NCBI GenBank assembly: GCA_016350165.1 | Contig: CP066225.1 | Location: 3,906,001 to 3,970,000, forward strand | Direction: 5' to 3' | Length of the DNA: 64,000 nucleotides | From: Planctomycetota bacterium | Lineage (GTDB): Bacteria; Planctomycetota; Phycisphaerae; Phycisphaerales; Phycisphaeraceae | Part shown: positions 1 to 64,000 of the stretch, piece by piece | Position numbering within the stretch: the first letter of the stretch is position 1 | Layout of the letters: each line of letters starts with the position of its first letter | Translations under genes and position numbers: made by a program | The notes under the pieces: model-generated | What the model saw: only the letters and a program-made list of their open reading frames with translations | Told to the model about the DNA's origin: nothing | The model's database searches: none

Positions 1-283
1 CGAACTCGCCGTGAGGATCGAAGACGAGTGAGAGTGGAATGGCGAGAAGGATGATGGCGACGGAAGCGATGAGCCCAATAGATGCGAAGTTAAGATATGC
101 GATGCCGTTGAGGAATTTTTGAGGCCAATGTACCTCCGTTTTGAATTTGTCGAGTGTATACTGAACGGGGGCTCCACATTCGGGACAGGTTTGAGAGGGT
201 TCAAGTGTGCGGAGGTTGTATTTGCAGTCGTGGCAGAGGATGTCTGTGGTGATGCGGAGTTTGATGATGTTTTGTGATTGCAT
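1..283 (-). CDS. zinc-ribbon membrane protein, partial (runs off left edge)
   Basis: Only the first 94 codons are inside the window; the reading frame is still open at base 1. The start ATG is at 283-281. Four cysteines (residues 17, 20, 33 and 36) form a CHDCKYNLRT...CPECG zinc ribbon. It is followed by one hydrophobic segment, about residues 63-88. The same cysteine arrangement recurs in the next three genes, so this is the fourth member of a tandem family. A cytoplasmic zinc ribbon ahead of membrane helices is common in planctomycetes, but I know of no assigned function. It is probably a membrane protein that binds a partner or nucleic acid through the ribbon; that part is guesswork. Confidence 0.75.
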   Translation of the reverse strand, partial: MQSQNIIKLRITTDILCHDCKYNLRTLEPSQTCPECGAPVQYTLDKFKTEVHWPQKFLNGIAYLNFASIGLIASVAIILLAIPLSLVFDPHGEF

Positions 284-389
284 AAATCGCACAGCCTCGG
301 AAGTTGGTTGCGATGTAGGAGCCTTGGTTGTGGTATTAGTACGTGTAGTGTGAGTGATTGGTTCGTTTGGGGGGCAAGCTAATCAATGA

Positions 390-1439
390 TTAGATGATGA
401 GTTTTGGGTTTCGGATATGTGCGAGTGCACAGCTTCTTATTTTTCGAGCAGTGAGTGCGGTGAATGAGTAGTTGAAGATCATGAGAAAGAAGATGATGAT
501 GCAGAGGTAGGTGAATGAATGGTTGAGGAAGGTGAGGTGGCTGGGGTAATGATAGGATTTTGATGATGATTGGTGAAAGCTGTTTAAGTAGTCTTGGTAA
601 GAGAGGGAGAGTTCGATGCCGTTGATGATGTAGAGCAAGGAGGCGAGGTAAATGATGGTTCGGAAGATGATTTTGTTTACTTTTGCAAGGGTTTTGCAGC
701 TATTTGAGATTTTGTTTAGTGAGAAGTGAGTGGTGATGTAGGAGGTATAGGTGAAGAAGTTGGTGAATCTGGATGCGAGTGTGAAGACGAAGAGATAGGT
801 GAGAGGGATGAAGAGCGCGGGTGTGATGATGTCACTATAGAGTGTCATTTGGTCTGCAGAGGATTGGCCACGAATATGGTTGGTGAGTATGAAGGGGATG
901 GCGAGGGAGGCCAGGATGAAGATGGGGAAGAGGAGGCATGAAATGACGAGAGGCGCATTTGTTCTGGCGAGACGAATGCGTGATTTGAGGTAGATGAATT
1001 TTGGTGGGGTGTATTTTGGGGTGTCGGTGTAATCGCCTATGCAGACACATGAGCAGGTGAGGAGGATGACGCTGGTGATGCCGAAGAAGACGATAAGGAT
1101 GCAGGGGCTTACGTTGATTCCGATTGGAAGGATGTTGATAGGGTTGAGTAAAAGGATGGCGAATGTTGAGAGGAGGGCGGCGATGACGGAGAGGTTGATG
1201 ATGAATGTTTGGGAGGACTTGAGGTTGATGTACCAGTTGTCGTTTGTGATGTCTGTGGATCGGTAGATGAGGGATTTGTAGACGGAGTGGCCGCATTCGG
1301 GGCAGTTGTTGTGGATGCTTTGGGTGCGAAGATTGTATTCGCATTGATGGCATGCGAAGTCTTTGGAGACGTGGCCATCTTTGACGGGTGCGCTTTTGGG
1401 GATGGGTGGAAGTTTTTTTATTGGGGATGGTGTGGGCAT
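390..1439 (-). CDS. zinc-ribbon six-helix membrane protein (tandem paralog)
   Basis: This 349-residue protein has an N-terminal zinc ribbon with Cys30, Cys33, Cys46 and Cys49, in the pattern CHQCEYNLRT...CPECGHSV. About six hydrophobic helices follow (roughly residues 75-95, 105-135, 165-190, 200-222, 255-275 and 310-335). There is no signal peptide, so the ribbon should face the cytoplasm. A short proline-rich leader with 'SAPVKDGHVSKDF' precedes the ribbon and is matched in the next two paralogs. The upstream neighbour's stop lies only four bases before this start, so the genes are probably co-transcribed. No catalytic motif is visible. The function is unknown. Confidence 0.8.
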   Translation of the reverse strand: MPTPSPIKKLPPIPKSAPVKDGHVSKDFACHQCEYNLRTQSIHNNCPECGHSVYKSLIYRSTDITNDNWYINLKSSQTFIINLSVIAALLSTFAILLLNPINILPIGINVSPCILIVFFGITSVILLTCSCVCIGDYTDTPKYTPPKFIYLKSRIRLARTNAPLVISCLLFPIFILASLAIPFILTNHIRGQSSADQMTLYSDIITPALFIPLTYLFVFTLASRFTNFFTYTSYITTHFSLNKISNSCKTLAKVNKIIFRTIIYLASLLYIINGIELSLSYQDYLNSFHQSSSKSYHYPSHLTFLNHSFTYLCIIIFFLMIFNYSFTALTARKIRSCALAHIRNPKLII

Positions 1440-1443
1440 GATT

Positions 1444-2517
1444 TTAATTGATGGTTAGTGGGTAGATTATTCTTGCTGCGGCTTTGGCAGCTGTGCGTAT
1501 TTGGATGGCGGAGAATATGGTGAGTGCGTAGATGATGGACATGAGGAATAGTGCGACGAGCAAATAGTAGTAGAGAGCGTTTGTGATGAAGAGGAGGTGA
1601 GATGGTAATTGGTAGTTGGGTTTGGTTTGATCGTCGGGGCTTGCGATGAAGTATTTGTGGAAGAGGTGATCGTGGTTGATGAGGAATTCGAATACTGCGG
1701 AGAGGGTGAAGAGGAGCGTGATTGTGATGAGGATGCTGAATGTGATTTTGGTAATGATTGCGAGTGTGCGTGCGAAGGTTTTGGTGTAGCTGAGGTTGAA
1801 GTGTTGAGCGATTTGTGCGGTGAGGTTGTGGTAGCAGGTGATGCGTGAAGAGAGGGTGAAGAGGAAGGCGAGTACGAGAGGTGGGGTGATGATGTTGGTG
1901 ATAATGCTTGTGTTTACGTAGTTGTATGCTGCGCCGGTGACGTTGCCTCCGGAGTAGATCATGCCTAGGCCGTTGGCGACTAGTAGTGCGAGTATGATGG
2001 TGTAGGTGATGGGGATGAGGATGGTGAGGATGACGAGTGAGATGTTGGTGCGGCGTAGTTTTTTGCGGTGTGGTGAGTTGAGGATGTGTGCTGGGATTTG
2101 GGGTGATTGGGAGACGAGTGCGTTGATGCCGAAGACGGAGATGCCGAGGGTGACGAGGGCGATGATGATGATGCTTACGTAGAGGGCGCAGAAGAAGTTG
2201 CTGAGGTTGTCGGGGATTGGCCAATGAAGGGGTGAGATTTGTGTGAAGAGGAGAAGGCAGATGAGCGAGGCGATGGGTGAGAGAAAGATAGCGTTACTTT
2301 GGCTGAATTGGATGTGGTGAGGCCAATAATGTGGAGCGTTAGTGGCGTAGCGTGTGAGGATTGTTTTGCGGATTGAGTGGCCACATTCGGGGCAGGTGTT
2401 GTTGATGTTGAGTGTACGGAGGTTGTAGGCGCATTGTGTGCATGAGATGTCTTTGGTGATGTGGCCGTCGATGACTGGGGCTTTTGGTGGGATGGGAGGG
2501 AAGTTGTGAGGAGGCAT
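1444..2517 (-). CDS. zinc-ribbon six-helix membrane protein (tandem paralog)
   Basis: A 357-residue paralog of its two flanking genes. The zinc ribbon is CTQCAYNLRT...CPECGHSI with Cys26, Cys29, Cys42 and Cys45, preceded by 'KAPVIDGHITKDI'. About six transmembrane helices follow. Outside the ribbon and the leader the paralogs have drifted widely, so the duplications look old or fast-evolving. The gene ends four bases before the next paralog starts and begins 27 bases after the previous one ends, which fits one operon. No enzyme motif is seen and no function can be assigned. Confidence 0.8.
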   Translation of the reverse strand: MPPHNFPPIPPKAPVIDGHITKDISCTQCAYNLRTLNINNTCPECGHSIRKTILTRYATNAPHYWPHHIQFSQSNAIFLSPIASLICLLLFTQISPLHWPIPDNLSNFFCALYVSIIIIALVTLGISVFGINALVSQSPQIPAHILNSPHRKKLRRTNISLVILTILIPITYTIILALLVANGLGMIYSGGNVTGAAYNYVNTSIITNIITPPLVLAFLFTLSSRITCYHNLTAQIAQHFNLSYTKTFARTLAIITKITFSILITITLLFTLSAVFEFLINHDHLFHKYFIASPDDQTKPNYQLPSHLLFITNALYYYLLVALFLMSIIYALTIFSAIQIRTAAKAAARIIYPLTIN

Positions 2518-2544
2518 GGTAGGGTACTAATCGAGGGTTAGTGG

Positions 2545-3621
2545 TTAGGTAGATGGTGAGTTGGTGTTGATGCGGCCTTTGATTGAGATGCGCAGGAGGA
2601 TAATGATGATGAAGAGAGTGATGAAGAGTGCGAGGATGTAGAGGTTGAGTGCGGCGAAGGCGATGAAGGCTGCAGCGATGAAGAGGGTTGAGACAGAGGA
2701 GATTGAATTGGGGAGTGTGTCGAGGAAGTACTGGGGATCGGCTACGAAATCGACCGCTACGAAGTCGACGGTGAGTGATGCGATGGTGAAGAGGAAGATG
2801 AGTGATGCGATGGTGAAGAGGGCGAGTGTGATGTAGAAGATGATGTTGCAGGTGAGGCTGACTTTGGGGCGGTCGAAGTATTTGGCGATGTGAGATGTGT
2901 AGCGAAGGAAGCATGTGAGGACGATGCATGGAAAGACGCTCATGCAGAAGATGAAGGATGCGACGATTATGACGAAGATGGTGATGAGGCCGTAGATGGC
3001 TGTGGTGCTTGGGGAACTGCTTGTGGTTGCGAAGTAGATGGGTATGAAGATGCTGGGGACGATCATTAAGAAGATGACGGCAATGGTTGCGATGGTCCAG
3101 AAGATGTAGAAGAAGCGAAGGTATTTTCGTGAGGGTAGGTTTGCGATTTGCTCGGGTGTTGATTTTTTCTTTGTGGTGTAGAAGATGACGCCGATGAGGA
3201 GGAGGATGTATACGGCGATGGTGGCGGGGAGTGAAAGGCAGGGGATACTTGAGGAGAAGGTGGTTGGGGTGGTATTTGCGTATTGGATGAGTAATGCTGG
3301 GATGAATGAGATGAGGTAGAGGCCGATGGTGATGCATACGGCGATGATCATAAGGAGGAGGCCGGTGGAGATGGTTTTAAGCCAAGGGATGTGGTTGTAG
3401 AAGGATGAGCCGAGGACAATGGATTTGATGATTGAGTAGCCACATTCAGGGCAGTTGTTTTCGACGTGGGCGGTGCGCAAGTTGTAGGCGCACTGGTAGC
3501 AAGGGAAGTCGCTTGAGACGAAGCCGTGTTCGACGGGAGCGTTTGCTGGGAGTTTGGGTGTGCGGGGAGAGGGGTTTTGCTCGTCGGAATTATCGTAGGG
3601 TAAGTTGTCGTTTTCGCTCAT
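2545..3621 (-). CDS. zinc-ribbon membrane protein (first gene of tandem array)
   Basis: This 358-residue protein is the promoter-proximal member of the array. Its ribbon is CYQCAYNLRT...CPECGYSI with Cys41, Cys44, Cys57 and Cys60, after a longer polar N-terminus and 'NAPVEHGFVSSDF'. Five to six hydrophobic segments follow. An internal near-repeat, 'FVAVDFVAD' with 'LFTIASLIFLFTIASL', reflects a short DNA duplication near 2745-2820. The gene is separated from ftsH by about 150 bases that contain the ftsH terminator, so the array probably has its own promoter in that gap. Function unknown. Confidence 0.8.
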   Translation of the reverse strand: MSENDNLPYDNSDEQNPSPRTPKLPANAPVEHGFVSSDFPCYQCAYNLRTAHVENNCPECGYSIIKSIVLGSSFYNHIPWLKTISTGLLLMIIAVCITIGLYLISFIPALLIQYANTTPTTFSSSIPCLSLPATIAVYILLLIGVIFYTTKKKSTPEQIANLPSRKYLRFFYIFWTIATIAVIFLMIVPSIFIPIYFATTSSSPSTTAIYGLITIFVIIVASFIFCMSVFPCIVLTCFLRYTSHIAKYFDRPKVSLTCNIIFYITLALFTIASLIFLFTIASLTVDFVAVDFVADPQYFLDTLPNSISSVSTLFIAAAFIAFAALNLYILALFITLFIIIILLRISIKGRINTNSPST

Positions 3622-3715
3622 AGGTCTTCAGGTCTAATGAATGGTTAGAGTGATTGGGTACTGAGGCAATGAGTCTTAATAGGAGATATTATGACGGATT
3701 TATGGATGGAGGGGA

Positions 3716-3745
3716 AATAAAAAAGCACTGCGAATGCAGTGCTTT
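3716..3745 (-). terminator. Rho-independent terminator of ftsH
   Basis: A perfect 10-bp stem, AAAGCACTGC and its complement, with a four-base loop lies at 3722-3745. Read on the minus strand it is followed by a T-rich tail. It sits 24 bases after the ftsH stop. Confidence 0.85.
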
Positions 3746-3768
3746 GAGTGTTCATATTGTTGGGCAGG

Positions 3769-5865
3769 TTAAGCTGGTGAAGGTTCTGAAGAAGGAGGGG
3801 TTTCTGAGTCGGTGTCTTCTTGAGGTGTTGTGGCTTCTTCGGCTAATTTTTCTTCTTCAGCTTTTTTCTTTTCAGCTTCGAGGATTTGAGTGACAGTTGG
3901 TTTGTCGAGTGTTTCGCCAGCCATGATTTTGTTGACTTCGTCGGAATTGAGTGACTCGTATTTGAGTAGCGCTTGTGCGAGGTCTTCGACCTGCTGATTG
4001 TGATCTTCGATGATCTGTTCAGCTTGTTTATAGGTTGTGTTGATGAGGTTGCGGATTTCTTCGTCGACGAGTTTGTTGGTGTCGTCTGAGAAGGATTCAC
4101 CTTGTTCCCAAGGGTTTTTGTTTTCGTCGGAGTTTGAGTAAAGGAAGAAGCCAGCGCGGTCGGACATGCCGTATTCGGTGACCATTGCCTTTGCGATGCC
4201 TGAGGCTTGGCGGATGTCGCCTGCGGTGCCGTTGTACATGTCGCCGGTGTATTTGAGTTCAGCGATACGTCCGCCGTAGGAGACACGCATCATGGCGAGA
4301 AGCTGTTTGCGTGAGTAAAGGTGACGGTCTTTTTCGGGGAGCATGTGTGTGGTGCCGAGGGATTGGCCGCGTGGGATGATTGTGACCTTGTGAACAGGGT
4401 CGGCATCTGGGTCGAAGTGTGTGATGATGGCGTGGCCGGCTTCGTGATAAGCGACGACACGACGTTCATCTTCTTCGATTTTTGCGGACTTACGTGATCG
4501 GCCCCACTTGACCTTATCGCGTGCTTCTTCGAGGTCGTCCTGTTCGACGTAGTCTTTGTTAGCGAGAGTAGCGCCGATGGCAGCTTCGTTGATGATTGCT
4601 TCGAGGTCAGCACCGGAGAACATTGGAGTGCCACGAGCGAGTTTTTCGAGATCAACATTTGGTCCCATCTTGATCTTCTTGGCGTGTACTTTGAGAATCT
4701 CAAAGCGGCCGGGTAGATCTGGCATTGGGACGACGATTTGACGGTCGAAGCGGCCGGGACGTGTGAGTGCAGGGTCGAGAACGTCGGAGCGGTTGGTCGC
4801 TGCCATGACGATGACTTGGTCGTTCGATTCGAAGCCGTCCATTTCGACGAGGATGGCGTTGAGTGTTTGTTCACGTTCATCATGCCCGCCGGAGTTGAAG
4901 CCGGTGCCACGACGACGGCCGACGGCGTCGATCTCGTCGAGGAAGATGATACATGGTGAGTTTTCTTTGGCTTGTTTGAATAAGTCGCGGACACGAGAGG
5001 CACCGACGCCGACGAACATTTCGACGAAATCTGAGCCTGAGATTGAGAAGAATGGAACGTCGGCTTCACCTGCTACAGCTTTAGCGAGGAGTGTTTTACC
5101 GCAGCCGGGGTTGCCCATGAGGAGAACACCACGAGGTACGCGGCCACCAAGACGTTGGAATTTTTTTGGGCTCTTGAGGAACTCGATGATTTCAGAAACT
5201 TCATCTTTTGCTTCGTCGATGCCAGCGACGTCGTTGAGACGTATTTTTGAATGCTCTTTGTTGAGCATTTTGGCTTTTGATCGACCGAAGTTACCGAGCA
5301 TGCCGCCGGGGCCGCCGCCTGCTGCGCGGATGGATCTGAAGATGAAGAAGTAGATGATGATTGCGATGAGGATGAATGGTCCCCAGTTAATGAGGATTGA
5401 GGTGAGGAGGTGGTTTGAGGGAGCGTTTTTGTATTTAATGCTCTCAGCGTCAAGGCTGTTGGTGTATGAGGTGATTTGGTATGGGTTGAGTGTATCAACG
5501 TAAACGTATGGTTGAGTTTTGAGTGTTTCAGGGGAAATACCTGGCGCGTTTGCATCGAGCTTTGCGTTGATGGTTGTGTCGGTTGCTTTGATTGAATCAG
5601 GCTCGAAAGCACCGGCTTTTGCGTAGTTGAGGAAGTCGGTCCATGTGATACTTTTTCCTCTGTTGCCGGAGGAGTTGAGCATAATCAGGAGCGTGACGAG
5701 TAGACCTGCAAGGACGATCCATGCGAGTCCTGAACGAGAGAAGAAGTTGGGCGGTTTGACGTCAGGGCCTTGTCCGTTTGGACGTTTGCCTTGCTCGTCT
5801 TTGCGCGTCTCGTCGTTCTGATCGTTCTGATCTGAGTCTTTCTTAGGGTCCTCGTGGTAGGACAT
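3769..5865 (-). CDS. ftsH: ATP-dependent zinc metalloprotease FtsH
   Basis: FtsH is the membrane-anchored AAA+ protease that degrades misfolded membrane proteins and some regulators. At 698 residues it is near the usual size. The sequence shows a hydrophilic N-terminus (residues 1-44, rich in D, Q and K), a first helix (about 46-63), a periplasmic region, and a second helix (about 157-177). The AAA+ domain has Walker A GNPGCGKT (251-258), Walker B CIIFLDE (305-311) and an arginine-finger region near 368-375. The zinc protease motif HEAGH is at 474-478. The C-terminal tail (about 665-698) is acidic and low-complexity. A GAAGG ribosome site precedes the ATG. It sits downstream of lptE and the BamD-like gene, and a strong terminator follows. 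Confidence 0.98.
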
Positions 5866-6187
5866 TTAAAATCCTTCTCTTTTAAATCAAAAAGCTAGCG
5901 TTTTCTGTGAGCGAGGTTAGTTGGATTCTGTCGGTAAAAAAGACTGAATCGCAATCAGGGTAAAACAGGCTTTTGATGCCGACTAATGAAGAATCGGCCC
6001 CGGAACCTCTGATTCGCTCCTTCCCGCAGACCTGCATGAGTAAGTATCGGCAGAAAAGCGGGTGTATGCCCACGGATAATGTGGGTTAAATTGCAAAAAA
6101 CGCGGTGTTATCGGTGTATTGTCAGGGAGTATTGTTTGTTGGGGTGTAACGATTGTAGAGACGGAATGATTCCAATGAGTTTGGGGA
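5866..6187. other. intergenic, ftsH leader region
   Basis: This 322-base gap between lptE and ftsH holds no convincing gene. A 63-codon open frame at 5882-6073 (minus) has no recognisable domain and no good start. A small CCCAC/GTGGG inverted repeat lies at 6069-6085. The region probably carries the ftsH promoter and leader. Confidence 0.5.
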
Positions 6188-6736
6188 TTACCAGTTTGTC
6201 CTCATGGTGTTGACGATCTGGTTGGCCATACGGCTGATGGCTTGGTGTTGGCCGATTGAGAGCAGCTCGTTGACTGGTCGAGTCGGTGTGTATCGGCCGA
6301 TGGCCTGGTAGCCTTTGCGGTCCACAATTGTTTGCGAGGTGCGTTGGTCTTTCCACTCGAAATTGACGGTCATGATGATTTCCATCTGTTCGGGGACATT
6401 ACCTTCGCGTTTACGTGTAATGACACGTTGTTCGAAGCCTGTGATTGTACCTTGGATGATTGTGTCGGCAGTTGCAGGTGATGCGACTTTGTAGGGTGTG
6501 CGTGATTCTACTTCTTTTGCGAGTGCTTCAGCGAGGTCGGCTTCGAGGCCTGTGTAGCGTGAGGAGTTCCAGAAGGTGCGGTTCTCAAAGATTGGAACAG
6601 CGACAGTTTGGTATTGCTCGGGGTAGATATCGTGAGCGGTGTAGCCGAGGCCGCAACCGTTGAGGGAGATTACGCAGAGCGTGAGTAGCGTTAGCAATGT
6701 GTGCCGGAAGAATTTGTTGTTTTTAATGTCGTTCAC
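6188..6736 (-). CDS. lptE: LptE-like LPS-assembly lipoprotein
   Basis: LptE is the outer-membrane lipoprotein that plugs and supports LptD during lipopolysaccharide insertion. The 182-residue product has a signal peptide ending in the lipobox LNGC (Cys28). The mature start, GCGLGYTAHDIYPEQYQTVA, is followed by VPIFENRTFW, LEADLAEALAKEVE and RTPYKV, the usual layout of the LptE family in planctomycetes. The start codon is GTG at 6736, chosen because GGAGG lies five bases upstream. It is 74 bases downstream of the BamD-like gene and upstream of ftsH on the same strand, a setting that fits envelope assembly. The family match is by pattern, so a different small OM lipoprotein is possible. Confidence 0.8.
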   Translation of the reverse strand: MNDIKNNKFFRHTLLTLLTLCVISLNGCGLGYTAHDIYPEQYQTVAVPIFENRTFWNSSRYTGLEADLAEALAKEVESRTPYKVASPATADTIIQGTITGFEQRVITRKREGNVPEQMEIIMTVNFEWKDQRTSQTIVDRKGYQAIGRYTPTRPVNELLSIGQHQAISRMANQIVNTMRTNW

Positions 6737-6810
6737 AAGGCCTCCATGTCATCGCGGAACAATGGATGGTTGAGGGTCTGGTTTATATACGTCTAAAGAG
6801 ACTGGTTTGT

Positions 6811-8073
6811 TTAGTTTGGTGGCAAGGCAGGTTCGTTGAACTCTGGGTTTGGTGTGAGGTCAGGGTCGCCACTTTCGGTTGCTTCAGGGTCTTTACCTCT
6901 GCGGAGGTCTTCCTGTTGCATGATGCGTTGTTGTTCTTCAGCGTTGTTGCGTGGGCCGGTGCGTTCACTTTCAAGCTGCTGATTGAATGGATCGTCGAGC
7001 AGTGGAGCTTGCTCGATTTCTTGGTAATCAGGCAATGTGCGAGTGATGTGCTGAAGTTTGATTTTATCAGGGACGTCAAGTTTGCTGAGTTTTTGTAGTG
7101 ATTGTTGAGCAGCAGTTGTGAGTGGGTAGTCATCGATGATGCGACGGTACATGTAAGCAGCGGAGATGTTGTTCTCACGGATTGCGTACCAGTCAGCAGC
7201 GGCGAGGTCTTTGAGTGCGAGCGATTCGCTGATGCGAACGAGAAGTGATTTTGCACCGATACGTTCAGCAGAAGCGGGGTATTCGTCTTGGAATACGAGG
7301 AGTCTCGTTTGTGCTTCGATGAGGCCGGCGGGATCGTATTGTGGGCCTTTGAAACGAGCGAGTGATGCGTGGATGAGACGCAGTAACGCCCATTCACGTT
7401 GTGTTGAATCGGGGTAGTTTGCGATGAAGAGGTCGTATGCTTCGGCAGCATCTTTCATGTCGCCGATGTCGTAGAAGTAGTCGGCGAGAGTGATGGATGC
7501 GCGTTCACCAAGTGATGAGCCGGGGGCACGTTCTTGAATACGAATGAGTAGCTCTTCGCCTTCAGTGTCGGCAGGGATGACAGGTAGTGAGAAGAGTCGG
7601 CGTTTGACGCCGCTGAGGAAGAGGCGGCCGATTTGGAACTCACGTTCCAAGGCGACGTGAAATTGTTCTGATGCAGGGAAGTCGTTGATGACTTTTTCGT
7701 AATCGTAAAGTGCATCGTAGTAGTAGGTGCGGCCAGTGAGTGCATCACCTCGAAGGAGGTATGCTTCGACGAGCATTGGATTATCAGGGTACTGGGAGAT
7801 CCATGATTTTGCTTTGTCTTGCGCTTCGCGGAATTTTTGTTCAGCGATGAGTTTGCGTATGGCTTGTAGTTTGCCTTCGGGAGAGTTTGGTGGATATGTG
7901 GCGAGCTTGGACCATGTGTCACCTGTGAGTTCGTATGATTCTTGAGCGTAAGCGTTTGATGAGAGGAAGGTAAATGAGAAGGATAGCGCTGCGGCTGCAA
8001 TTGAAGTGCAGACGGTCTTGCTGAGGGGTGAATATGAGGGGCTTGTTCTTTTGAACCAAGAGCCTGATTGCAT
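6811..8073 (-). CDS. BamD-like TPR protein, exported
   Basis: A 420-residue protein with tetratricopeptide repeats of the YfiO/BamD type. The first part of the mature region reads SPEGKLQAIRKLIAEQKFRE, then ISQYPDNPMLVEAYLLRGDA, then DYEKVINDFPASEQF. In BamD such repeats scaffold the beta-barrel assembly machine at the outer membrane. A signal peptide ending ASNAYA-QE-like (SSNAYAQE) is present but there is no lipobox cysteine, so it is exported and probably soluble or loosely bound. I chose the ATG at 8073 because GGAG lies seven bases upstream; an in-frame ATG at 8151 has no ribosome site. The tail (last 60 residues) is acidic and proline-rich. The neighbour lptE supports an envelope role. 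It could also be a generic TPR adaptor. Confidence 0.75.
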   Translation of the reverse strand: MQSGSWFKRTSPSYSPLSKTVCTSIAAAALSFSFTFLSSNAYAQESYELTGDTWSKLATYPPNSPEGKLQAIRKLIAEQKFREAQDKAKSWISQYPDNPMLVEAYLLRGDALTGRTYYYDALYDYEKVINDFPASEQFHVALEREFQIGRLFLSGVKRRLFSLPVIPADTEGEELLIRIQERAPGSSLGERASITLADYFYDIGDMKDAAEAYDLFIANYPDSTQREWALLRLIHASLARFKGPQYDPAGLIEAQTRLLVFQDEYPASAERIGAKSLLVRISESLALKDLAAADWYAIRENNISAAYMYRRIIDDYPLTTAAQQSLQKLSKLDVPDKIKLQHITRTLPDYQEIEQAPLLDDPFNQQLESERTGPRNNAEEQQRIMQQEDLRRGKDPEATESGDPDLTPNPEFNEPALPPN

Positions 8074-8319
8074 AGGAATCTCCAACACCCGGCGTTGGCC
8101 GAGGTCTGTACTTTGACGAATCCGTTCAGCCCATGCTTTGGGCAGTACCATGATACCGTGAAATGGACGATATTGCCTTACTTGATGCGAGGTTAGGGGG
8201 TTTTGATTGAGAAGTGGGTTGATAGGAAAGTCATGTGGAAGAGAAGGGTGGTTGCGTGAGGGTGTATAGAGGCGAAATTGGCAGAAAATTGCGGTTCTTC
8301 CACAGAGGATGTTGTAATC

Positions 8320-8347
8320 TTGACAGGGGTTCTGTGTGCTCTAAAAT
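8320..8347 (+). promoter_or_regulatory. sigma-70-type promoter of tRNA-Lys
   Basis: A consensus -35 box TTGACA (8320-8325), a 16-base spacer and the -10 box TAAAAT (8342-8347) end 43 bases before the tRNA. This is the clearest promoter in the window. Confidence 0.75.
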
Positions 8348-8390
8348 GCTGAACTCATAAACAAGTACGTTTTATAATAAGCGTCTATAA

Positions 8391-8464
8391 GCCTCCTTAG
8401 CTCAGTTGGTTAGAGCATCGGATTCTTAATCCGCAGGTCCCAGGTTCGAGTCCTGGAGGGGGCA
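8391..8464 (+). tRNA. tRNA-Lys (anticodon CTT)
   Basis: The 74-base gene folds as a cloverleaf. The acceptor arm GCCTCCT pairs with AGGGGGC (one G-T pair). The D arm is GCTC/GAGC, the anticodon loop TTCTTAA gives CTT, and the T arm CCAGG/CCTGG holds loop TTCGAGT. The base pair at the foot of the anticodon stem (27-43) is a T-C mismatch. The discriminator is A and the CCA end is not encoded. Confidence 0.95.
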
Positions 8465-8480
8465 CTTAAGAGAAGATGAA

Positions 8481-8506
8481 GCCTTGGCAATTGCCAAGGC
8501 TTTTTT
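8481..8506 (+). terminator. terminator of tRNA-Lys
   Basis: GCCTTGGCAA followed directly by its complement and six T forms a perfect stem 17 bases after the tRNA. Confidence 0.9.
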
Positions 8507-8645
8507 CGTGCGCATGAAGAGTTATGAAACAATTCTTGCTTGTGAGATTTTTGAAGTACATGATGAATAAATGTGATGTTAGTTTTATCTAAGCAGTTGT
8601 AAATAAAGAGAATAAAAATAAATTAATAAAGGATAATTCTTGCTG

Positions 8646-8674
8646 TTGATTCAGTGGTTGGGGGTGTTTAGAAT
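8646..8674 (+). promoter_or_regulatory. possible promoter of the oxidoreductase gene
   Basis: TTGATT, a 17-base spacer and TAGAAT lie about 100 bases before the start at 8777, inside a very AT-rich stretch (8507-8755) that holds no gene. Confidence 0.35.
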
Positions 8675-8776
8675 GCGCGTTATATAAAAATGAAATAAAA
8701 ATCGTTATTGTTTCATGATTGTTCCGGCAAATAAGAAAAAAAGAAAAAACGGCCTGTGGGTTCGAAGGAGTTTAGG

Positions 8777-9634
8777 ATGTTAAAAGTCGGCCTCATTGAT
8801 CACCATCTGGATAATTTTCACACGAATATCTTTTTGGATCTTTTCAAGAATGAGTTGAAGGACGAGAAGATTGTGTTTGCATGTGCATATGAATCAGATG
8901 CTGCGAATCAGGAGAAGGACTGGTGTGCGGAGAATGGTGTTGCGCGTTGCGAGTCAATTGCTGAGGTGATTGAGAAATCAGATGCACTGATGGTTTTGGC
9001 ACCAGACAATATTGATGATCACCTTGAGTTGGGTAAGGAAGCATGTGCGAGTGGGAAGCGTGTGTATATCGATAAGTATTTGTCGAACTCGTACGCTGAT
9101 GCAAAGGAGTTGTTGGATATCTGTGCTGCGAATGGTACTGAGATGATCAGCTCTTCATCATTGCGTTTCTGTGATGGTGTTGAAAAAATTGCGGCAGATT
9201 TGGAAGCAGAGCCTACTTGGATGTATGCACGTGGTCCGGGGAGTTGGCCTTGGTATGCATGTCACACGCTTGCGCCGGTATTGCGTTTGATGGGGGATCA
9301 GGTTGAACGCGTGATTCATACAGGTAGTGAAGACAATATTACAGTGACGTTGCGTTACCGTGATGGTCGTAGTGCTGTGATTGAAGTGAATGATGCAGAG
9401 AATATGTGGGAAGGTTTTGATTGGGAGTTTAAGGTGAAGGTGAACAATCAGATTGTGACCTTTAAGCCGGGTGACCATCGTATTTTCTACGGCAACATGA
9501 TGAAGGAAGCAGCGAAGTTCTTTAAGACTGGTGAAACATGTATTACGCCAAGCATGCTTGAGATGGAGAGCTGGTTGTATCAAGCGGTTGCTGATTCATT
9601 GAAGAATGGAAATGAATGGGTTTGTCGCGACTAA
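8777..9634 (+). CDS. Gfo/Idh/MocA-family oxidoreductase
   Basis: A 285-residue cytoplasmic protein with the Gfo/Idh/MocA layout: an N-terminal NAD(P)-binding Rossmann fold (MLKVGLIDHHLDNFH, then SDALMVLAPDNI and GKRVYIDKYL in place of the usual EKP loop) and a C-terminal alpha/beta substrate domain. These enzymes oxidise or reduce sugars, inositols and related compounds. The K of VYIDKYL matches the family's EKP lysine, but the proline is missing. The start at 8777 is preferred over an in-frame ATG at 8756 because AGGAG lies just before it. It is a single-gene unit between a tRNA terminator and its own terminator. The substrate cannot be told from sequence. Confidence 0.8.
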   Translation: MLKVGLIDHHLDNFHTNIFLDLFKNELKDEKIVFACAYESDAANQEKDWCAENGVARCESIAEVIEKSDALMVLAPDNIDDHLELGKEACASGKRVYIDKYLSNSYADAKELLDICAANGTEMISSSSLRFCDGVEKIAADLEAEPTWMYARGPGSWPWYACHTLAPVLRLMGDQVERVIHTGSEDNITVTLRYRDGRSAVIEVNDAENMWEGFDWEFKVKVNNQIVTFKPGDHRIFYGNMMKEAAKFFKTGETCITPSMLEMESWLYQAVADSLKNGNEWVCRD

Positions 9635-9663
9635 GGCGACTAATCATTGAATAGACGATATAA

Positions 9664-9692
9664 GGTTGGCGCTTTGGTGTCAGCCTTTTTTT
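9664..9692 (+). terminator. terminator of the oxidoreductase gene
   Basis: A nine-pair stem (GGTTGGCGC with GTGTCAGCC, including G-T pairs) is followed by seven T, 29 bases after the stop codon. Confidence 0.75.
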
Positions 9693-9697
9693 GTTGA

Positions 9698-11671
9698 TTA
9701 GATTTTAGTTTGGCCGCCGATTTCGATGATACGTTCGGTGGGAATGTTGATGTATTCACGTAGTGAGTGGGCGTTTCTAAAGAGCCAAATGAAAAGTCGT
9801 TTTTGCCAACGCATGAGTTTACTGTTGCCGGTTGGAAGCAGATAATCTGAATAGAGGAATACTGTGACTTGCTTGAGATCGACAGGGACTTCTTGTCGGC
9901 ATGCAAAAGTGAGGATGCGCCACGTGTCGGGTTGTTGCATGTAGCCGTAGTATCCAGTGACTAACCATGTGTTAGGTCCGATGATTTTAATATCGATTTG
10001 GTTGGCTCGGGGGACGTGAGCTTGGCGTTGTGGAATCATACTGATGATGACTATTTTTTCATAAAGTACAGGTAATTGAGAGTAAAGTTTGTTGAGTGAG
10101 GTTGGTACACGTTGGGGATTGATTGTGAAAAAGATACCTGTGCCTTTGATGCGGTGTGGTTGTTCCTTGGCGATACGTTTCATGAAGTGCGCGAGCTTTT
10201 CTCCCTTGGAAAGACGTATTTTTTTGACAACTTCGCGGCCACGCCACCAGGTACTCATGAGCAATGTGAGGAGAATTGCGATTAAGATTGGAAGCCAGCC
10301 ACCGGTGATGAATTTGAGTAAGTTTGCTGAGAAAAATGAGATATCAACGAGAAGGAAGAGTAGGATGATTGGAAGGAGGAGGATGATAGGTGTACGCCAT
10401 GTGATGAAGATTGTGGCGGCGAATAGAATGGTTGTGAGGACCATGAGTGCGGTGACTGCGATGCCATAAGCGCCGGTTAAAGATGTTGAGGATTGGAATG
10501 CTGCGACGATGATGATAGATGTGAGCATCATGAGGTAGTTGACTTGAGGCATATAGATACGGCCTTGGATTGTGTTTGAGGTTTGGAAGGTTTTGAGTGA
10601 TGGAAGCAAGTCGAGATGGATGGCTTGTTTGGTGATGGAAAACGCGCCGCTGATGATTGCTTGTGATGCGATAATTGCTGCGAGTGTGGCGATTGCGACC
10701 ATAGGGTAGAGTGCCCATGGTGGTAAGAGAGCGAAGAACGGGTTGCGTGTAGAGGTTTCATCCATGAGAAGAAGTGCGCCTTGGCCGAAGTAGTTAAGGA
10801 TGAGTGAAGGCCATACAAGGAATAGCCATGCGATTGTGATTGAACGTCGATTGAATTGTCCAAGGTCGGCGTAGAGCGCTTCGCCGCCAGTGATGCAAAG
10901 GACGACAACGCCGAGAATGATGAATGCTGTGGCTGGATCATTGATGAAAAAATTAACGCTATGGATGGGATTGATTGCAGTGAGAATCCAGGGGGCTTGA
11001 ATGATTTGAAGCAGGCCTAATGCACCGATAGTCAAGAACCAGATGATCATGAGTGGTCCGAAAAGGAAGCTGATTCGGTCGATGCCGAAACGCTGTGAAA
11101 CGAATAAACAAAAGAGTATGCATACGGACATGATAACGATGTAATCGTGCAGACCGTGGGTCGTGATTTCAAGGCCTTCAATAGCGGAAATGACTGAAAT
11201 TGCAGGTGTTATTACGCCATCTCCGTAGAGCAAAGCGGCACCGAGTATAGCAGCGATGGTGAGTAATGAAAGCGTGAATTTGCTAGTGTGTTTAGATTTG
11301 GTGCGTAGGATACTGAGGAGTGCAAAGACACCACCTTCACCCTTATCATTGACTGACATGACGAAGATAATGTATTTGAGTGTGATGACAATCGCGAGTG
11401 ACCAGAAGACGAGTGAGAGGAGGCCGTAGACATTTAGGGGTGTGAGTTCGAGGCCATAATCTTTACTGAATGCAGCTTTCATGACATAGAGTGGGCTTGT
11501 GCCGATGTCGCCAAAAACGACACCGCATGCGCTAATGGCTAGTAGCCAAACTGATTGTTTTTTGTGTGTATGCGATGGTAAGAGTTGATCGTCAAGCTCG
11601 GCTACATCATCCGCAGGTGTATCACTGGGATAATCAGGTGGATCAAGATTGTCAGGTTCAAATTTTGACAT
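9698..11671 (-). CDS. kup: KUP-family potassium uptake protein
   Basis: Kup imports potassium, probably with protons, across the inner membrane. The 657-residue length is normal. The N-terminal signature ACGVVFGDIGTSPLYVMKAA is at about residues 48-67, followed by NDKGEGGVFALLSILR. About twelve helices fill residues 40-460, and a hydrophilic cytoplasmic domain fills the last 190 residues. The acidic N-terminal 35 residues are an extension. It lies 213 bases downstream of the DtxR-type regulator; that gap has no clear riboswitch fold. It ends close to the convergent oxidoreductase terminator. Confidence 0.95.
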   Translation of the reverse strand: MSKFEPDNLDPPDYPSDTPADDVAELDDQLLPSHTHKKQSVWLLAISACGVVFGDIGTSPLYVMKAAFSKDYGLELTPLNVYGLLSLVFWSLAIVITLKYIIFVMSVNDKGEGGVFALLSILRTKSKHTSKFTLSLLTIAAILGAALLYGDGVITPAISVISAIEGLEITTHGLHDYIVIMSVCILFCLFVSQRFGIDRISFLFGPLMIIWFLTIGALGLLQIIQAPWILTAINPIHSVNFFINDPATAFIILGVVVLCITGGEALYADLGQFNRRSITIAWLFLVWPSLILNYFGQGALLLMDETSTRNPFFALLPPWALYPMVAIATLAAIIASQAIISGAFSITKQAIHLDLLPSLKTFQTSNTIQGRIYMPQVNYLMMLTSIIIVAAFQSSTSLTGAYGIAVTALMVLTTILFAATIFITWRTPIILLLPIILLFLLVDISFFSANLLKFITGGWLPILIAILLTLLMSTWWRGREVVKKIRLSKGEKLAHFMKRIAKEQPHRIKGTGIFFTINPQRVPTSLNKLYSQLPVLYEKIVIISMIPQRQAHVPRANQIDIKIIGPNTWLVTGYYGYMQQPDTWRILTFACRQEVPVDLKQVTVFLYSDYLLPTGNSKLMRWQKRLFIWLFRNAHSLREYINIPTERIIEIGGQTKI

Positions 11672-11884
11672 ACCACATCACAGCCGCATATATCAGCCAA
11701 TGTTACCGTGTAAATCTAACATATGATTAGAAATACTTTTTATGCACTTTTGAGTGAGTGCTCGTATGGGCGCAATAACATTAGGCTGTATATATAGGGT
11801 TTCGGGTGATTTTAAGCATGCCTCAAGGTCCGTTAACTCGAGAGAATGTTGAAGTACGTTATCGGCTTACGTGTAATAGTTTAT

Positions 11885-12547
11885 TTATACGGATTCGTCG
11901 AGAACGAAGATTTTGTCCGCAGCGCTTGTGCCGAGTTGAATGGTTTGGTTGTTGACCGATAAGGTGATGGTTTCTGCAATATCATCACGTGCAATGACTT
12001 GTAGGATAGTGTCGGGCGTGAGGTTTTTGTCGTGAATGAATTGAAGGAATTGAGGGGAGTGATCAGAGATACGAGCGACGGTCACTTCGCCGGGTTTGGA
12101 ATCAGCGAGGCTGATTAGACGGCGTTTGACGATCTCACCTGTTGCTGCAGGGATTGGATCACCGTGTGGATCGTGGGTTGGATTGCCGAGCATGTCATCG
12201 ATTTTACTTAGAAGATGATCAGAAATTGCGTGCTCAAGAATTTCAGCCTCTTCGTGTACTTCACTCCAGTCGAGCTTGACGACTTCAACAAGAAAAAGCT
12301 CAATCAGTCGGTGACGACGTAAGACATTAAGCGCTTTACGTTCACCTTCATCGGTGAGTTTTGCGCCTGAGCGGGCTTCGTATGAGACGAGGCCATTTTT
12401 TGCGAGGCGCTTAATCATAATGGTGGCAGTGCCAGCTGTGACACCTACAGCTTCCGCGAGTTTGCCGAGTGGCACGAGATCGCCTTCATACTTGAGTTGC
12501 ATGCTGTAGAGTTCTTTGAGGTAGTTTTCGACTGTACTTGAAGGCAT
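11885..12547 (-). CDS. DtxR/MntR-family metal-dependent repressor
   Basis: This family senses Fe(II) or Mn(II) and represses metal uptake genes. The 220-residue protein starts MPSSTVENYLKELYSMQ, with the winged helix-turn-helix over LGKLAEAVGVTAGTATIMIK (about 25-45). The metal-binding dimerisation domain carries VHEEAEILEHAISD (about 95-110). The C-terminal FeoA/SH3-like domain follows from about residue 145. An AGGA site lies six bases before the ATG. It starts 12 bases after the NUDIX stop, so it is the last gene of the pncB-pncA-NUDIX run, an unusual place for such a regulator. The sequence does not say which metal it reads. Confidence 0.88.
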   Translation of the reverse strand: MPSSTVENYLKELYSMQLKYEGDLVPLGKLAEAVGVTAGTATIMIKRLAKNGLVSYEARSGAKLTDEGERKALNVLRRHRLIELFLVEVVKLDWSEVHEEAEILEHAISDHLLSKIDDMLGNPTHDPHGDPIPAATGEIVKRRLISLADSKPGEVTVARISDHSPQFLQFIHDKNLTPDTILQVIARDDIAETITLSVNNQTIQLGTSAADKIFVLDESV

Positions 12548-12559
12548 GTTTTGTCCTGC

Positions 12560-13090
12560 TTATGGGCAAAGCTGATTGATCCAGTGAAGGCTAGCGAAAA
12601 CCTTCGCGTCGATTATTTTACCATCTGATTGCTGTTTGGTGAGCCAGTTTGGTAGATCTTTGATTTTTACACGATGAACGGTGATAGATTCAGAACTATC
12701 GCCACCGCCATCGGTAATTTTTGTGAGATTTTTTGCTAAATAAAAGGAGATTATTTCATCGGTCAGGCCTGCTGATGAAGCAGTATCGGTGATGTACTGC
12801 CAAATTTTAGCCGTGTAGCCAGTTTCTTCGAGTAGCTCTCTTTCGGCAGCATTCCGAAGAGGTTCTTCGTGATGCTCATCACTATCGCCAGAGAGGCCTG
12901 CGGGGATTTCGATGACGTTGGCCCGAACAGGAATTCGGTATTGCTCGACAAGTATGAGTTCTTGGTCGTTGGTAACCGCAATGATGCCGACGATGCCGTT
13001 GCAGTTGTGGCGTTGTGCAATCTCCCACCGGCCTCGAGTGATGATACGTAAAAACTTGCCAGACCAGCATATTTTTTCAATATCACTCAT
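12560..13090 (-). CDS. NUDIX hydrolase, ADP-ribose pyrophosphatase-like
   Basis: NUDIX enzymes split nucleoside diphosphates linked to another group; the ADP-ribose type cleaves ADP-ribose made when NAD is consumed. The 176-residue product carries the NUDIX box ending AAERELLEETGY, with the upstream loop IEIPAGLSGD and a substrate-binding VEQYRIP. I place the start at the ATG at 13090, because AGGA lies six bases upstream. This gives an eight-base overlap with the pncA stop region, so translation is probably coupled. A longer frame begins at 13144 but lacks a ribosome site. Its place in an NAD-salvage operon supports an NAD-linked substrate; this is inference. Confidence 0.85.
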   Translation of the reverse strand: MSDIEKICWSGKFLRIITRGRWEIAQRHNCNGIVGIIAVTNDQELILVEQYRIPVRANVIEIPAGLSGDSDEHHEEPLRNAAERELLEETGYTAKIWQYITDTASSAGLTDEIISFYLAKNLTKITDGGGDSSESITVHRVKIKDLPNWLTKQQSDGKIIDAKVFASLHWINQLCP

Positions 13091-13733
13091 TTTCATTCCT
13101 ATTGCTTTGAAGATCGTTTGAATGAATGATTTTTGCGCCAGCATGTTTCATCTGCTGAAATGCTTTGGCGCAATCGTCAGGAGATTGGTTGACACCTCTG
13201 GAGCCATCTTCGATGACGTAAACGTTGTAGCCTAATTCGCACGCATCGATGACCGTAAATTTTACACAGTAATCGGTTGCAAGGCCCATGACATAGAGAT
13301 TAATCACGTTTTGAGATTGTAGATATTCATGAAGATCTGTTGTGTTAGCTTTTGCGTTATCAAAGAAACCGCTGTAGCTATCTATCTCGCGATTAGTTCC
13401 TTTGTAGGTGGTATGAGTGATTTGATCTGTGTTTAGACCGTTTTTAAACTCAGCACCTATTGTATTTTGAATGCAATGATCCGGCCAAAGAGTTTGGGGT
13501 TGGCCTTGGATTTGGATTGTTTCGAAAAGCTTCTTATCAGGAAATCGGCTCGCAAATGAAACGTGACTGGCCGGGTGCCAATCCTTTGTCGCAACGACAA
13601 GATCGAATTGCAGCATCAACTTGTTAGCAACATCAATGATTTGATCGCCATCTGCTACAGCCAATGCGCCACCTGGGCAGAAGTCATTCTGGATATCTAC
13701 TAGTAAAAGCGCTTTGTTCATCGTTGAGTTCAT
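13083..13733 (-). CDS. pncA: nicotinamidase
   Basis: PncA turns nicotinamide into nicotinic acid, the first step of NAD recycling. The catalytic triad is visible: Asp13 in VDIQNDFCPGGAL, Lys111 in TTYKGTN and Cys156 in LATDYCVKF. The metal ligands Asp51, His53 (KDWHPASH) and His86 (WPDHC) are all present. The 216-residue length is normal. It starts six bases after pncB ends, and its last codons overlap the NUDIX start, so the three form one transcription unit. The product is the substrate of the PncB encoded just upstream. Confidence 0.96.
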   Translation of the reverse strand: MNSTMNKALLLVDIQNDFCPGGALAVADGDQIIDVANKLMLQFDLVVATKDWHPASHVSFASRFPDKKLFETIQIQGQPQTLWPDHCIQNTIGAEFKNGLNTDQITHTTYKGTNREIDSYSGFFDNAKANTTDLHEYLQSQNVINLYVMGLATDYCVKFTVIDACELGYNVYVIEDGSRGVNQSPDDCAKAFQQMKHAGAKIIHSNDLQSNRNENE

Positions 13734-13739
13734 TGCCTT

Positions 13740-15224
13740 TTATGATTTATTCTGTTTTTCGTTATAGCCACGTGCTTCGAGAATGAGTTGAGTACGTAAA
13801 TCGTAGAGCTTTTTCTCAATTCCTGCAGGATAATTATGAGGATTCATATAGCGTCGGATACTGGGGTGCAATGCGCCGATCTGTTCTTGAACACGTTGGC
13901 GAATCATTGTTAGTGATGGTAGATCGTATACAAGCTCACCTTTACGGAAGATTGGTACAAGCAAATCTTCATGTGGCGGGTTTGTTGTAATACGTTTGCG
14001 ACGCGTTGAATCGTTGGGATCAATGATGATCGGCTCATTACCTGGCCCCAAAATTTCATCATAGATCATGTCTGCAATGTAGCCTGATCGATCATGGAAA
14101 CGTCGTACTTGAAGTACGCCCGGATTAGAAATTTTTATTGTCTGTTCGGAGAGTTTGACTTTGTATTGCCAATCTTGTCCAGGTTGGCGAATTGCTGAAA
14201 GCTTTAAAACACCACCTAAAGCAGGTTGATCGTATGCTGTCGCTAATTTTGTACCGACGCCCCAAACATTGATTTTTGCATCCTGACGTTTGAGGCTGTC
14301 AATGATGAATTCATCGAGGTCATTACTTGCAACGATATCACTGTCTGTGAACCCAGCTTCATCAAGCAGTTTTCTAGCTTCGATACTAAGATAGGCGAGG
14401 TCGCCCGAATCGAGACGAATACCTGCCAGTTTGTGTCCACGTTCTTTTAGTTTTTTACCTACGATAATAGCATTTTTTACGCCTTCGATAGTATCGTAAG
14501 TATCAACAAGAAAAACACAGTTGTTGGGTAATGCATTAGCGTATGCTTCAAATGATTCAACTTCATTGTCGAAAGACATAACCCAGCTGTGTGCATGTGT
14601 TCCTCGAACTGGAATACCATAAAGTTTACCTGCGAGGACATTCGACGTTCCAATACATCCACCAATATAAGCTGCGCGGCTTGCAGCAATACCTCCATCA
14701 ATACCTTGTGCACGACGTAACCCAAATTCCAATACAGGTTCATTGCGAGCAGCATTGCAAATACGAGCAGCTTTGGATGCGATCAGCGTTTGGTAGCTAA
14801 GCATATTGAGTAATGCTGTTTCAAGTATTTGGCATTGAAGGATTGGGCCTGTGATACGAAGTAATGGTTCGTGAGGGAATGCAACAGTTCCTTCAGGCAT
14901 CGCATCAATATCACATTCGAAGCGCATGTTAGAAAGGTATGATAAAAATTCTTTGTCAAAAAGTGGCTCGCCATCGTTGCCTTCAAGTGTTCCAAGATAT
15001 TCAATATCTTCATCATCAAACTCAAGATCACGTAAGAAACTGATGACGGTTTCGAGGCCTGCAGCAATGGTGTAACCACCATTGAATGGGTGTTCGCGAA
15101 ATACGAGATTAAAGATGGCTTGTTCTTCGACACGATTGAGCTTCCAGTAACCAAAAGCCATGGTTAGCTGATAGAGGTCGGTGAGGAGTGCCAGTGAATG
15201 ACGATATAGTTTGCCTGTGGCCAT
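13740..15224 (-). CDS. pncB: nicotinate phosphoribosyltransferase
   Basis: PncB joins nicotinic acid to PRPP, giving nicotinate mononucleotide on the way to NAD. The 494-residue protein has the family's start, LLTDLYQLTMAFGYW, then the FNGGYTIAAGLE and LEFGLRRAQG segments, and the VRGTHAHSWVMSF histidine loop near residue 210. The nucleotide-binding part includes IRLDSGDLAYLS and ASNDLDEF. AGGA lies seven bases before the ATG. As the first gene it is followed tightly by pncA and the NUDIX gene. The three plausibly act together: nicotinamide to nicotinate, to NaMN, plus removal of ADP-ribose. Confidence 0.96.
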   Translation of the reverse strand: MATGKLYRHSLALLTDLYQLTMAFGYWKLNRVEEQAIFNLVFREHPFNGGYTIAAGLETVISFLRDLEFDDEDIEYLGTLEGNDGEPLFDKEFLSYLSNMRFECDIDAMPEGTVAFPHEPLLRITGPILQCQILETALLNMLSYQTLIASKAARICNAARNEPVLEFGLRRAQGIDGGIAASRAAYIGGCIGTSNVLAGKLYGIPVRGTHAHSWVMSFDNEVESFEAYANALPNNCVFLVDTYDTIEGVKNAIIVGKKLKERGHKLAGIRLDSGDLAYLSIEARKLLDEAGFTDSDIVASNDLDEFIIDSLKRQDAKINVWGVGTKLATAYDQPALGGVLKLSAIRQPGQDWQYKVKLSEQTIKISNPGVLQVRRFHDRSGYIADMIYDEILGPGNEPIIIDPNDSTRRKRITTNPPHEDLLVPIFRKGELVYDLPSLTMIRQRVQEQIGALHPSIRRYMNPHNYPAGIEKKLYDLRTQLILEARGYNEKQNKS

Positions 15225-15369
15225 GCGTTTTTCCTAGTGTCTCATTAGTGAACGACGCTACATATTTTAGCGGTTGTGGAAATTCGCGTGGTAAAAGCTG
15301 GGTGCCGAATAGGCGACGAAAGGTAGTTTCGGTTTAAGTTATTGCTATAAAATAGGTTGCATTTATGCG

Positions 15370-15963
15370 TTAGGCGAGCAAAAAGAGCAGTGTGGTGAAA
15401 ACAAATCCAATTGCTGTCCATATGATTGTCGTTTTTCGAAGGGAAGGCACTTGCAGGGCGAGCACGATACCGGTGATGAAGATTAATGACGCTGCGATAG
15501 TGAGTGAAACTGCGAAAATTTTCACAGGTGGTGAAAGAGCAAAGTGGAAGCGAATTAAGCGTTGGTAGAAAGAGTATTGCGTGATCTTGAGTTGGCCACC
15601 AAAGCCAGCATCTGTAATTTTGAGTCGAGCAAGCTTGTTAGTGTCTAACCATGTAATAGATTCTTTACCTGTCTTAATTGTACCCCAAGTATGTAGAATT
15701 GATCGCTTGTCCAGTTCGGAAGTTAAAGCATTAAGCATATCCGTATCGGTTGTATCGACGGGCTCATCAAAGATGATTTCATGGGTTTGGGATTCAGATG
15801 AGCCTCTGATATGAAAGGGTAAAAGTGCACCAGTGATGAGAAAAATCAATGCAGCTGATAAGTAGAAAGAAGAAATAACGGTATGAAGCCACATCCAAAA
15901 TGGACGTTTGATCATCTTTTTATGCTTCTTAGAACGTGGTTTTGTTTCAGCAAGTGATTTCAT
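15370..15963 (-). CDS. PepSY-associated TM helix-like membrane protein
   Basis: A 197-residue protein with a basic N-terminus, a first helix (FWMWLHTVISSFYLSAALIF...), an external domain of about 80 residues, and two C-terminal helices. The first helix with WLH and the late RLIRFHFAL segment resemble PepSY-associated transmembrane proteins, which often go with iron-siderophore reduction; the likeness is weak. I prefer the ATG at 15963, with AGAAG upstream; a GTG at 16005 is also possible. A Fur-box-like sequence lies 213 bases upstream, shared with the divergent Cys-rich TPR gene. Its role in iron handling is inferred from that only. Confidence 0.55.
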   Translation of the reverse strand: MKSLAETKPRSKKHKKMIKRPFWMWLHTVISSFYLSAALIFLITGALLPFHIRGSSESQTHEIIFDEPVDTTDTDMLNALTSELDKRSILHTWGTIKTGKESITWLDTNKLARLKITDAGFGGQLKITQYSFYQRLIRFHFALSPPVKIFAVSLTIAASLIFITGIVLALQVPSLRKTTIIWTAIGFVFTTLLFLLA

Positions 15964-16175
15964 GTCGCACTTCTTGACATTGGGTATTACGAGAATCTTG
16001 AGCACAAATTAGTAGGAACATCTGAGCATTACAGCAAACTCAGCAAGGATGAGTTCGAGATTGTGCCAGCTACTAGGTGCACAACAAGTTTCGCTTTGAA
16101 TCCCAAGGGGATTGGCTAGGTGTGCACTGGTGACGATGCTTCAGTGGCTAATAGTTTAATTGGAGTAATTGAAAT

Positions 16176-16190
16176 TGCAAATCATTCTCA
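16176..16190. promoter_or_regulatory. Fur-box-like operator between divergent genes
   Basis: On the minus strand the sequence reads TGAGAAT-G-ATTTGCA, which matches the 7-1-7 Fur consensus TGATAAT-n-ATTATCA at all but three arm positions. It lies in the 378-420-base gap between the PepSY-like gene and the Cys-rich TPR gene, which otherwise holds nothing I recognise. Confidence 0.5.
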
Positions 16191-16383
16191 ATCTCAATAA
16201 GATGAGGCCGTATAGCTTTAGTTTTCGATCACTGTTATTTGAATCAGGCCTGCAAATGAGGGATTAACCGTCTTCAGAGCCTACAAGTGCCCATTTTCAG
16301 TGTATCTGAATGCAATAGCTGTTGATTTTGAGCAAATTTGTAGGACTAGCTCACACACTCCATTTTCTTAAAGGATCTCGATT

Positions 16384-17307
16384 ATGCATCGATTTACACA
16401 ATCTTTGGGGATAGCTTTGGCTCTGGTTATTCCTCTGACAATGCCGCTTCAGGCTGAACCCACAAACGCTATTGCTGCGACAGAAATCGCAAATGTAGAA
16501 GAATCCGCAGCATACTTGGCGGGTGTACAACATATCCACAAAGCTGAGTACGAGCGTGCACGCGACTCATTCAAGAAAGCTGTAGATGAACAGCCTGGAA
16601 ATGCAAAGTACAAAAAGAACTACGCCAAAATTCATAACATCATTCGTATGCAGGAAAAATTGGCGACAGAGCAAGATCCTGATCGTTGGATGAAGATGGC
16701 AAACTCTCTTCGCATCTTTTACACCAACGTTGGTCATGGTGAACAGTTGCTGGATATCTGCACACAAATGCGCGAACGTGATAACACGCCAACAACAACC
16801 AACGTACTTTCTGAAGCATTGATCAAAGTAGGCAATTACAGTGAAGCAGAGCAAATGCTTGACTCGGTAGTACCTGAAGAAAGATCAAGGATTAATGTTA
16901 TATTGCGTGGTTTGGCGGTGACGCATCAGGGGCGTAAAGATGAAGGCGAAGCTGTTCTTGAAGAATTGGCAAAAGATGAAAAAGTCAGCATGGGATTACT
17001 CTTCAGGATTGCGAGGCTTCAGGCATTACTCAAACATGACGCTGATGCTGCTGAGAGTATGACGACGATTTTTAAGTCGGCACCACAGAAATCACATGCT
17101 GGCCTTACGCGAGTAATCAATAAAACTGCAGAATTCCAGAGAGTTCTGAAGGATCCTGCATTCAAAACTGCGCTCGCGACGAAGTCTGAAAGACCAGAAA
17201 AGAAAGATGATTGCTCGACGTGTCCAAATCGCAAGACATGCAAGGAGCGTGAAGAAAAAGAAAGCTGTGATGGCGGCGATTGTGAAGGCGATAGCTGCGA
17301 TAAGTAG
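16384..17307 (+). CDS. exported TPR protein with Cys-rich tail
   Basis: This 307-residue protein has a signal peptide (MHRFTQSLGIALALVIPLTMP, cleavage near LQA-EP). Tetratricopeptide-like helices follow: SAAYLAGVQHIHKAEYERAR with FKKAVDEQPGNAKYKKNYA, and NVLSEALIKVGNYSEAEQML. The last 35 residues are charged and hold six cysteines (277, 280, 286, 295, 300 and 305), beginning CSTCPNRKTC. Such a tail could bind a metal or an iron-sulfur cluster, or be oxidised in the periplasm. AAAGGA precedes the ATG. It is divergent from the PepSY-like gene, with a Fur-like box between them. No known family is recognised; the metal link is inference. Confidence 0.7.
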   Translation: MHRFTQSLGIALALVIPLTMPLQAEPTNAIAATEIANVEESAAYLAGVQHIHKAEYERARDSFKKAVDEQPGNAKYKKNYAKIHNIIRMQEKLATEQDPDRWMKMANSLRIFYTNVGHGEQLLDICTQMRERDNTPTTTNVLSEALIKVGNYSEAEQMLDSVVPEERSRINVILRGLAVTHQGRKDEGEAVLEELAKDEKVSMGLLFRIARLQALLKHDADAAESMTTIFKSAPQKSHAGLTRVINKTAEFQRVLKDPAFKTALATKSERPEKKDDCSTCPNRKTCKEREEKESCDGGDCEGDSCDK

Positions 17308-17336
17308 CCGAACGAATCACAATTGAACTTGCTGGT

Positions 17337-17368
17337 ATACACCTCTTGCATTTATGTGAGAGGTGTAT
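17337..17368 (+). other. hairpin after the Cys-rich TPR gene
   Basis: ATACACCTCT and its exact complement flank a 12-base loop, 30 bases after the stop. There is no T run, so it is a 3'-end stem or a weak terminator. Confidence 0.45.
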
Positions 17369-17565
17369 GCACATGCGCAGAGTAATCAACATACATGTCT
17401 TAAAACCGATCTAAATAGCTATTGACGAATCATATTCCTTCCAAAGTATTCGATAAAGATATACTCTGAAACGATGTTTGTTATGCAGGTACTTGAAACG
17501 TACAGCCAGATGCGTGATTTGCGCAAATCGCACTGGTAACTCATCGGTTATGAAAGGGTTCGTTG

Positions 17566-18504
17566 ATGTCTCGTAAGATTAGCAAGATTGCACCTGATTG
17601 GTGGGATTACACAACATTAGATTGTGAGTTAATTGATGATGCTGCCAGATTAACTGCTAATGATTTGCTGCAGTTATCTCGGCCTGGATTTCAAATCAAC
17701 ATTTATGACACATTAGAAGAGTTTTATTGCGCTCAAGCACTTGAATATATCGATGCATGGCTGCAATCAACTCCCAGCAACCCTGCTGGAATTTGCGGCC
17801 CAATTGGACCTGTTGAGCAGCTTCCATTGGTTGCGCAAATGGTCAATGCGATGAATCTTGACTTGAAAAAACATGATGCACATTTCTGGGGGATGGATGA
17901 GTGGGTAGATGAACATGATCAACCTGTGCCGATTGATTTTCCGTTAAGTTTCGCCAAGGCTGATATGGAAATGTGTTTCAATCGCATTAAACCAGAACTT
18001 GCAATGCCAAAGCAAAATTTACACTTTCCAACAGGCGATCTTGATGTTTATCGAAATAGTTTTGATCAAGTTCGTTGTGTTGTAATGCAGGGAGGGCAGG
18101 GGGAAGTTAAGCATTGGGCTTTTAATGATCCGCCACGACGTAATGGCGAATATAAAGATTTTCCACCGTCAGCAGATGAGTACAGAAAGCTGAATACTCG
18201 CGTCACAGAATTGCATCCAATGACAGTAATTCAGAATGCTCGCACTTCAGGTGGTGGTAACATCTCCAATGTTCCAACTCGTGCGTGTACTGTTGGTCCT
18301 GCAGAGACATGGAAAGCAGAGCGTGTAAGCATTTGGCATGCGGGTCAGCACGACAATCCTTTTGGCCAACGATTAACTGCTCTGATGATCAGTAAGAGCA
18401 TCGTGGATACATCGGTGCCGATGTCACTACTTGCCGACCATCCAAGCGTTACATTCAGCTACTTTCGTGGTGGTATCGGTGAAGTGGCTGTTGAGATGCA
18501 CTAA
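17566..18504 (+). CDS. NagB-like glucosamine-6-phosphate deaminase homolog, altered active site
   Basis: The 312-residue protein follows the layout of the NagB/sugar-phosphate isomerase family. [20 protein letters not shown] opens the fold, [12 protein letters not shown] matches NagB's FNMDEY loop, and [15 protein letters not shown] matches the G-x-G-N-D-G-H-I-A-F-N-E-P loop. VPTRACTVG matches the VP-x-x-A-L-T-V-G strand. NagB deaminates and isomerises glucosamine-6-phosphate to fructose-6-phosphate. In the central loop the histidine stays, but the aspartate before it is valine and the late glutamate is aspartate, so the reaction may differ. The ATG at 17566 follows AAAGGG. It is a single gene with its own terminator. 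Function is uncertain. Confidence 0.7.
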
Positions 18505-18532
18505 ATTTTTCATGTCAGATTCAGTAACGAAA

Positions 18533-18560
18533 AAAGCTCCTGAAATTCAGGAGCTTTCTT
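18533..18560 (+). terminator. terminator of the NagB-like gene
   Basis: AAAGCTCCTGA and its complement with a three-base loop, then TCTTTATTT, begin 28 bases after the stop codon. The A run upstream could let it work for the tRNA on the other strand as well. Confidence 0.85.
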
Positions 18561-18572
18561 TATTTCAGTTAA

Positions 18573-18646
18573 TGGGCGGTACTGGACTCGAACCAGTGAC
18601 CTCATCGATGTGAACGATGCGCTCTAGCCAGCTGAGCTAAACGCCC
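18573..18646 (-). tRNA. tRNA-Val (anticodon CAC)
   Basis: The minus strand folds as a 74-base cloverleaf. GGGCGTT pairs with ACCGCCC in the acceptor arm, with a mismatch at pair 6-67. The anticodon stem is CATCG/CGATG with loop TTCACAT, giving CAC. The T arm is ACTGG/CCAGT with loop TTCGAGT. The discriminator is A and no CCA is encoded. Confidence 0.95.
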
Positions 18647-18690
18647 TTTGTGCTTACAAAATAACTCAAACCACTAAGCGGTCAAGCAAA

Positions 18691-18996
18691 TCAGGCGTTC
18701 TGACTATTCTGTGGATTATCACTTGTACCTTCAGGTTTCTGGCCTTCATCCATATTCATTTGCTGGCCAGTCTGTTGATTATCAATGCGAGGCTGATTCT
18801 GACCTTCATTCTGGATATCTTCTTCGATACCAGACAAGCCCTTCTTAAATTCCACAATCCCTCGCCCGATATTCTTGCCAACTTCTGGCAAGCGGCGGCC
18901 AAAAATAAGCACACCGATCAATCCCAGCACGAGCAGTTCGCCCCAGCCTGGCATACCCAGTCCCAAAGTCGCTATATGTCCCACAATTTCACTCAT
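18691..18996 (-). CDS. tatA: TatA/E-type twin-arginine translocase subunit
   Basis: A 101-residue protein with the TatA form: one N-terminal helix (GWGELLVLGLIGVLIFG, about 17-33), the hinge FGRRLPEVGK, then an amphipathic helix (IGRGIVEFKKGLSGIEEDIQ) and a polar Q/N-rich tail. TatA proteins form the protein-conducting pore of the Tat pathway for folded proteins. AGGA lies nine bases before the ATG. No tatC is in the window. It lies downstream of fabF but beyond a terminator, so it is probably its own unit. Confidence 0.93.
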   Translation of the reverse strand: MSEIVGHIATLGLGMPGWGELLVLGLIGVLIFGRRLPEVGKNIGRGIVEFKKGLSGIEEDIQNEGQNQPRIDNQQTGQQMNMDEGQKPEGTSDNPQNSQNA

Positions 18997-19096
18997 TGGT
19001 TTTTATCCTGTGTGTTCCTTGGTGACTTAACGTCTAACGCCTACCCATTATTGCAGGTTCCTGTCCATTACACCACATCATAGCTCTCTCCCCCAT

Positions 19097-19130
19097 AAAA
19101 AAACGGCTTGTCGTCTCCTTCAAGCCGTTT
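19097..19130 (-). terminator. terminator of fabF (end of the fab cluster)
   Basis: AAACGGCTTG and its complement flank a ten-base loop; read on the minus strand the stem is followed by seven T. It begins 55 bases after the fabF stop. Confidence 0.85.
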
Positions 19131-19184
19131 TGATTCACTATTGTATATCGGCTCTTTCGAGCCTCCCGCCCCATCATTACAACC

Positions 19185-20420
19185 TTAGAGCTTTCCAAAG
19201 GCCAATGACGTATTGTGTCCGCCAAAGCCGAAGCTGTTACTCATCGCATATTTCATGCTCTTTTCTCTAGCTTCATTTGGAACGTAATCCAAGTCACATT
19301 CCTCTTCTGGATTGTCCAAGTTGATTGTTGGAGGCATGACGCCTTCCTTCAAAGCCATGCAAGTTGCAATAGCTTCAACACCACCTGATGCGCCAAGCAA
19401 GTGACCGGTCATGCTCTTAGTTGAACTGACAGATAATTTGTATGCATCTTCACCAAACAGGCGTTTGATCGCACGAGTCTCAGCAACGTCGCCAAGGCCA
19501 GTACTTGTACCGTGGGCATTGATGTAATCAATGTCGCTAGTATTAATCTCTGCATCCTTCAATGCGTATTCCATTGCGAATGCAGCACCACGACCTTCTT
19601 CATCAGGAGCAGTGATATGAATGCCGTCTGCTGATTGACCGTAGCCAAGCATTTCAGCATAAATCTCAGCACCACGTGCTTTGGCGTGTTCATACTCTTC
19701 AAGCACAACAATGCCAGCACCTTCCGAAAGAACAAAACCATCACGGTCTTTATCGAAAGGCCTTGATGCATGGATTGGATCATCGTTACGCTTTGACAAG
19801 GCTTTTAGTGCAATAAAGCAACCCAAGCCTAAAGGTGTGACCGCAGCTTCAGAACCGCCGCCAATGATGATGTCGCATGAACCACGACGAATCATTTCGT
19901 AACCTTCGCCAATCGCGTGTGCAGCTGAGGCACATGCTGAGACTAACGCACAGTTAGGCCCACGCAATCCGTAGTGGATCGAAACGTTGCCTGCTGCAGC
20001 ATTACACATCAGCTTTGGAACCATGAACGGACTCAACCGCTCTGGACCTTTTTCCATCAGCTTGCGATGACCGTCTTCAAATTCCTTCATGCCGCCGATG
20101 CCTGATCCTATGATCACACCGCTACGCCATGGATCTTCATCTTCGAAATTGATCCCCGAATCATTGACCGCATCAATTGACGCGTTCATTGCGTATTGGG
20201 CAAAACGATCAAGTCGCTTTGCTACACGGCGGTCTAAATGCTCGCCGCCGTCATATTTCGTGATCTCACCAGCAATCTTGGTCGAGTAGTTCGTTGTATC
20301 GAACTTCTCAATCTTCTTGATACCACTCTTGCCAGCAAGCAGGTCTTTCCAGACCCCTTCGACGCTCGTTCCCAGGCTTGTTACCCAGCCGAGCCCTGTT
20401 ATGACTACACGTTTGCTCAT
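19185..20420 (-). CDS. fabF: beta-ketoacyl-ACP synthase II
   Basis: FabF condenses malonyl-ACP with a growing acyl-ACP in fatty-acid elongation. The 411-residue product has the thiolase fold. The active cysteine is in VSACASAAHAIGEG (about residue 163), the two histidines are in NAHGTSTGLGD and SMTGHLLGASG, and the C-terminal NSFGFGGHN loop is intact. I start at MSKRVVITG (20420) because a ribosome-like GAG lies nine bases before it; an ATG nine bases earlier has none. It is the last gene of the rpmF-to-fabF order and is followed by a terminator. Confidence 0.97.
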   Translation of the reverse strand: MSKRVVITGLGWVTSLGTSVEGVWKDLLAGKSGIKKIEKFDTTNYSTKIAGEITKYDGGEHLDRRVAKRLDRFAQYAMNASIDAVNDSGINFEDEDPWRSGVIIGSGIGGMKEFEDGHRKLMEKGPERLSPFMVPKLMCNAAAGNVSIHYGLRGPNCALVSACASAAHAIGEGYEMIRRGSCDIIIGGGSEAAVTPLGLGCFIALKALSKRNDDPIHASRPFDKDRDGFVLSEGAGIVVLEEYEHAKARGAEIYAEMLGYGQSADGIHITAPDEEGRGAAFAMEYALKDAEINTSDIDYINAHGTSTGLGDVAETRAIKRLFGEDAYKLSVSSTKSMTGHLLGASGGVEAIATCMALKEGVMPPTINLDNPEEECDLDYVPNEAREKSMKYAMSNSFGFGGHNTSLAFGKL

Positions 20421-20953
20421 GCTTTGCATCTCTGATGCGTGTGAAACATTTAATCCCGCTTCGGTCCGCTCAAACTTCAGCAGGTCACATTTGCGGCAGG
20501 CATCTTCGGCCTACTGTCATACTTAATGTGATCAACACTCAAACGTCGTTGACATGGCCTCTTCCGCACCTTTTTCATCCTGAAACCGGTACTTTCGGTA
20601 TGCCACTGAATCAGACATTCTAAGCATACCTAGCCAACACGCCAACTTTGCCCCGCCCCTGTGCCTATCCCCAATGCGACACGCGCCCCTTATCCCTAAA
20701 ACACAGCACTGGCTGAGCATACCCTGAAACCTGTCTGCTTTCGCAGTCCCGCTCAGGCCTTGCTCAACCAGCGCTGCACATATTTCCAATTATCCACAGT
20801 CAGATTTTCTTCCAACTGCTTTTTCATCAACTCACAAATGGAGCTGTTCGCGTCTCAATCAGCTTTCACCAATTTCCAGCTTTCCGACCCACCTCCGAGC
20901 CGCTCATGTTTCGCAACCCTTCAGTCAGCCATGCCCTGACGCTGAATCAGCAA
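20421..20953. other. unusually long acpP-fabF intergenic region
   Basis: These 533 bases separate acpP from fabF, genes that usually lie close together. An 85-codon frame at 20532-20789 (minus) has no domain, no ribosome site and odd composition (many C, G, R), so I do not call it. No tRNA or clear terminator is seen. Confidence 0.5.
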
Positions 20954-21196
20954 TTAGTCCATGTGTTGCTTGATGAATTCGATCGCTTGACCAACGGTCT
21001 GGATCTTTTCTGCATCTTCGTCTGGAATGGATGTTTCGAATTCGTCTTCGAATTCCATAACCAATTCAACGGTATCAAGGCTGTCTGCGTTCAGATCGTT
21101 TACGAAGTTCGTGTCACGATTGATTTCGCCCTTATCGACGCCCATCTGTTCTGCAACGATTGCGACTACTTTTTCTTCAATTTCTTTTTCGTCCAT
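20954..21196 (-). CDS. acpP: acyl carrier protein
   Basis: The 80-residue acidic protein carries growing acyl chains on a phosphopantetheine arm. The attachment motif is [13 protein letters not shown], with Ser39 as the modified serine. The four-helix layout and the length are typical. AAGGAG lies seven bases before the ATG. It lies between fabG and fabF, its usual place, about 185 bases from fabG. Confidence 0.99.
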
Positions 21197-21381
21197 GATC
21201 GGCTCCTTGTTCCTGCACCGCAGGAGCGAGTTATTTTTTCTGTTTCTTGAAAATTTCGGTCCAATAATTGACTAACCGGGGAATATAGCGAGTTAAGCCG
21301 ACTCTCTCAAGCCATTCCCTCACTAACCCCTAACAATTCCCCTACACCCTCTTTACCAATCAACCCGCCTACAACACAGAA

Positions 21382-22131
21382 TTACATCATTGTCATGCCA
21401 CCGTCAACCGCTAACGTTTGCCCCGTCACATAGCTCGCCTCATCGCTCGCTAAGAACGCAACCGCTGCAGCGATCTCATTTGGCTCACCCATACGACCAA
21501 CTGGCGTGTGATCTTTCACCATATCCTTGATCGATTGTGGAAGAACGTCTGTCATATCCGTCGCGATAAACCCCGGTGCAACCACATTCGCTGTGATCTT
21601 CTTGCTGGCCAATTCTTTCGCGATCGTCTTCGTCAGTCCACCCAAACCTGCCTTCGCAGCCGCATAGTTAGCCTGACCAGCATTACCCATCAAACCTGCT
21701 ACGGATGCAATGTTGATAATGCGACCAAACTTACCACGCATCATTGGGCGAAGTGCCGTACGACATGCAATAAACACACCACGCAAGTTCATGTTGATGA
21801 CATCATCAAACTCTTCATCAGTCATACGCAAAAGCAGATTATCCCTTGTAATACCGGCATTATTAACCAATATGTCCAAACGCTTATGCTCATCCGCAAC
21901 CGCTTCAATCATCTCACTCACAGCTTCGCCGCTGCTCATGTCACATGTCTTCACGCTTGCTTCACCACCCATACCTTCGATCTCTGCTTTCACTTCATTC
22001 AGCAAAGATTCGTTTCTTGCAACCAGCACCACATGGCGATCCTGTTTCGCCAATGCAATCGCAATTGCCTTACCGATTCCTCGGCTGGCCCCCGTCACAA
22101 TCGCAACTCGTTTTCCTTCCAGTTTTGCCAT
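21382..22131 (-). CDS. fabG: 3-oxoacyl-ACP reductase
   Basis: FabG reduces 3-oxoacyl-ACP with NADPH in each elongation cycle. From the chosen start, MAKLEGKRV, the protein has 249 residues, which is the family's usual length. The glycine loop TGASRGIG is at 13-20, NNAGITRDNL at about 90-99, and the Ser143/Tyr156/Lys160 triad in IASVAGLMG and ANYAAAK. The C-terminus TGQTLAVDGGMTM is typical. An in-frame start at 22251 would add 40 residues unlike any FabG; AAGGA precedes the start I chose. It heads the fabG-acpP-fabF block. Confidence 0.97.
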   Translation of the reverse strand: MAKLEGKRVAIVTGASRGIGKAIAIALAKQDRHVVLVARNESLLNEVKAEIEGMGGEASVKTCDMSSGEAVSEMIEAVADEHKRLDILVNNAGITRDNLLLRMTDEEFDDVINMNLRGVFIACRTALRPMMRGKFGRIINIASVAGLMGNAGQANYAAAKAGLGGLTKTIAKELASKKITANVVAPGFIATDMTDVLPQSIKDMVKDHTPVGRMGEPNEIAAAVAFLASDEASYVTGQTLAVDGGMTMM

Positions 22132-22280
22132 ATCAGCAATTTCCTTCCTGCCGACGCACCCTCGCGTGGCCGCGCATGACAGCGCTTGATTGTCAGTCGT
22201 CTGCGCCAGCCGATCCGATTCTATGCCACTCCCCCACGACAGATCAGCCAACTACTCATATTGCGACAGATCATACACAA

Positions 22281-22796
22281 TCAGCCACCACTTGCACGTT
22301 TGGGCTCGTGTGATTTCTTCCTCATGCTCAACGCAATCTGGTCCACAACTGCCACAAACAGCCCCGTCATCAACCCCAACATTATCCCCAATCCACCGAT
22401 CGACATCGTCGCCATATGCCTCGGATTCATCCCCCATTGCATCACCACACCATCCTCATTCTGAGCAACGACTGCCCGTGCACTCAGTTTCATTTCCTCT
22501 TGACCATCAGCATATTCCTGGTCCGATTCCCCATGATCTTCATCATTTGTGTGAATTTCAGCTTTGCGTCTGGAATGTCCCTCCCAACGTTGTGAAGGCC
22601 GTTCTCCCTCCACAGCCTCAATCACCACACCCTCAGGGGTCGCATCAATCACTACCCGGTCACCATGTCGGCTCCCCGCATCCAACGCAAAATGCCCCGA
22701 GATCGATTCGCCCAGCATCCACCCACTTATCATCCCAACAACACCAAATACAATCGTCATAGCGATCATTACCACGAAAAACCGGATCATTCTCAA
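22281..22796 (-). CDS. two-helix membrane protein, paralog of 25346-25672
   Basis: A 171-residue protein with a helix at each end (about residues 4-28 and 128-152) and a charged middle rich in E, D, H and R. The start MRMIRFFVVMIAMTI matches MRVIRFSAIVVVITL of the gene at 25346-25672, and both have GG-LGI at the start of the second helix. The start is probably TTG at 22796: AGGA lies seven bases upstream and the paralog aligns from this codon. It is placed just upstream of fabG and divergent from the first small lipoprotein. No function is known; it travels with the lipoprotein set. Confidence 0.65.
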   Translation of the reverse strand: MRMIRFFVVMIAMTIVFGVVGMISGWMLGESISGHFALDAGSRHGDRVVIDATPEGVVIEAVEGERPSQRWEGHSRRKAEIHTNDEDHGESDQEYADGQEEMKLSARAVVAQNEDGVVMQWGMNPRHMATMSIGGLGIMLGLMTGLFVAVVDQIALSMRKKSHEPKRASGG

Positions 22797-23128
22797 TGTT
22801 CTGTCCTCTCAGCAATCAATGTTTACCCCAAAGAAACTCGATTTTTTTTACACATTTATTTCTCACGACACGCAGCATACTTCATCTACTAACCCTCACA
22901 CTACCCTCGAAAACCCCATTTCCACATCTTTGCATATCGTACTTCTACGAATTTCAGATACGCAACTTCTGCACACCGTCTACAACCAATCACTAATGGC
23001 AGATTTCCACAACCATGCCTTGAATTACTCAACAACTTAGCCCTCACGCCACGCAAAAAATCTCAATATTCGCAGCATCTCCCCGCATATACGCAATTTT
23101 CCACGCTCGCATTCCGTAGGAGATTGCT
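22797..23128. other. divergent intergenic region
   Basis: These 332 bases lie between the two-helix protein (minus) and the first lipoprotein (plus). They are C/A-rich and hold no gene or hairpin I can support. Promoters for both directions are expected here. Confidence 0.4.
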
Positions 23129-23629
23129 ATGCACACTTTCAAGCTAAGCCTCATAACCCTCAGTCTCGCTCTCATACTCCCAGCTTGTTCCGGCGAATCA
23201 TCGCAAGATGACAACCAAGCTGCTGCTCAAAACGCATCGCCAGATTTCTCTCAAAACACTCAAATGAGCGATTCTGCCTCAAACCCCGCTGCATCCCCTC
23301 CAAACGCTGAACAGTACCCGGAACCCCCTGCAGCGGGCAGTCCGTCTCTTCCGCCCGATAAGCGGGCTCAGATGGCTTCTGAAGTCCTCGACGTCATGCT
23401 CAGTCTTGAGCCAATCCAGACCGAACAGGTCTACGTCATCTTCCTTCAGTCAGCCAAACGCACCGACGAGATCTTTGACACCCTCCCCAAAGACCAATGG
23501 CCACAAGCCTTCCGAGACATGCAACAACAGAAAAATGTCTCCCTCAAAGCCACACTAACTCCACAACAGTACGAAACTTACCTCAAAAATAGATCTGCTT
23601 TGGATCCCTATTTGAGGTTTACAGAGTAA
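23129..23629 (+). CDS. LTxxQ-like small lipoprotein 1
   Basis: A 166-residue lipoprotein with signal peptide and lipobox LPAC (Cys20). A disordered linker rich in N, Q, S and P (about 21-78) follows, then a helical domain with QTEQVYVIFLQSAKRTDEIF and KATLTPQQYETYLKNR. The 'LTPQQY' end is the mark shared with the next three lipoproteins and recalls the LTxxQ motif of Spy/CpxP periplasmic proteins. Those bind unfolded proteins or metals under envelope stress; carrying that role over is inference. GGAG lies six bases before the ATG. Confidence 0.7.
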   Translation: MHTFKLSLITLSLALILPACSGESSQDDNQAAAQNASPDFSQNTQMSDSASNPAASPPNAEQYPEPPAAGSPSLPPDKRAQMASEVLDVMLSLEPIQTEQVYVIFLQSAKRTDEIFDTLPKDQWPQAFRDMQQQKNVSLKATLTPQQYETYLKNRSALDPYLRFTE

Positions 23630-23772
23630 TAAAACAACAACCCTGAGTATGACTTATCTCCAAGATGTGCCAAAAGTAGCAAGGAAAAGCAAAAAGGTGC
23701 TAATAAATTTGCATGGATAAGGAGACTTAGGCGAAAACCCTGCATAAGATTCACCGAAAGGGAAATCAATCA

Positions 23773-24297
23773 ATGATGAAAATCAACACGAACAGCTTCA
23801 TACGTGCTTTTACGATCCTTGCTGCAACCGCCATCACAATTCCTCTCGTTGGCTGCACCAGTGGCTTCGCTTTTCAAAAGCGTGCAGTTCAGGCTGACCA
23901 TCAACCTAGCACCATCATCGTTGATCAGCCAACCATGGCCGCCCATGACCGCGCTGACATGATCACCAATGAAATGGACAAGATCTGTAAGCTTACGCCT
24001 AAGCAGCGCGAAATGATTGAGCACATCAACATGGAATGCGCAGAGAAATGCGATCAGATCGCTGACAATACACACCTCTCACGTGAACAGACCGAACACG
24101 CACTCTCACGCAATTGGCATCTCAAAGACACCAAATACCGCTCAGTTCTTTCACCAAAACAATACATGGCTTGGTACGAGTACTCACACGATATGTACAA
24201 CAAAACCAGCCCTATGGTGAAAAAGCATATGCCTGAAGCAACAAAGAATGCTTCAGTTGCTAAGAACATCGCAGTTCACGCAACAGCGCTCGATTAA
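23773..24297 (+). CDS. LTxxQ-like small lipoprotein 2
   Basis: A 174-residue lipoprotein with signal peptide and lipobox LVGC (Cys28). The mature part has two motifs, KLTPKQREMIEHINMECAEK and SVLSPKQYMAWYEY, spaced as in Spy/CpxP-like helical hairpins. It is the most divergent of the four neighbouring lipoproteins and has two extra cysteines (CKLTPKQ and MECAEKC) that could form a disulfide. AAGGG precedes the ATG. It lies 143 bases after lipoprotein 1; a strong terminator follows about 210 bases downstream. Confidence 0.7.
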   Translation: MMKINTNSFIRAFTILAATAITIPLVGCTSGFAFQKRAVQADHQPSTIIVDQPTMAAHDRADMITNEMDKICKLTPKQREMIEHINMECAEKCDQIADNTHLSREQTEHALSRNWHLKDTKYRSVLSPKQYMAWYEYSHDMYNKTSPMVKKHMPEATKNASVAKNIAVHATALD

Positions 24298-24788
24298 TTC
24301 GTAAAGCACACAACCCGCGCCTACCCATCATCAACCATGTGATATGTGCATCAAACCGAATCTCTCTTTAGAGCACGCATATTCCACGCCTATGCTCTAC
24401 TGCAATTTTCCAAAACAACTTATGTTTCAGCAATGTAACAATTTAGGAAAAATGCAGTATTCGATCAGGGACTGAAAAACCTAAAAACCAGTATCCCCCC
24501 TCCTTGCCCACTCACACTCTCTCTCGTGAGTGGGCTTTTTTTTATCACACCCTTCGTAGTCATTTTTCTGACCATTCTTTCTTTTACACGCTCTTTCGTT
24601 ATTGCTACTTATCACGCCCGCACCCTTTTCTCATAATCCCCTTTATTATCAGCTCTTTTCGTCATTTACCCTTATATCATCGCTTTCCCATTTTTCCTGC
24701 CTAATATTCCAACGTTTGAGCAAGCCATCCTTGCCACAAGCCTTGTTCAACAACATCAAACATCGATTCCACCACAGGAGTTTCTGAT
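24298..24788. other. intergenic region with terminator
   Basis: These 491 bases hold one strong terminator (24506-24544) and no gene I can support. The plus strand after it is very C/T-rich, so open frames there are by-products of composition. Confidence 0.5.
24506..24544 (+). terminator. terminator after lipoprotein 2
   Basis: A ten-base perfect stem, GCCCACTCAC with GTGAGTGGGC, a ten-base loop and then nine T. Confidence 0.9.
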
Positions 24789-25235
24789 ATGAAGCTTAAT
24801 CTCATCACGACACTATTTGCACTCATTCTTACCTTCTCATTAATCACATCGTTGGGTTGCACCGCATCACAAGCTGTTTCCACCAATCAACGATCAGAAC
24901 TTACCGATCAGCAGATCGCAGCCAAAATCTCACAACACATCAAAGACACACTCAATCTGACCGACGAACAATATCAGCAGCTCTATCAGCTAAACCTCCA
25001 ATACATTCCTAAAATGCGCAGCATCATTAACTCCGATGAATTCCGCTTCAAAAAAGCTCGCCACTTGCGTCAGCTCGAAGAAGATAAAGACCATAAACTC
25101 GCTGGCATCTTCACTCCCGATCAGTTCAATAAGTACACGGAATTAAAGCAGCAATTCATCGACCAGATGCGCGAAGATATCAACAAGCAAGCTCAAGATG
25201 CATCCGTCACACCAGATGCTGAGCAGCAGCAATAA
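24789..25235 (+). CDS. LTxxQ-like small lipoprotein 3
   Basis: A 148-residue lipoprotein, lipobox SLGC (Cys24). The mature helical domain reads LNLTDEQYQQLYQLNLQYIP, then KMRSIINSDE, KKARHLRQLEEDKDHKLAGI and FTPDQFNKYTELKQQF. It aligns almost end to end with lipoprotein 4 (LDLTKDQSEQVYDINVQYNP and KKVMKEKDAALQKVLTGQQY), so these two are recent paralogs. The paired L-T-x-x-Q and T-x-x-Q-[FY] motifs fit a Spy/CpxP-like hairpin dimer in the periplasm. GGAG lies eight bases before the ATG. Confidence 0.72.
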   Translation: MKLNLITTLFALILTFSLITSLGCTASQAVSTNQRSELTDQQIAAKISQHIKDTLNLTDEQYQQLYQLNLQYIPKMRSIINSDEFRFKKARHLRQLEEDKDHKLAGIFTPDQFNKYTELKQQFIDQMREDINKQAQDASVTPDAEQQQ

Positions 25236-25274
25236 ATCTTCGCTAGCAAACGATATTTATATTTCCCTCGATTC

Positions 25275-25309
25275 ACCCGCATAGGGCATACCACCCACGC
25301 GGGTTTTTC
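25275..25309 (+). terminator. terminator after lipoprotein 3
   Basis: ACCCGC and GCGGGT flank an 18-base loop and are followed by TTTTCTTT, 40 bases after the stop. Confidence 0.6.
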
Positions 25310-25345
25310 TTTGCGCTCACCACATCTAAGCATCCGTTAGACCAA

Positions 25346-25672
25346 TCACTCATCATCCGACTCGCCATTCATCTGCTTCTTCTTACTGAAGTATAAATCT
25401 CCCCACGCGATCGCCACTCCAACCACCAGCCCTTCAAAAATGCCCAGCAAACCACCTAGTCTGATCCCATCCTGTGCACTCTTCTCCCTCGCCATACTGT
25501 CCGCCTTCTGATCTGCACCCAACGTCTTCCTGCTCGTAATCCCAACCTGCTTCTCACCAATCGAAATCCCATGCACCGCATTTCGTCCCATCATGTACCC
25601 TCCCCACGCACTGAGCACCATCAGCATCAGTGTTATCACAACCACAATCGCACTAAATCGAATCACGCGCAT
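25346..25672 (-). CDS. two-helix membrane protein, paralog of 22281-22796
   Basis: This 108-residue protein begins MRVIRFSAIVVVITLMLMVL and ends with a second helix (LGGLLGIFEGLVVGVAIAWG) and a charged tail. The start is an ATG with GGAG six to seven bases upstream, and it aligns with the TTG start of the longer paralog at 22796. Between the helices there is only a short charged stretch, against about 100 residues in the paralog. It is divergent from lipoprotein 4. The pairing of these two-helix proteins with LTxxQ-like lipoproteins occurs twice here. Function unknown. Confidence 0.62.
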   Translation of the reverse strand: MRVIRFSAIVVVITLMLMVLSAWGGYMMGRNAVHGISIGEKQVGITSRKTLGADQKADSMAREKSAQDGIRLGGLLGIFEGLVVGVAIAWGDLYFSKKKQMNGESDDE

Positions 25673-25946
25673 TCGCTTCTCCAGTAGTACTAATTACGCA
25701 TCGGCTCATACCCCTCTGATTCCTTTCAATTCCTTTCCCTTCGCCCCAACGCTCACTCACTTCTCGCACCATCAGTCCAGAACACGCTCAGCTATAAGCG
25801 CCGCCCCTCATTTTTTGTGTAAAAAATTGCAATAAACCCCAACCCTTCTCGTTTATCGATACGTAAAACCATCGATCGGCACTTGTGCTATATATACGTA
25901 TCAATCTAGTACACAAGCCTCATCAACCAAACCTAACGGAGTTCCC

Positions 25947-26363
25947 ATGAAATCTGTTCTCAAGATCATTTGTATTCTCACCCTCATCACGAGCTTCCTC
26001 CCGCTCGCTGCATGTGCAAACAAAACAAAAACCGCCGAAGCCGATGCGCAAAAATCAGCTCTCTCACAAAAACTCAAAGACTTTACCTCATCTGAGCGAG
26101 CTGAAAAATCAACCAAATACATGACCCTCCTGCTTGATCTGACCAAAGATCAATCCGAACAGGTCTATGACATCAATGTTCAGTACAACCCGAAAATCGA
26201 AAATGTACTCGTTAGCGATAAGCGATCTTTCTCCAAAGCTCGTAGTCTCAAAAAGGTCATGAAGGAAAAAGATGCAGCCCTTCAAAAAGTTCTTACAGGC
26301 CAACAATACGACAAATACACTCAAGCAAAAGAATTGCTCATCGAAGAGATCAAAAACAGATGA
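25947..26363 (+). CDS. LTxxQ-like small lipoprotein 4
   Basis: A 138-residue lipoprotein with lipobox LAAC (Cys23). The mature part is basic and helical: LDLTKDQSEQVYDINVQYNP, then RSFSKARSLKKVMKEKDAAL and VLTGQQYDKYTQAKELLIEE. It is clearly paralogous to lipoprotein 3. The arrangement LTxxQ, about 50 residues, then LTxxQY fits a periplasmic helical-hairpin protein of the Spy/CpxP type. GGAG lies five bases before the ATG. A bidirectional terminator separates it from fabD. Confidence 0.72.
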   Translation: MKSVLKIICILTLITSFLPLAACANKTKTAEADAQKSALSQKLKDFTSSERAEKSTKYMTLLLDLTKDQSEQVYDINVQYNPKIENVLVSDKRSFSKARSLKKVMKEKDAALQKVLTGQQYDKYTQAKELLIEEIKNR

Positions 26364-26433
26364 AGAGAAAGTCGCTCTAACTCATAACACGATCTAATTC
26401 ATGAGTTAATAGTCATAGAAATAGTGCATAAAA

Positions 26434-26461
26434 AAACCCTGCCAACAAAGTGGCAGGGTTT
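26434..26461. terminator. bidirectional terminator, lipoprotein 4 and fabD
   Basis: AAACCCTGCCA and its complement flank a six-base loop, with A and T runs on both sides, between the convergent stops at 26363 and 26484. Confidence 0.9.
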
Positions 26462-26483
26462 TTATTTTTAATTTAGCAAGCCA

Positions 26484-27407
26484 TTACTTAGGCTCAGCAA
26501 AGTTCTGTACCTTGCGCTTGCGCTCAATACGCTTCATCAAACCAGTCAGCACCTTACCCGGTGACAACTCGATCATCTGCATATCTGTATTCGCAGCAGC
26601 CCACTGCATCGATTGGCTCCAACGCACAGGACTTGTAAGCTGCTCAACCAAACGCTTCTTGATCGAATCAACATCTTCTTCATGCAATTCACCAGTCACG
26701 TTTGAAAGCACAGGAACCTTTGGAAGATCCCAGTTCGTCTTATCCAACGCTTCACCCAAACGCTCTGCAGCCGGCGCCATGATCGGGCTATGGAACGCAC
26801 CAGCAACCGTCAGTGGCGTAGGCTTCAAGCCCATCTCATTCGCCACACCAACAGCACGCTCACATGCATCAACACTACCACTCACAACAACCTGCATCGT
26901 CGAGTTGAAGTTCGCAGGGACCAGAATCCCATCACCACGAGCCTTATCACAAAGCTCATTGATCTTCGCTTCATCTGCATCACCAGTCACAGCAACCATG
27001 CTCGACTCCGACGCATCCGCAGCATCCTGCATCGCCTGACCACGCAAACGCACCAGACGCAGACCATCAATAAAGTCATACGCGCCCGCCAAGTGCAACG
27101 CAGTAAATTCACCCAAACTTAAACCAGCTGTAAAACCAACCGGATCAATTTGGCCTTCCTCAATCAACGCCTGATAGCAAGCTACCGACGTCGTATAAAT
27201 CGCAGCCTGAGCCACGTCTGTCTTACTCAACTGTTCAATCGGCCCCTCAAAGCAGAGCTTGCTCAATTCAAAGCCCAACTCTTTATCCGCCGCTGCGAAC
27301 GTCTGTGCCGCTACAGGATACTTATCAAACCAGGCCTTCCCCATACCCACTGCCTGTGCGCCCTGTCCAGGACATAAAACAAACGATTGCTTGCCAGCTT
27401 CACTCAT
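26484..27407 (-). CDS. fabD: malonyl-CoA:ACP transacylase
   Basis: FabD moves malonyl from CoA to the acyl carrier protein. The 307-residue protein has CPGQGAQAVGMGK at the N-terminus, the nucleophile Ser97 in AGLSLGEFTAL, the arginine in RLRGQAMQ, and the catalytic His206 in VAGAFHSPIMAP. The elbow is GLSLGE rather than GHSLGE; the replaced histidine is not the catalytic one. It is a lone gene here, 10 kb from fabH and 4 kb from fabG, although it keeps the normal order and strand. A 23-base palindrome lies about 100 bases upstream. Confidence 0.97.
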   Translation of the reverse strand: MSEAGKQSFVLCPGQGAQAVGMGKAWFDKYPVAAQTFAAADKELGFELSKLCFEGPIEQLSKTDVAQAAIYTTSVACYQALIEEGQIDPVGFTAGLSLGEFTALHLAGAYDFIDGLRLVRLRGQAMQDAADASESSMVAVTGDADEAKINELCDKARGDGILVPANFNSTMQVVVSGSVDACERAVGVANEMGLKPTPLTVAGAFHSPIMAPAAERLGEALDKTNWDLPKVPVLSNVTGELHEEDVDSIKKRLVEQLTSPVRWSQSMQWAAANTDMQMIELSPGKVLTGLMKRIERKRKVQNFAEPK

Positions 27408-27509
27408 CTCGCGAATCTCGATTCCAATTTGAAAAATCAGTTAAAACGATCCGGATATACTAGCGTCTCCCAAGCTTTCCACCACATTGCCATCCTTTCC
27501 GTTACCACA

Positions 27510-27532
27510 TATCAACCATATTATGGTTGATA
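27510..27532. promoter_or_regulatory. 23-bp perfect palindrome upstream of fabD
   Basis: The arms TATCAACCATA and TATGGTTGATA are exact complements around one central T. With no T run and a one-base centre, it looks like an operator for a dimeric regulator rather than a terminator. It is 103-125 bases before the fabD start. Confidence 0.55.
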
Positions 27533-27661
27533 ATGTTTGTGATTGCTGTGTTTCAAATGTATGTGAAATATAGGGTTACAAATTTATGGCTGTGAAGGTA
27601 AATTCGCTTCAATAAGCCGGAATGATCAATATCATACACAGTAGAAAAGTGAGTATATGCC

Positions 27662-27691
27662 AAAAAACAAGCCGCTCTAATGGCGGCTTGT
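27662..27691 (-). terminator. terminator of the 27719-29389 gene
   Basis: ACAAGCCGC and its complement flank a seven-base loop; the minus strand continues with five to six T. It begins 28 bases after the stop. Confidence 0.85.
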
Positions 27692-27718
27692 CTCAGTATT
27701 CAACTACTATGATCCAAG

Positions 27719-29389
27719 TTAGCTAGTGGTAAATTGTCTTTTATTAATCACCGTGTAAACACCATCTTTCGCACAAGAAACTTTTATTTTGCCCAAATCT
27801 GGCAATTCGACATTTGCTTCTGTTAGGCCATATGGGGAATGTGCGTAAATGAGTACTTCATCATCCTGTGATAAAGCAATTGCAAAAATTTGAATATTTG
27901 AATCAGGTTCTGGATTCGTACTAGTGATAGTTTCTGTATCCATTACGTTCCAATCAACATCAGAATTTTCGTCACACTCCAGTAAATAAAACCGTGGGGC
28001 ATCTTTCAGTTCCGGATACTCATTTAATTGGAATTTTTGATATGGATGGTTACGTTTGGTATTTTCAATAAGAGTTCCATGTTTCCAGAATCTATGTAGA
28101 TCCACTTGTTGATGAAGTTTCTTCACGCAATCAAGCTGTATTTGCAAAAACGGATTTGTAGTGCCGTCAATTTTTGGATAACTCCCAAAACCACGGAGTG
28201 TTCTCGGGCGGTTTAGCCATAGCATAAAATTAATAAGACCAATATATCGATCACGATCAAATGGCCTACCTTCGATGGCAAGTTGGTTTAGCTTTTCAAT
28301 ATCATTAGTGGTCTCGTTGTTTGTTCGGACGCATCCGTCAAATATGCTGGTTTCAAACCAAAAATCATTATTTTTGGAAAGCATATTTTGTTTTTTAAAC
28401 AATGAGTTCATACATTCGATTTGAACAGAACGAATAGAGTGATCAGTGTTATACCTATATTGGGAAAGATATGCTGATTCAGATTCTCCATCCCAAGCAT
28501 TCAAATAATCATACATTGCATTGGGATGAGTAAGCCCGTCATTCCATTTTAATGTTTGTCCCATATACCCAAGATAAATAATATTGTAACCAATAAACTT
28601 GGTATTACGTCTCCAATGTTCGGTTGGTAGATTGTCACGTATACCCGCAATCATTTTGGAGTATTTTGAAGCATACATTAGGCAAAAATCTTCTTGAGCA
28701 TCTTCACCTTCAGGAACGTAACTATTATTTGGTCCAAAGAGATACTCATGTCCAGGTTTCATCAGTGGATGTTCATTGTTGGATACAAAAATAATCTGAG
28801 GGGGACAAGGATAAATTTCTTCAACCATAGAAATTACATTTTCGTGACCATCATAATTACTCCACTTGCGTCCTACATCATACCAGTGTGTATCACTTGC
28901 AAATGGGGAGAGAAGTAGCTTTTGCTTCATGTCTGTCAATGAGCCTGAATATAATCCACCTGAAGCTGTAGCATACTTCCCTTCTGCATTTTTCCAATAC
29001 GGATCTAGCGGTTTGTTTTCACTATCGACACCATTCTCACCTATCCATTCAAACAATTCTCTTTCCCATTGTGGGCATAGGATACAAATAGGCAAATTGT
29101 ATTCTGCAGCTAGAGTGATCATTTCTTTTTCAATATCAAGCAAACCTCTATCCATATAGTTAAGTTCAACAACAGGGATAATTGGGTAGCCTTGCTTGAT
29201 GAATTCAATCTGTTCTTCGATGGGAAACCAATATTCACGATTTTCGTGAGTATCTGGATTACTGTTTGTCCCAACATTTCCCTGATATGTTGACCAATAG
29301 CTATATAAGGGCAAAGGACGTTCTTTGGTGATGTCCAGTGACTTTTTTGTAATCGCTTCATTAATGCGATCAAGATTTTCTTTTAACAT
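27719..29389 (-). CDS. large unrecognised protein, possible glycosidase fold
   Basis: From the start I prefer, MLKENLDRIN at 29389 (GGA seven bases upstream), the protein has 556 residues. It lacks a signal peptide and membrane helices. It is rich in aromatic residues (YSYWSTYQGNVGTNSNP, HWYDVGRKWSNYDGHEN). The segments PIIPVVELNYMDRG, IIFVSNNEHPLMKPG and LWLNRPRTLRGFG are spaced like the strands of a TIM barrel. The last 60 residues (EVLIYAHSPYGLTEANVELP) look like the C-terminal beta-sandwich found in many glycosidases. I cannot place it in a family. Other in-frame ATGs at 29404 and 29440 lack ribosome sites. Confidence 0.6.
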   Translation of the reverse strand: MLKENLDRINEAITKKSLDITKERPLPLYSYWSTYQGNVGTNSNPDTHENREYWFPIEEQIEFIKQGYPIIPVVELNYMDRGLLDIEKEMITLAAEYNLPICILCPQWERELFEWIGENGVDSENKPLDPYWKNAEGKYATASGGLYSGSLTDMKQKLLLSPFASDTHWYDVGRKWSNYDGHENVISMVEEIYPCPPQIIFVSNNEHPLMKPGHEYLFGPNNSYVPEGEDAQEDFCLMYASKYSKMIAGIRDNLPTEHWRRNTKFIGYNIIYLGYMGQTLKWNDGLTHPNAMYDYLNAWDGESESAYLSQYRYNTDHSIRSVQIECMNSLFKKQNMLSKNNDFWFETSIFDGCVRTNNETTNDIEKLNQLAIEGRPFDRDRYIGLINFMLWLNRPRTLRGFGSYPKIDGTTNPFLQIQLDCVKKLHQQVDLHRFWKHGTLIENTKRNHPYQKFQLNEYPELKDAPRFYLLECDENSDVDWNVMDTETITSTNPEPDSNIQIFAIALSQDDEVLIYAHSPYGLTEANVELPDLGKIKVSCAKDGVYTVINKRQFTTS

Positions 29390-29440
29390 TCGTATTCCAT
29401 TCATTTTGTCGAAGCTGTTAGTTAGAGTTTGGCAGACCAA

Positions 29441-29825
29441 GAATCTGGTTGCCTAAATTAGCGGCCGCTCTGTATTAACTGCGATAATTTATTCTTGTGC
29501 GCAAATCGAAACCATTGAATCAAAGATAATTCGTTCAATTACATGGAGTGTAAAGGTTTAAGTTTTTAAAGCTTTGCTACAAAGAAGTGTTGTGTACCTG
29601 TATAGTTGTGCGCAAAAAGTTACATGAGCAATTGTGAAATTCTAAATACAAAATCCATCGCTAAGTGTTTACCTAATTTCGTTGATTACCCCTCATCAAT
29701 CTGTACAATCCGCAACATATTCATCTCGCAGGGGAGGGGACTCATCCTCTTGCTTTCATTCGCCTGTGCGAGGTTATTCACCATCGCTATCCCTGCGCGA
29801 TATCAAAACTCAAAAGGAGAAATGT
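29441..29825. other. intergenic region upstream of the PEP-CTERM gene
   Basis: About 385 AT-rich bases between two divergent genes, with a NotI site near 29461. I see no gene or strong hairpin. The promoter of the PEP-CTERM gene should lie here. Confidence 0.4.
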
Positions 29826-30599
29826 ATGATTCGAATCAAATCTAAAAACATGGTTGCTGCTGCGCTTGCTGCTTGCACACTCATCTTCTCAACACAACAA
29901 ACCAACGCAGCGGTTCTTATCCCAACCTTTGATATCTCTCGTGCTGGCGCCCAAACGCTCATCAACGGCGGCGAAACGCTCGATCGGCATCTCAACTCAA
30001 GCCTCTCAAGTGTTAGCATCGGCGACAATCTCGACATCATGAAGCTTGCGGGATTAGCTTCTGATTTTGGTTGGAAAATCACAACCGATGAATTCCTTCT
30101 CTATTGGGAAGGAACAACAAATGTGCCGTTAGCTGAGAACGATAGCATCCACATCGCAGGCACATACGACATCTCAGTACCCACAAGTAATTCCGTCTCT
30201 TCTTCTCTTCACTTCTACATGGCCGACACGACCTTCGCCCCAACTCAAGCCAACGGTCACACAGAAAACTACTCAGCACTTTCTGTCTTCGATCCAAACA
30301 CAGGCGTCCTCAATACCAGTTCATCCAACGCCGATGGTAAAGACACACATACCTTCACCTTCGACCATATGACTCACGTCATCGGCGACCTGAATACGCA
30401 ATCATGGAACGACACCACTTACTGGCGCGTTGAACTATACGTCAATGCCTCACTGGGTAACAACGATCGTGTAACCGTTACGATCCCCAATGATTCAATC
30501 GACTTCACAATCGGCACACTCCCCGGCATCCCTGAACCAGCCTCACTCTCACTCCTAACCCTCGCTTCACTCGCCCTCATCACCCGCCGTAAGCACTAA
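29826..30599 (+). CDS. PEP-CTERM sorting domain protein
   Basis: A 257-residue exported protein. A signal peptide (cleavage near QTNA-AV) and a beta-rich, threonine/serine-rich body are followed by the tail IPEPASLSLLTLASLALI-TRRKH. The tail is a PEP motif, a hydrophobic helix and a basic end. In PEP-CTERM systems the exosortase cleaves or anchors the protein through this tail at the cell envelope. The body has no domain I recognise. The ATG at 29826 is chosen because AAAAGGAG lies just upstream; an earlier in-frame ATG at 29682 has none. No exosortase gene is in the window. Confidence 0.82.
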   Translation: MIRIKSKNMVAAALAACTLIFSTQQTNAAVLIPTFDISRAGAQTLINGGETLDRHLNSSLSSVSIGDNLDIMKLAGLASDFGWKITTDEFLLYWEGTTNVPLAENDSIHIAGTYDISVPTSNSVSSSLHFYMADTTFAPTQANGHTENYSALSVFDPNTGVLNTSSSNADGKDTHTFTFDHMTHVIGDLNTQSWNDTTYWRVELYVNASLGNNDRVTVTIPNDSIDFTIGTLPGIPEPASLSLLTLASLALITRRKH

Positions 30600-30624
30600 T
30601 CACATATTAGACACAATCAACCCC

Positions 30625-30650
30625 TAAGCTGCGATCCACCTCGCAGCTTA
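30625..30650 (+). terminator. hairpin/terminator after the PEP-CTERM gene
   Basis: TAAGCTGCGA and its exact complement flank a six-base loop, followed by TTTCATG. The T run is short. Confidence 0.6.
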
Positions 30651-30762
30651 TTTCATGCGTCACCATCCAATAAAACCCTTTATTTTACTTTTAAAACCAA
30701 ACCTCCAAACAATCAAGCCCTACAATCTCATGACTCGATAATATCACCGGAAGGTGCCCCAC

Positions 30763-31620
30763 ATGCTTGATCCGCTTTGGGACCATGTTTGGATAAGCCA
30801 GTTCATCGCGTCCATCATTTTCGTCGTGACCACCATCCTTTTGCGCTGGCTATCTATCCGCTGGATCAAAAAGTCGCCCATCCGCTCAACTGAACTTCGG
30901 CGCAAGTGGCTTAGTTGGGCTCAGCAAATGACCTACGTCACCGCAGTTCTAGGCCTCATCATCATCTGGGCCACCGAAATCCAAACGCTCGCTTTTTCAT
31001 TCGTCGCTTTCGCCGTCGCATTCATCATCGCAACAAAAGAACTTGTCCTCTGTCTCATGGGTGGTATGTACAAAGCTTCCACCGGCATCTTCACCGTTGG
31101 CGATCGAATTAACGTCAGCAACATGCGTGGCCAAGTTGTCAGTCAAGGTATTCTCTCCACCAAACTACTCGAAGTTGGCCCCGGCGAATCCGCCCATCAA
31201 TACACTGGCCGCACTCTCACCGTTCCCAATGCACTCTTCCTCTCAAACACCGTCATCAACGAAACCATCACCGGTCACTTCGGCCTCCACTCCTTCATCG
31301 TCCCCATTAAATCAAACGACGATTGGCGACAACACGAAGACTGGCTCCTCGAAGCAGCTGAACAAGCATGTAAACCTCACATCGAAGAAGCACGCAGCAA
31401 CATCGAAAGTTTTACCACATCCCGCTATATCGAAAGTGTCACCGTCAACCCGCGCATCATCCCCACAATCCCAGATGCAGACCACATTGATCTCGTCGTA
31501 CGCATCCCTGTCCCTGCAGGTTCCGAAGGCCGTCTCCAACGTTTAATCATCCGTAAGTATCTTCAACTCCGCCAACCAAAATCAGAATCACAAACAAGCG
31601 AAAATGAAGATGCTTCATAA
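30763..31620 (+). CDS. MscS-family mechanosensitive channel
   Basis: MscS channels open under membrane tension and release solutes during osmotic downshock. The 285-residue protein has three N-terminal helices (about 10-30, 48-68 and 72-98). The third leads into a beta domain with GDRINVSNMRGQVVSQGILS and a polar loop ending VPNALFLSNTVINETI, the hallmarks of the MscS middle domain. The C-terminal alpha/beta part is complete. The pore-helix glycine/alanine pattern is looser than in E. coli MscS. The ATG at 30763 has GGAAGG eight bases upstream. Its end overlaps the end of the convergent protease gene by six bases. Confidence 0.92.
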   Translation: MLDPLWDHVWISQFIASIIFVVTTILLRWLSIRWIKKSPIRSTELRRKWLSWAQQMTYVTAVLGLIIIWATEIQTLAFSFVAFAVAFIIATKELVLCLMGGMYKASTGIFTVGDRINVSNMRGQVVSQGILSTKLLEVGPGESAHQYTGRTLTVPNALFLSNTVINETITGHFGLHSFIVPIKSNDDWRQHEDWLLEAAEQACKPHIEEARSNIESFTTSRYIESVTVNPRIIPTIPDADHIDLVVRIPVPAGSEGRLQRLIIRKYLQLRQPKSESQTSENEDAS

Positions 31621-32832
31621 TCCCATGCGGTCCATCCATAACCTGTAATACATCCGCTCACCATCACGCTCTAATTCAAACTGTACTTCCGCTGGGTAAG
31701 GCCCAGCCAGCATTTTCTTTACTTGTTGCAACCCCATTTTACTGACATCTTCATCATTAACCCGAACGACCACATCCCCCTTCTGTATACCCGCTTCTTC
31801 AGCAACACTACCCATCTTCGTGCTGTAAACCTTAATCACACCATCTTCGCGAAATAGTCTCGTGCCAACGTAATAGTAATTGTGAGGTTTCGTTCCCGAC
31901 TCACGAGGTTTCAAATACATCATCCCACCCACCATATCGAACGTCACTAAATGCTGTGACAAAATCCCCATGCCAATACGATTCCGATCCGCATTGTTTT
32001 CATTCAAAGCAATGTCTTTAAATTGCAACTGACCCAACTGAACACTTGGATATTTCGCATAAGATGAAACTCGCGTGCCACCAACACCGCCCGACATAAA
32101 CCGATCCGTCATCAATTGTTGCTTTGTACTCGTGCGATAATAATCAATTGCTCGTAGCGCACCATACCCCCTGTCACCAGTATCAATAAACGATAACGAT
32201 TCACTCTCACTCAAAAGCGATTCTTCAATCCCCACTATCCCACCTTTCATCCACTGCAATCTGAAACCTTCGCCCAATTCCTCAGGCTTAATCTCATCTC
32301 GCCCTACAAAACGCAGTTCATTCGCATCGAAATCTAACTGTATACAGTAATGCACCAAGTCAGCCAAACCCAGAATGCCATCAATCTCATCATCAGTAAA
32401 CGAGTTCAGCAGCGGACAGATCGTGTCATTTGAAATCACCCAATTACCAGTCCGCATTTTCACGCCATTGATCGAAAGACCCGGATGGTTATACCACTGC
32501 ACTTCATCCGTTCCACCAACACCATATACCTCAGATGTGCGGATCGGTTCCCCCAGCAATTCCTTCCACTTTCCATCAATCAGCGTAACTGAACAGCCTG
32601 TATCCACCAGCATTTTCAGGTCATGTCCTTTGATCCGTACTGTAACAAACGCGCTGTTTGTTACATCCATCAAGTCTTCCTGCACCACAACCCCCGGCTG
32701 CCTCATCAGTGCATGATCGACATGCCACCAATAATTACAGCCCTGCATCCCACCAACATACACACCCAGCAGTACCACCAGCAAGGCATGCAATACCTTA
32801 CCTCTAACCATATAATAGAACATACCCGTCAC
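31615..32832 (-). CDS. retropepsin-like aspartic protease with C-terminal PDZ
   Basis: A 405-residue exported protein. After an N-terminal signal or anchor helix (about 12-30) come two aspartic-protease halves. The first is KMLVDTGCSVTLI with Asp77, followed by VYGVGG; the second is LSFIDTGDRGYGAL with Asp217. The C-terminal PDZ domain (about 315-395) has GSVAEEAGIQKGDVVVRVND. Most bacterial retropepsin-like enzymes have one DTG and work as dimers; this one has both in a single chain, so it may work alone. The cysteine at 32 follows MQG, a poor lipobox. The start may be GTG at 32832, with GAGGG close by, or ATG at 32823. The substrate is unknown. Confidence 0.8.
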   Translation of the reverse strand: MTGMFYYMVRGKVLHALLVVLLGVYVGGMQGCNYWWHVDHALMRQPGVVVQEDLMDVTNSAFVTVRIKGHDLKMLVDTGCSVTLIDGKWKELLGEPIRTSEVYGVGGTDEVQWYNHPGLSINGVKMRTGNWVISNDTICPLLNSFTDDEIDGILGLADLVHYCIQLDFDANELRFVGRDEIKPEELGEGFRLQWMKGGIVGIEESLLSESESLSFIDTGDRGYGALRAIDYYRTSTKQQLMTDRFMSGGVGGTRVSSYAKYPSVQLGQLQFKDIALNENNADRNRIGMGILSQHLVTFDMVGGMMYLKPRESGTKPHNYYYVGTRLFREDGVIKVYSTKMGSVAEEAGIQKGDVVVRVNDEDVSKMGLQQVKKMLAGPYPAEVQFELERDGERMYYRLWMDRMGL

Positions 32833-33057
32833 ATTCCCTCGGACTACAATAAGGCCTCACACCACTGATGGTCTTATCTAATGTTCATAAACCAAGAAAG
32901 AAACACACCGTTCTGATACGCTTAATTTAATCTACAAGTTCTTGGATGACGCAATTTTCTAAGTATTCCACAAATTACTAACTTATCAACCACCCCGCAA
33001 TTCTTAATACGATGCTCCGCTCCAACGTCTGCACCACGCATCTCAATGCATTTGAAC

Positions 33058-33546
33058 CTATAAATCCCGAATAAAACAAACAACGCGATTAACTTCTTTA
33101 TATCCGATCCCCTTTAAACATGCTATGCCCAACTCATTTCCCAATTCACTGTCCGCAGCCATCCGTTTGCAACCTTTTACTTTCGCCCATTTTTCACCCG
33201 CATCTGTTAATGCTCTTGCGATCCCAATACCACGATAAGCCTCTTTAACATAAAGCCCTTCACCGTACCCAACACCTATTCCGTAGGCATTCACAGAACC
33301 TTCTACATAATCCCTGCGAATTGCGACATGAAAAAAACCAACAGCCTTACTATTGATGAGATAGACGAATAGCTGCTGATCTTTTTTCTGCAGAATTTCG
33401 ATAAACTCTTGGAGAAATGCTTCCCGTGTGGTCAGTTCTGTGTCAGAGCAGGGTGGCCACAAGCTGATCGCCATTTCTATAATTTCATCAAGATGCGCTT
33501 CATTTGCAGTGATTGCTTGCCCGATTAGTTCATGCTTTTCTCTCAT
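33058..33546 (-). CDS. GNAT acetyltransferase, AAC(6')-I-like
   Basis: This 162-residue protein resembles aminoglycoside 6'-N-acetyltransferases. The matching segments are AISLWPPCSDTEL, VGFFHVAIRRDYVEGS, GYGEGLYVKEAYRGIGIARAL (acetyl-CoA loop R-G-x-G-I-A), AADSELGNELGI and the end NRVVCFIRDL. Enzymes with this set acetylate kanamycin-type antibiotics at the 6' amine. Environmental relatives often have no proven drug role, so the natural substrate may differ. The ATG at 33546 has a weak ribosome site. It is a single gene behind a 455-base leader full of GCGCGC sites and shows no mobile element nearby. Confidence 0.78.
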   Translation of the reverse strand: MREKHELIGQAITANEAHLDEIIEMAISLWPPCSDTELTTREAFLQEFIEILQKKDQQLFVYLINSKAVGFFHVAIRRDYVEGSVNAYGIGVGYGEGLYVKEAYRGIGIARALTDAGEKWAKVKGCKRMAADSELGNELGIACLKGIGYKEVNRVVCFIRDL

Positions 33547-34001
33547 ATTTTTTTATTATCTCGAAACTTTGGTTGATTGGCGATGTGGAATGCGCGCATA
33601 AAAACGAACAGTTGCCTCATGCGCTTTTGTGCGCGCTGCTACAAAAACAGCCCATTTCTTAACCAAAACTGATCAAAGCGCGCTGTTTCTAATGATTCTT
33701 TGGCCGTTTTGTGTCAAAAGTGGCCATTTCTGAATTGCGGCTAAATCAGGCATAGGCAAATTTGTAACCTGTTTAATTATATTGTTTTACGTCAATTTGT
33801 GGAAAACGAAAATGCGTGTTTGTGTGCGCGCTCCGTTTGGTCGTGCGCGCGTTTTGTTTAGCATTCTGCAGGTAAGACGTGCACGAATGAATCACGTTGC
33901 AAACAAAAAAAGCGCACACGAAAATATTTTTTCTCGTACAGATGTAATACAAAAAAACGCGATCCTTGAATCGCGTTTCATTGCTTGATTTTTTTGTCTG
34001 A
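33547..34001. other. leader region with five GCGCGC sites
   Basis: No gene is seen in these 455 bases. GCGCGC occurs at 33592, 33631, 33678, 33826 and 33845, mostly as TGCGCGC, in otherwise AT-rich DNA. The right end holds the autotransporter terminator. Confidence 0.6.
33952..33978 (-). terminator. terminator of the autotransporter gene
   Basis: AAACGCGAT and ATCGCGTTT flank a six-base loop; the minus strand continues with seven T. It lies 24 bases after the stop. Confidence 0.9.
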
Positions 34002-37000
34002 TTAGAAATTGATGCGTAAACCAGCGGAGAGGCGGTTGGCATCAAGTTCATCGTGGAAGAGTGTTGTGTCAAAAGTAGCTCGAAGCATGAGTTTATCTGA
34101 GAGAGCCCAGAGTGAGCCAACGGAGAGATTGACGTAGTTTTCGTCGGTCGCATCGATGAAAGCATCGAATGGTGTTGAGGGGTCGCCGATGAAGGAGACG
34201 GATGAGGTGCGATCCTGGTCGATGAACTGGTGTTCGAAAGATGCTGAAATAAATGGCTCTAATACAGAGTTAGAGAGTTCGTATTTGAATGAAGCGAGGG
34301 TGCCAATGGATGATGTAAGTGAATCAGAGGATTGTGAATCGACTTTGAGGCCAAGTGCTCCAGCTTCGGTTTCGGTGTAGCCTGCGATATTTGAGTTGGT
34401 GTAACGTAGGTATGCGAATGGAGTTAGGATGAGATTCTCGATGGGTGTTTCGGGAATGAGTAGGTTAGCTCCAATTTCGGCAGTGAACTGATTGTTGTGT
34501 GTGTTGCCGAAAGCGGTGTCGCCTGAGAAGAGGTTACGTTCGAGTTGATAGTCAGCGTAGGTGTAGCCGAGGGTCGCGTCTATTCGTAGGTTAGGTGCTG
34601 CGTAATAGTTTGCGTAGATTTGTGTGTTGAGTGCGTTGGTTTCGGATGAGCCGAGTGAATTTAGATTGTCTGTGGTGACGTATGCATAGCCGATAGCGGC
34701 ACCGACGCGGAGGTCATCGGTTGCGAGGAAGTCGCCGCCGATAAGGAAATCTGACTGATGCGATTCAAAACCCACTTGATTTGCAGTGGAATTGTGATCA
34801 ATGTGTGTGAATGATGAAGTGAGAAAGATACCGCCAGAGTGGTTATTGAACCAGTCAAAGACGGGTGATCCGGTGAGGTTGGCGCTTTCTTCAGAGATCA
34901 TGAGCATGTAGTCGGTTGGCTCTTGATCTGATGCTGCTAACTGTTGATTAGGCTGATTAGAGGTTGGGTTGAAGGCGAAGACCTGGCCTTGTGAAACGTT
35001 GTTGAAGCGACTGTGCATTGCGGATGCGTTTGAGGAAGCGAGATTTTGGGATGTTGCTGCGACAGACTGAACATTGTTTTGTTGAAGTGATTGGACAGCT
35101 GCTTGCTGTTTTTGTGAGGTAGGAAGGTTGAGGATGTCGGTGACGACGACGTTGAATGCTGCGTTATTTTGAGCAGCGCTGTCGATGGCGGACATGGTTT
35201 GTGTCATGCTGCTTGAGGTTGGTGTGATTGTGGGTGATATGCCAGCTTGCTCGGCGATGAGTTTGAGGTAATCGGAGATGTTGTCGGTATCATCGGTGTT
35301 GAGGTCGATTTTGAGCATGACGCCGTTGGTTTCGGTGGGGAGGTAGATGTTGTCGAAGGAACCTTCGAGTGATCCTGTGCCGTTGCCGCCCTCACCAGCT
35401 TGAATGAATGTGAATTCATCACCGACTGCGAATTGGCCGTGTGGTGAATCGTTATTTGTGGCAAGTGCAGTGACGTCGTTAACGCGGAGCGTGCCGTCGA
35501 GGTTCATGACGCTGCCATCGGTGAGTGTGAATAAGCCGCTCTGTGTGTTACTTGTTAGTGAGTTGTCGGCGATGAATTGATCGCTTGGACGCATGATGTC
35601 GAAGACGAGTGTGGTTGAATCTTGTAGAGAGAATTCGTTTTTGATGGTGACTTCACTGCCAATATCGTTGAGGATGGAGCCGTTGACGATGATGTTGCCG
35701 TTGATAGTTGTTACTTCTGTTTTTAGATCGCCGTTGATGGTGATAGATGATCCTGCATCGGCGATATATACGCCTTGGTAGCCGGCGTCACCGTTGATGA
35801 CGATGTGTCCGCCGTTGGAAGCGTAGAGTGAGTATGGGTGAAAGCGATCGTTTGCAGGGTCGGTGTCGAGGTTTTCAACGCCCATGACTTGGAGGTTGCC
35901 GTTGAAGGTGAGCGTTTCGCCGGTGATGTTGGATTGGATGCCAGCGTAGTTGCTGATCATGATTGTGCCGGGATGGAATGTGCCGGAGCTATCGATGTAT
36001 CCTGCGGTGACGTTGCCGTGGCCGATGAGTTGGTCGTAACGATCGACGCTCATTTCTTTGTTGAATTCGATGCGTGCATCGGAGGGCGATCCATCGGTGA
36101 CGGTGCCGGTGGCGATGAGGTTGCCGCCCATCATGTGTATGGTGAGCCATTGACCGGGATCGTATGAAGTCGATGTGCCTTGGTCGTAGTGGTATTTATT
36201 GATGTTCGCGGCTTGAATGGTGCTGTTGCCGAGGTCGATGATGCCGTTGGCGTAGCATTCGAAGTTGCCTGTGGTGATGATTTTTGCGCCGTCACGTATT
36301 AATGCTGGCATACTTGGGTCAAATGTATCGAAGACTGTTGCGTCTGCTTTGTTGGTGACGTTTTTGCCGATGATGACACCTTCGTCGCCTGCTTGAATTG
36401 TGCCTTTATTCAAGTCTAAACTGAATACTTTGGATTCAATCTTGATGCCCTTGTCGGCTTGAAGAACGACGGTGTTTTGGTTTTCAGTGTAGAGGATACA
36501 TTCGACGTTGTTGTCGTTTGTTGTATTGCGGTCGATTTGTAACGTGCCGGTTCTGATGTAGCCGTCGTTGCCGTTAAGGGGGTTGATGAGGATGGATGTT
36601 TCTTGTACTTGATCGTCGAAGTGTATTGTGCCGTTGGAGATGTTTGTTGAATCGTTGTCATCGTCGACGATGATTGAGCCGCCGTTGCTGATGTCGATGT
36701 CAGAAAATTTGTTGCCAGCTGAGAAGTTGATATTGCCTGCAGTGACAGTGCTCTGGACATCGAAAACAAGAATTTTGCATTGGAAATTGATGTCGTTGTT
36801 GACGTTTAGGGCACTGCCGTTGTTGACGGATAATCTTGTGTCGGCAAAAGTGTTGCCAGGAGCATCGGAGAAGTTGAGGTTGCCGCCGATATCTATGGTG
36901 GAGTTTGTGTTGTTGAGGAATATGCCGTTCATGCTGCCGTCGGTTGCTTGAATGCTAAAGTCGTTGATAGTTGTGAGAGTGTTGCCGTTGATGACTCTGA

Positions 37001-37346
37001 AGTAGTCATTCATTTGACCGGTGATGCTAATGGAGTTGACGGTGGGGATGAAGTTGTCGAGAACGATGTTTTCGTTAGATGCGTTGTTGATGAAGACGTT
37101 ATAGGTTGCAGATGAAGAGTTGTTTGGGGTGATGTGTGTGGTTGCGCCGCCGGCAGTGGGGACGACGTCCCAGTTGTCTGCGTCTACCCATGCGTTTCTG
37201 AACATCATGGAGTTGGCTGTAAAGGTTGCATCGTATTCGGTGGGGGTTGCGTTTGTGATGGATGGTGTTAGCCAAAGCATAGAGGAAGCAGCGATGGTTG
37301 CGAGTGCGGCTGTGGATATACGGATAGATTTTGGACTGAATGACAT
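34002..37346 (-). CDS. autotransporter with passenger and beta-barrel domains
   Basis: A type V secretion protein of 1,114 residues. The start at 37346 has GGAGG eight bases upstream; an ATG at 37418 has none. A signal peptide (IRISTAALATIAASSMLWLT, cleavage near TNA-TP) leads to a long passenger (about 30-700) of repetitive short strands with many N, G, D and T, typical of a beta-helix. A linker with SQKQQAAVQSLQQNNVQS (about 745-790) precedes the C-terminal barrel of about 270 residues. The barrel ends LSAGLRINF, with the terminal phenylalanine that marks outer-membrane barrels. The passenger has no catalytic motif, so adhesion is a guess. Both flanking terminators share a core. Confidence 0.9.
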   Translation of the reverse strand: MSFSPKSIRISTAALATIAASSMLWLTPSITNATPTEYDATFTANSMMFRNAWVDADNWDVVPTAGGATTHITPNNSSSATYNVFINNASNENIVLDNFIPTVNSISITGQMNDYFRVINGNTLTTINDFSIQATDGSMNGIFLNNTNSTIDIGGNLNFSDAPGNTFADTRLSVNNGSALNVNNDINFQCKILVFDVQSTVTAGNINFSAGNKFSDIDISNGGSIIVDDDNDSTNISNGTIHFDDQVQETSILINPLNGNDGYIRTGTLQIDRNTTNDNNVECILYTENQNTVVLQADKGIKIESKVFSLDLNKGTIQAGDEGVIIGKNVTNKADATVFDTFDPSMPALIRDGAKIITTGNFECYANGIIDLGNSTIQAANINKYHYDQGTSTSYDPGQWLTIHMMGGNLIATGTVTDGSPSDARIEFNKEMSVDRYDQLIGHGNVTAGYIDSSGTFHPGTIMISNYAGIQSNITGETLTFNGNLQVMGVENLDTDPANDRFHPYSLYASNGGHIVINGDAGYQGVYIADAGSSITINGDLKTEVTTINGNIIVNGSILNDIGSEVTIKNEFSLQDSTTLVFDIMRPSDQFIADNSLTSNTQSGLFTLTDGSVMNLDGTLRVNDVTALATNNDSPHGQFAVGDEFTFIQAGEGGNGTGSLEGSFDNIYLPTETNGVMLKIDLNTDDTDNISDYLKLIAEQAGISPTITPTSSSMTQTMSAIDSAAQNNAAFNVVVTDILNLPTSQKQQAAVQSLQQNNVQSVAATSQNLASSNASAMHSRFNNVSQGQVFAFNPTSNQPNQQLAASDQEPTDYMLMISEESANLTGSPVFDWFNNHSGGIFLTSSFTHIDHNSTANQVGFESHQSDFLIGGDFLATDDLRVGAAIGYAYVTTDNLNSLGSSETNALNTQIYANYYAAPNLRIDATLGYTYADYQLERNLFSGDTAFGNTHNNQFTAEIGANLLIPETPIENLILTPFAYLRYTNSNIAGYTETEAGALGLKVDSQSSDSLTSSIGTLASFKYELSNSVLEPFISASFEHQFIDQDRTSSVSFIGDPSTPFDAFIDATDENYVNLSVGSLWALSDKLMLRATFDTTLFHDELDANRLSAGLRINF

Positions 37347-37484
37347 GGTCGTGCCTCCGGAAACAGTACAAGAGCGGTGTTGTATGGAATTTTTCGGGGC
37401 ACGGTATGTGTGTCCCAATGACAGGCTAATGTGAGTATCGATCGAGTAGGAGAATTACTTAAACATAGTTTGAAATGGGCGATT

Positions 37485-37509
37485 AAAAAACGCGATCCGA
37501 AGATCGCGT
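37485..37509 (-). terminator. terminator of fabH
   Basis: ACGCGATC and GATCGCGT flank CGAA; the minus strand continues with six T. It lies 33 bases after the fabH stop. Confidence 0.9.
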
Positions 37510-37541
37510 CTTTTGAAAAACACTTTGTATTGTTTGGAAAC

Positions 37542-38558
37542 TTAGAGCTTCCAGAGGCTGGTGCCCCAGCTGAGCCCGCCGCCTTGAGCGACGAAGATGA
37601 CGTAGTCGCCATCGCCGATCTTTTTCTGGTCCATGAGTTCATGGAGACAGAGTCCTACGGTGCCAGCAGAGCTGTTGCCAAAGCGGTCGATGTTGACGTA
37701 GACCTTGTCGATTGGGAAGCCAAGCTTTTTCCATGCTGTTTGTAGCATGCGAAGGTTTGACTGGTGAGGAATGACCATTGCGATGTCGTCTGAGGTTAGG
37801 CCTGCAGAGTTCATTGCGTCTTCAACACAATCAGCGAGGGCGTTAACAGCGAATTTGTAGACTGCTTTGCCGTTCATCTGAATGGTGTTGTATTCACCGC
37901 TGAAAGCTTCTTTTTCTGATTCAGGGATGTCGGCGTCAGTACGAGGGACGTAGAGAACTTCGCCACGTTCGCCATCGGACCACATACCTTGATAGAGGCA
38001 ACCGACTTCTTCATCGTCGTTTGCACTGAGTACTGCAGCACCAGCAGCGTCTCCGAAGAGTACACAGGTGCGGCGGTCTTTCCAGTCGGTGATTTTGCTC
38101 AACGCGTCGGCACCACACACAGCGATGTTCTTGTAGTGACCGGATTCGATCATGCAAGAAGCGGTGTTGAGTGCAGCGACAAAGCCGGTACAAGCAATGT
38201 TCAGGTCATAAGCTCCACATGGAATAGCACCGAGCTTTTTGACAACGGTTGCTGCCATGGCAGGGCAGATCACGTCTTGAGTCATAGAAGCAACGATGAC
38301 CATGTCGAGGTCATTAGGGGAGATATTTGCATTCTCACAGGCTTGCTTGATAGCGCCAGCAGCGAGATCGCTTGTATCTTCACCATCAGAGATGATGTAG
38401 CGAGTCTTGATGCCGGTACGTTGTGTGATCCACTCGTCACTGGTGTCGACCATTTTTGAGAGGTCGGCATTGGTGAGCGTTTTGTTGGGGATACACATGC
38501 CGGTGCCGGTGATTTTGACTCCGGCAGGACGCGAGAGACTGCGTCTTGTTCCTTGCAT
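37542..38558 (-). CDS. fabH: beta-ketoacyl-ACP synthase III
   Basis: FabH starts fatty-acid synthesis by joining acetyl-CoA with malonyl-ACP. The 338-residue protein carries the catalytic Cys123 in NIACTGFVAAL, His265 in IPHQSNLRML and Asn295 in DRFGNSSAGT. The start overlaps the plsX stop by one base (TAATG), so translation is coupled. It is followed by a terminator, which ends the rpmF-plsX-fabH unit; the next gene of the usual order, fabD, is 10 kb away. Confidence 0.98.
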   Translation of the reverse strand: MQGTRRSLSRPAGVKITGTGMCIPNKTLTNADLSKMVDTSDEWITQRTGIKTRYIISDGEDTSDLAAGAIKQACENANISPNDLDMVIVASMTQDVICPAMAATVVKKLGAIPCGAYDLNIACTGFVAALNTASCMIESGHYKNIAVCGADALSKITDWKDRRTCVLFGDAAGAAVLSANDDEEVGCLYQGMWSDGERGEVLYVPRTDADIPESEKEAFSGEYNTIQMNGKAVYKFAVNALADCVEDAMNSAGLTSDDIAMVIPHQSNLRMLQTAWKKLGFPIDKVYVNIDRFGNSSAGTVGLCLHELMDQKKIGDGDYVIFVAQGGGLSWGTSLWKL

Positions 38559-39595
38559 TAGGCTGATTCCTCTGCGACAGCTTCGGAATTTGCGAACGCC
38601 TCCACGATGGCGTCATTTACATGATGTTCCGCATACGAGATCGCTTTGTTGATCGCGTTTTTGATCGTTCTTGCCTGGCTGGATCCATGGCAGATCATGC
38701 AAATGCTGTTCGCTCCGAGCAGTGGCGCGCCACCATACTCATGATAATCGTGCTTTTTCCAGACCCTTTTGGCTACAGGTTCAAACTGCATGGCAAGCTC
38801 GGGGTCTTCATCGAAGATTTCGTGAGCGATGATCTCAAAGATACCCTTTGAGAGGCCTTCAGAAAGTTTCAGCACGACATTGCCGGTGAAACCTTCACAC
38901 ACGACGACATCCGCCATCCCCTTGAAGAGAGAACGGCCTTCACAATACCCTACATAGTTGATTGTTGGGTCGTTCTTAATGATCTCGTTGGTTTCTTTAA
39001 CAAGGGTGTTGCCCTTGTTTTCTTCGCCACCGATGGACAGTAGCGCGACACGAGGCTGCTCTACGTCGAGGACTTCTCGAGAGTAGATGGCAGCCATTTT
39101 GGCGTACTGATAAAGGTGTGAAGGCCTAGGTTCAGGATTAGCACCGACATCGCAAAGGACGACGGGGCCGTGGAACGTAGGCAGAATGATCGCGATGCCC
39201 GGGCGGTGTACGCCAGGGAGTCGTCGGATAGACATCTGTGCTGCAGCGACGCATGCACCGGTGTTACCAGCGGAGATGACGACATCTACCTTTTTGTCGC
39301 CGGCTCGGTTGCCAGCCATTTTGCCCATGACGACTAGACTGGAGTCAGTCTTTTCACGGATGGCTTGGACAGGCGATTCACCCATATCGATAGTTTGGGT
39401 GGTGCCGACGATTTCAAGTAGCTGTTTGCTTTGATCGTCAATTGCACGTTCGGCAATTGCTTCACGGATAAGCTCCTCGTCACCGATGAGAACAAGTTTG
39501 TCCTGCGGTGAGAGTAGTTCAATCGCGTCTAGGCAACCAGCAATGATCGCATCAGGAGCGTTATCGCCCCCCATGACGTCTACTGCAATGCGCAC
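38558..39595 (-). CDS. plsX: phosphate acyltransferase PlsX
   Basis: PlsX makes acyl-phosphate from acyl-ACP for membrane phospholipid synthesis. The 345-residue protein has the family start RIAVDVMGGDNAPDAIIAG, then SAGNTGACVAAAQMSIRRLP, LCDVGANPEPRPSHL and VCEGFTGNVVLKLSEG. The start codon is GTG at 39595, four bases after the rpmF stop, with AAGGA upstream inside rpmF. It overlaps fabH by one base. The rpmF-plsX-fabH order is standard across bacteria. Confidence 0.97.
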   Translation of the reverse strand: MRIAVDVMGGDNAPDAIIAGCLDAIELLSPQDKLVLIGDEELIREAIAERAIDDQSKQLLEIVGTTQTIDMGESPVQAIREKTDSSLVVMGKMAGNRAGDKKVDVVISAGNTGACVAAAQMSIRRLPGVHRPGIAIILPTFHGPVVLCDVGANPEPRPSHLYQYAKMAAIYSREVLDVEQPRVALLSIGGEENKGNTLVKETNEIIKNDPTINYVGYCEGRSLFKGMADVVVCEGFTGNVVLKLSEGLSKGIFEIIAHEIFDEDPELAMQFEPVAKRVWKKHDYHEYGGAPLLGANSICMICHGSSQARTIKNAINKAISYAEHHVNDAIVEAFANSEAVAEESA

Positions 39596-39599
39596 GGGA

Positions 39600-39785
39600 T
39601 TAGTCTTCCTTGCTGTTTAGTTCAAGTTTCAGGCCTGGACGCACGTAACCGCAATCATTACAAGCAGCGTGTGGGAGCTTGACACTGCCACAGTTAGGGC
39701 AGCTTACGGAGACGCGAGCCTTGATAGCGTCGTGGCTACGACGGATGCGGCCTCGGGTACGACTTTGTCTCTGTTGTGGAACCAT
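39600..39785 (-). CDS. rpmF: 50S ribosomal protein L32
   Basis: A 61-residue basic protein beginning MVPQQRQSRTRGRIRRSHDA, equivalent to the usual M-A-V-P-K-x-x-x-S-x-x-R-R-x-x-R-R-S-H start. A zinc ribbon CPNCGSVKLPHAACNDCGY follows. L32 belongs to the large ribosomal subunit. The start at 39785 fits the family; an ATG 15 bases earlier would add MESRT. GGAAAG lies about eight bases upstream. It leads the plsX-fabH unit. Confidence 0.96.
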   Translation of the reverse strand: MVPQQRQSRTRGRIRRSHDAIKARVSVSCPNCGSVKLPHAACNDCGYVRPGLKLELNSKED

Positions 39786-40142
39786 GGTTCTACTTTCCAA
39801 TACTACAGTTCAACTGAATAAAAATCAGGACCAAAATTGTCTGAAAGCGTGGTCATACCACAATGCTTCCAGAGTGGTGGTCTGGAAACCGCAAAGGGTA
39901 GCTTTCAGGGGGGGGTACGTCAACCTGTGCCCTAACGGGGGCCTGACATGCGGAGGGTGAGAAAATGAGAAAAAGAGTGGGTTTTAGGGTTGGGTGACGC
40001 GGTTATGCGTGTTTGAGGGCTGTGAGTGAGGATTTGAGGGAAAAATGAGGTATTTTGTGACAAATATGCCACGTTGGGGGAAGGGTAATCATACACAATC
40101 TAAATAAGAAATGCATGTATTGGGTGTGGAATGTGGGGGAAG
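39786..40142. other. intergenic, upstream of rpmF
   Basis: These 357 G/T-rich bases contain a run of eight or nine G near 39908-39915 and no gene. The promoter of the rpmF unit should lie at the left end. Confidence 0.45.
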
Positions 40143-41456
40143 TTATGGGGAAGCGGTGACAGATTGTTGTGAGAGGTTGGCATGCTGGAGGTAGAAGTGG
40201 AGGATCTGGTCGATTTTGTGTGGCCAGAGGAAGTGGTCGAGAATACGTTGGCGACCGGCGAGGCCGAGTTGTTCTTTGAGGTGTGGTTCGTTGTAGAGTT
40301 TGGTGATGGCATCGGTGAGAGCAGAGATGAGGTCTTGCTGTGAAGTGACGGGGAGAAGGAAGCCTGTGTCGGGAGTGACGTAGTCGGTGGGGCCGCCCCA
40401 GTTGGCGACGATGGTGGGGAGAGCCATGCACATGGCTTCGAGGACGACGGCGCCGCCACATTCATAAATGGAAGGAAGGAGGAGTGCATCGGCGTTCTGC
40501 ATGAGTGTATGGCATTGATGCTGGGGGACGAAGCCGTGGAATGTGACTTTGTTGTTGAGGTTGAGTTTTTCGGTGAGTGATTGAAGGGCAGGGCGTTCGG
40601 GGCCGTTGCCGATGATGTGGAGATGGGCTTGGATGTTTGAGGGGAGTTGATCGATTGCGTGGATGGCTGCTTGAAGGTTTTTGAATGGAACGAGACGCCC
40701 GAGGCAGATGAGGTTGAGTGTGTCTGTTGGTGGGCGGTTGTTCCAATTAATGGGCGGCCAATGATCGGGGTTGACTGCATTCTCGTGAAGATGAATGACA
40801 TGTTGAGTTTTGGGTACGGGGAGTGCATCGTGTGTACGTTGATTAGAGACGAGAAGTAGTGAGGCGCGACGCTTGCCGGGGACGAGGATGTTTGTGAGGT
40901 ATGAGAAGCGGCGAGCGATGTTGATGAAATGTTGAACGTTTTTATTTTGCTGTTTGAATGCAGAAGGATAGGACATGTTGCCGTTCATTGGCCCGATGAT
41001 GACGGGGGCGCCGAGTGAGTGAATCATGGATGGCTGACGCGGTGAGACGGGCATGGGTTGATGAACGATGTTTATGTTGTGCTTTTTGACAAGACGTTTG
41101 GCAATGCGCTTTTGCATGCGTTGAGTGAGTAGATTGGTGAGCATGGAGAAGGTGAAGTCGTGGATGCGTTTGGGAAGATGTTTGCCTGTGTTATATAGGA
41201 TACGGTGAAGGGATGTATCGGGGATGTAGGTGATAAGGTGTTGATGGTCAGGGAAGCATTCAGTGAGCTCATCTCGGCAGCGATCGTGAACGAGTAAGTG
41301 AACATCAAGGTTGCGACTGAGGAGATGATCGAAGTAGTGCAGCGGCAGGATAGACTCACCGCCGAAGCGGGCGGACGCGTTGTCGGCAACAATGAGTATT
41401 TTGAGTTTGTCGTAGGGTAAAGTTGTGGGTTGTTCTGTTTGCTGTAGTGTGGTCAT
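40143..41456 (-). CDS. glycosyltransferase family 4 protein
   Basis: A 437-residue cytoplasmic protein with two Rossmann-like halves. The N-terminal half reads KILIVADNASARFGGESILP and NIVHQPMPVSPRQPSMIHSL. The C-terminal half has the GT4 features NLICLGRLVPFKNLQAAIHA, HIIGNGPERPALQSL, GFVPQHQCHTLMQNADALLL and the donor-binding PSIYECGGAVVLEAMCMALP, with the E-x7-E motif. GT4 enzymes move sugars from nucleotide donors to lipids, glycans or small molecules. The acceptor cannot be told. It stands alone between the rpmF promoter and the symporter gene. Confidence 0.92.
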   Translation of the reverse strand: MTTLQQTEQPTTLPYDKLKILIVADNASARFGGESILPLHYFDHLLSRNLDVHLLVHDRCRDELTECFPDHQHLITYIPDTSLHRILYNTGKHLPKRIHDFTFSMLTNLLTQRMQKRIAKRLVKKHNINIVHQPMPVSPRQPSMIHSLGAPVIIGPMNGNMSYPSAFKQQNKNVQHFINIARRFSYLTNILVPGKRRASLLLVSNQRTHDALPVPKTQHVIHLHENAVNPDHWPPINWNNRPPTDTLNLICLGRLVPFKNLQAAIHAIDQLPSNIQAHLHIIGNGPERPALQSLTEKLNLNNKVTFHGFVPQHQCHTLMQNADALLLPSIYECGGAVVLEAMCMALPTIVANWGGPTDYVTPDTGFLLPVTSQQDLISALTDAITKLYNEPHLKEQLGLAGRQRILDHFLWPHKIDQILHFYLQHANLSQQSVTASP

Positions 41457-41586
41457 GCCCGTCCCCTGTCGATTGGTTATTGAGATGGTAACGGATGAGT
41501 GGTGCAGGGGGAAGGGTTAATTATGTGTGAACGCAGGATAAGTGTGATGAGTGATAATGTGCTATGAAAATAGGGATTAAATGAGT

Positions 41587-43656
41587 CTATTTGTGTAGAA
41601 GTTCTGCGGCTGTTTGCGGTTTTTGTTCGAGGTCGATGGCTGGTGGTTCGTATTCTGGCTCGCGGATAGAGGCGATCATGGCGCGGACCTTTTCGTTTGG
41701 TCCAGCAGTGAATGGTGCGAGTGAGAGTGTGAGCGTGAAGTTGATGACCATGCCGATGACACCGATGCCTTGGGGGCCGATGCCGAAACACCAATGTGGC
41801 ATCTTGAAGTAAACAGCGGCGATGATGTAGAAAGCTGTGAATGCGACACCTGCGATCATTCCGGTGACGGCGGCGGTTGTGCCGACACGTTTTGAGAAGA
41901 TTCCGAGAACGATTGCAGGGAAAAATGAAGCGGCAGCGAGGCCGAAGGCGAACGCGACGACTTGTGAGACGAAGCCGGGTGGGTAGATGCCGAAGAGGCC
42001 GGCGATGATGACGGCGAAGCCGATGGTAATGCGGCCGACAGTGAGGCGTGAAGCTTCGGATGCATTGTTGTTGATGATGCGGAAGTAGAGGTCGTGTGCG
42101 ACGGCTGATGAGATGACGAGGAGTAGGCCTGATGCGGTTGAGAGTGCTGCAGCGAGTGCGCCGGCTGCGATGAATGCGATGATCCAGTTTGAGAGTTCAG
42201 CCATTTCAGGTGTTGCGAGTACGATGATATCTCGGTCGGGGCCAGAAAGTTTTTTGGCAGTGAGGATAGCGCGAGCGTCTGTGCCTTGTTGGCCGTTGGT
42301 GTCGAGCCAGAGTTGATGGTTTGCTCGAAGTGTGCCAAGTTCAGCAGCGATTGAACCAGAACCTGTTCTGAAGATTTCATTGTCTTCACGGCCTGAGTAG
42401 ATGAGTCGATTGTCGTTATTGCCATCGAAGAAAGCAATGAGGCCTGTGCGTTCCCAATTGAAGAACCAATGGGGGAGTTCGGAGAGTACGTCGCCTGTGG
42501 CTTTGTTAATGATGTAGAGTTTTTGGCCTGTATTTGTAGTAAAAGATGCGAATTCAGGTGCGAATGAACCATTGGTGCCGTGATCAATTGCGATACGAGG
42601 TATGCCGTCGGAATGGGTGACGAGTTTTAGCGTTTGGTTTTGATCGGTGGTGATACCTTGGGTTGGAACGGGGACGGAGTATGTGCGGCCATTGAGTGTG
42701 GTGAGCATGTAGTAACGTGCGAAAGCGGCGGAGGATGGGGCGGTGAGGTAAAGGGTTGCAATGAAGAGAAGCGCCCAGAATGCGGACCAGCGTGCAGCTT
42801 TAACATTTTTAACTGTGTAGAAACGAACGATGACATGAGGAAGTCCTGCGGTGCCGACCATGAGGGCGAGGGTGACGCAGAACATGTTGAGAAGTTTGTT
42901 GAAACCGCCACCTGATTCACCGGAGGCTGCGGTGTATGAGCCGAAGCCGAGATCGTTGCCGATGTCGTTGAGTTTGTCGAGTAGATAAGCGGAAGATTGT
43001 GTTGCTTCGTCGGTGATGGTTGAGCCGAGGCCTAACTGTGGGATAGGGTTGCCTGTGAGTTTGATGGAGATTGCGATTGCTGGGATGAGGAAGGCGGTGA
43101 TGAGAATCCAGAATTGAGCGACTTGAGTCCAGGTGATGCCTTTCATGCCGCCGAGGGTTGCGTAGATGAAGACGATGACCATACCGATGATGACGCCGTA
43201 AGTGACGGGAACCTCGAGAAAACGTGAGAAAACGATGCCGACGCCACGCATTTGGCCTGCGACGTATGTGAATGAAACGAAGATGGCGCAGAGAACAGCG
43301 ACGAGACGAGCGAAGTCGGAAGAGAAGCGATCGCCAATGAAATCGGGTACGGTGAAGTGGCCGAATTTGCGGAGATATGGTGCAAGTAAAAGGGCGAGAA
43401 GGACGTAGCCACCGGTCCAGCCCATGAGGTATTGACCGCCTGCGTAGCCCATGGTTGCGATGAGACCAGCCATGCCGATGAATGATGCGGCAGACATCCA
43501 GTCAGCGGCGGTGGCCATGCCGTTGGCGGAAGCAGGGATGCCACGACCGGCGACGTAAAAGCCTTTGGTGTCTTTGACACGTGAACGGTATGCGATAAAG
43601 AGATAGAGTGAGAAGGTAATGCCAACGAAGATGTAGGTCCATGTCATGACACTCAT
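41587..43656 (-). CDS. sodium:solute symporter, large subunit (VC_2705 type)
   Basis: A 689-residue transporter of the SSS family. The start YIFVGITFSLYLFIAYRSRV and the signatures GMATAADWMSAASFIG and YATLGGMKGITWTQVAQFWI match the acetate/organic-acid branch. About 13 helices are interrupted near residues 310-490 by a long soluble stretch, a feature of the VC_2705 subfamily; here it is large and has a beta-propeller-like look (SDGIPRIAIDHG, NDNRLIYSGRED). GGAGG lies six bases before the ATG. It overlaps the small-subunit gene by four bases (ATGA), so the two are coupled. The substrate is probably a short organic acid; this is inference. Confidence 0.93.
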   Translation of the reverse strand: MSVMTWTYIFVGITFSLYLFIAYRSRVKDTKGFYVAGRGIPASANGMATAADWMSAASFIGMAGLIATMGYAGGQYLMGWTGGYVLLALLLAPYLRKFGHFTVPDFIGDRFSSDFARLVAVLCAIFVSFTYVAGQMRGVGIVFSRFLEVPVTYGVIIGMVIVFIYATLGGMKGITWTQVAQFWILITAFLIPAIAISIKLTGNPIPQLGLGSTITDEATQSSAYLLDKLNDIGNDLGFGSYTAASGESGGGFNKLLNMFCVTLALMVGTAGLPHVIVRFYTVKNVKAARWSAFWALLFIATLYLTAPSSAAFARYYMLTTLNGRTYSVPVPTQGITTDQNQTLKLVTHSDGIPRIAIDHGTNGSFAPEFASFTTNTGQKLYIINKATGDVLSELPHWFFNWERTGLIAFFDGNNDNRLIYSGREDNEIFRTGSGSIAAELGTLRANHQLWLDTNGQQGTDARAILTAKKLSGPDRDIIVLATPEMAELSNWIIAFIAAGALAAALSTASGLLLVISSAVAHDLYFRIINNNASEASRLTVGRITIGFAVIIAGLFGIYPPGFVSQVVAFAFGLAAASFFPAIVLGIFSKRVGTTAAVTGMIAGVAFTAFYIIAAVYFKMPHWCFGIGPQGIGVIGMVINFTLTLSLAPFTAGPNEKVRAMIASIREPEYEPPAIDLEQKPQTAAELLHK

Positions 43657-44027
43657 GCTGCACCTCCATCTTTGTTTGATGATTGTTTGTGAAGTTCGTC
43701 TAACTCGCGTTTATGGAGGTTGTCGAGTTTGTTCATCATGAGTGCGTAGATGAGTATGAGGAGGACGAAGGTGATGATGGCACCTTGTTGAGCGAACCAG
43801 AAACCGAGTGGGTAGCCAGTGCCGGGGATGTTGAATTGGTTGAGCCAATCAGCGAAGAGTATGCCGCAACCGAGGCCAGCTAACCCCCAAATGAACAAGA
43901 GGATACCCATGACGCGAATGTTGCGTTCCCAGTATTTCTGGATGGATTTTGCGATGGTTGGATTAGAGTAATCTATCTTACGCTTAGGTGGTGTTGAGTC
44001 TTCTTGGGGCGATTGTTGATGTGACAT
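43653..44027 (-). CDS. sodium:solute symporter small subunit (DUF4212)
   Basis: A 124-residue protein with two helices, IRVMGILLFIWGLAGLGCGI and GFWFAQQGAIITFVLLILIY. The stretch between them, LNQFNIPGTGYPLGFWFAQQ, is the DUF4212 signature found next to VC_2705-type symporters. The N-terminus carries YWERNIR, also typical. I start at MSHQQ (44027) with GGAG ten bases upstream; a start at 44054 is possible. Its stop overlaps the large-subunit start, as is usual for this pair. Confidence 0.92.
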   Translation of the reverse strand: MSHQQSPQEDSTPPKRKIDYSNPTIAKSIQKYWERNIRVMGILLFIWGLAGLGCGILFADWLNQFNIPGTGYPLGFWFAQQGAIITFVLLILIYALMMNKLDNLHKRELDELHKQSSNKDGGAA

Positions 44028-44210
44028 GCTGGCAAAGCTCCAGTGTGTATGCAATTAAACAAACGAATATTTCGTGTGAAATAATCAAACGTTATGAAGA
44101 TTCGAGTTGTGATTTAATGATGGTTAATGAATACGCAACAAATATGAATCGGTCACATACATTGGAGATTTGTATTGGATATTGGCATCGTAAGTTATGA
44201 GATGCTAAGG

Positions 44211-44244
44211 ACACAAACCTCTTTTTATATAGAGGTTTTTGTGT
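44211..44244. other. imperfect hairpin near the cytochrome gene end
   Basis: ACACAAACCTC and GAGGTTTTTGTGT pair with a two-base bulge, 80-113 bases after the cytochrome c stop. T and A runs are nearby, so it may act as a weak terminator. Confidence 0.4.
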
Positions 44245-44323
44245 TTTATGATGAATGTGATCAATGACTGATGTTGACGATCAGTAGATGGATGCGTCTT
44301 AATATGAGAAGAAGTTTGGGAGT

Positions 44324-45253
44324 TTAGAAGGGCCACATGTATTGGTGTATGCCGTAGACGAGGGCGCCGCCGAAGAAGCCTGTGACAGATACGAGAATAG
44401 CACCGATAAAGAGAAGGAGACGGAAGCCTGAACGGCATTTACATGATGATTTATTGGTACGTAATTCGAGAAAAGCGAGTGTGATGAATGCCCATACGGT
44501 TGTGGCGATGCCGAGGATACGGTGTGTGTCGAGTATCCAATCTTTGGCTGGAGAGATGGCCATGTAGATGGCGTCGAGGAGGCCGAGCGACATGGCGAGG
44601 AGGGCAGAGAAAGCGCCGCACCAAAGTGTGAAACGAACGATGGATTTGAGTGATTGTTGTTTGGTGATGATGAGTAAGAATTCAGCGAAGGCAGCAATGA
44701 GTAAGAGTGCGATTGGGAAGTGAGTTGATGGTGGGTGGAATTGACCAAGAAATTTGATAAAAATTTTTATGAATGGTTGAGGGGGGGGGGCGATTGTTGG
44801 TGAGGATGATTGGATTGGTGTTTCGTGTGAATGTGTTTGGGTTTTAGGGGTATTTATTGCTATTGCGCCGTTTTCAATCCACTGTTTGACGATCTGTTTT
44901 TGCTGTGGATTGAGGGGAATTGTGTCGGGCTCATCGGCTGGGGGCATTTCATTGTTGACGATGACTTCCCAGATGTATGACTGATCAGGTTGGTTGGGGG
45001 TGATGTAAGCAGGGTCTTCACGCAGATGTTGGAAGTTAAGGATGAAATCAAAACCGCCGCCTGGATCTTCGAGAGTTGAGTTATGGCATTCTGCACAGTG
45101 AACTCGGAAGATTTCGTGTACTTGCTGAGCGAGTAGTTGGTTGTCGATTACTCTGGGTTGAGTTGGGGATTGGGATTGAGCGAAGAGCAGGTTTGTTGGT
45201 GCAATGAGTGTTATAAAAATGAATGGGACGAGATATCTCATTGAAGATTTCAT
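44324..45253 (-). CDS. membrane c-type cytochrome protein (heme domain plus four helices)
   Basis: A 309-residue protein with a signal peptide (cleavage near LLFA-QS). The planctomycete-type cytochrome c domain has heme site CAECH (Cys53, Cys56, His57) and Met103 in NNEMPPADEP as the likely sixth ligand. A proline-rich linker (about 140-165) follows. Four helices (about 175-190, 205-225, 243-265 and 277-300) resemble the DUF2231 membrane domain, with histidines in QFHPPSTHFP and DTHRILG that could bind heme. The linker is encoded across a run of ten C. It probably passes electrons in the envelope; partners are unknown. Confidence 0.82.
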   Translation of the reverse strand: MKSSMRYLVPFIFITLIAPTNLLFAQSQSPTQPRVIDNQLLAQQVHEIFRVHCAECHNSTLEDPGGGFDFILNFQHLREDPAYITPNQPDQSYIWEVIVNNEMPPADEPDTIPLNPQQKQIVKQWIENGAIAINTPKTQTHSHETPIQSSSPTIAPPPQPFIKIFIKFLGQFHPPSTHFPIALLLIAAFAEFLLIITKQQSLKSIVRFTLWCGAFSALLAMSLGLLDAIYMAISPAKDWILDTHRILGIATTVWAFITLAFLELRTNKSSCKCRSGFRLLLFIGAILVSVTGFFGGALVYGIHQYMWPF

Positions 45254-45281
45254 TGGCTGGGGTATTTATTTGTCGGTGAAT

Positions 45282-45313
45282 AAAAAAGGCTCATGGTTAT
45301 GGTACGCATGAGC
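45282..45313 (-). terminator. terminator of the b562-like gene
   Basis: GCTCATG and its complement flank an 11-base loop; the minus strand continues with six T. It lies 28 bases after the stop. Confidence 0.8.
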
Positions 45314-45341
45314 TATTGCTTTTTCATTAGTAAAGAATTAT

Positions 45342-45809
45342 TTAGTCCTCTTTGTATGCTTTGTGCCCTGCACGTTGGGCGGTTTTTACATCGGTAAGAT
45401 ATTGAGCGGCTTGTTTTTTGTTGCCAGCGAGAAGCGCGTTTTCAGCTTGAGCGAGACCGATGATTGCGTCGTTCAATTTGATGCGGTAATCGTTGATGAG
45501 TTTTGGTTGTTCTGCTGGTGAGGCATCTTCGATTGCGTGGACGTGCATGTATTCTGATTTGGCGATGATGGCATGAGGTATCATTTGTTGAATGAGGTCA
45601 GCGGATTGCTGCTCTTTACCTTCTTCACGCATGCTTTTGCCTAGAGCACGGATGAGTGTTTGCATCTCTTCCATGGCATGTTCGAGTTTTTCATCGCCGT
45701 GAGCTTCAGGTTTTTCAGCTGCGAATGAAGCAGCGGACCACATACTGATAGTGAGGCAGATGGTGAATGCGATGAGACCAAGGCGTCGGCGCATGATGTT
45801 AACAGGCAT
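45342..45809 (-). CDS. cytochrome b562-like periplasmic protein
   Basis: A 155-residue protein with a signal peptide (cleavage near SFA-AE). The mature part is a four-helix bundle. LEHAMEEMQTLIRAL aligns with LEDNMETLNDNLKVI of cytochrome b562, placing Met46 at the heme ligand, and KTAQRAGHKAYKED aligns with the C-terminal K-T-x-R-x-x-x-H, placing His149 at the second ligand. The spacing fits. Cytochrome b562 is a small periplasmic electron carrier. GGAG lies seven bases before the ATG. It sits just upstream of the membrane cytochrome c gene on the same strand, but a terminator lies between them. A heme-free relative is possible. Confidence 0.68.
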   Translation of the reverse strand: MPVNIMRRRLGLIAFTICLTISMWSAASFAAEKPEAHGDEKLEHAMEEMQTLIRALGKSMREEGKEQQSADLIQQMIPHAIIAKSEYMHVHAIEDASPAEQPKLINDYRIKLNDAIIGLAQAENALLAGNKKQAAQYLTDVKTAQRAGHKAYKED

Positions 45810-45910
45810 AACATATCTCCAGATTTTGTAAAATAGTTCTCGTTTCCGCCTGTATGTTGCCTTGGTTTTGAGGATGCGTCAAGAGTTCTTTTACTCTGAA
45901 TATACTAAGG

Positions 45911-45939
45911 AAAAAGCACAATCGTGAAGATTGTGCTTT
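45911..45939 (-). terminator. terminator of the 45967-47043 oxidoreductase
   Basis: AAAGCACAATC and its complement flank a five-base loop, followed on the minus strand by TTCC. It lies 28 bases after the stop. Confidence 0.8.
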
Positions 45940-45966
45940 GTGGTTGCTTTAGTATGTGGGCAGGTG

Positions 45967-47043
45967 TTATTTAATTTTGATTTCTTTACCGCCTTGTTCT
46001 GCGGATTTGTAGATAGCGTCGAGCATTTGCTGGACCATGAGTCCGTCCTCGATTGGAGCGACGGGTTTGATGCCGTAGTTAATGTGATCGACAAAGTTTC
46101 TAATCTTAAGATAGAAGTTTTCGACGAAATCGGATGCGGGGAGGTAGCCTGGTTCGGAGTTGACCATGTAGCCGTTTTCATCTTTGAAGATTTTAGAGTC
46201 GTTCCATGTGCAGCCGCCTTTGGTGCCCATGAGTTGGAAGTCGATACGGTTTTCAGGGATGTGAGCAGCGAATGAAGATTCGATTTGGATAACAGCTCCA
46301 TTATCGAAGCGAATGTGACCAACAGCGAGATCTTCAACGTTGTAGGTTTTGTAGTCCCAGCCTTTCCAATGCGACTCGATTTGATCGGAAGGCTTGTCGC
46401 CGAGATAGGTCCATGTCATGCCCATTGCTGAGACCGGTTTGGGTGAACCCATGGCATAGTGGCACATCTCAAGTGAGTGAACGCCGATATCGATCATTGG
46501 GCCGCCACCTTGAAGTTCTTTTCGGCCAAAGACGCCCCAGTTTGGGATGCCGCGACGACGTAGTGCCCAAACCTTGCCAAAGAGGACGTCGCCGAGGACA
46601 CCTGAATCGACCTGTTTTTTGATGAACTGGGTTTTAGGATCGAAACGCCACTGATAGCCAACGATGAGTTTCTTGTTGGCTTTCTTTGCAGCTTCTATCA
46701 TGCGTTTACCTTCACGGGCATTCATGGCCATGGGTTTTTCAACCATGACGTGAGCACCAGCTTTTGAGGCAGCGATGGAAGCGGGGCAGTGGAGGCCGTT
46801 TGGTGTGCAGACGAAGACGACATCAGGCTGAGCTTCACGGAGCATCTGTTTGTAGTCTGTAAATAGAGCGTCGTTTCCGATTTCGTGTTCTTCAGCACGT
46901 TTGAGCATTGTTTCCATACTGATATCAGAAAGCGCGACGACATCGAGTTCGTCGATGCGTTTGATACAGCCAAGGTATGTGTTTGCAATACCACCCGAAC
47001 CAATGAAAGCTGTGCGTAGTTGTTTGGTTTTCTTCGCACCCAT
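45967..47043 (-). CDS. Gfo/Idh/MocA-family oxidoreductase
   Basis: A 358-residue cytoplasmic enzyme. The Rossmann fold has the loop FIGSGGIANTY (about 14-24), and the family's lysine is in HVMVEKPMAMNAREG (EKP near residue 101). The C-terminal domain has GGGPMIDIGVHSLEMCHYAM, with the Asp and His typical of the active site (D-x-G-x-H). AGGAG lies about seven bases before the ATG. These enzymes act on sugars, inositols or amino sugars with NAD(P). It is better conserved than its relative at 8777-9634. It is a single-gene unit with its own terminator. Confidence 0.93.
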   Translation of the reverse strand: MGAKKTKQLRTAFIGSGGIANTYLGCIKRIDELDVVALSDISMETMLKRAEEHEIGNDALFTDYKQMLREAQPDVVFVCTPNGLHCPASIAASKAGAHVMVEKPMAMNAREGKRMIEAAKKANKKLIVGYQWRFDPKTQFIKKQVDSGVLGDVLFGKVWALRRRGIPNWGVFGRKELQGGGPMIDIGVHSLEMCHYAMGSPKPVSAMGMTWTYLGDKPSDQIESHWKGWDYKTYNVEDLAVGHIRFDNGAVIQIESSFAAHIPENRIDFQLMGTKGGCTWNDSKIFKDENGYMVNSEPGYLPASDFVENFYLKIRNFVDHINYGIKPVAPIEDGLMVQQMLDAIYKSAEQGGKEIKIK

Positions 47044-47319
47044 GCTATCGCTCCTGTTGCTGAAACGAGCCTAATTAAGGTGTTCAGCGAGTCAATCATA
47101 CAAGCGTAAAAACGATGATCGCGCATTATCGTGAATGTCAGGGGTAACGCAATGAGAATGTTAGAAAAAGGGTGATATTTGCGAGAAAAGATTGCGATGG
47201 AAATGTTGTAAAATGTAAGAATGGGGGGTTTTTACATTCACGAAAAGGCGTGATGTGTGTATGATGGTGTGTGCGGGTGGAAGACCAAGAACAGAAAGAC
47301 ATTCCGGGCGAGTGATCGT

Positions 47320-48360
47320 ATGAGTGAAACAGAGCAACAGCAGCCAGCTAATGCGGGCGGTCAAAAAGCGTCGGCACCGGTACATCCGCTGGCAGCGTTG
47401 CGTGCGGATCTTGCTGAATTTGGCACGATAACACTGTCACATATGGGTAAAAAAAAGTCGGTATCTGAGAGGTACATGCCTTTTCTTATCTCGTTGGCGA
47501 TTCATATTGGGCTGGTGATCTCAGCAATTTTTGCAGTTTGGACGACGATCGTGGTGGTATCAGACCAGCAAACGGTCGTGCCTGAGATACAGTTGGGAGA
47601 GACGCCGGGCAAGCCGCTGAAAAAATCGCGTGATCTGAAACTTGAAGCACAATCACTTACAAGTAAGCGAACGATTACTGAGATTGAGGTTGCTCAATCG
47701 ACGCTATCGCCTCAGCCGATTACAGATATGCCAATGATTGGTGTGTCAGGTGGGATGAGCAAGGTCAATCCTTTTGCTGCAGACCTTGCAGGTGGTTCGG
47801 AATTTCGAACATCGTTCTTTGGCTCATCGGGCAATGCTCGCACGATTGTTTTTGTCGTGGACGCATCAGGCTCATTGATTGATACGTTGCCGATTGTTTT
47901 GAGGGAGCTGCAGAAATCGATTCGGAAACTATCGGATCGACAGAATTTTACTGTTGTGTTCTTTCAAGGAACTAATGCGTTTGAGGTGCCGCCCCGAGGG
48001 TTGAAACAGGGGACAGCAAAGCACAAGCAAGCAGTGATCGAATGGATTGATCCGGATGCTCATAACGTTGTACCTGGGCAGCAAACCAACCCGCTGCGTG
48101 CGATCAATATAGCGTTGAAGTATAACCCTGATCTTGTGTTCTTATTGTCAGATAATATCACAGGGCAAGGTCAGTTTGAAGTAAATCAGAAACAATTGAT
48201 CCGTGAAATCGTACGAGCGAATCACGCAGGAACCAAGATTAATACGATTCAATTCCTGTATCCAGATCCGCTTGAAACAGAAATTCGACCCGGAACGATG
48301 AAGCTGATTGCTGAGCAAACGGGAGGACGTTTTCTGTTTGTAAAGGAAGACGATATTTAG
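47320..48360 (+). CDS. VWA-domain protein with one N-terminal membrane helix
   Basis: The first gene of the five-gene operon. From the ATG at 47320 it has 346 residues: a polar cytoplasmic start, one helix (about 54-80), an external linker, then a von Willebrand A domain. The domain opens TIVFVVDASGSLIDTLPIVL, with MIDAS residues Asp181, Ser183 and Ser185 (DASGS), and later has LVFLLSDNITGQG. The layout, a single helix and a long external arm, recalls TonB/TolA. VWA domains bind partners through a metal ion. The link to ExbB/ExbD proteins downstream suggests a force-driven envelope role; that is inference. The ribosome site is weak. Confidence 0.8.
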   Translation: MSETEQQQPANAGGQKASAPVHPLAALRADLAEFGTITLSHMGKKKSVSERYMPFLISLAIHIGLVISAIFAVWTTIVVVSDQQTVVPEIQLGETPGKPLKKSRDLKLEAQSLTSKRTITEIEVAQSTLSPQPITDMPMIGVSGGMSKVNPFAADLAGGSEFRTSFFGSSGNARTIVFVVDASGSLIDTLPIVLRELQKSIRKLSDRQNFTVVFFQGTNAFEVPPRGLKQGTAKHKQAVIEWIDPDAHNVVPGQQTNPLRAINIALKYNPDLVFLLSDNITGQGQFEVNQKQLIREIVRANHAGTKINTIQFLYPDPLETEIRPGTMKLIAEQTGGRFLFVKEDDI

Positions 48361-48487
48361 TGATATAAGTGCCAAGAAATCAGGTGTTTGTAGTCATTGT
48401 CTTTCTTGGATAATTGGGCAAAAAACTTTACAATAAATCGAGATCATGGGAAATAAACATAATCACAGCTTGTATAGGAAGAACTAT

Positions 48488-49636
48488 ATGCGACAGAGTG
48501 TCGTTGTAGCTTTTGGATTGCTGCTGTTGTTGTCGCCAGCAACACAAGTTTTCGCGCAAGAAGAAGGCGGAAGTGTGTCATGGTTCTCGCAGTTCCTGTG
48601 GGCAGATGACTTTCTTGGGGTTGTGATCATTTGGGCGTTGCTTGCAATGTCTGCATTTTCAATAGGTTTTTCAACGAATCTATTGATCCAGTATCGCCGT
48701 AAGAAAGTGATGCCTGAAGAAGTGCTCAAACGTATTGAAGTGCAATTGGGCAATCGACAATACAGAGCTGCGATCACTGAAGCTGATAACAATAACTCTT
48801 ACCTAAGTAAGATCGTAGCCGCTGCGTTGCACGAAGCACCGAATGGTTTCGCTGCAATGGAAAGGGCGATCGAAGAAACATCCGACAACGAAACGGTAAA
48901 GATTTTAAGACCACTTGAGTATCTAAATGTACTCGGCAATATCGCACCTATGATCGGTTTGTTCGGTACTGTCTACGGTATGATTCGAGCATTCCAGCAG
49001 TTAGTTGTTTCAGGTGGTAATGCAGATCCTTCAGAATTGGCTGCAGGTATTTCAACAGCATTGATCACAACATTCTGGGGCTTGGTAGTTGCTGTTCCAG
49101 CACTGGCAAGCTATGCACTGATTAGAAATAAAGTGGATACGTTTGCATCTGAAGCAATCTTGGCAGTAGAAAGCCTGATTGCTCCATTTAAGCCAACACC
49201 TTTAGCTGCTCAACAAGCAAGGGCCGCTCAGATGCAGCAACAACAAGCTGCACAGACGCAAGCTCAAGCACAAATGCAGTCACAAGTGGATGCAGGGCAA
49301 GTAGCTCAACAGCAGCAGCAAGTTCAACCTGTTGCAATGCAGCCGAATCCTCAAATGCAGCAACAGCAGCCTGTTAATCCCCAACCTGTACAACCAACTC
49401 AACCTATGCCCGCAAATCCCCAGCCGGTCATGCCGCAACCACAGGCAATGCCTCAACAGCAACCAATGCAACCCAATCCTCAGGCCCAACCAAATCCAAT
49501 GATGGATGCGACACAGCAGTTGAGTGATGCAGCCAATCAGCAGCCTGATGTTTCGCATCGCATGGCTTCCTCGCCTTTACTCTCTGCTGCCGCTCAGCAT
49601 CAGCAGCAATTACAGCAGCGTAAAGACAAGCCGTAA
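48488..49636 (+). CDS. MotA/TolQ/ExbB proton channel protein with Q/P-rich tail
   Basis: A 382-residue protein. It has a signal peptide (MRQSVVVAFGLLLLL, cleavage near VFA-QE), a first helix (about 43-65) and two channel helices in LNVLGNIAPMIGLFGTVYGM and STALITTFWGLVVAVPALAS, the ExbB/TolQ core. The final 130 residues are low-complexity, rich in Q, P, M and N, and not part of the family. The ATG at 48488 follows AGGAAG; an ATG at 48446 has no site. ExbB-type proteins use the proton gradient with ExbD to energise envelope processes. The spacing to the next gene is 44 bases. Confidence 0.93.
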   Translation: MRQSVVVAFGLLLLLSPATQVFAQEEGGSVSWFSQFLWADDFLGVVIIWALLAMSAFSIGFSTNLLIQYRRKKVMPEEVLKRIEVQLGNRQYRAAITEADNNNSYLSKIVAAALHEAPNGFAAMERAIEETSDNETVKILRPLEYLNVLGNIAPMIGLFGTVYGMIRAFQQLVVSGGNADPSELAAGISTALITTFWGLVVAVPALASYALIRNKVDTFASEAILAVESLIAPFKPTPLAAQQARAAQMQQQQAAQTQAQAQMQSQVDAGQVAQQQQQVQPVAMQPNPQMQQQQPVNPQPVQPTQPMPANPQPVMPQPQAMPQQQPMQPNPQAQPNPMMDATQQLSDAANQQPDVSHRMASSPLLSAAAQHQQQLQQRKDKP

Positions 49637-49680
49637 TTAGGGTTGTTAATTCTGGAAATAAGTACTAATCGACGGATAGT

Positions 49681-50172
49681 ATGAAGTCATTTATTCACAA
49701 ATCTGGACCTGCAACACCAAGCATGAACTTGACTCCGCTGATCGACATTGTCTTTCTGTTGGTTGTATTTTTTATGTTGGCGTCGACGATGGTTACACGT
49801 CAAGCAATTGAGATGACTGTCCCTAAGTTGGATAATCCAGAGACTCATGATCTTAGTGAAGAAAACAGAATTGTGGTTAATATCGCGCCGAAGAGTGGAA
49901 AACGCGATAAAAACAGTCCGTTGGAATTTGAAGGCAAACCTGCATTTGTACAAATCGGTGCTTACGGTATTTTTAAACTTGATGACCATGAAGGAATCAC
50001 TGCAGCATTAAAAGATGTTTATACGAAAAACCCTTCAATTAAAGTGTCTTTACGTGCAGATGCCGCGGTTTATTACGATCACATAGAACCAATTATGTCG
50101 GATATTACCAAGGCAGGAATCAGCACTGTAAATATGGTGGCGTATCTTCCAACCGATGCAGGTAAACCATAA
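49681..50172 (+). CDS. ExbD/TolR-family protein 1
   Basis: A 163-residue protein with one helix (TPLIDIVFLLVVFFMLASTM, about 18-37). The conserved aspartate of MNLTPLIDIVF (Asp22) is the proton-binding residue of ExbD/TolR. The periplasmic domain ends PSIKVSLRADAAVYYDHIEP, the usual V-x-L-R-A-D-x-x-x-x-Y motif. It is 44 bases after the ExbB-type gene and 18 bases before the second ExbD. It forms the ion channel with ExbB. Confidence 0.95.
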   Translation: MKSFIHKSGPATPSMNLTPLIDIVFLLVVFFMLASTMVTRQAIEMTVPKLDNPETHDLSEENRIVVNIAPKSGKRDKNSPLEFEGKPAFVQIGAYGIFKLDDHEGITAALKDVYTKNPSIKVSLRADAAVYYDHIEPIMSDITKAGISTVNMVAYLPTDAGKP

Positions 50173-50190
50173 GAGGAATGTTTTTGCAAC

Positions 50191-50742
50191 GTGAGTGAGC
50201 CAACAGAGCCAACTTCAAATCCACAAGCATTATCGACGATGCCGCCAGTCGCGATCGATAAAGTTGCGCATAAGTCTGTACGTAAAAGACGTGCGTTGCC
50301 GCCTGCAAAGATGCAATTGCAGATTACGCCGTTGATTGATGTGATTTTTCAGTTGCTGATTTACTTTATGGTTACAGCAACATTTGTTGTTGGCGAGGGT
50401 TCATTGACTGCAAACTTGCCTCATGGCGGCGAGCAGGCGACATCAAAAGCAATGCACCCTGAGCAACCTTTGAATATCGTGCTGAAGCCAGTGGGGTATT
50501 CAGATGTGAGCATTCATATTGCAACCTACAAAGTTACTGATTCATTTGTGGATCTGCAGCTGCATTTGGAAACATTGCAGTACGCACCTGATTTAGGGCG
50601 TCGAGGTTTTTACAAACCTGATAACCCGGTAATCATCAAGCCACAAGGTGAAGTGCGTTGGCAACATGTTCTCAATGCATTCAATGCAGCAATCGCTAAG
50701 GGATACACAAACGTTTCATTTGCTAAGAATCAAAAACCCTAA
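50191..50742 (+). CDS. ExbD/TolR-family protein 2
   Basis: A 183-residue protein, start codon GTG at 50191; no ATG is in frame upstream, and the AGAGGA site is farther away than usual, so translation may depend on the gene before. It has a basic cytoplasmic start, then LQITPLIDVIFQLLIYFMVT with the conserved aspartate, and a periplasmic domain ending NPVIIKPQGEVRWQHVLNAF, where the usual R-A-D is K-P-Q. Two unlike ExbD copies beside one ExbB occur in planctomycetes. It probably forms a mixed channel with ExbD 1. Confidence 0.93.
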   Translation: MSEPTEPTSNPQALSTMPPVAIDKVAHKSVRKRRALPPAKMQLQITPLIDVIFQLLIYFMVTATFVVGEGSLTANLPHGGEQATSKAMHPEQPLNIVLKPVGYSDVSIHIATYKVTDSFVDLQLHLETLQYAPDLGRRGFYKPDNPVIIKPQGEVRWQHVLNAFNAAIAKGYTNVSFAKNQKP

Positions 50743-50783
50743 ATTTAGATTCAGTGCACTTAATTTCAGGGTGGGTGGATTGG

Positions 50784-53684
50784 ATGAAAATGATGAAGAA
50801 AAATCGAGCATTGATTGATTGGTATCGCAAACATGGAAATAAAGTTTGTGCAATGGTGCTTGGTCTGTCGTTGGTTGGTGGGGTAGGGCAACTTCATGCG
50901 CAAGAAGTGAATCTTTCAGCAGATATTTCGTCTCTGATTGCTGAAACAGAAATTACAAAGTCTCAAATTGAACAATATCTTCAGCAGCAAGGTGATTATC
51001 ATTTACTATATGTGATTGATGCCAAGCCAATGGATCGACTTGTTGTCGCTGAGCGTCAACTAATCATAACACAACTGCAATTCCAAGATTTTCTCGCACG
51101 AGCACGACAAGCTGCAACGTCTAATGTGCAGCTTGCAAATCAGCTTCAATCACAGGCAATTACAAAATTTCAATCTGTCATTCAGCAGTACGAACGACTC
51201 ATTGATCGGTTCAAAAACTCACCTCGCTTACCAATTTGGCAAACCAATTTAGCAGAGTTTTATTTGCAGCAACAATTGCAATTAGTCAATAGCTTTGCTG
51301 CCGAGGCGTATTGTTTCGGCGTCGCTTCCAAACAACAAGAAGATGCCTACTCAGAATCAGTGCAAAAAGCTTTTATACTTTTAGCCAATGCTGATCGTAC
51401 GTTATACAAGCTTCAAACTACACTACCGCGATCAAAAAATTACAGTGAACTAAATACACAAGGCTTACCTGCTCTGCTATTCGATGAGTATAACGCGAAA
51501 CGTACTCCTTATTATTTAGCTGTTGCTGCAATTTATGTTGCTACTCTCCCAGATAATGATCCATATTTTGCCAGTGATTACGATAAGACAAATGCAACTA
51601 CGATAAGAGCTGAGACGCCTGAAAAAGAACGCGTGCGTTTGCTCAATTTAGCACTAGGTAAACTCGAACCTTATGTGACAGATCAAGGTGATTTAGCTGG
51701 GATACGCTTCCCTGCTATCCTCCACGCTTCACACGCGTTGCTTCTACAAGAGCAGTACGATGCAGTTATTAAATTACTACAACCGCTACAATCATCCACA
51801 CGTCAGGATTTGACGGTATTCACTTCTTACTTATTACGTGCTCACGCAGTCGCGATGAACGCTGATGTAAGTATTGCTTCTGGAGAACTGAGGCAATTAT
51901 TAACGCAACATCCATTTCCGAAGCAATCTTTAGCTTTGCGTATGCTTGTTACCGATGTGATGTTCCGTGTGCAAGAAAAGAAGTCCAGGCAATACGAAAA
52001 GCATGAGCGTGATAAAGCAATTAATACTGCATTTGAAGCATATTATGATCTGCTCAATGATAAGAGTCTCTCCGAATCAGATCAAAAACAGATTCGTTAC
52101 TTTATCGCTCAGCGTTTCGAACGGCTTATGGAGCTTGTCCCCAACATCGATGCACTTCCAGCTGAAGTACGTATCACGATTTCAGATTATGCATTACAGC
52201 ACGCTCAACAAATAGTCGCAACAGGGGCTGATCCAAAGGTAAATAAAGAACTCGCTCGATATTTGAATATGGTCAGTGAGTTAGCCACGTCATTGGATGA
52301 ATTGAATGTTGATCGTGGTATTCGTGCAAGATCGCTTTACAATGCAGCGGTCGCGATTTACTTACCTGATCCAGATACACTTGAAGTGCAGCAGCAAATT
52401 GCGAACAAGCTGACTGACGTTGCGCGTAAGTATCCTCAACAACCAGTATCGCTAAAAGCTATAACGTTTGCTTCGCAGCGTCTTCAATTATTGCATCAAC
52501 AGTATCCTAAGCTGGATCGTATGATTGCAGATTACAGTGCGGCTGCTGAAGTATTGTTTCGCAATTTCTCCGTCTCACCTGCAGCAGATAATCAGCGTGT
52601 TTATTACGCATTCCACTTGCTTCAAACCCATGGCAAGTACGAGCAGGCAGCTTCACACTATAAACTTGTACCATTTGATCACGTGCAATACTTCGATGCG
52701 CAGCGAGAACTACTTTTCTGTCTGGATGCTCAAATCGAAGAGGCCGATGAGGAGAGCCAGACTGCTTTAATCAGGGAACTAGATGTTCATGCAAAACGAA
52801 TTCTTCGTGAAGTAGATACAGAATTAAATCAGGCTCAGTCAACTCAACGTCAAGCCGATCGCATAGACAAAGCAAAGCTTGCTCAGGCGACAGCCCATTT
52901 ACTTTTCGCCGTTAATGCTGAAAGGCAAGGTAAACATGGAACTGCTCTGGAGATGATTGATCAGACCGTAGATTTCAATGAGTTTCCACAACTCATGCCG
53001 CGTGTATTACAAGTACGAATCGGCGCACTCATTGGCGAAAATCGTTTTGCAGACGCGGCTGAGTTGGCAAACACTTTTATGCAATCCAATCCTAGTATCG
53101 CTGCCCCAACCATTGAACGCTTACTGTTAGAGCTTGATGCTGAATTTAAACAGATACTTAAATTCTTTAGCGATGCAAAAGCTTCAGCCACACTCAAGCA
53201 AAAATCGAAAGCAGTGCTGACATTGGTGCAAGCGATGAAGAACGCTAATCAGCAAGGGCATATTAAACCAACGCTCGACGAATCATATTTCGTTTCATTG
53301 GATATGATCGCTGCACGGGCCTGCATGATTACGGATGATCCAGCCAAAGCGATCTCTATCCTTGAAACAAGATTAGATCAATACGGCGACATTCTCGAAC
53401 TTATCGTTTTATACGCTGAAGCTAACTTCATTCTCGACACTAAAGAATCATATAAGAAGTCACGTGACTCATATCAGCTGGTCATCAGTGCGTATCCAAG
53501 TAAGCCATACCCCGCCATCTACTATCAAGCGTGGCTGCGTTATTTGCAAACATGCGATCGGCTGCAAACCGAAATAGAAGATATTCCACTCTATATCAAT
53601 CGTCTGCGAATGCACGATCAAGATTTAGGTGGTGAGAACTTTACCGAAGCGTTCAATGCACTTGAAGATAAATACAATAACTAA
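50784..53684 (+). CDS. large exported helical-repeat (TPR-like) protein
   Basis: A 966-residue protein with a signal peptide (about 1-38, cleavage near LHA-QE). The whole mature chain is alpha-helical, with TPR-like pairs such as HASHALLLQEQYDAVIKLLQ, AFHLLQTHGKYEQAASHYKL and EANFILDTKESYKKSRDSYQ. There is no membrane segment or catalytic motif. The ATG at 50784 lies after GGTGG; a GTG at 50754 is also in frame. It is the last gene of the VWA-ExbB-ExbD-ExbD operon and ends seven bases from a convergent gene. It is probably a periplasmic scaffold moved or regulated by the channel; that is inference. Confidence 0.82.
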   Translation: MKMMKKNRALIDWYRKHGNKVCAMVLGLSLVGGVGQLHAQEVNLSADISSLIAETEITKSQIEQYLQQQGDYHLLYVIDAKPMDRLVVAERQLIITQLQFQDFLARARQAATSNVQLANQLQSQAITKFQSVIQQYERLIDRFKNSPRLPIWQTNLAEFYLQQQLQLVNSFAAEAYCFGVASKQQEDAYSESVQKAFILLANADRTLYKLQTTLPRSKNYSELNTQGLPALLFDEYNAKRTPYYLAVAAIYVATLPDNDPYFASDYDKTNATTIRAETPEKERVRLLNLALGKLEPYVTDQGDLAGIRFPAILHASHALLLQEQYDAVIKLLQPLQSSTRQDLTVFTSYLLRAHAVAMNADVSIASGELRQLLTQHPFPKQSLALRMLVTDVMFRVQEKKSRQYEKHERDKAINTAFEAYYDLLNDKSLSESDQKQIRYFIAQRFERLMELVPNIDALPAEVRITISDYALQHAQQIVATGADPKVNKELARYLNMVSELATSLDELNVDRGIRARSLYNAAVAIYLPDPDTLEVQQQIANKLTDVARKYPQQPVSLKAITFASQRLQLLHQQYPKLDRMIADYSAAAEVLFRNFSVSPAADNQRVYYAFHLLQTHGKYEQAASHYKLVPFDHVQYFDAQRELLFCLDAQIEEADEESQTALIRELDVHAKRILREVDTELNQAQSTQRQADRIDKAKLAQATAHLLFAVNAERQGKHGTALEMIDQTVDFNEFPQLMPRVLQVRIGALIGENRFADAAELANTFMQSNPSIAAPTIERLLLELDAEFKQILKFFSDAKASATLKQKSKAVLTLVQAMKNANQQGHIKPTLDESYFVSLDMIAARACMITDDPAKAISILETRLDQYGDILELIVLYAEANFILDTKESYKKSRDSYQLVISAYPSKPYPAIYYQAWLRYLQTCDRLQTEIEDIPLYINRLRMHDQDLGGENFTEAFNALEDKYNN

Positions 53685-53691
53685 CCATTGA

Positions 53692-55212
53692 TTAGGATGT
53701 GATTCTTATCTCGACTGAGCCATGCCCTGTTACTGGTAGACATTTCAAATTAGCAGCTTCATCACTACCAACAATATCAATCTTTACATGACCTGATTGC
53801 TGGCTTACGCCTTTGTTTTGGACAATAAAATCAATATTCCAATCAAGCCAACGCACATCATTGATTCTTATAGATTCAATATCACGGATCATGCAAGGCT
53901 CAAATTTTATGCATGTTTCAGTTAACCGAATTCCCAAAACGCCATGCAGAATCATGTTCAAGAAGCCCGTTGCAGACCAAGTTTGATGAACACACGATTT
54001 CGTCAAAGCAATACCGTTTGCTTCACGAACTTCCTGTAGACCGCCATACATCTCCGTACTATCCGAGTGATAGATTTCCGCAAATTGACCATCACGTACT
54101 GCATGTGTTGCTAGCTTCCTCATTTCGTTCGCTAACCATTCATTTTTGCCACAACTTGCAGCCGCTCTCGCCCACATCGCCTGTACCACAGGCCACACCA
54201 GGCAATGCCTGCCAATCGCACGTTCTTGAGGTGTATCGACGTGTATCAATTCCTCAGGCGAATCAAAGCTATCTAAATATAGCAGTTTTTCAGGGTACTT
54301 ACGGTATCGATCATAGTCAGGCCAAACTGCTGGCAATCCAGCACTGCAAATATGCTGATAATGAAAGATTCGATCAAGTTTTTCTTGATCTGCTATTCCA
54401 AACAGCACCGCATAACTTTGTCCTAAACCTTCCGAGTCTTCACAATGCCCAATCGGATCGCAAAGGTAACGATACCGATTGCTCGTATCTGACCAAAAGC
54501 ATTTATTGATTGCTTTCTTTAGATCGGCTGCTTTGATTTTCCAAACATGAAGGTCGTCTAATCTAATCAGCCGCTGTATCTGTGCAAGGCAGATGTATGC
54601 TTGATAGTACAGACAGTTTGTCGAGAGTGTTTTTATTGGGATACCAACACCACGATCCGCCAGCTTATCTTCGTTGTATTTCACCCAATCCTTAATGCCG
54701 CCAGTAGGTGTCGTATAAGGTTCCGGGTATCCAGAAACGCCATCCCACCCAGGGCCACGAAACAGTCCATCTTCAAGGTCAAGTTCCCCCTCTTCCATCT
54801 TTAGCATCGTACTTACGCCAACCTCGTACGCCAGCTTGATAAATTCGTAGTCACGAGTCGTCAGCCAATGATGCCACGCACCCCATATCCAAATCACCTT
54901 GTCCCAATACTCCCCACCAATCAGCAATTGCCCATCTTTTTCTTCTAGTACTGCAAGCAACGTCGTTCGTGCTGTCTCAGGCATCATCAATGAACAAGCG
55001 AATATGCTGTTAATTGCCGCATCACGCGTCCAAGGCATCGTGTAGTCGTGACCAGCCATAATACATAACTGCTCATTCGACATTCCTTCTGACTGATAGG
55101 GCTTGATGTTTGAGATCAGATCATCAACCGCAATCCCCCATGCCGCTTGAATCGTCTTATTTGAACTGCTTAATCTAGTCTTCCCAGTTGCCTGTAATAA
55201 CGCTTCTGTCAT
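53692..55212 (-). CDS. six-hairpin glycoside hydrolase (amylo-alpha-1,6-glucosidase-like)
   Basis: A 506-residue cytoplasmic protein with the (alpha/alpha)6 barrel pattern. TMPWTRDAAINSIFACSLMM with a following acid-rich loop, IWIWGAWHHWLTTRDYEFIK, DGLFRGPGWDG and LSTNCLYYQAYICLAQIQRL are repeated hairpins of this fold. NDVRWLDWNIDF and later strands make a small C-terminal beta part. The W-T-R-D segment is found in glycogen-debranching and GH63-like enzymes, which cleave alpha-glucosides. I cannot fix the family; trehalase-like or GH15-like relatives are possible. The start at 55212 has GGAG six bases upstream. It is unlinked to other sugar genes except the nearby PTS genes. Confidence 0.72.
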   Translation of the reverse strand: MTEALLQATGKTRLSSSNKTIQAAWGIAVDDLISNIKPYQSEGMSNEQLCIMAGHDYTMPWTRDAAINSIFACSLMMPETARTTLLAVLEEKDGQLLIGGEYWDKVIWIWGAWHHWLTTRDYEFIKLAYEVGVSTMLKMEEGELDLEDGLFRGPGWDGVSGYPEPYTTPTGGIKDWVKYNEDKLADRGVGIPIKTLSTNCLYYQAYICLAQIQRLIRLDDLHVWKIKAADLKKAINKCFWSDTSNRYRYLCDPIGHCEDSEGLGQSYAVLFGIADQEKLDRIFHYQHICSAGLPAVWPDYDRYRKYPEKLLYLDSFDSPEELIHVDTPQERAIGRHCLVWPVVQAMWARAAASCGKNEWLANEMRKLATHAVRDGQFAEIYHSDSTEMYGGLQEVREANGIALTKSCVHQTWSATGFLNMILHGVLGIRLTETCIKFEPCMIRDIESIRINDVRWLDWNIDFIVQNKGVSQQSGHVKIDIVGSDEAANLKCLPVTGHGSVEIRITS

Positions 55213-55391
55213 CATCCACTCCGTAACCTAAAAATTTGAGCAACAGTTGCTTTATCTTAAGGCAAGAAAGTCGCAAGTCAATGATTTTAAGTTCAATTCA
55301 CACAAGCATGTCCGCTGGATTTTTATAGGTACAAGTACTGCAAGTTATTTAATGATAAATGCTTGTCGCAAGTTGTCTGATTGCTGAATTG

Positions 55392-55420
55392 AAAAAGCCA
55401 AGAACTTACGCTCTTGGCTT
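55392..55420 (-). terminator. terminator of ptsH
   Basis: AAGCCAAGA and its complement flank an eight-base loop, followed on the minus strand by five T, 28 bases after the ptsH stop. Confidence 0.85.
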
Positions 55421-55447
55421 CATAATTTCATCATTTCAGTGCTTTGC

Positions 55448-55720
55448 TCATTCTTCATCGAATTTGCGATCCACAAGATCCTTCAGGCTTTCAATCGCCT
55501 GCTCAGCATCATCGCCTTCTGCAACGATCTCAAGCTCGGTCCCTTTTGTCGCCGCCAGCATCATCAGGTGCATGATACTCTTACCGTCGACTTCCTGACC
55601 GTCTTTTATCACCTTAATATTGCTCGCAAAGCCACTTGCAGCATCGACAAACGCCATCGCAGGCCGCGCATGCATGCCTAACGAGTTCGTGATCGTTACT
55701 TTAGTCTTTACCATATTCAT
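55448..55720 (-). CDS. ptsH: phosphocarrier protein HPr
   Basis: HPr passes phosphate from Enzyme I to EIIA proteins and can be a regulator when phosphorylated on serine. The 90-residue protein has the active His17 in SLGMHARPAMAFV and Ser48 in DGKSIMHLMMLAA, the site used by HPr kinase. GGAG lies six bases before the ATG. No Enzyme I, sugar permease or HPr kinase gene is in the window; with ptsN close by, a regulatory (nitrogen-type) PTS is likely, not sugar uptake. Confidence 0.97.
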   Translation of the reverse strand: MNMVKTKVTITNSLGMHARPAMAFVDAASGFASNIKVIKDGQEVDGKSIMHLMMLAATKGTELEIVAEGDDAEQAIESLKDLVDRKFDEE

Positions 55721-55996
55721 GGCAGGCTCCGAGCTCTATCGACCTTGCTTCAACTGACCGTTTGTACCAGTTTTCGCAAGATCTTTTTTACTAATACGCT
55801 GCTACAGCAATTGTGATCGGACATCCATGCAATCATCGCTGCATCGGCCTCTCACGCTCACTTGGCTAGCTTGAATTGTGCGTATTGTAGATGATTTCCG
55901 CGAATTCGTCAGACAGCAATGTCACAATCGTGTCGCTGTGAGGCTCCGTCCTTCGAATGTGGAGATTTTGTGAAGGAAATCCTACCAAACGCGTTT

Positions 55997-56473
55997 TTAG
56001 CCAGGCAACTGTTGGGTATCAGCTTCGTTTAGCAGATCCTTGATCTCTTCAGCGCTCGTTGACTGACGCAAGAAGCGGCGGAACTGATCCTTCTGCAGAT
56101 TTGAGAAGATATTCTCCATTGCCTGCAGATGCTCGTCTGGATTATCCTTCGGGCTCAAAAGCATGAAAACCGAGTACACCGGCTGCTTATCCAACGCGTT
56201 GAAATCAACACCCTTTTGGCTGATCCCGACCGCTGCGTACATCTTCGTGATGTTTTCATGTTTCACGTGAGGTACTGCAACACCTTTGCCAAAACCAGTC
56301 GATCCATGGTTTTCACGCTCAATAATCAAGCTGACAAGTTCATCCTTCAAGCCCGCTTCAACCGCGCCAGCTTCAATCAGCTTGTCCAATATTTCATTAA
56401 TTGCGGCGTCACGATCAGTTGCCTGGAGGTCAGAGATCAGGGCGTCAGTGCATACGAAGTCGAGTAATTTCAT
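55997..56473 (-). CDS. ptsN: PTS EIIA-Ntr / fructose-type EIIA domain protein
   Basis: A 158-residue one-domain EIIA. It starts MKLLDFVCTDALISDLQATD, and the phosphorylated histidine is His69 in GVAVPHVKHENI. ERENHGSTGFGKG is the usual loop before it. EIIA-Ntr proteins control nitrogen, potassium and stress functions through their phosphorylation state. GAGG lies seven bases before the ATG. It lies 276 bases before ptsH and after hpf on the same strand, the gene set known from rpoN-hpf-ptsN-ptsH clusters. Confidence 0.95.
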   Translation of the reverse strand: MKLLDFVCTDALISDLQATDRDAAINEILDKLIEAGAVEAGLKDELVSLIIERENHGSTGFGKGVAVPHVKHENITKMYAAVGISQKGVDFNALDKQPVYSVFMLLSPKDNPDEHLQAMENIFSNLQKDQFRRFLRQSTSAEEIKDLLNEADTQQLPG

Positions 56474-56956
56474 GCTATAACCTCAAATATTACAAATTTT
56501 TGTGGGTATTATCGTCGCGCACACTCATGAGTGTCAGACGTTCTTCAACGTCCACTGCGGCAATTTCGAGTTTCAAGGATGAACAACAAGGCGGATAATG
56601 CGGCGCATTGTTTTTGGCAGTATCGACCGGATTTCGCCACGTTCTGCAACGACTTCGGCCTTGCCGGTTGGAAGGACCCCTCCTCATTTTCTACCCAATC
56701 TCTCAATCGGGCAGGGGAGGCTCACCTTCATGATCCTTATGATCACAACGGTTCAGCGCCTCTTACCACACACTTACCCACAGTCAGGCGAACTGTTCCG
56801 TTCATCATAACATAAAACACACACGAAGGGCTAAAGTTCACTTTAGCCCTTGGCGTGGTGTATTTTCGTTTGTTAATGAGGAACCCACTCACGATGCACA
56901 CGATATTTCAGGCATGCAAGCAGGCTTTCGTATACGTCAATCATATAGTGTCTTAA
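56474..56956. other. hpf-ptsN intergenic region with hairpin
   Basis: These 483 bases hold a strong hairpin at 56826-56851 (AAGGGCTAAAG and its complement with loop TTCA), probably the end of hpf. A 65-codon frame at 56490-56687 (minus) ends LKLEIAAVDVEERLTLMSVR, which looks protein-like, while its first half looks random. I do not call it. Confidence 0.5.
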
Positions 56957-57259
56957 TTAGCCGTGCTTATGATTCTTGATTTTTTCTTTATGATCATGAA
57001 TCTGACGTTCGATTTTCGAACTCGTCTCGTCAATACATGCATAAAGATCCGCATGCTTACCCGTTGCGACAAAATTATCGTGGCCATTTATATGAGCTAT
57101 CAGCTCGCAGTCAAACGTATGACTGTCTGTTTTGTCGAGTATGACGTCCATCGACGTGACGCCATTAAAATACCGAGCCGCACGGTTAGCCTTTTCTTCA
57201 GCATACTCACGGATCGGTTCAGTTACTTCAATGTGTTTTCCACTGACAGTCACTTCCAT
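56957..57259 (-). CDS. hpf: ribosome hibernation promoting factor (short HPF/YfiA type)
   Basis: HPF binds the small ribosomal subunit in stationary phase and promotes inactive 70S or 100S ribosomes. The 100-residue product has the family start VTVSGKHIEVTEPIREYAEE, then ANRAARYFNGVTSMDVILDK and LIAHINGHDNFVATGKHADL, and a basic end. Only the short N-terminal domain is present. I start at the ATG at 57259 because AGGAG lies six bases upstream; an ATG six bases earlier would overlap the site. It fits the ptsN-ptsH neighbourhood. Confidence 0.95.
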   Translation of the reverse strand: MEVTVSGKHIEVTEPIREYAEEKANRAARYFNGVTSMDVILDKTDSHTFDCELIAHINGHDNFVATGKHADLYACIDETSSKIERQIHDHKEKIKNHKHG

Positions 57260-57346
57260 TTTCATCTCCTGTCATTACAAGTTTATTGATGTCATGGATT
57301 CCAGCCTATTCAGAATTATACGAACGTATCAGGCCAGTATCATCAA

Positions 57347-58309
57347 TTATTTATTACTCTCGTTATCGTCCTTTTTAGGGGGGGAAGATAACCTATCTTC
57401 CGTAGAATCAAGAGATAACGGGTTTTTTACTGAGTCCTGTGCCGGTGGTACCAATACTCCCAATGACACCGCAAATTTCAGCGCTTCTTCAATCGAAACA
57501 TCCAGATCAATCGTATCTTCTTCCGCTATCGTTATCACATAACCTGTAAACGGCGTCGGTGACGAAGGTATAAACACCGTCAGGCATTTCGTGCCCGCTC
57601 GCTGCTCAATCGTGTTCATCGTAGAACCTGTGACCAGCCCCACGGACCACAATCCCTTCCTCGGATACTCCACCGCTACAACGCGATTGAATTTCGAAGC
57701 AGTATCATTGTCTTCACTAAAGAAGAAATCCGTCACCTGTTTCACCGACGGGTAAATCCTGCGAATGATCGGCACCCTGTCTATAAACTTCTCACCACGA
57801 CTATATAGCCGCCTTCCGATAAACCCAGACAGGATCACACCCACAAAATAAATAATCACTACAGCAACAGCTAAACCAATCAGGTTCAGCACATTGAACT
57901 TACCAATCTTGATTGCATTCCAACGATTACTCAGCGCATACTCACGCGCAACCCGAACAATATCTGGCTGCTCACGTTTCCAACTCGCTTCCAGCAAAGC
58001 TTTATCAGGTGTGAATCCCTGTTCCTCCGCTTCAGCTTTGATCTGCTCCCAATGTAGATTCCATCGCTGCTGAACACTTCGCCGATCAAAGTACGCCAGC
58101 ACCTCTTCCGAGTCGTAATCTTCCTTTGTCGCTTCAGGCCAGCTCGAAAACTGAACCACCGCCGCTCTGATCCCATCATTGATCGGGTCTGCAATACGTT
58201 GCTCAACGAACGAATAGGCATAGTACAGCAACCATGCAGTCAAAACCGTTGGCAAAATAATACCTAAGCCACGGAAAAAGAATTTTCGTACATGTTTTCT
58301 GGTTGCCAC
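57347..58309 (-). CDS. DUF502-family membrane protein
   Basis: A 320-residue inner-membrane protein. The first helix, RGLGIILPTVLTAWLLYYAY (about 14-34), a second, LNLIGLAVAVVIIYFVGVIL (about 140-160), and IGRRLYSRGEKFIDRVPIIRRIYPSVKQV belong to DUF502. Between the helices lies an insert of about 100 charged residues, longer than in many family members. The later part, VEYPRKGLWSVGLVTGSTM and VFIPSSPTPFTGYVITIAEE, also matches. The start is GTG. Its role is unknown; related proteins are linked to membrane biogenesis or light signalling only in plants. Confidence 0.88.
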   Translation of the reverse strand: MATRKHVRKFFFRGLGIILPTVLTAWLLYYAYSFVEQRIADPINDGIRAAVVQFSSWPEATKEDYDSEEVLAYFDRRSVQQRWNLHWEQIKAEAEEQGFTPDKALLEASWKREQPDIVRVAREYALSNRWNAIKIGKFNVLNLIGLAVAVVIIYFVGVILSGFIGRRLYSRGEKFIDRVPIIRRIYPSVKQVTDFFFSEDNDTASKFNRVVAVEYPRKGLWSVGLVTGSTMNTIEQRAGTKCLTVFIPSSPTPFTGYVITIAEEDTIDLDVSIEEALKFAVSLGVLVPPAQDSVKNPLSLDSTEDRLSSPPKKDDNESNK

Positions 58310-58547
58310 TTATAACCCATCAGCTATCTGTTACAGGATCTCAGCCTCAAATCTCCTCGCTATTCATTCTTCAACACAGCCGATTTCGCGAGTAATCACA
58401 ATGTAGGCCCTTATCCTTGATCGGTAATTCCTTCATCGGCTCACCCATTTTACCAACCCACCAACAACTCTGCGTATTTCATTTCCCTTTTATTTTCCAT
58501 TCGCTCAAACGCATCAAATCACCCACCTTTTATCGGCCGCCCCTTCA

Positions 58548-59048
58548 TCATCCCCTATCTACTAACCACTTATCCATATACCCATGCGTATTCGCAGGCA
58601 ATATCTCCTCAGGACCTTCAAAACCACATCCACGATACAGTCGCTTCGCGACCTCATTCGAGCCTCTTACCTCCAAACTCAGCACCCCAATCCCAGCTTC
58701 CCTCGCATATTCCTCAACAAACCTCATCATCTCAGTCGCAATCCCACGACCACGATATTTTTCACTCACCGAAACATCATGCAAATTCAAGCAATTCAAC
58801 AACGTGTGGCTCGACAACCTCAAAAAACCAATCACAAAACCAGCTCCCTCACCACTCTCCTCATCAATCACCAAAAACACCCGCGCATCATGATCACGCA
58901 ACCGTTTCGCCAAATCCTTCTCATAGTCAGGCTTCCCACCCTTCTCATGTAACTCCGACGCATAACCTGAATAAGCAATAAACATCTCAACCAACAACTG
59001 ACCATCCGCAGCATCATTCAGATCTGCAACCTTAAACTTCATAGCCAT
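58548..59048 (-). CDS. GNAT-family N-acetyltransferase
   Basis: A 166-residue acetyltransferase. The acetyl-CoA loop is VSEKYRGRGIATEMMRFVEE (R-G-x-G-I-A, about 95-105), followed by GIGVLSLEVRGSNEVAKRLY and GCGFEGPEEIL, the usual strand-helix-strand with R-G-x-x-x-A-x-x-L-Y. The N-terminal half, LLVEMFIAYSGYASELHEKG, is where the acceptor should bind. No ribosome site is obvious. The acceptor is unknown. Confidence 0.88.
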   Translation of the reverse strand: MAMKFKVADLNDAADGQLLVEMFIAYSGYASELHEKGGKPDYEKDLAKRLRDHDARVFLVIDEESGEGAGFVIGFLRLSSHTLLNCLNLHDVSVSEKYRGRGIATEMMRFVEEYAREAGIGVLSLEVRGSNEVAKRLYRGCGFEGPEEILPANTHGYMDKWLVDRG

Positions 59049-59126
59049 ACTAAAAACCTACTTCTTATTCAGTACCAAAACATATCCACCCCAAGCCAAG
59101 ACACAATACATCATTAAACGTTGAAT

Positions 59127-59165
59127 CTATTTTTTCTACAACTCACTATTTTTTTCTACAACTCA
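59127..59165. repeat. two tandem 19-20-base direct repeats
   Basis: CTATTTTTTCTACAACTCA (59127-59145) is followed head-to-tail by the same sequence with one more T (59146-59165). It lies in the 180-base gap between the GNAT and Kelch genes. Confidence 0.7.
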
Positions 59166-59172
59166 AGTAGCC

Positions 59173-59189
59173 GCGACCTGACAGGTCGC
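59173..59189. repeat. 17-base GC-rich palindrome
   Basis: GCGACCTG and CAGGTCGC flank one A, eight bases after the tandem repeats, just after the Kelch gene's end. It has no T run, so it may be a protein or repeat site rather than a terminator. Confidence 0.5.
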
Positions 59190-59228
59190 CGGTCTTCATC
59201 TCGCACATGAAGAACCACACCCACCCCA

Positions 59229-60401
59229 CTATTGTACCGGCCTCGGTATCGTCAGCGACTCTGTCGTCTTTACAGGTCGTGGCATCGTCAAAAACATATA
59301 CGCACCCTCACTCGCCGTCACTTGGCCGCCCGTCACATAAACTGTATTCTCAATCGCAAAACCCACCGCATCATCATGCGGCGCATTCAACTCAGGCAAC
59401 ACATAAATCGCAAGCGTTTTCTTATCCAGTAAGTACGCATCCTTCAATTCAACATCCGCGCCCCTGTACTGCGATTCTCCCGACAGCAACACAATCGCCT
59501 CGCCAACATCAATCATCAAGTGATCCGATACCCCACGCTTATGCGGCAACCGTGGCCCATTCCCAATCCTCGAATCACCATTCGCATGATCAATCGTCAG
59601 CAAATACGTTTCACTGATCGTATTCCCATCCGACGACCGTTGCCCGCCAATAATCCAGACGCGTCCGTCAGGCAATATCACCGCACTCGTATCATCCAAT
59701 CCAATCGGCAAACGTGCGCTCAACAACTTCGTTCGCTTCGTCACCGGGTCAACAAGCTCAAACGTTTTCCTTCCAGTCCCACCAATCACAAGCACCTGTC
59801 CATCATCCATCAAAACCGACGCATGCTCACGTCGCTTCTCACGCAAATCAATCACACCCTCTTCATCCCACGTGTTTTGTGCTACATCATAAATACAAGC
59901 AATCCCACCACCGATCGCAATCACATTTCCATTCTTCATCACATGCGCCGTCGGCGTATGCATCGCCATCGGCAACGTCCCCGCCAACTCAATCGTCTCA
60001 TGATCAGCCGACAAAATCTCACAAGACTTCAACGGCATAAACTTCCCTTTATCAAACCTTCTCCCACCAATAATCAGTACACGCCCATCATCCAGCCTCA
60101 CTTGCGTATGCATAAAACGAGGCAGATTCAAATTCGGTCCCTTCTCCCATCCACCACTCTTAGCGCTGAATAGAAGCACCTTAGGCGATTCCGAACCATC
60201 CGCTCGAATCCCACCACTCACCACAAACTTCTCATTCACCTCACAATAACTCCCCGCCGGAGCAATCACCCCCACAGGCGACGAATCATGTTGCTGCCAC
60301 CCACCATCAACCGTAATAAATTCCGGGTTATAAGCACACCCCCACATCATCCCAATCATCAAACAAAAACCAACGTAAACGCTCTTTGATATGTTCTTCA
60401 T
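59229..60401 (-). CDS. Kelch-repeat exported protein
   Basis: A 390-residue protein with a signal peptide ending near MMWGC (Cys22, a poor lipobox). The mature part is a beta-propeller of about six Kelch repeats, seen as FVVSGGIRADGSESPKVLLF, RVLIIGGRRFDKGKFMPLKS, NVIAIGGGIACIYDVAQNTW, QVLVIGGTGRKTFELVDPVT, RVWIIGGQRSSDGNTISETY and VYVTGGQVTASEGAYMFLTM. Each has the double glycine. Kelch propellers bind proteins or sugars, and some are enzymes; no catalytic group can be named. It is a single gene. Confidence 0.85.
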   Translation of the reverse strand: MKNISKSVYVGFCLMIGMMWGCAYNPEFITVDGGWQQHDSSPVGVIAPAGSYCEVNEKFVVSGGIRADGSESPKVLLFSAKSGGWEKGPNLNLPRFMHTQVRLDDGRVLIIGGRRFDKGKFMPLKSCEILSADHETIELAGTLPMAMHTPTAHVMKNGNVIAIGGGIACIYDVAQNTWDEEGVIDLREKRREHASVLMDDGQVLVIGGTGRKTFELVDPVTKRTKLLSARLPIGLDDTSAVILPDGRVWIIGGQRSSDGNTISETYLLTIDHANGDSRIGNGPRLPHKRGVSDHLMIDVGEAIVLLSGESQYRGADVELKDAYLLDKKTLAIYVLPELNAPHDDAVGFAIENTVYVTGGQVTASEGAYMFLTMPRPVKTTESLTIPRPVQ

Positions 60402-60466
60402 CCCAGCAATCTACCTCAGTTGCGCAACATCTGATATGAGGAAACTGCCTCATATCGCTGTATTTT

Positions 60467-60739
60467 TCAATATTTCCGAAACCGTTCATGCTCAGCACCT
60501 TCCGAGCCGCTCACCGCTCTGTGATCCGAACACTCACCACACGATCCATGTGTGCGAATCATTGAAACAATCGACACCAACAACATATACAAAATCGGGC
60601 TACCCAAGAACCACAAAGTCACGCCGACCAAAGGAAATTCGCCGCCAATCCCGACAACCACTCCGCAACCTAAAAAAAGGAACACCGCAAAAAGAACCAA
60701 ATGCAAGAACAGCTTCCCCGTAAAAATCAGCACTTTCAT
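60467..60739 (-). CDS. small two-helix membrane protein
   Basis: A 90-residue protein with two helices, LFLHLVLFAVFLFLGCGVVV and LVGVTLWFLGSPILYMLLVS, and a polar tail (RTHGSCGECSDHRAV) with CGEC. The ATG at 60739 follows GAGG by seven bases; a TTG six bases earlier is less likely. It is divergent from the amidase gene. I do not recognise it. Confidence 0.5.
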   Translation of the reverse strand: MKVLIFTGKLFLHLVLFAVFLFLGCGVVVGIGGEFPLVGVTLWFLGSPILYMLLVSIVSMIRTHGSCGECSDHRAVSGSEGAEHERFRKY

Positions 60740-60865
60740 TGTCAAACCTCATTCTCAATCTTGCGTTTCTCTTTGTTCTCACACTTTTATTGCAAGATCA
60801 GTATAAGGGGATTGCTCAGGGTTCCAACACATATTTTGCCGATACCATAACTTCAGGTAATCGTC

Positions 60866-62257
60866 ATGAACCACTACACATTCAAACCTCTCCCCAGCTT
60901 CACCGCCCAGCATACCCTCTTCCAACAGGGCAAACTAAAACCCGACTGGATCATCGATTACTTCAACATCTGCCTGCAAAACATCCATGACCACGAGCCC
61001 CGCGTGCAGGCCTTCGCCCACCTCGACATCGACCTCGCACAAAAACACTTACAAAATAGCCTTGAACGGTACCGTCAATCCAAACCCCTCTCCCCAATCG
61101 ACGGCATGCCCATCGGCATCAAAGACCTCACCATCACCGCCGACATGCCCACCTCCTTCGGCTCAACCTGCCAGCCCATTCTCTCACACTTCGCATCACT
61201 TCGTTACGACCCGCCATTCATCCTCGCACTCAAACAAGCCGGCGCCATCATCCTCGGCAAAACCACCACCTCCGAACTCGGTCTTCGTGGCCTCAACCAA
61301 ACCACCAACCCACACGACCCATCCCGCGCACCCGGCTCATCCTCCACCGGCTCCGCCGCTGCCGTCGCCGCAAACATGCTTCCCATCTCCTCCGCATCTC
61401 AGGCCCTCGGCTCCCTCATCCGACCCGCCTCATACTGCGGAACCTTCGGCTACAAACCCACTAACAACGCCATCTCACGTCTCGGCAACTACCCACTCAC
61501 AAACTCACTCTCCTCCACAGGCTTCATCGGCTCCACCCTCCATGACACCATCATCACCGCACTCCAAACCGCACAACGCACCGGCCCAAACCCCGGCTGC
61601 GCATATCATCTCAAACAAGCCCCCAACACCCTCGAACGTCGCCGCCCCCGCCGCATCGGCGTCGTCTACCCCGCTACCGCATGGAACAACACCGACGCCC
61701 ACATCCAAACCCAATTCAAGCAGTCTATTGAGCGCTTAGAGTCAGCCGAAATTCCAGTTTCCCATTTCCTCCTCGGCGACGCATGCGAAATGGTCAGCGG
61801 TATCTTCGAAGAAGGCTACCAGCTCGCATCCAAAATCCTCACCTATGAAGCAACTCAAACCCTTCAAAGTTTCAAAGCCCTACCTGACACATGTCTCTCC
61901 GACAAAGCCGAGCAAACAATAGAGCAGGGCCTTACCATCAGCATCGAAGACTACACCAGATCCATCCAACGTCGTGATGAACTAATAGAAGCACTCAAGC
62001 TCTGTTTCCAAGGCTTCGACGTTATCCTCTCACCCGCCGCCACCAGCGAAGCCCCCCTCATTACCGATTACCCAAACTACGCCTCCGAATACCAGGACGC
62101 CTCCTCCCTCCTTCACCTCCCCGCCATCACGCTCCCCATCTTCCAAGGCCCCAACAACCTCCCCGTCGGCCTCCAGATCCTCTCACAACAATACAACGAC
62201 CAAACCCTCATCCGCTGCAGCCTTTGGCTAAACAACTTCTTCAACCCCACCCAATAA
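60866..62257 (+). CDS. amidase signature enzyme
   Basis: A 463-residue protein of the amidase signature family, which hydrolyses amide bonds with a Ser-cisSer-Lys triad. DGMPIGIKDLTITADMPTSF holds the lysine, PGSSSTGSAAAVAANMLPIS the cis-serine, and SQALGSLIRPASYCGTFGYK the nucleophile serine. The last is usually T-x-T-G-G-S-I-R-x-P; here it reads S-Q-A-L-G-S-L-I-R-P, so the second glycine of the oxyanion region is changed. No gatB or gatC is near, so a GatA role is unlikely; it may act on free amides such as allophanate or aryl amides. AGGT lies eight bases before the ATG. The codons are very C-rich. Confidence 0.9.
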   Translation: MNHYTFKPLPSFTAQHTLFQQGKLKPDWIIDYFNICLQNIHDHEPRVQAFAHLDIDLAQKHLQNSLERYRQSKPLSPIDGMPIGIKDLTITADMPTSFGSTCQPILSHFASLRYDPPFILALKQAGAIILGKTTTSELGLRGLNQTTNPHDPSRAPGSSSTGSAAAVAANMLPISSASQALGSLIRPASYCGTFGYKPTNNAISRLGNYPLTNSLSSTGFIGSTLHDTIITALQTAQRTGPNPGCAYHLKQAPNTLERRRPRRIGVVYPATAWNNTDAHIQTQFKQSIERLESAEIPVSHFLLGDACEMVSGIFEEGYQLASKILTYEATQTLQSFKALPDTCLSDKAEQTIEQGLTISIEDYTRSIQRRDELIEALKLCFQGFDVILSPAATSEAPLITDYPNYASEYQDASSLLHLPAITLPIFQGPNNLPVGLQILSQQYNDQTLIRCSLWLNNFFNPTQ

Positions 62258-62276
62258 CGATAAACCGCCGCCCAAT

Positions 62277-62528
62277 CTACTTCTCGACTTGTTTGCATCG
62301 CGATAGGACAAGTCTTTTATATAGCATGGCCACGAATCCCGGTGAAAGTATTACAAGACCAAACCATATCATCACCCAAATTGACATCTCAATGATCGGA
62401 TAAAGCTCATCCGATATCCAAGAAACAACAATACCACCCAAAATGAAAATACCAATCAGAATCAGCAGGACAGTAAAGATTACTCGTATCAGTAGACCAA
62501 TTTTAGTCGATCGTTTTAGTTCACACAT
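62277..62528 (-). CDS. small two-helix membrane protein
   Basis: An 83-residue protein with helices IRVIFTVLLILIGIFILGGI and SIWVMIWFGLVILSPGFVAM, basic at both ends. AAGGGG lies about six bases before the ATG. It ends 19 bases from the convergent amidase gene. It is not a clear paralog of the protein at 60467-60739. Function unknown. Confidence 0.55.
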   Translation of the reverse strand: MCELKRSTKIGLLIRVIFTVLLILIGIFILGGIVVSWISDELYPIIEMSIWVMIWFGLVILSPGFVAMLYKRLVLSRCKQVEK

Positions 62529-62598
62529 ACATTGCCCCTTGCAGCATTTCGGTGAAATTCACTTCGTATTGTCCATGATGGGTTTGTTTGTAGTCAAC

Positions 62599-62630
62599 AA
62601 AAAAACACGCCATTTCTAGCGTGTTTTTTG
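62599..62630. terminator. bidirectional terminator near tyrS
   Basis: AAAAACACGC and its complement flank an eight-base loop, with A and T runs on both sides. It lies 60-90 bases after the tyrS stop. Confidence 0.85.
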
Positions 62631-62691
62631 AATTATTACTGCAACTATTAGATACCTCGCTTGCGTCAAGCACTAGTCCCTAGCACTAGCA

Positions 62692-63969
62692 CTATTTCGA
62701 ATCAAACCGGTGCATTCTCTTCTTACCAGCACGCAGCAGAATATATCCATCCTTCACATGCTCGTTCGTAACCTTCATCAAAAAGTCACTCACTTTTTCG
62801 TCATGCAAACGCACGCCACCGTTCATGATCAGCTTCTTCGCTTCACCCTTCGACTTGGTGAACCCAGCTTTGCAAAGCAGATCACGCACATCCAAACTGC
62901 CATCTAACTCATCGTTAGAGAGTTCCGAACTCGGGATCGCATCACCCGTCACATCCACTGCACCACTAAACGCTTTCTTTGCAGATTCAGCCGCAGTGTT
63001 CGCAGCATCCTCACCATGAATCAGCTTCGTCACTTCAAACGCCAAACGTTCCTTCGCAGGATTAAGCTTCACGCCTTCGCAATCCGTCAAAGCATTCACT
63101 TCTTTCATATCAACAAACGTGAAGAAGCTCATGAAACGCTTCACATCAGCATCAGCAACGTTACGCCAGAACTGATAGAAGTCGAACACGCTCGTGCGTT
63201 TCTCATCAAGCCAGACATTGCCAGCTTCACTCTTACCAAACTTACCACCATCAGCCTTCGTGATCAGCGGGAACGTCAAACCAAACAGCGATGCATCATT
63301 CATCTTTCTGCCCAGCTCAATACCCATCACGATGTTGCCCCACTGGTCCTGGCCGCCCATCTGCACAGTACAACCTTCAGTCTCATTCAGGTAAGCAAAG
63401 TCATACGCCTGCATGATCATGTACGAAAACTCAAGGTAGCTAATCCCATCACCGTCACCACTCATGCGGCCCTTCACACTCTCCATCGAAAGCATGCGGT
63501 TCACACTCACACGTGAACCCACTTCACGAAGCAGTTCAATCCAGGTCAGATCCTTAATCCAATCCGCATTGTTCACCAGCTTCGCACCGGTAGGCGAATC
63601 ATCAAATCGTACAACCCGGCCAATCTGTTTCGCAATGCACTGAACATTGTGATTCACATCATCAATCGTCAGCATCTGACGCGCTTCTGTTTTACCAGAC
63701 GGGTCACCCACCAGACCAGTCGCACCACCAACCAAAACCAAAGGCCGGTGTCCGCATCGTTGCATATGAGCCAAACCCATGATCGGCACCATAGACCCAA
63801 TATGCAGCGAATCCGCCGTCGGATCAAAACCACAATACGCCGTCACCGGCTTCGACAGAATCTCACGGATATTCTCATCCGTCGTCTGCGCATAAAGCCC
63901 ACGCTCCTTGATTACATCAAACAAGTTACGGGTTTCGGATACGGTCTCTATTGGGGTGTCATTGTTCAT
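62692..63969 (-). CDS. tyrS: tyrosyl-tRNA synthetase
   Basis: TyrRS charges tRNA-Tyr with tyrosine. The 425-residue protein has the class I motifs HIGS (56-59, in TADSLHIGSMVP) and KFGKS (243-247), the tyrosine pocket YCGFDPTADS and QMGGQDQWGN, and a C-terminal S4 RNA-binding domain (LLCKAGFTKSKGEAKKLIMN). Length and layout are typical of bacterial TyrRS. GGTGA precedes the ATG. It is a single gene at the right edge of the window. Confidence 0.98.
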   Translation of the reverse strand: MNNDTPIETVSETRNLFDVIKERGLYAQTTDENIREILSKPVTAYCGFDPTADSLHIGSMVPIMGLAHMQRCGHRPLVLVGGATGLVGDPSGKTEARQMLTIDDVNHNVQCIAKQIGRVVRFDDSPTGAKLVNNADWIKDLTWIELLREVGSRVSVNRMLSMESVKGRMSGDGDGISYLEFSYMIMQAYDFAYLNETEGCTVQMGGQDQWGNIVMGIELGRKMNDASLFGLTFPLITKADGGKFGKSEAGNVWLDEKRTSVFDFYQFWRNVADADVKRFMSFFTFVDMKEVNALTDCEGVKLNPAKERLAFEVTKLIHGEDAANTAAESAKKAFSGAVDVTGDAIPSSELSNDELDGSLDVRDLLCKAGFTKSKGEAKKLIMNGGVRLHDEKVSDFLMKVTNEHVKDGYILLRAGKKRMHRFDSK

Positions 63970-64000
63970 AGTTCACCCATTTTAGCGTCATTCCCACATC

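Follow-up and report, generated by a model that had tools for sequence, protein, structure and literature searches.

A conserved VWA-ExbB-ExbD-ExbD-TPR gene set of Phycisphaerae as a possible force-transmitting machine of the cell envelope

The gene set and its VWA protein

Five genes lie on the forward (+) strand at positions 47320-53684 of the window, by which we mean the whole 64,000-nucleotide stretch of DNA that was analysed. ORF calls give, in this order, a VWA protein, an ExbB, two ExbDs and a 966-residue exported helical-repeat protein, and genes on the opposite strand border the set on either side. The initial annotation had named the same five-gene set, and both the ORFs and their families, assigned by Pfam or by model, bear it out.

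The first gene (47320..48360, +) encodes a VWA transducer of 346 aa with a cytoplasmic N-terminus, one membrane helix, a linker and a VWA domain, as read from the ORF, Pfam, AlphaFold2 and a fold match. The predicted membrane helix (residues 48-80; 47461..47559, +), which is also a helix in the model, carries Ser58 and His62 in the Ser-x3-His arrangement of TonB and TolA. The linker (residues 81-172; 47560..47835, +) is modelled mostly with low confidence, and pLDDT is below 50 at residues 104-170, as in a disordered linker of about 100 residues. The VWA domain (residues 173-345; 47836..48354, +) is placed by the model and the fold match and holds the metal-site residues D181, S183, S185, T256 and D278. 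The Pfam VWA score is 18.5 bits, below the cut-off of 23.8. The AlphaFold2 model consists of a single membrane helix, a disordered linker and a VWA fold, and its best match among structures is 9c4f_I (E 1.6e-10). An end domain of the TonB/TolA type was not matched in Pfam or NCBIfam; the VWA fold occupies that place.

In an alignment of 79 VWA ORFs, 78 keep His62 and 74 keep Ser58; both residues are invariant in a second alignment of 29 sequences. The Ser-x3-His pattern occurs in the membrane helix of 78 of 84 ExbB-adjacent VWA relatives versus 2 of 345 control ORFs; a second criterion gives 80/91 versus 1/1380 ORFs. The Leu-x3-Ser half of the SHLS motif is absent, positions 69 and 73 being Ala and Val and variable in the family, and a V/I-V/I-P stretch at residues 86-88, a candidate for the linker's D-box or motor-box strand that would bind ExbD/TolR, is only partly kept (P88 in 47/79). 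Ser16 and His20 of TonB are described as touching ExbB in structures, and the His of the TonB/TolA Ser-x3-His motif as essential (PMC12215075). Since the Ser-His half of this ExbB/TolQ-contacting motif is present, there are good grounds for the earlier description of the protein as a VWA substitute for TonB. The metal site is intact in the family: among the 79 aligned ORFs D181 is found in all, S183 in 75, S185 in 74, D278 in 72, and T256 in 59 with Ser in another 16.

The channel subunits and the TPR protein

The second gene (48446..49636, +) encodes an ExbB/TolQ-like motor subunit (396 aa) whose C-terminal tail is long and rich in Gln. It matches Pfam ExbB above the cut-off (E 4.4e-28) and falls below all NCBIfam equivalog cut-offs. 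The pore threonines T175 and T209 are kept in 84/84 relatives. A Ser in TM1 is present in 79/84, and the Trp four residues further on, a spacing taken from Ser34/Trp38 of E. coli ExbB as given in PMC12215075, is absent. The first ExbD (163 aa; 49681..50172, +) and the second (183 aa, with a GTG start; 50191..50742, +) both match Pfam ExbD above the cut-off, with E 6.5e-21 and 2.3e-15, respectively. Their channel aspartates are conserved, D22 in 81/81 first copies and D50 in 80/81 second copies, where first and second are counted by gene order because the profile-based names ExbD1 and ExbD2 are unsafe.

The two ExbDs differ at one site. Residues 125-127 of the first (50053-50061) read R-A-D, and the second has K-P-Q at residues 150-152 (50638-50646), as had been pointed out from the letters alone. 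This difference proves to be a class-wide trait: R-A/G-D stands at the site in 67/81 first ExbDs and in 0/81 second ExbDs. FastTree, run on all 81 pairs with no outgroup, separates first from second copies with none misplaced (support 0.962). IQ-TREE with outgroups did not recover the first ExbDs as a single group; in that tree the three outgroup rows sit on very long branches, one of these rows (from L009) is a meaningless wrong-strand reading, and the trimming motif missed 17 of the 81 loci, which were left out. The loci are also partly dependent: L064 and L133 are the same contig, and in the ExbD tree L068 is almost identical to L135. Judged from these sequences, the two ExbDs appear to be an old, separate pair.

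The fifth gene (50784..53684, +; ATG start) encodes the exported helical-repeat, TPR-like protein of 966 aa; an alternative GTG start at 50754 would give 976 aa. It reaches 24.1 bits for TPR_14, narrowly over the cut-off of 23.5, it is modelled as a TPR solenoid, and its N-terminal hydrophobic stretch ends in a signal-peptidase-I-like site of the A-x-A type, which predicts export. Foldseek returned generic solenoids only for this model, several eukaryotic ones ranking above PflA/PflB of Campylobacter. PflA/PflB is a flagellar periplasmic scaffold, a TPR-type solenoid beside a 5:2 motor. The matches to it (PDB 9hmf and 9leq; E 8.9e-06 and 7.3e-05) have TM-scores of only 0.11-0.18 over the query, so that the likeness, a periplasmic TPR-type solenoid beside a motor, is one of fold class only. 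As a single-sequence query the TPR protein was found in just 17/150 genomes; it thus evolves fast, and a profile search was needed.

Conservation in the class and beyond

A VWA match was found in 143/150 genomes of the class. We examined 106 same-class loci, each being the DNA around a genome's best VWA match, with genes labelled by custom-built profiles at E 0.001. VWA, ExbB, at least two ExbDs and TPR occur together in 80 of them; the VWA and repeat genes are thus conserved beside the channel genes, the point on which the initial annotation had made its reading depend. The complete set lies elsewhere in four more of those genomes and in one further genome, giving 85 of 109 same-class genomes after a second look, all 109 having been preselected for a VWA match. 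The remaining 24/109 were without a complete set at the places examined, and contig ends explain some of these. A sixth gene, also TPR, is frequent in the class loci, and the complete set is present in a few genomes outside the class. Tandem VWA copies also occur. A noisy survey of 57 loci for other constant neighbours yielded mostly shadow ORFs of the set, the families reaching at most 10/57 and none being class-wide. With gene order and motifs kept across many other genomes, and with Ser-x3-His enriched over control ORFs, a chance arrangement can be set aside.

Discussion

The set shares with TonB-ExbB-ExbD and TolA-TolQ-TolR the ExbB and ExbD families, the Ser-x3-His anchor and an arm with a disordered linker. 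It differs from both in the VWA end domain, the two unlike ExbDs and the large TPR protein, and further in that its own genome has no detected TolB or receptor plug. We consider it probable, at roughly 0.7, that ExbB and the unlike ExbDs form a motor that moves a VWA arm anchored in the manner of TonB/TolA, with the VWA gripping a partner and the TPR protein as scaffold or partner, in the service of envelope upkeep. The interpretation offered in the initial annotation is supported to that extent. ExbB and the two ExbDs, which may pair as a heterodimer, would make a proton-driven inner-membrane motor of the 5:2 type. This motor would pull or turn the arm, and the metal site of the VWA domain would be the probable grip on a partner farther out in the envelope. 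The TPR protein could be a periplasmic scaffold, or may itself be what the VWA domain binds.

The TonB-like anchor, together with ExbB and ExbD, would also suit a Ton-type importer, its VWA arm taking over TonB's task of opening outer-membrane receptors. Nevertheless, neither Plug nor TonB_C is matched at E 0.001 in the set's own genome (95% complete). Across the class, Plug is matched in 58/150 and TonB_C in 68/150 genomes, compared with 143/150 for the VWA protein, and no receptor family was a constant neighbour in the one noisy survey. Import is therefore very unlikely, envelope upkeep is favoured over it as the probable purpose, and we dropped it as the main reading with one reservation: the same genome has two further TonB-like proteins below the Pfam threshold, which may do other Ton-like work. 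It is less improbable, although still unlikely, that the motor does not move the VWA protein, which would then act as a static clamp or sensor, regulating or positioning ExbB-ExbD, or as a regulator through its metal site. VWA domains commonly serve as binding modules, the model shows a disordered linker, and a force on the arm is our inference; against this, an anchor whose His is essential in TonB/TolA (PMC12215075) is kept in 78/84 relatives.

Alternatively, the set may resemble the gliding and surface-adhesion machinery of Myxococcus, Agl/Glt, which combines a TolQ-type subunit and two of TolR type with TPR proteins and an adhesin of the VWA kind. As described, AglR-AglQ-AglS consists, in matching order, of a single protein from the ExbB/TolQ family and two from the ExbD/TolR family, accompanied by exported TPR proteins (PMC3169522), and a gliding link is proposed in PMC12204202 itself. 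The Myxococcus VWA protein CglB, however, is described as an outer-membrane lipoprotein (PMC3169522), unlike the inner-membrane-anchored VWA arm predicted here, and a trait specialised for motility would hardly be expected to spread so broadly through the class, the motility of these species aside. We regard a gliding machine as quite improbable. Weak matches of the ExbB protein to ZorA (best E 5e-4) bring to mind the anti-phage Zorya systems with their MotA/ExbB-like motor. PADLOC gave no match for the other four proteins, neither ZorB nor partner genes being recovered, and a gene set conserved across the class is unlike a patchy defence island; Zorya was rejected as having practically no likelihood.

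This kind of machine is already known as a sequence-based proposal, printed in 2025. Williams-Jones et al. (PMC12204202) describe SHLS-anchored vWA transducers beside tolQ-like, two unlike tolR-like and TPR genes in the PVC group, give their function as unknown, and model the same architecture as that of the VWA protein here (Fig. 4a,b). The Ser/His membrane helix, disordered linker and vWA end domain are common to both, as are the neighbouring genes and the PVC group. Gene order differs, with VWA first and TPR last here, whereas the vWA gene is described there as often downstream of TPR, tolQ and tolR. New here are the breadth in the class, a sixth gene (TPR) that is often present, the asymmetry between the ExbDs and the near-absence of TolB. 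Section 8 of that paper makes no mention of this additional TPR gene, of VWA copies in tandem or of the R-A-D/x-P-x split.

TolB_N was matched in 1/150 genomes of the class and in none of the proteins of the set's own genome; the positive controls E. coli, Caulobacter and Bacteroides were all matched. Together with the class-wide breadth, the sixth TPR gene and the ExbD asymmetry, this makes a Tol-like envelope role testable. As a tentative and rather doubtful extension, the machine in Phycisphaerae-type Planctomycetota might fill the role of the proteobacterial Tol-Pal system, the holding and constriction of the outer membrane, through a lopsided motor. Its two ExbDs would differ in their outer domains, one working for the VWA arm and the proton cycle and the other facing the TPR scaffold. 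A class nearly without TolB yet rich in this gene set offers a direct test of Tol-Pal replacement, and the fixed pair of unlike ExbDs allows the separate jobs of two motor subunits to be asked. TonB and TolA arms end in one domain type; a widespread metal-binding VWA end would mean that gripping ends have been swapped on a common motor, and if so, different outer-envelope partners could be handled.

A second vWA family in PMC12204202 is described as TolQ-like proteins paired with vWA proteins and no tolR/exbD, the vWA replacing ExbD. The set here differs from it, having both ExbDs and a VWA protein with the Ser/His anchor. One gammaproteobacterial locus (L164), with ExbB and two VWA genes, resembles that second family as described.

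Results

The VWA-ExbB-ExbD-ExbD-TPR gene set claimed in the initial annotation is present on the plus strand of the window at 47320–53684, with open reading frames and Pfam matches for a VWA protein (47320–48360), ExbB (48446–49636), two ExbDs (49681–50172 and 50191–50742) and an exported repeat protein of 966 residues (50784–53684). The neighbors at either side lie on the opposite strand, and the gaps within the set are 18–85 bases, with 41 bases between the second ExbD and the ATG at 50784. In a Pfam scan of the window proteins, ExbB and both ExbDs score above the cut-off and the TPR match of the repeat protein is barely above it, while the VWA match is 18.5 bits, below the cut-off of 23.8. 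The NCBIfam equivalogs TolQ, TolR, ExbB and ExbD match the set proteins weakly, all below cut-offs.

A search with the VWA protein at E 1e-4 yielded matches in 143 of 150 genomes of the Phycisphaerae-type class, other VWA proteins included. For 106 of the 142 matched genomes (the genome of the window, GCA_016350165.1, excluded), taken from the highest score downward, the locus surrounding the best match was fetched. Of these loci, 91 have a VWA gene upstream of ExbB, 84 of them with at least two ExbDs and 80 with the TPR gene as well, so that the five-gene order was borne out with the VWA and TPR genes adjoining the channel genes. The set was located elsewhere in four of the failed genomes and in one extra genome, which has two sets; two other extra genomes had no set at the place inspected. 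Overall, the complete set was found in 85 of 109 genomes inspected among the 142 matched, part of the failures being due to contig ends. A scan of named genomes gave 39 loci, five of which (L162–L166) are plainly other proteins or phyla; 19 of the 39 carry the complete set. Outside the class, among 20 loci chosen from high-ranking matches, VWA, ExbB and two ExbDs occur together in six (5 of 16 genomes), with a labelled TPR protein in three of the six, and a VWA gene without nearby ExbB occurs in 11. Two complete, differing sets (L241 and L242) were observed in one genome, G008.

The AlphaFold2 model of the VWA protein, built from 29 sequences (mean pLDDT 74.9), shows a single long helix at residues 48–80 and, after a disordered linker, an alpha/beta domain modelled with confidence that starts near residue 173. 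Foldseek matches this model to VWA structures, the top one being 9c4f chain I (E 1.6e-10), named inter-alpha-trypsin inhibitor heavy chain H4 by profile search. Ser58-x3-His62 sits within the helix. Both residues are invariant in an alignment of 29 sequences, mostly from named genomes, and among 79 VWA reading frames from 61 loci His62 is kept in 78 and Ser58 in 74. In TonB and TolA the Ser-His pair touches ExbB or TolQ and the His is essential, according to PMC12215075; unlike in TonB and TolA, the Leu-x3-Ser half of the SHLS motif is not conserved in the VWA family. Ser-x3-His falls in the strongest hydrophobic segment of 78 of the 84 VWA proteins immediately upstream of ExbB, versus 2 of 345 unlabelled reading frames of at least 200 residues with a hydrophobic segment from the same loci, a rough control in which many frames are not real genes. 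Another criterion, applied to a larger number of loci, gave 80 of 91 VWA proteins versus 1 of 1380 reading frames. Proteins missing the motif include frames with wrong starts or cut ends, plus the one at L063, where Ser is replaced by Ala. The metal site is conserved in the same 79 frames (D181 in 79, S183 in 75, S185 in 74, D278 in 72, and T256 in 59 with Ser in 16 more). Of 84 loci, 18 carry at least two VWA genes.

ExbB retains its two pore threonines in 84 of 84 loci, and the membrane Asp is present in all 81 first ExbDs and in 80 of the 81 second ones. The K-P-Q reported for R-A-D in one ExbD reflects a general difference: the first copies have R-A-D (55) or R-G-D (12) in 67 of 81 cases, with Arg in 80, and the second copies have neither (0 of 81). 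In most second ExbDs the middle residue of this site is Pro (57 of 81) or Ala (17), followed by Trp (61) and His (52). In a FastTree of 162 rows, first and second ExbDs fall without exception on opposite sides of a single branch (support 0.962); an IQ-TREE run was blurred by poor outgroups. Judged from this split and the site difference, the ExbD pair is an ancient one that has been kept distinct. The window ExbB ends in a long C-terminal tail (49200–49636) of about 145 residues, rich in Gln and Pro; most relatives have 210–320 residues and no such long tail.

The repeat protein and most of its 73 relatives begin with a hydrophobic stretch that ends in a signal-peptidase-I-like manner, as judged by a hydrophobicity scan without a signal-peptide predictor; a lipobox-like pattern occurs in 8 of the relatives listed and is lacking in the window protein. 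The window protein is modelled as a solenoid made up entirely of helices (mean pLDDT 84.5, pTM 0.59). Profile matches are TPR proteins, and fold matches are generic solenoids, including, with low TM-scores, flagellar scaffold proteins of Campylobacter. Two features recur in the alignment, an F-G motif around residue 179 and, at the C-terminus, a Trp/Leu-Gly-Gly region. An extra same-strand gene, absent from the window set, was seen in 44 of the 84 loci; it is located upstream of ExbB, usually between VWA and ExbB. Its product, mostly of 340–400 residues, is TPR-like with a signal-like N-terminus (for example L061:10037–11173, minus strand); of six scanned, two have TPR families above cut-off and three weakly.

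Discussion

Searches of the open PMC literature found such sets described once, by Williams-Jones et al. 2025 (PMC12204202). That paper proposes force transducers of vWA type that carry the SHLS motif with a conserved His, supported by AlphaFold3 models; in the PVC group their genes stand beside a tolQ-like gene, two unlike tolR-like genes and a TPR gene, and no function is assigned. The window set fits these transducers, as described there, in every tested feature except the motor box, for which a V/I-V/I-P stretch at residues 86–88 of the VWA protein is partly conserved (P88 in 47 of 79). The words vWA, Willebrand and AglR are all absent from a 2026 review on Ton and Tol motors (PMC12905483).

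The most likely mechanism is one in which protons would flow through ExbB-ExbD, the turning or rocking motor would pull the VWA arm via the Ser-His helix, and the VWA domain would use its metal site to hold an acidic partner, located either in the outer envelope or on the TPR protein. The motor-to-arm steps are proposed by homology to TonB and TolA. The E. coli ExbD homodimer binds a single D-box strand of TonB, as stated in PMC10907165; by analogy, an unlike ExbD pair would determine the side that binds the strand.

A Tol-like envelope task for the set is the boldest interpretation compatible with the evidence, and we consider it rather unlikely. What leaves room for it is that TolB is nearly absent and the set is widespread, although wide spread alone is no proof. 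TolB_N was detected in 1 of 150 class genomes and not in that of the window (3 of 14 controls were positive, as expected), an absence that holds at Pfam sensitivity and that a divergent TolB may escape. Tol-Pal is largely reduced in Planctomycetes, according to a 2022 study (PMC8871954). OmpA/Pal-type domains were found in 148 of 150 genomes, with three in the window genome. OmpA-type proteins also occur for other reasons. TonB_C and Plug occur in 68 and 58 of the 150, respectively, and neither in the window genome.

Other motors accompany the set in the same genome. Besides flagellar MotA-MotB and two further ExbB-like genes (L003 and L006), ExbB-ExbD is followed at L004:1162–3354 by an exported TPR protein, with no VWA gene in the stretch seen, and at C1:2603839–2605617 (L005:1333–3111) by an EP-repeat TonB-like protein. 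The latter has Ser-x3-His in its membrane helix, yet the Pfam TonB_C search of this genome gave no match. At L009:427–1923 (minus strand), a lone ExbD is followed by a TonB-like protein of 322 residues, which has neither the Ser of Ser-x3-His nor a Pfam TonB_C match.

Variants of the arrangement were also seen. In 11 loci of other Planctomycetota (L171–L175, L177–L180, L187 and L189), the VWA protein has Ser-x3-His, scored by pattern without a hydrophobicity check, and no ExbB lies in the fetched stretch; these may be orphan transducers that could borrow a motor. On the opposite strand beside the full set at L135 (NAT22 MAG) lies a second ExbB-ExbD-ExbD-TPR set with no labelled VWA gene. In L164, from a Gammaproteobacteria MAG, ExbB is followed by two VWA genes and no ExbD was seen, an arrangement resembling the second vWA family of PMC12204202.
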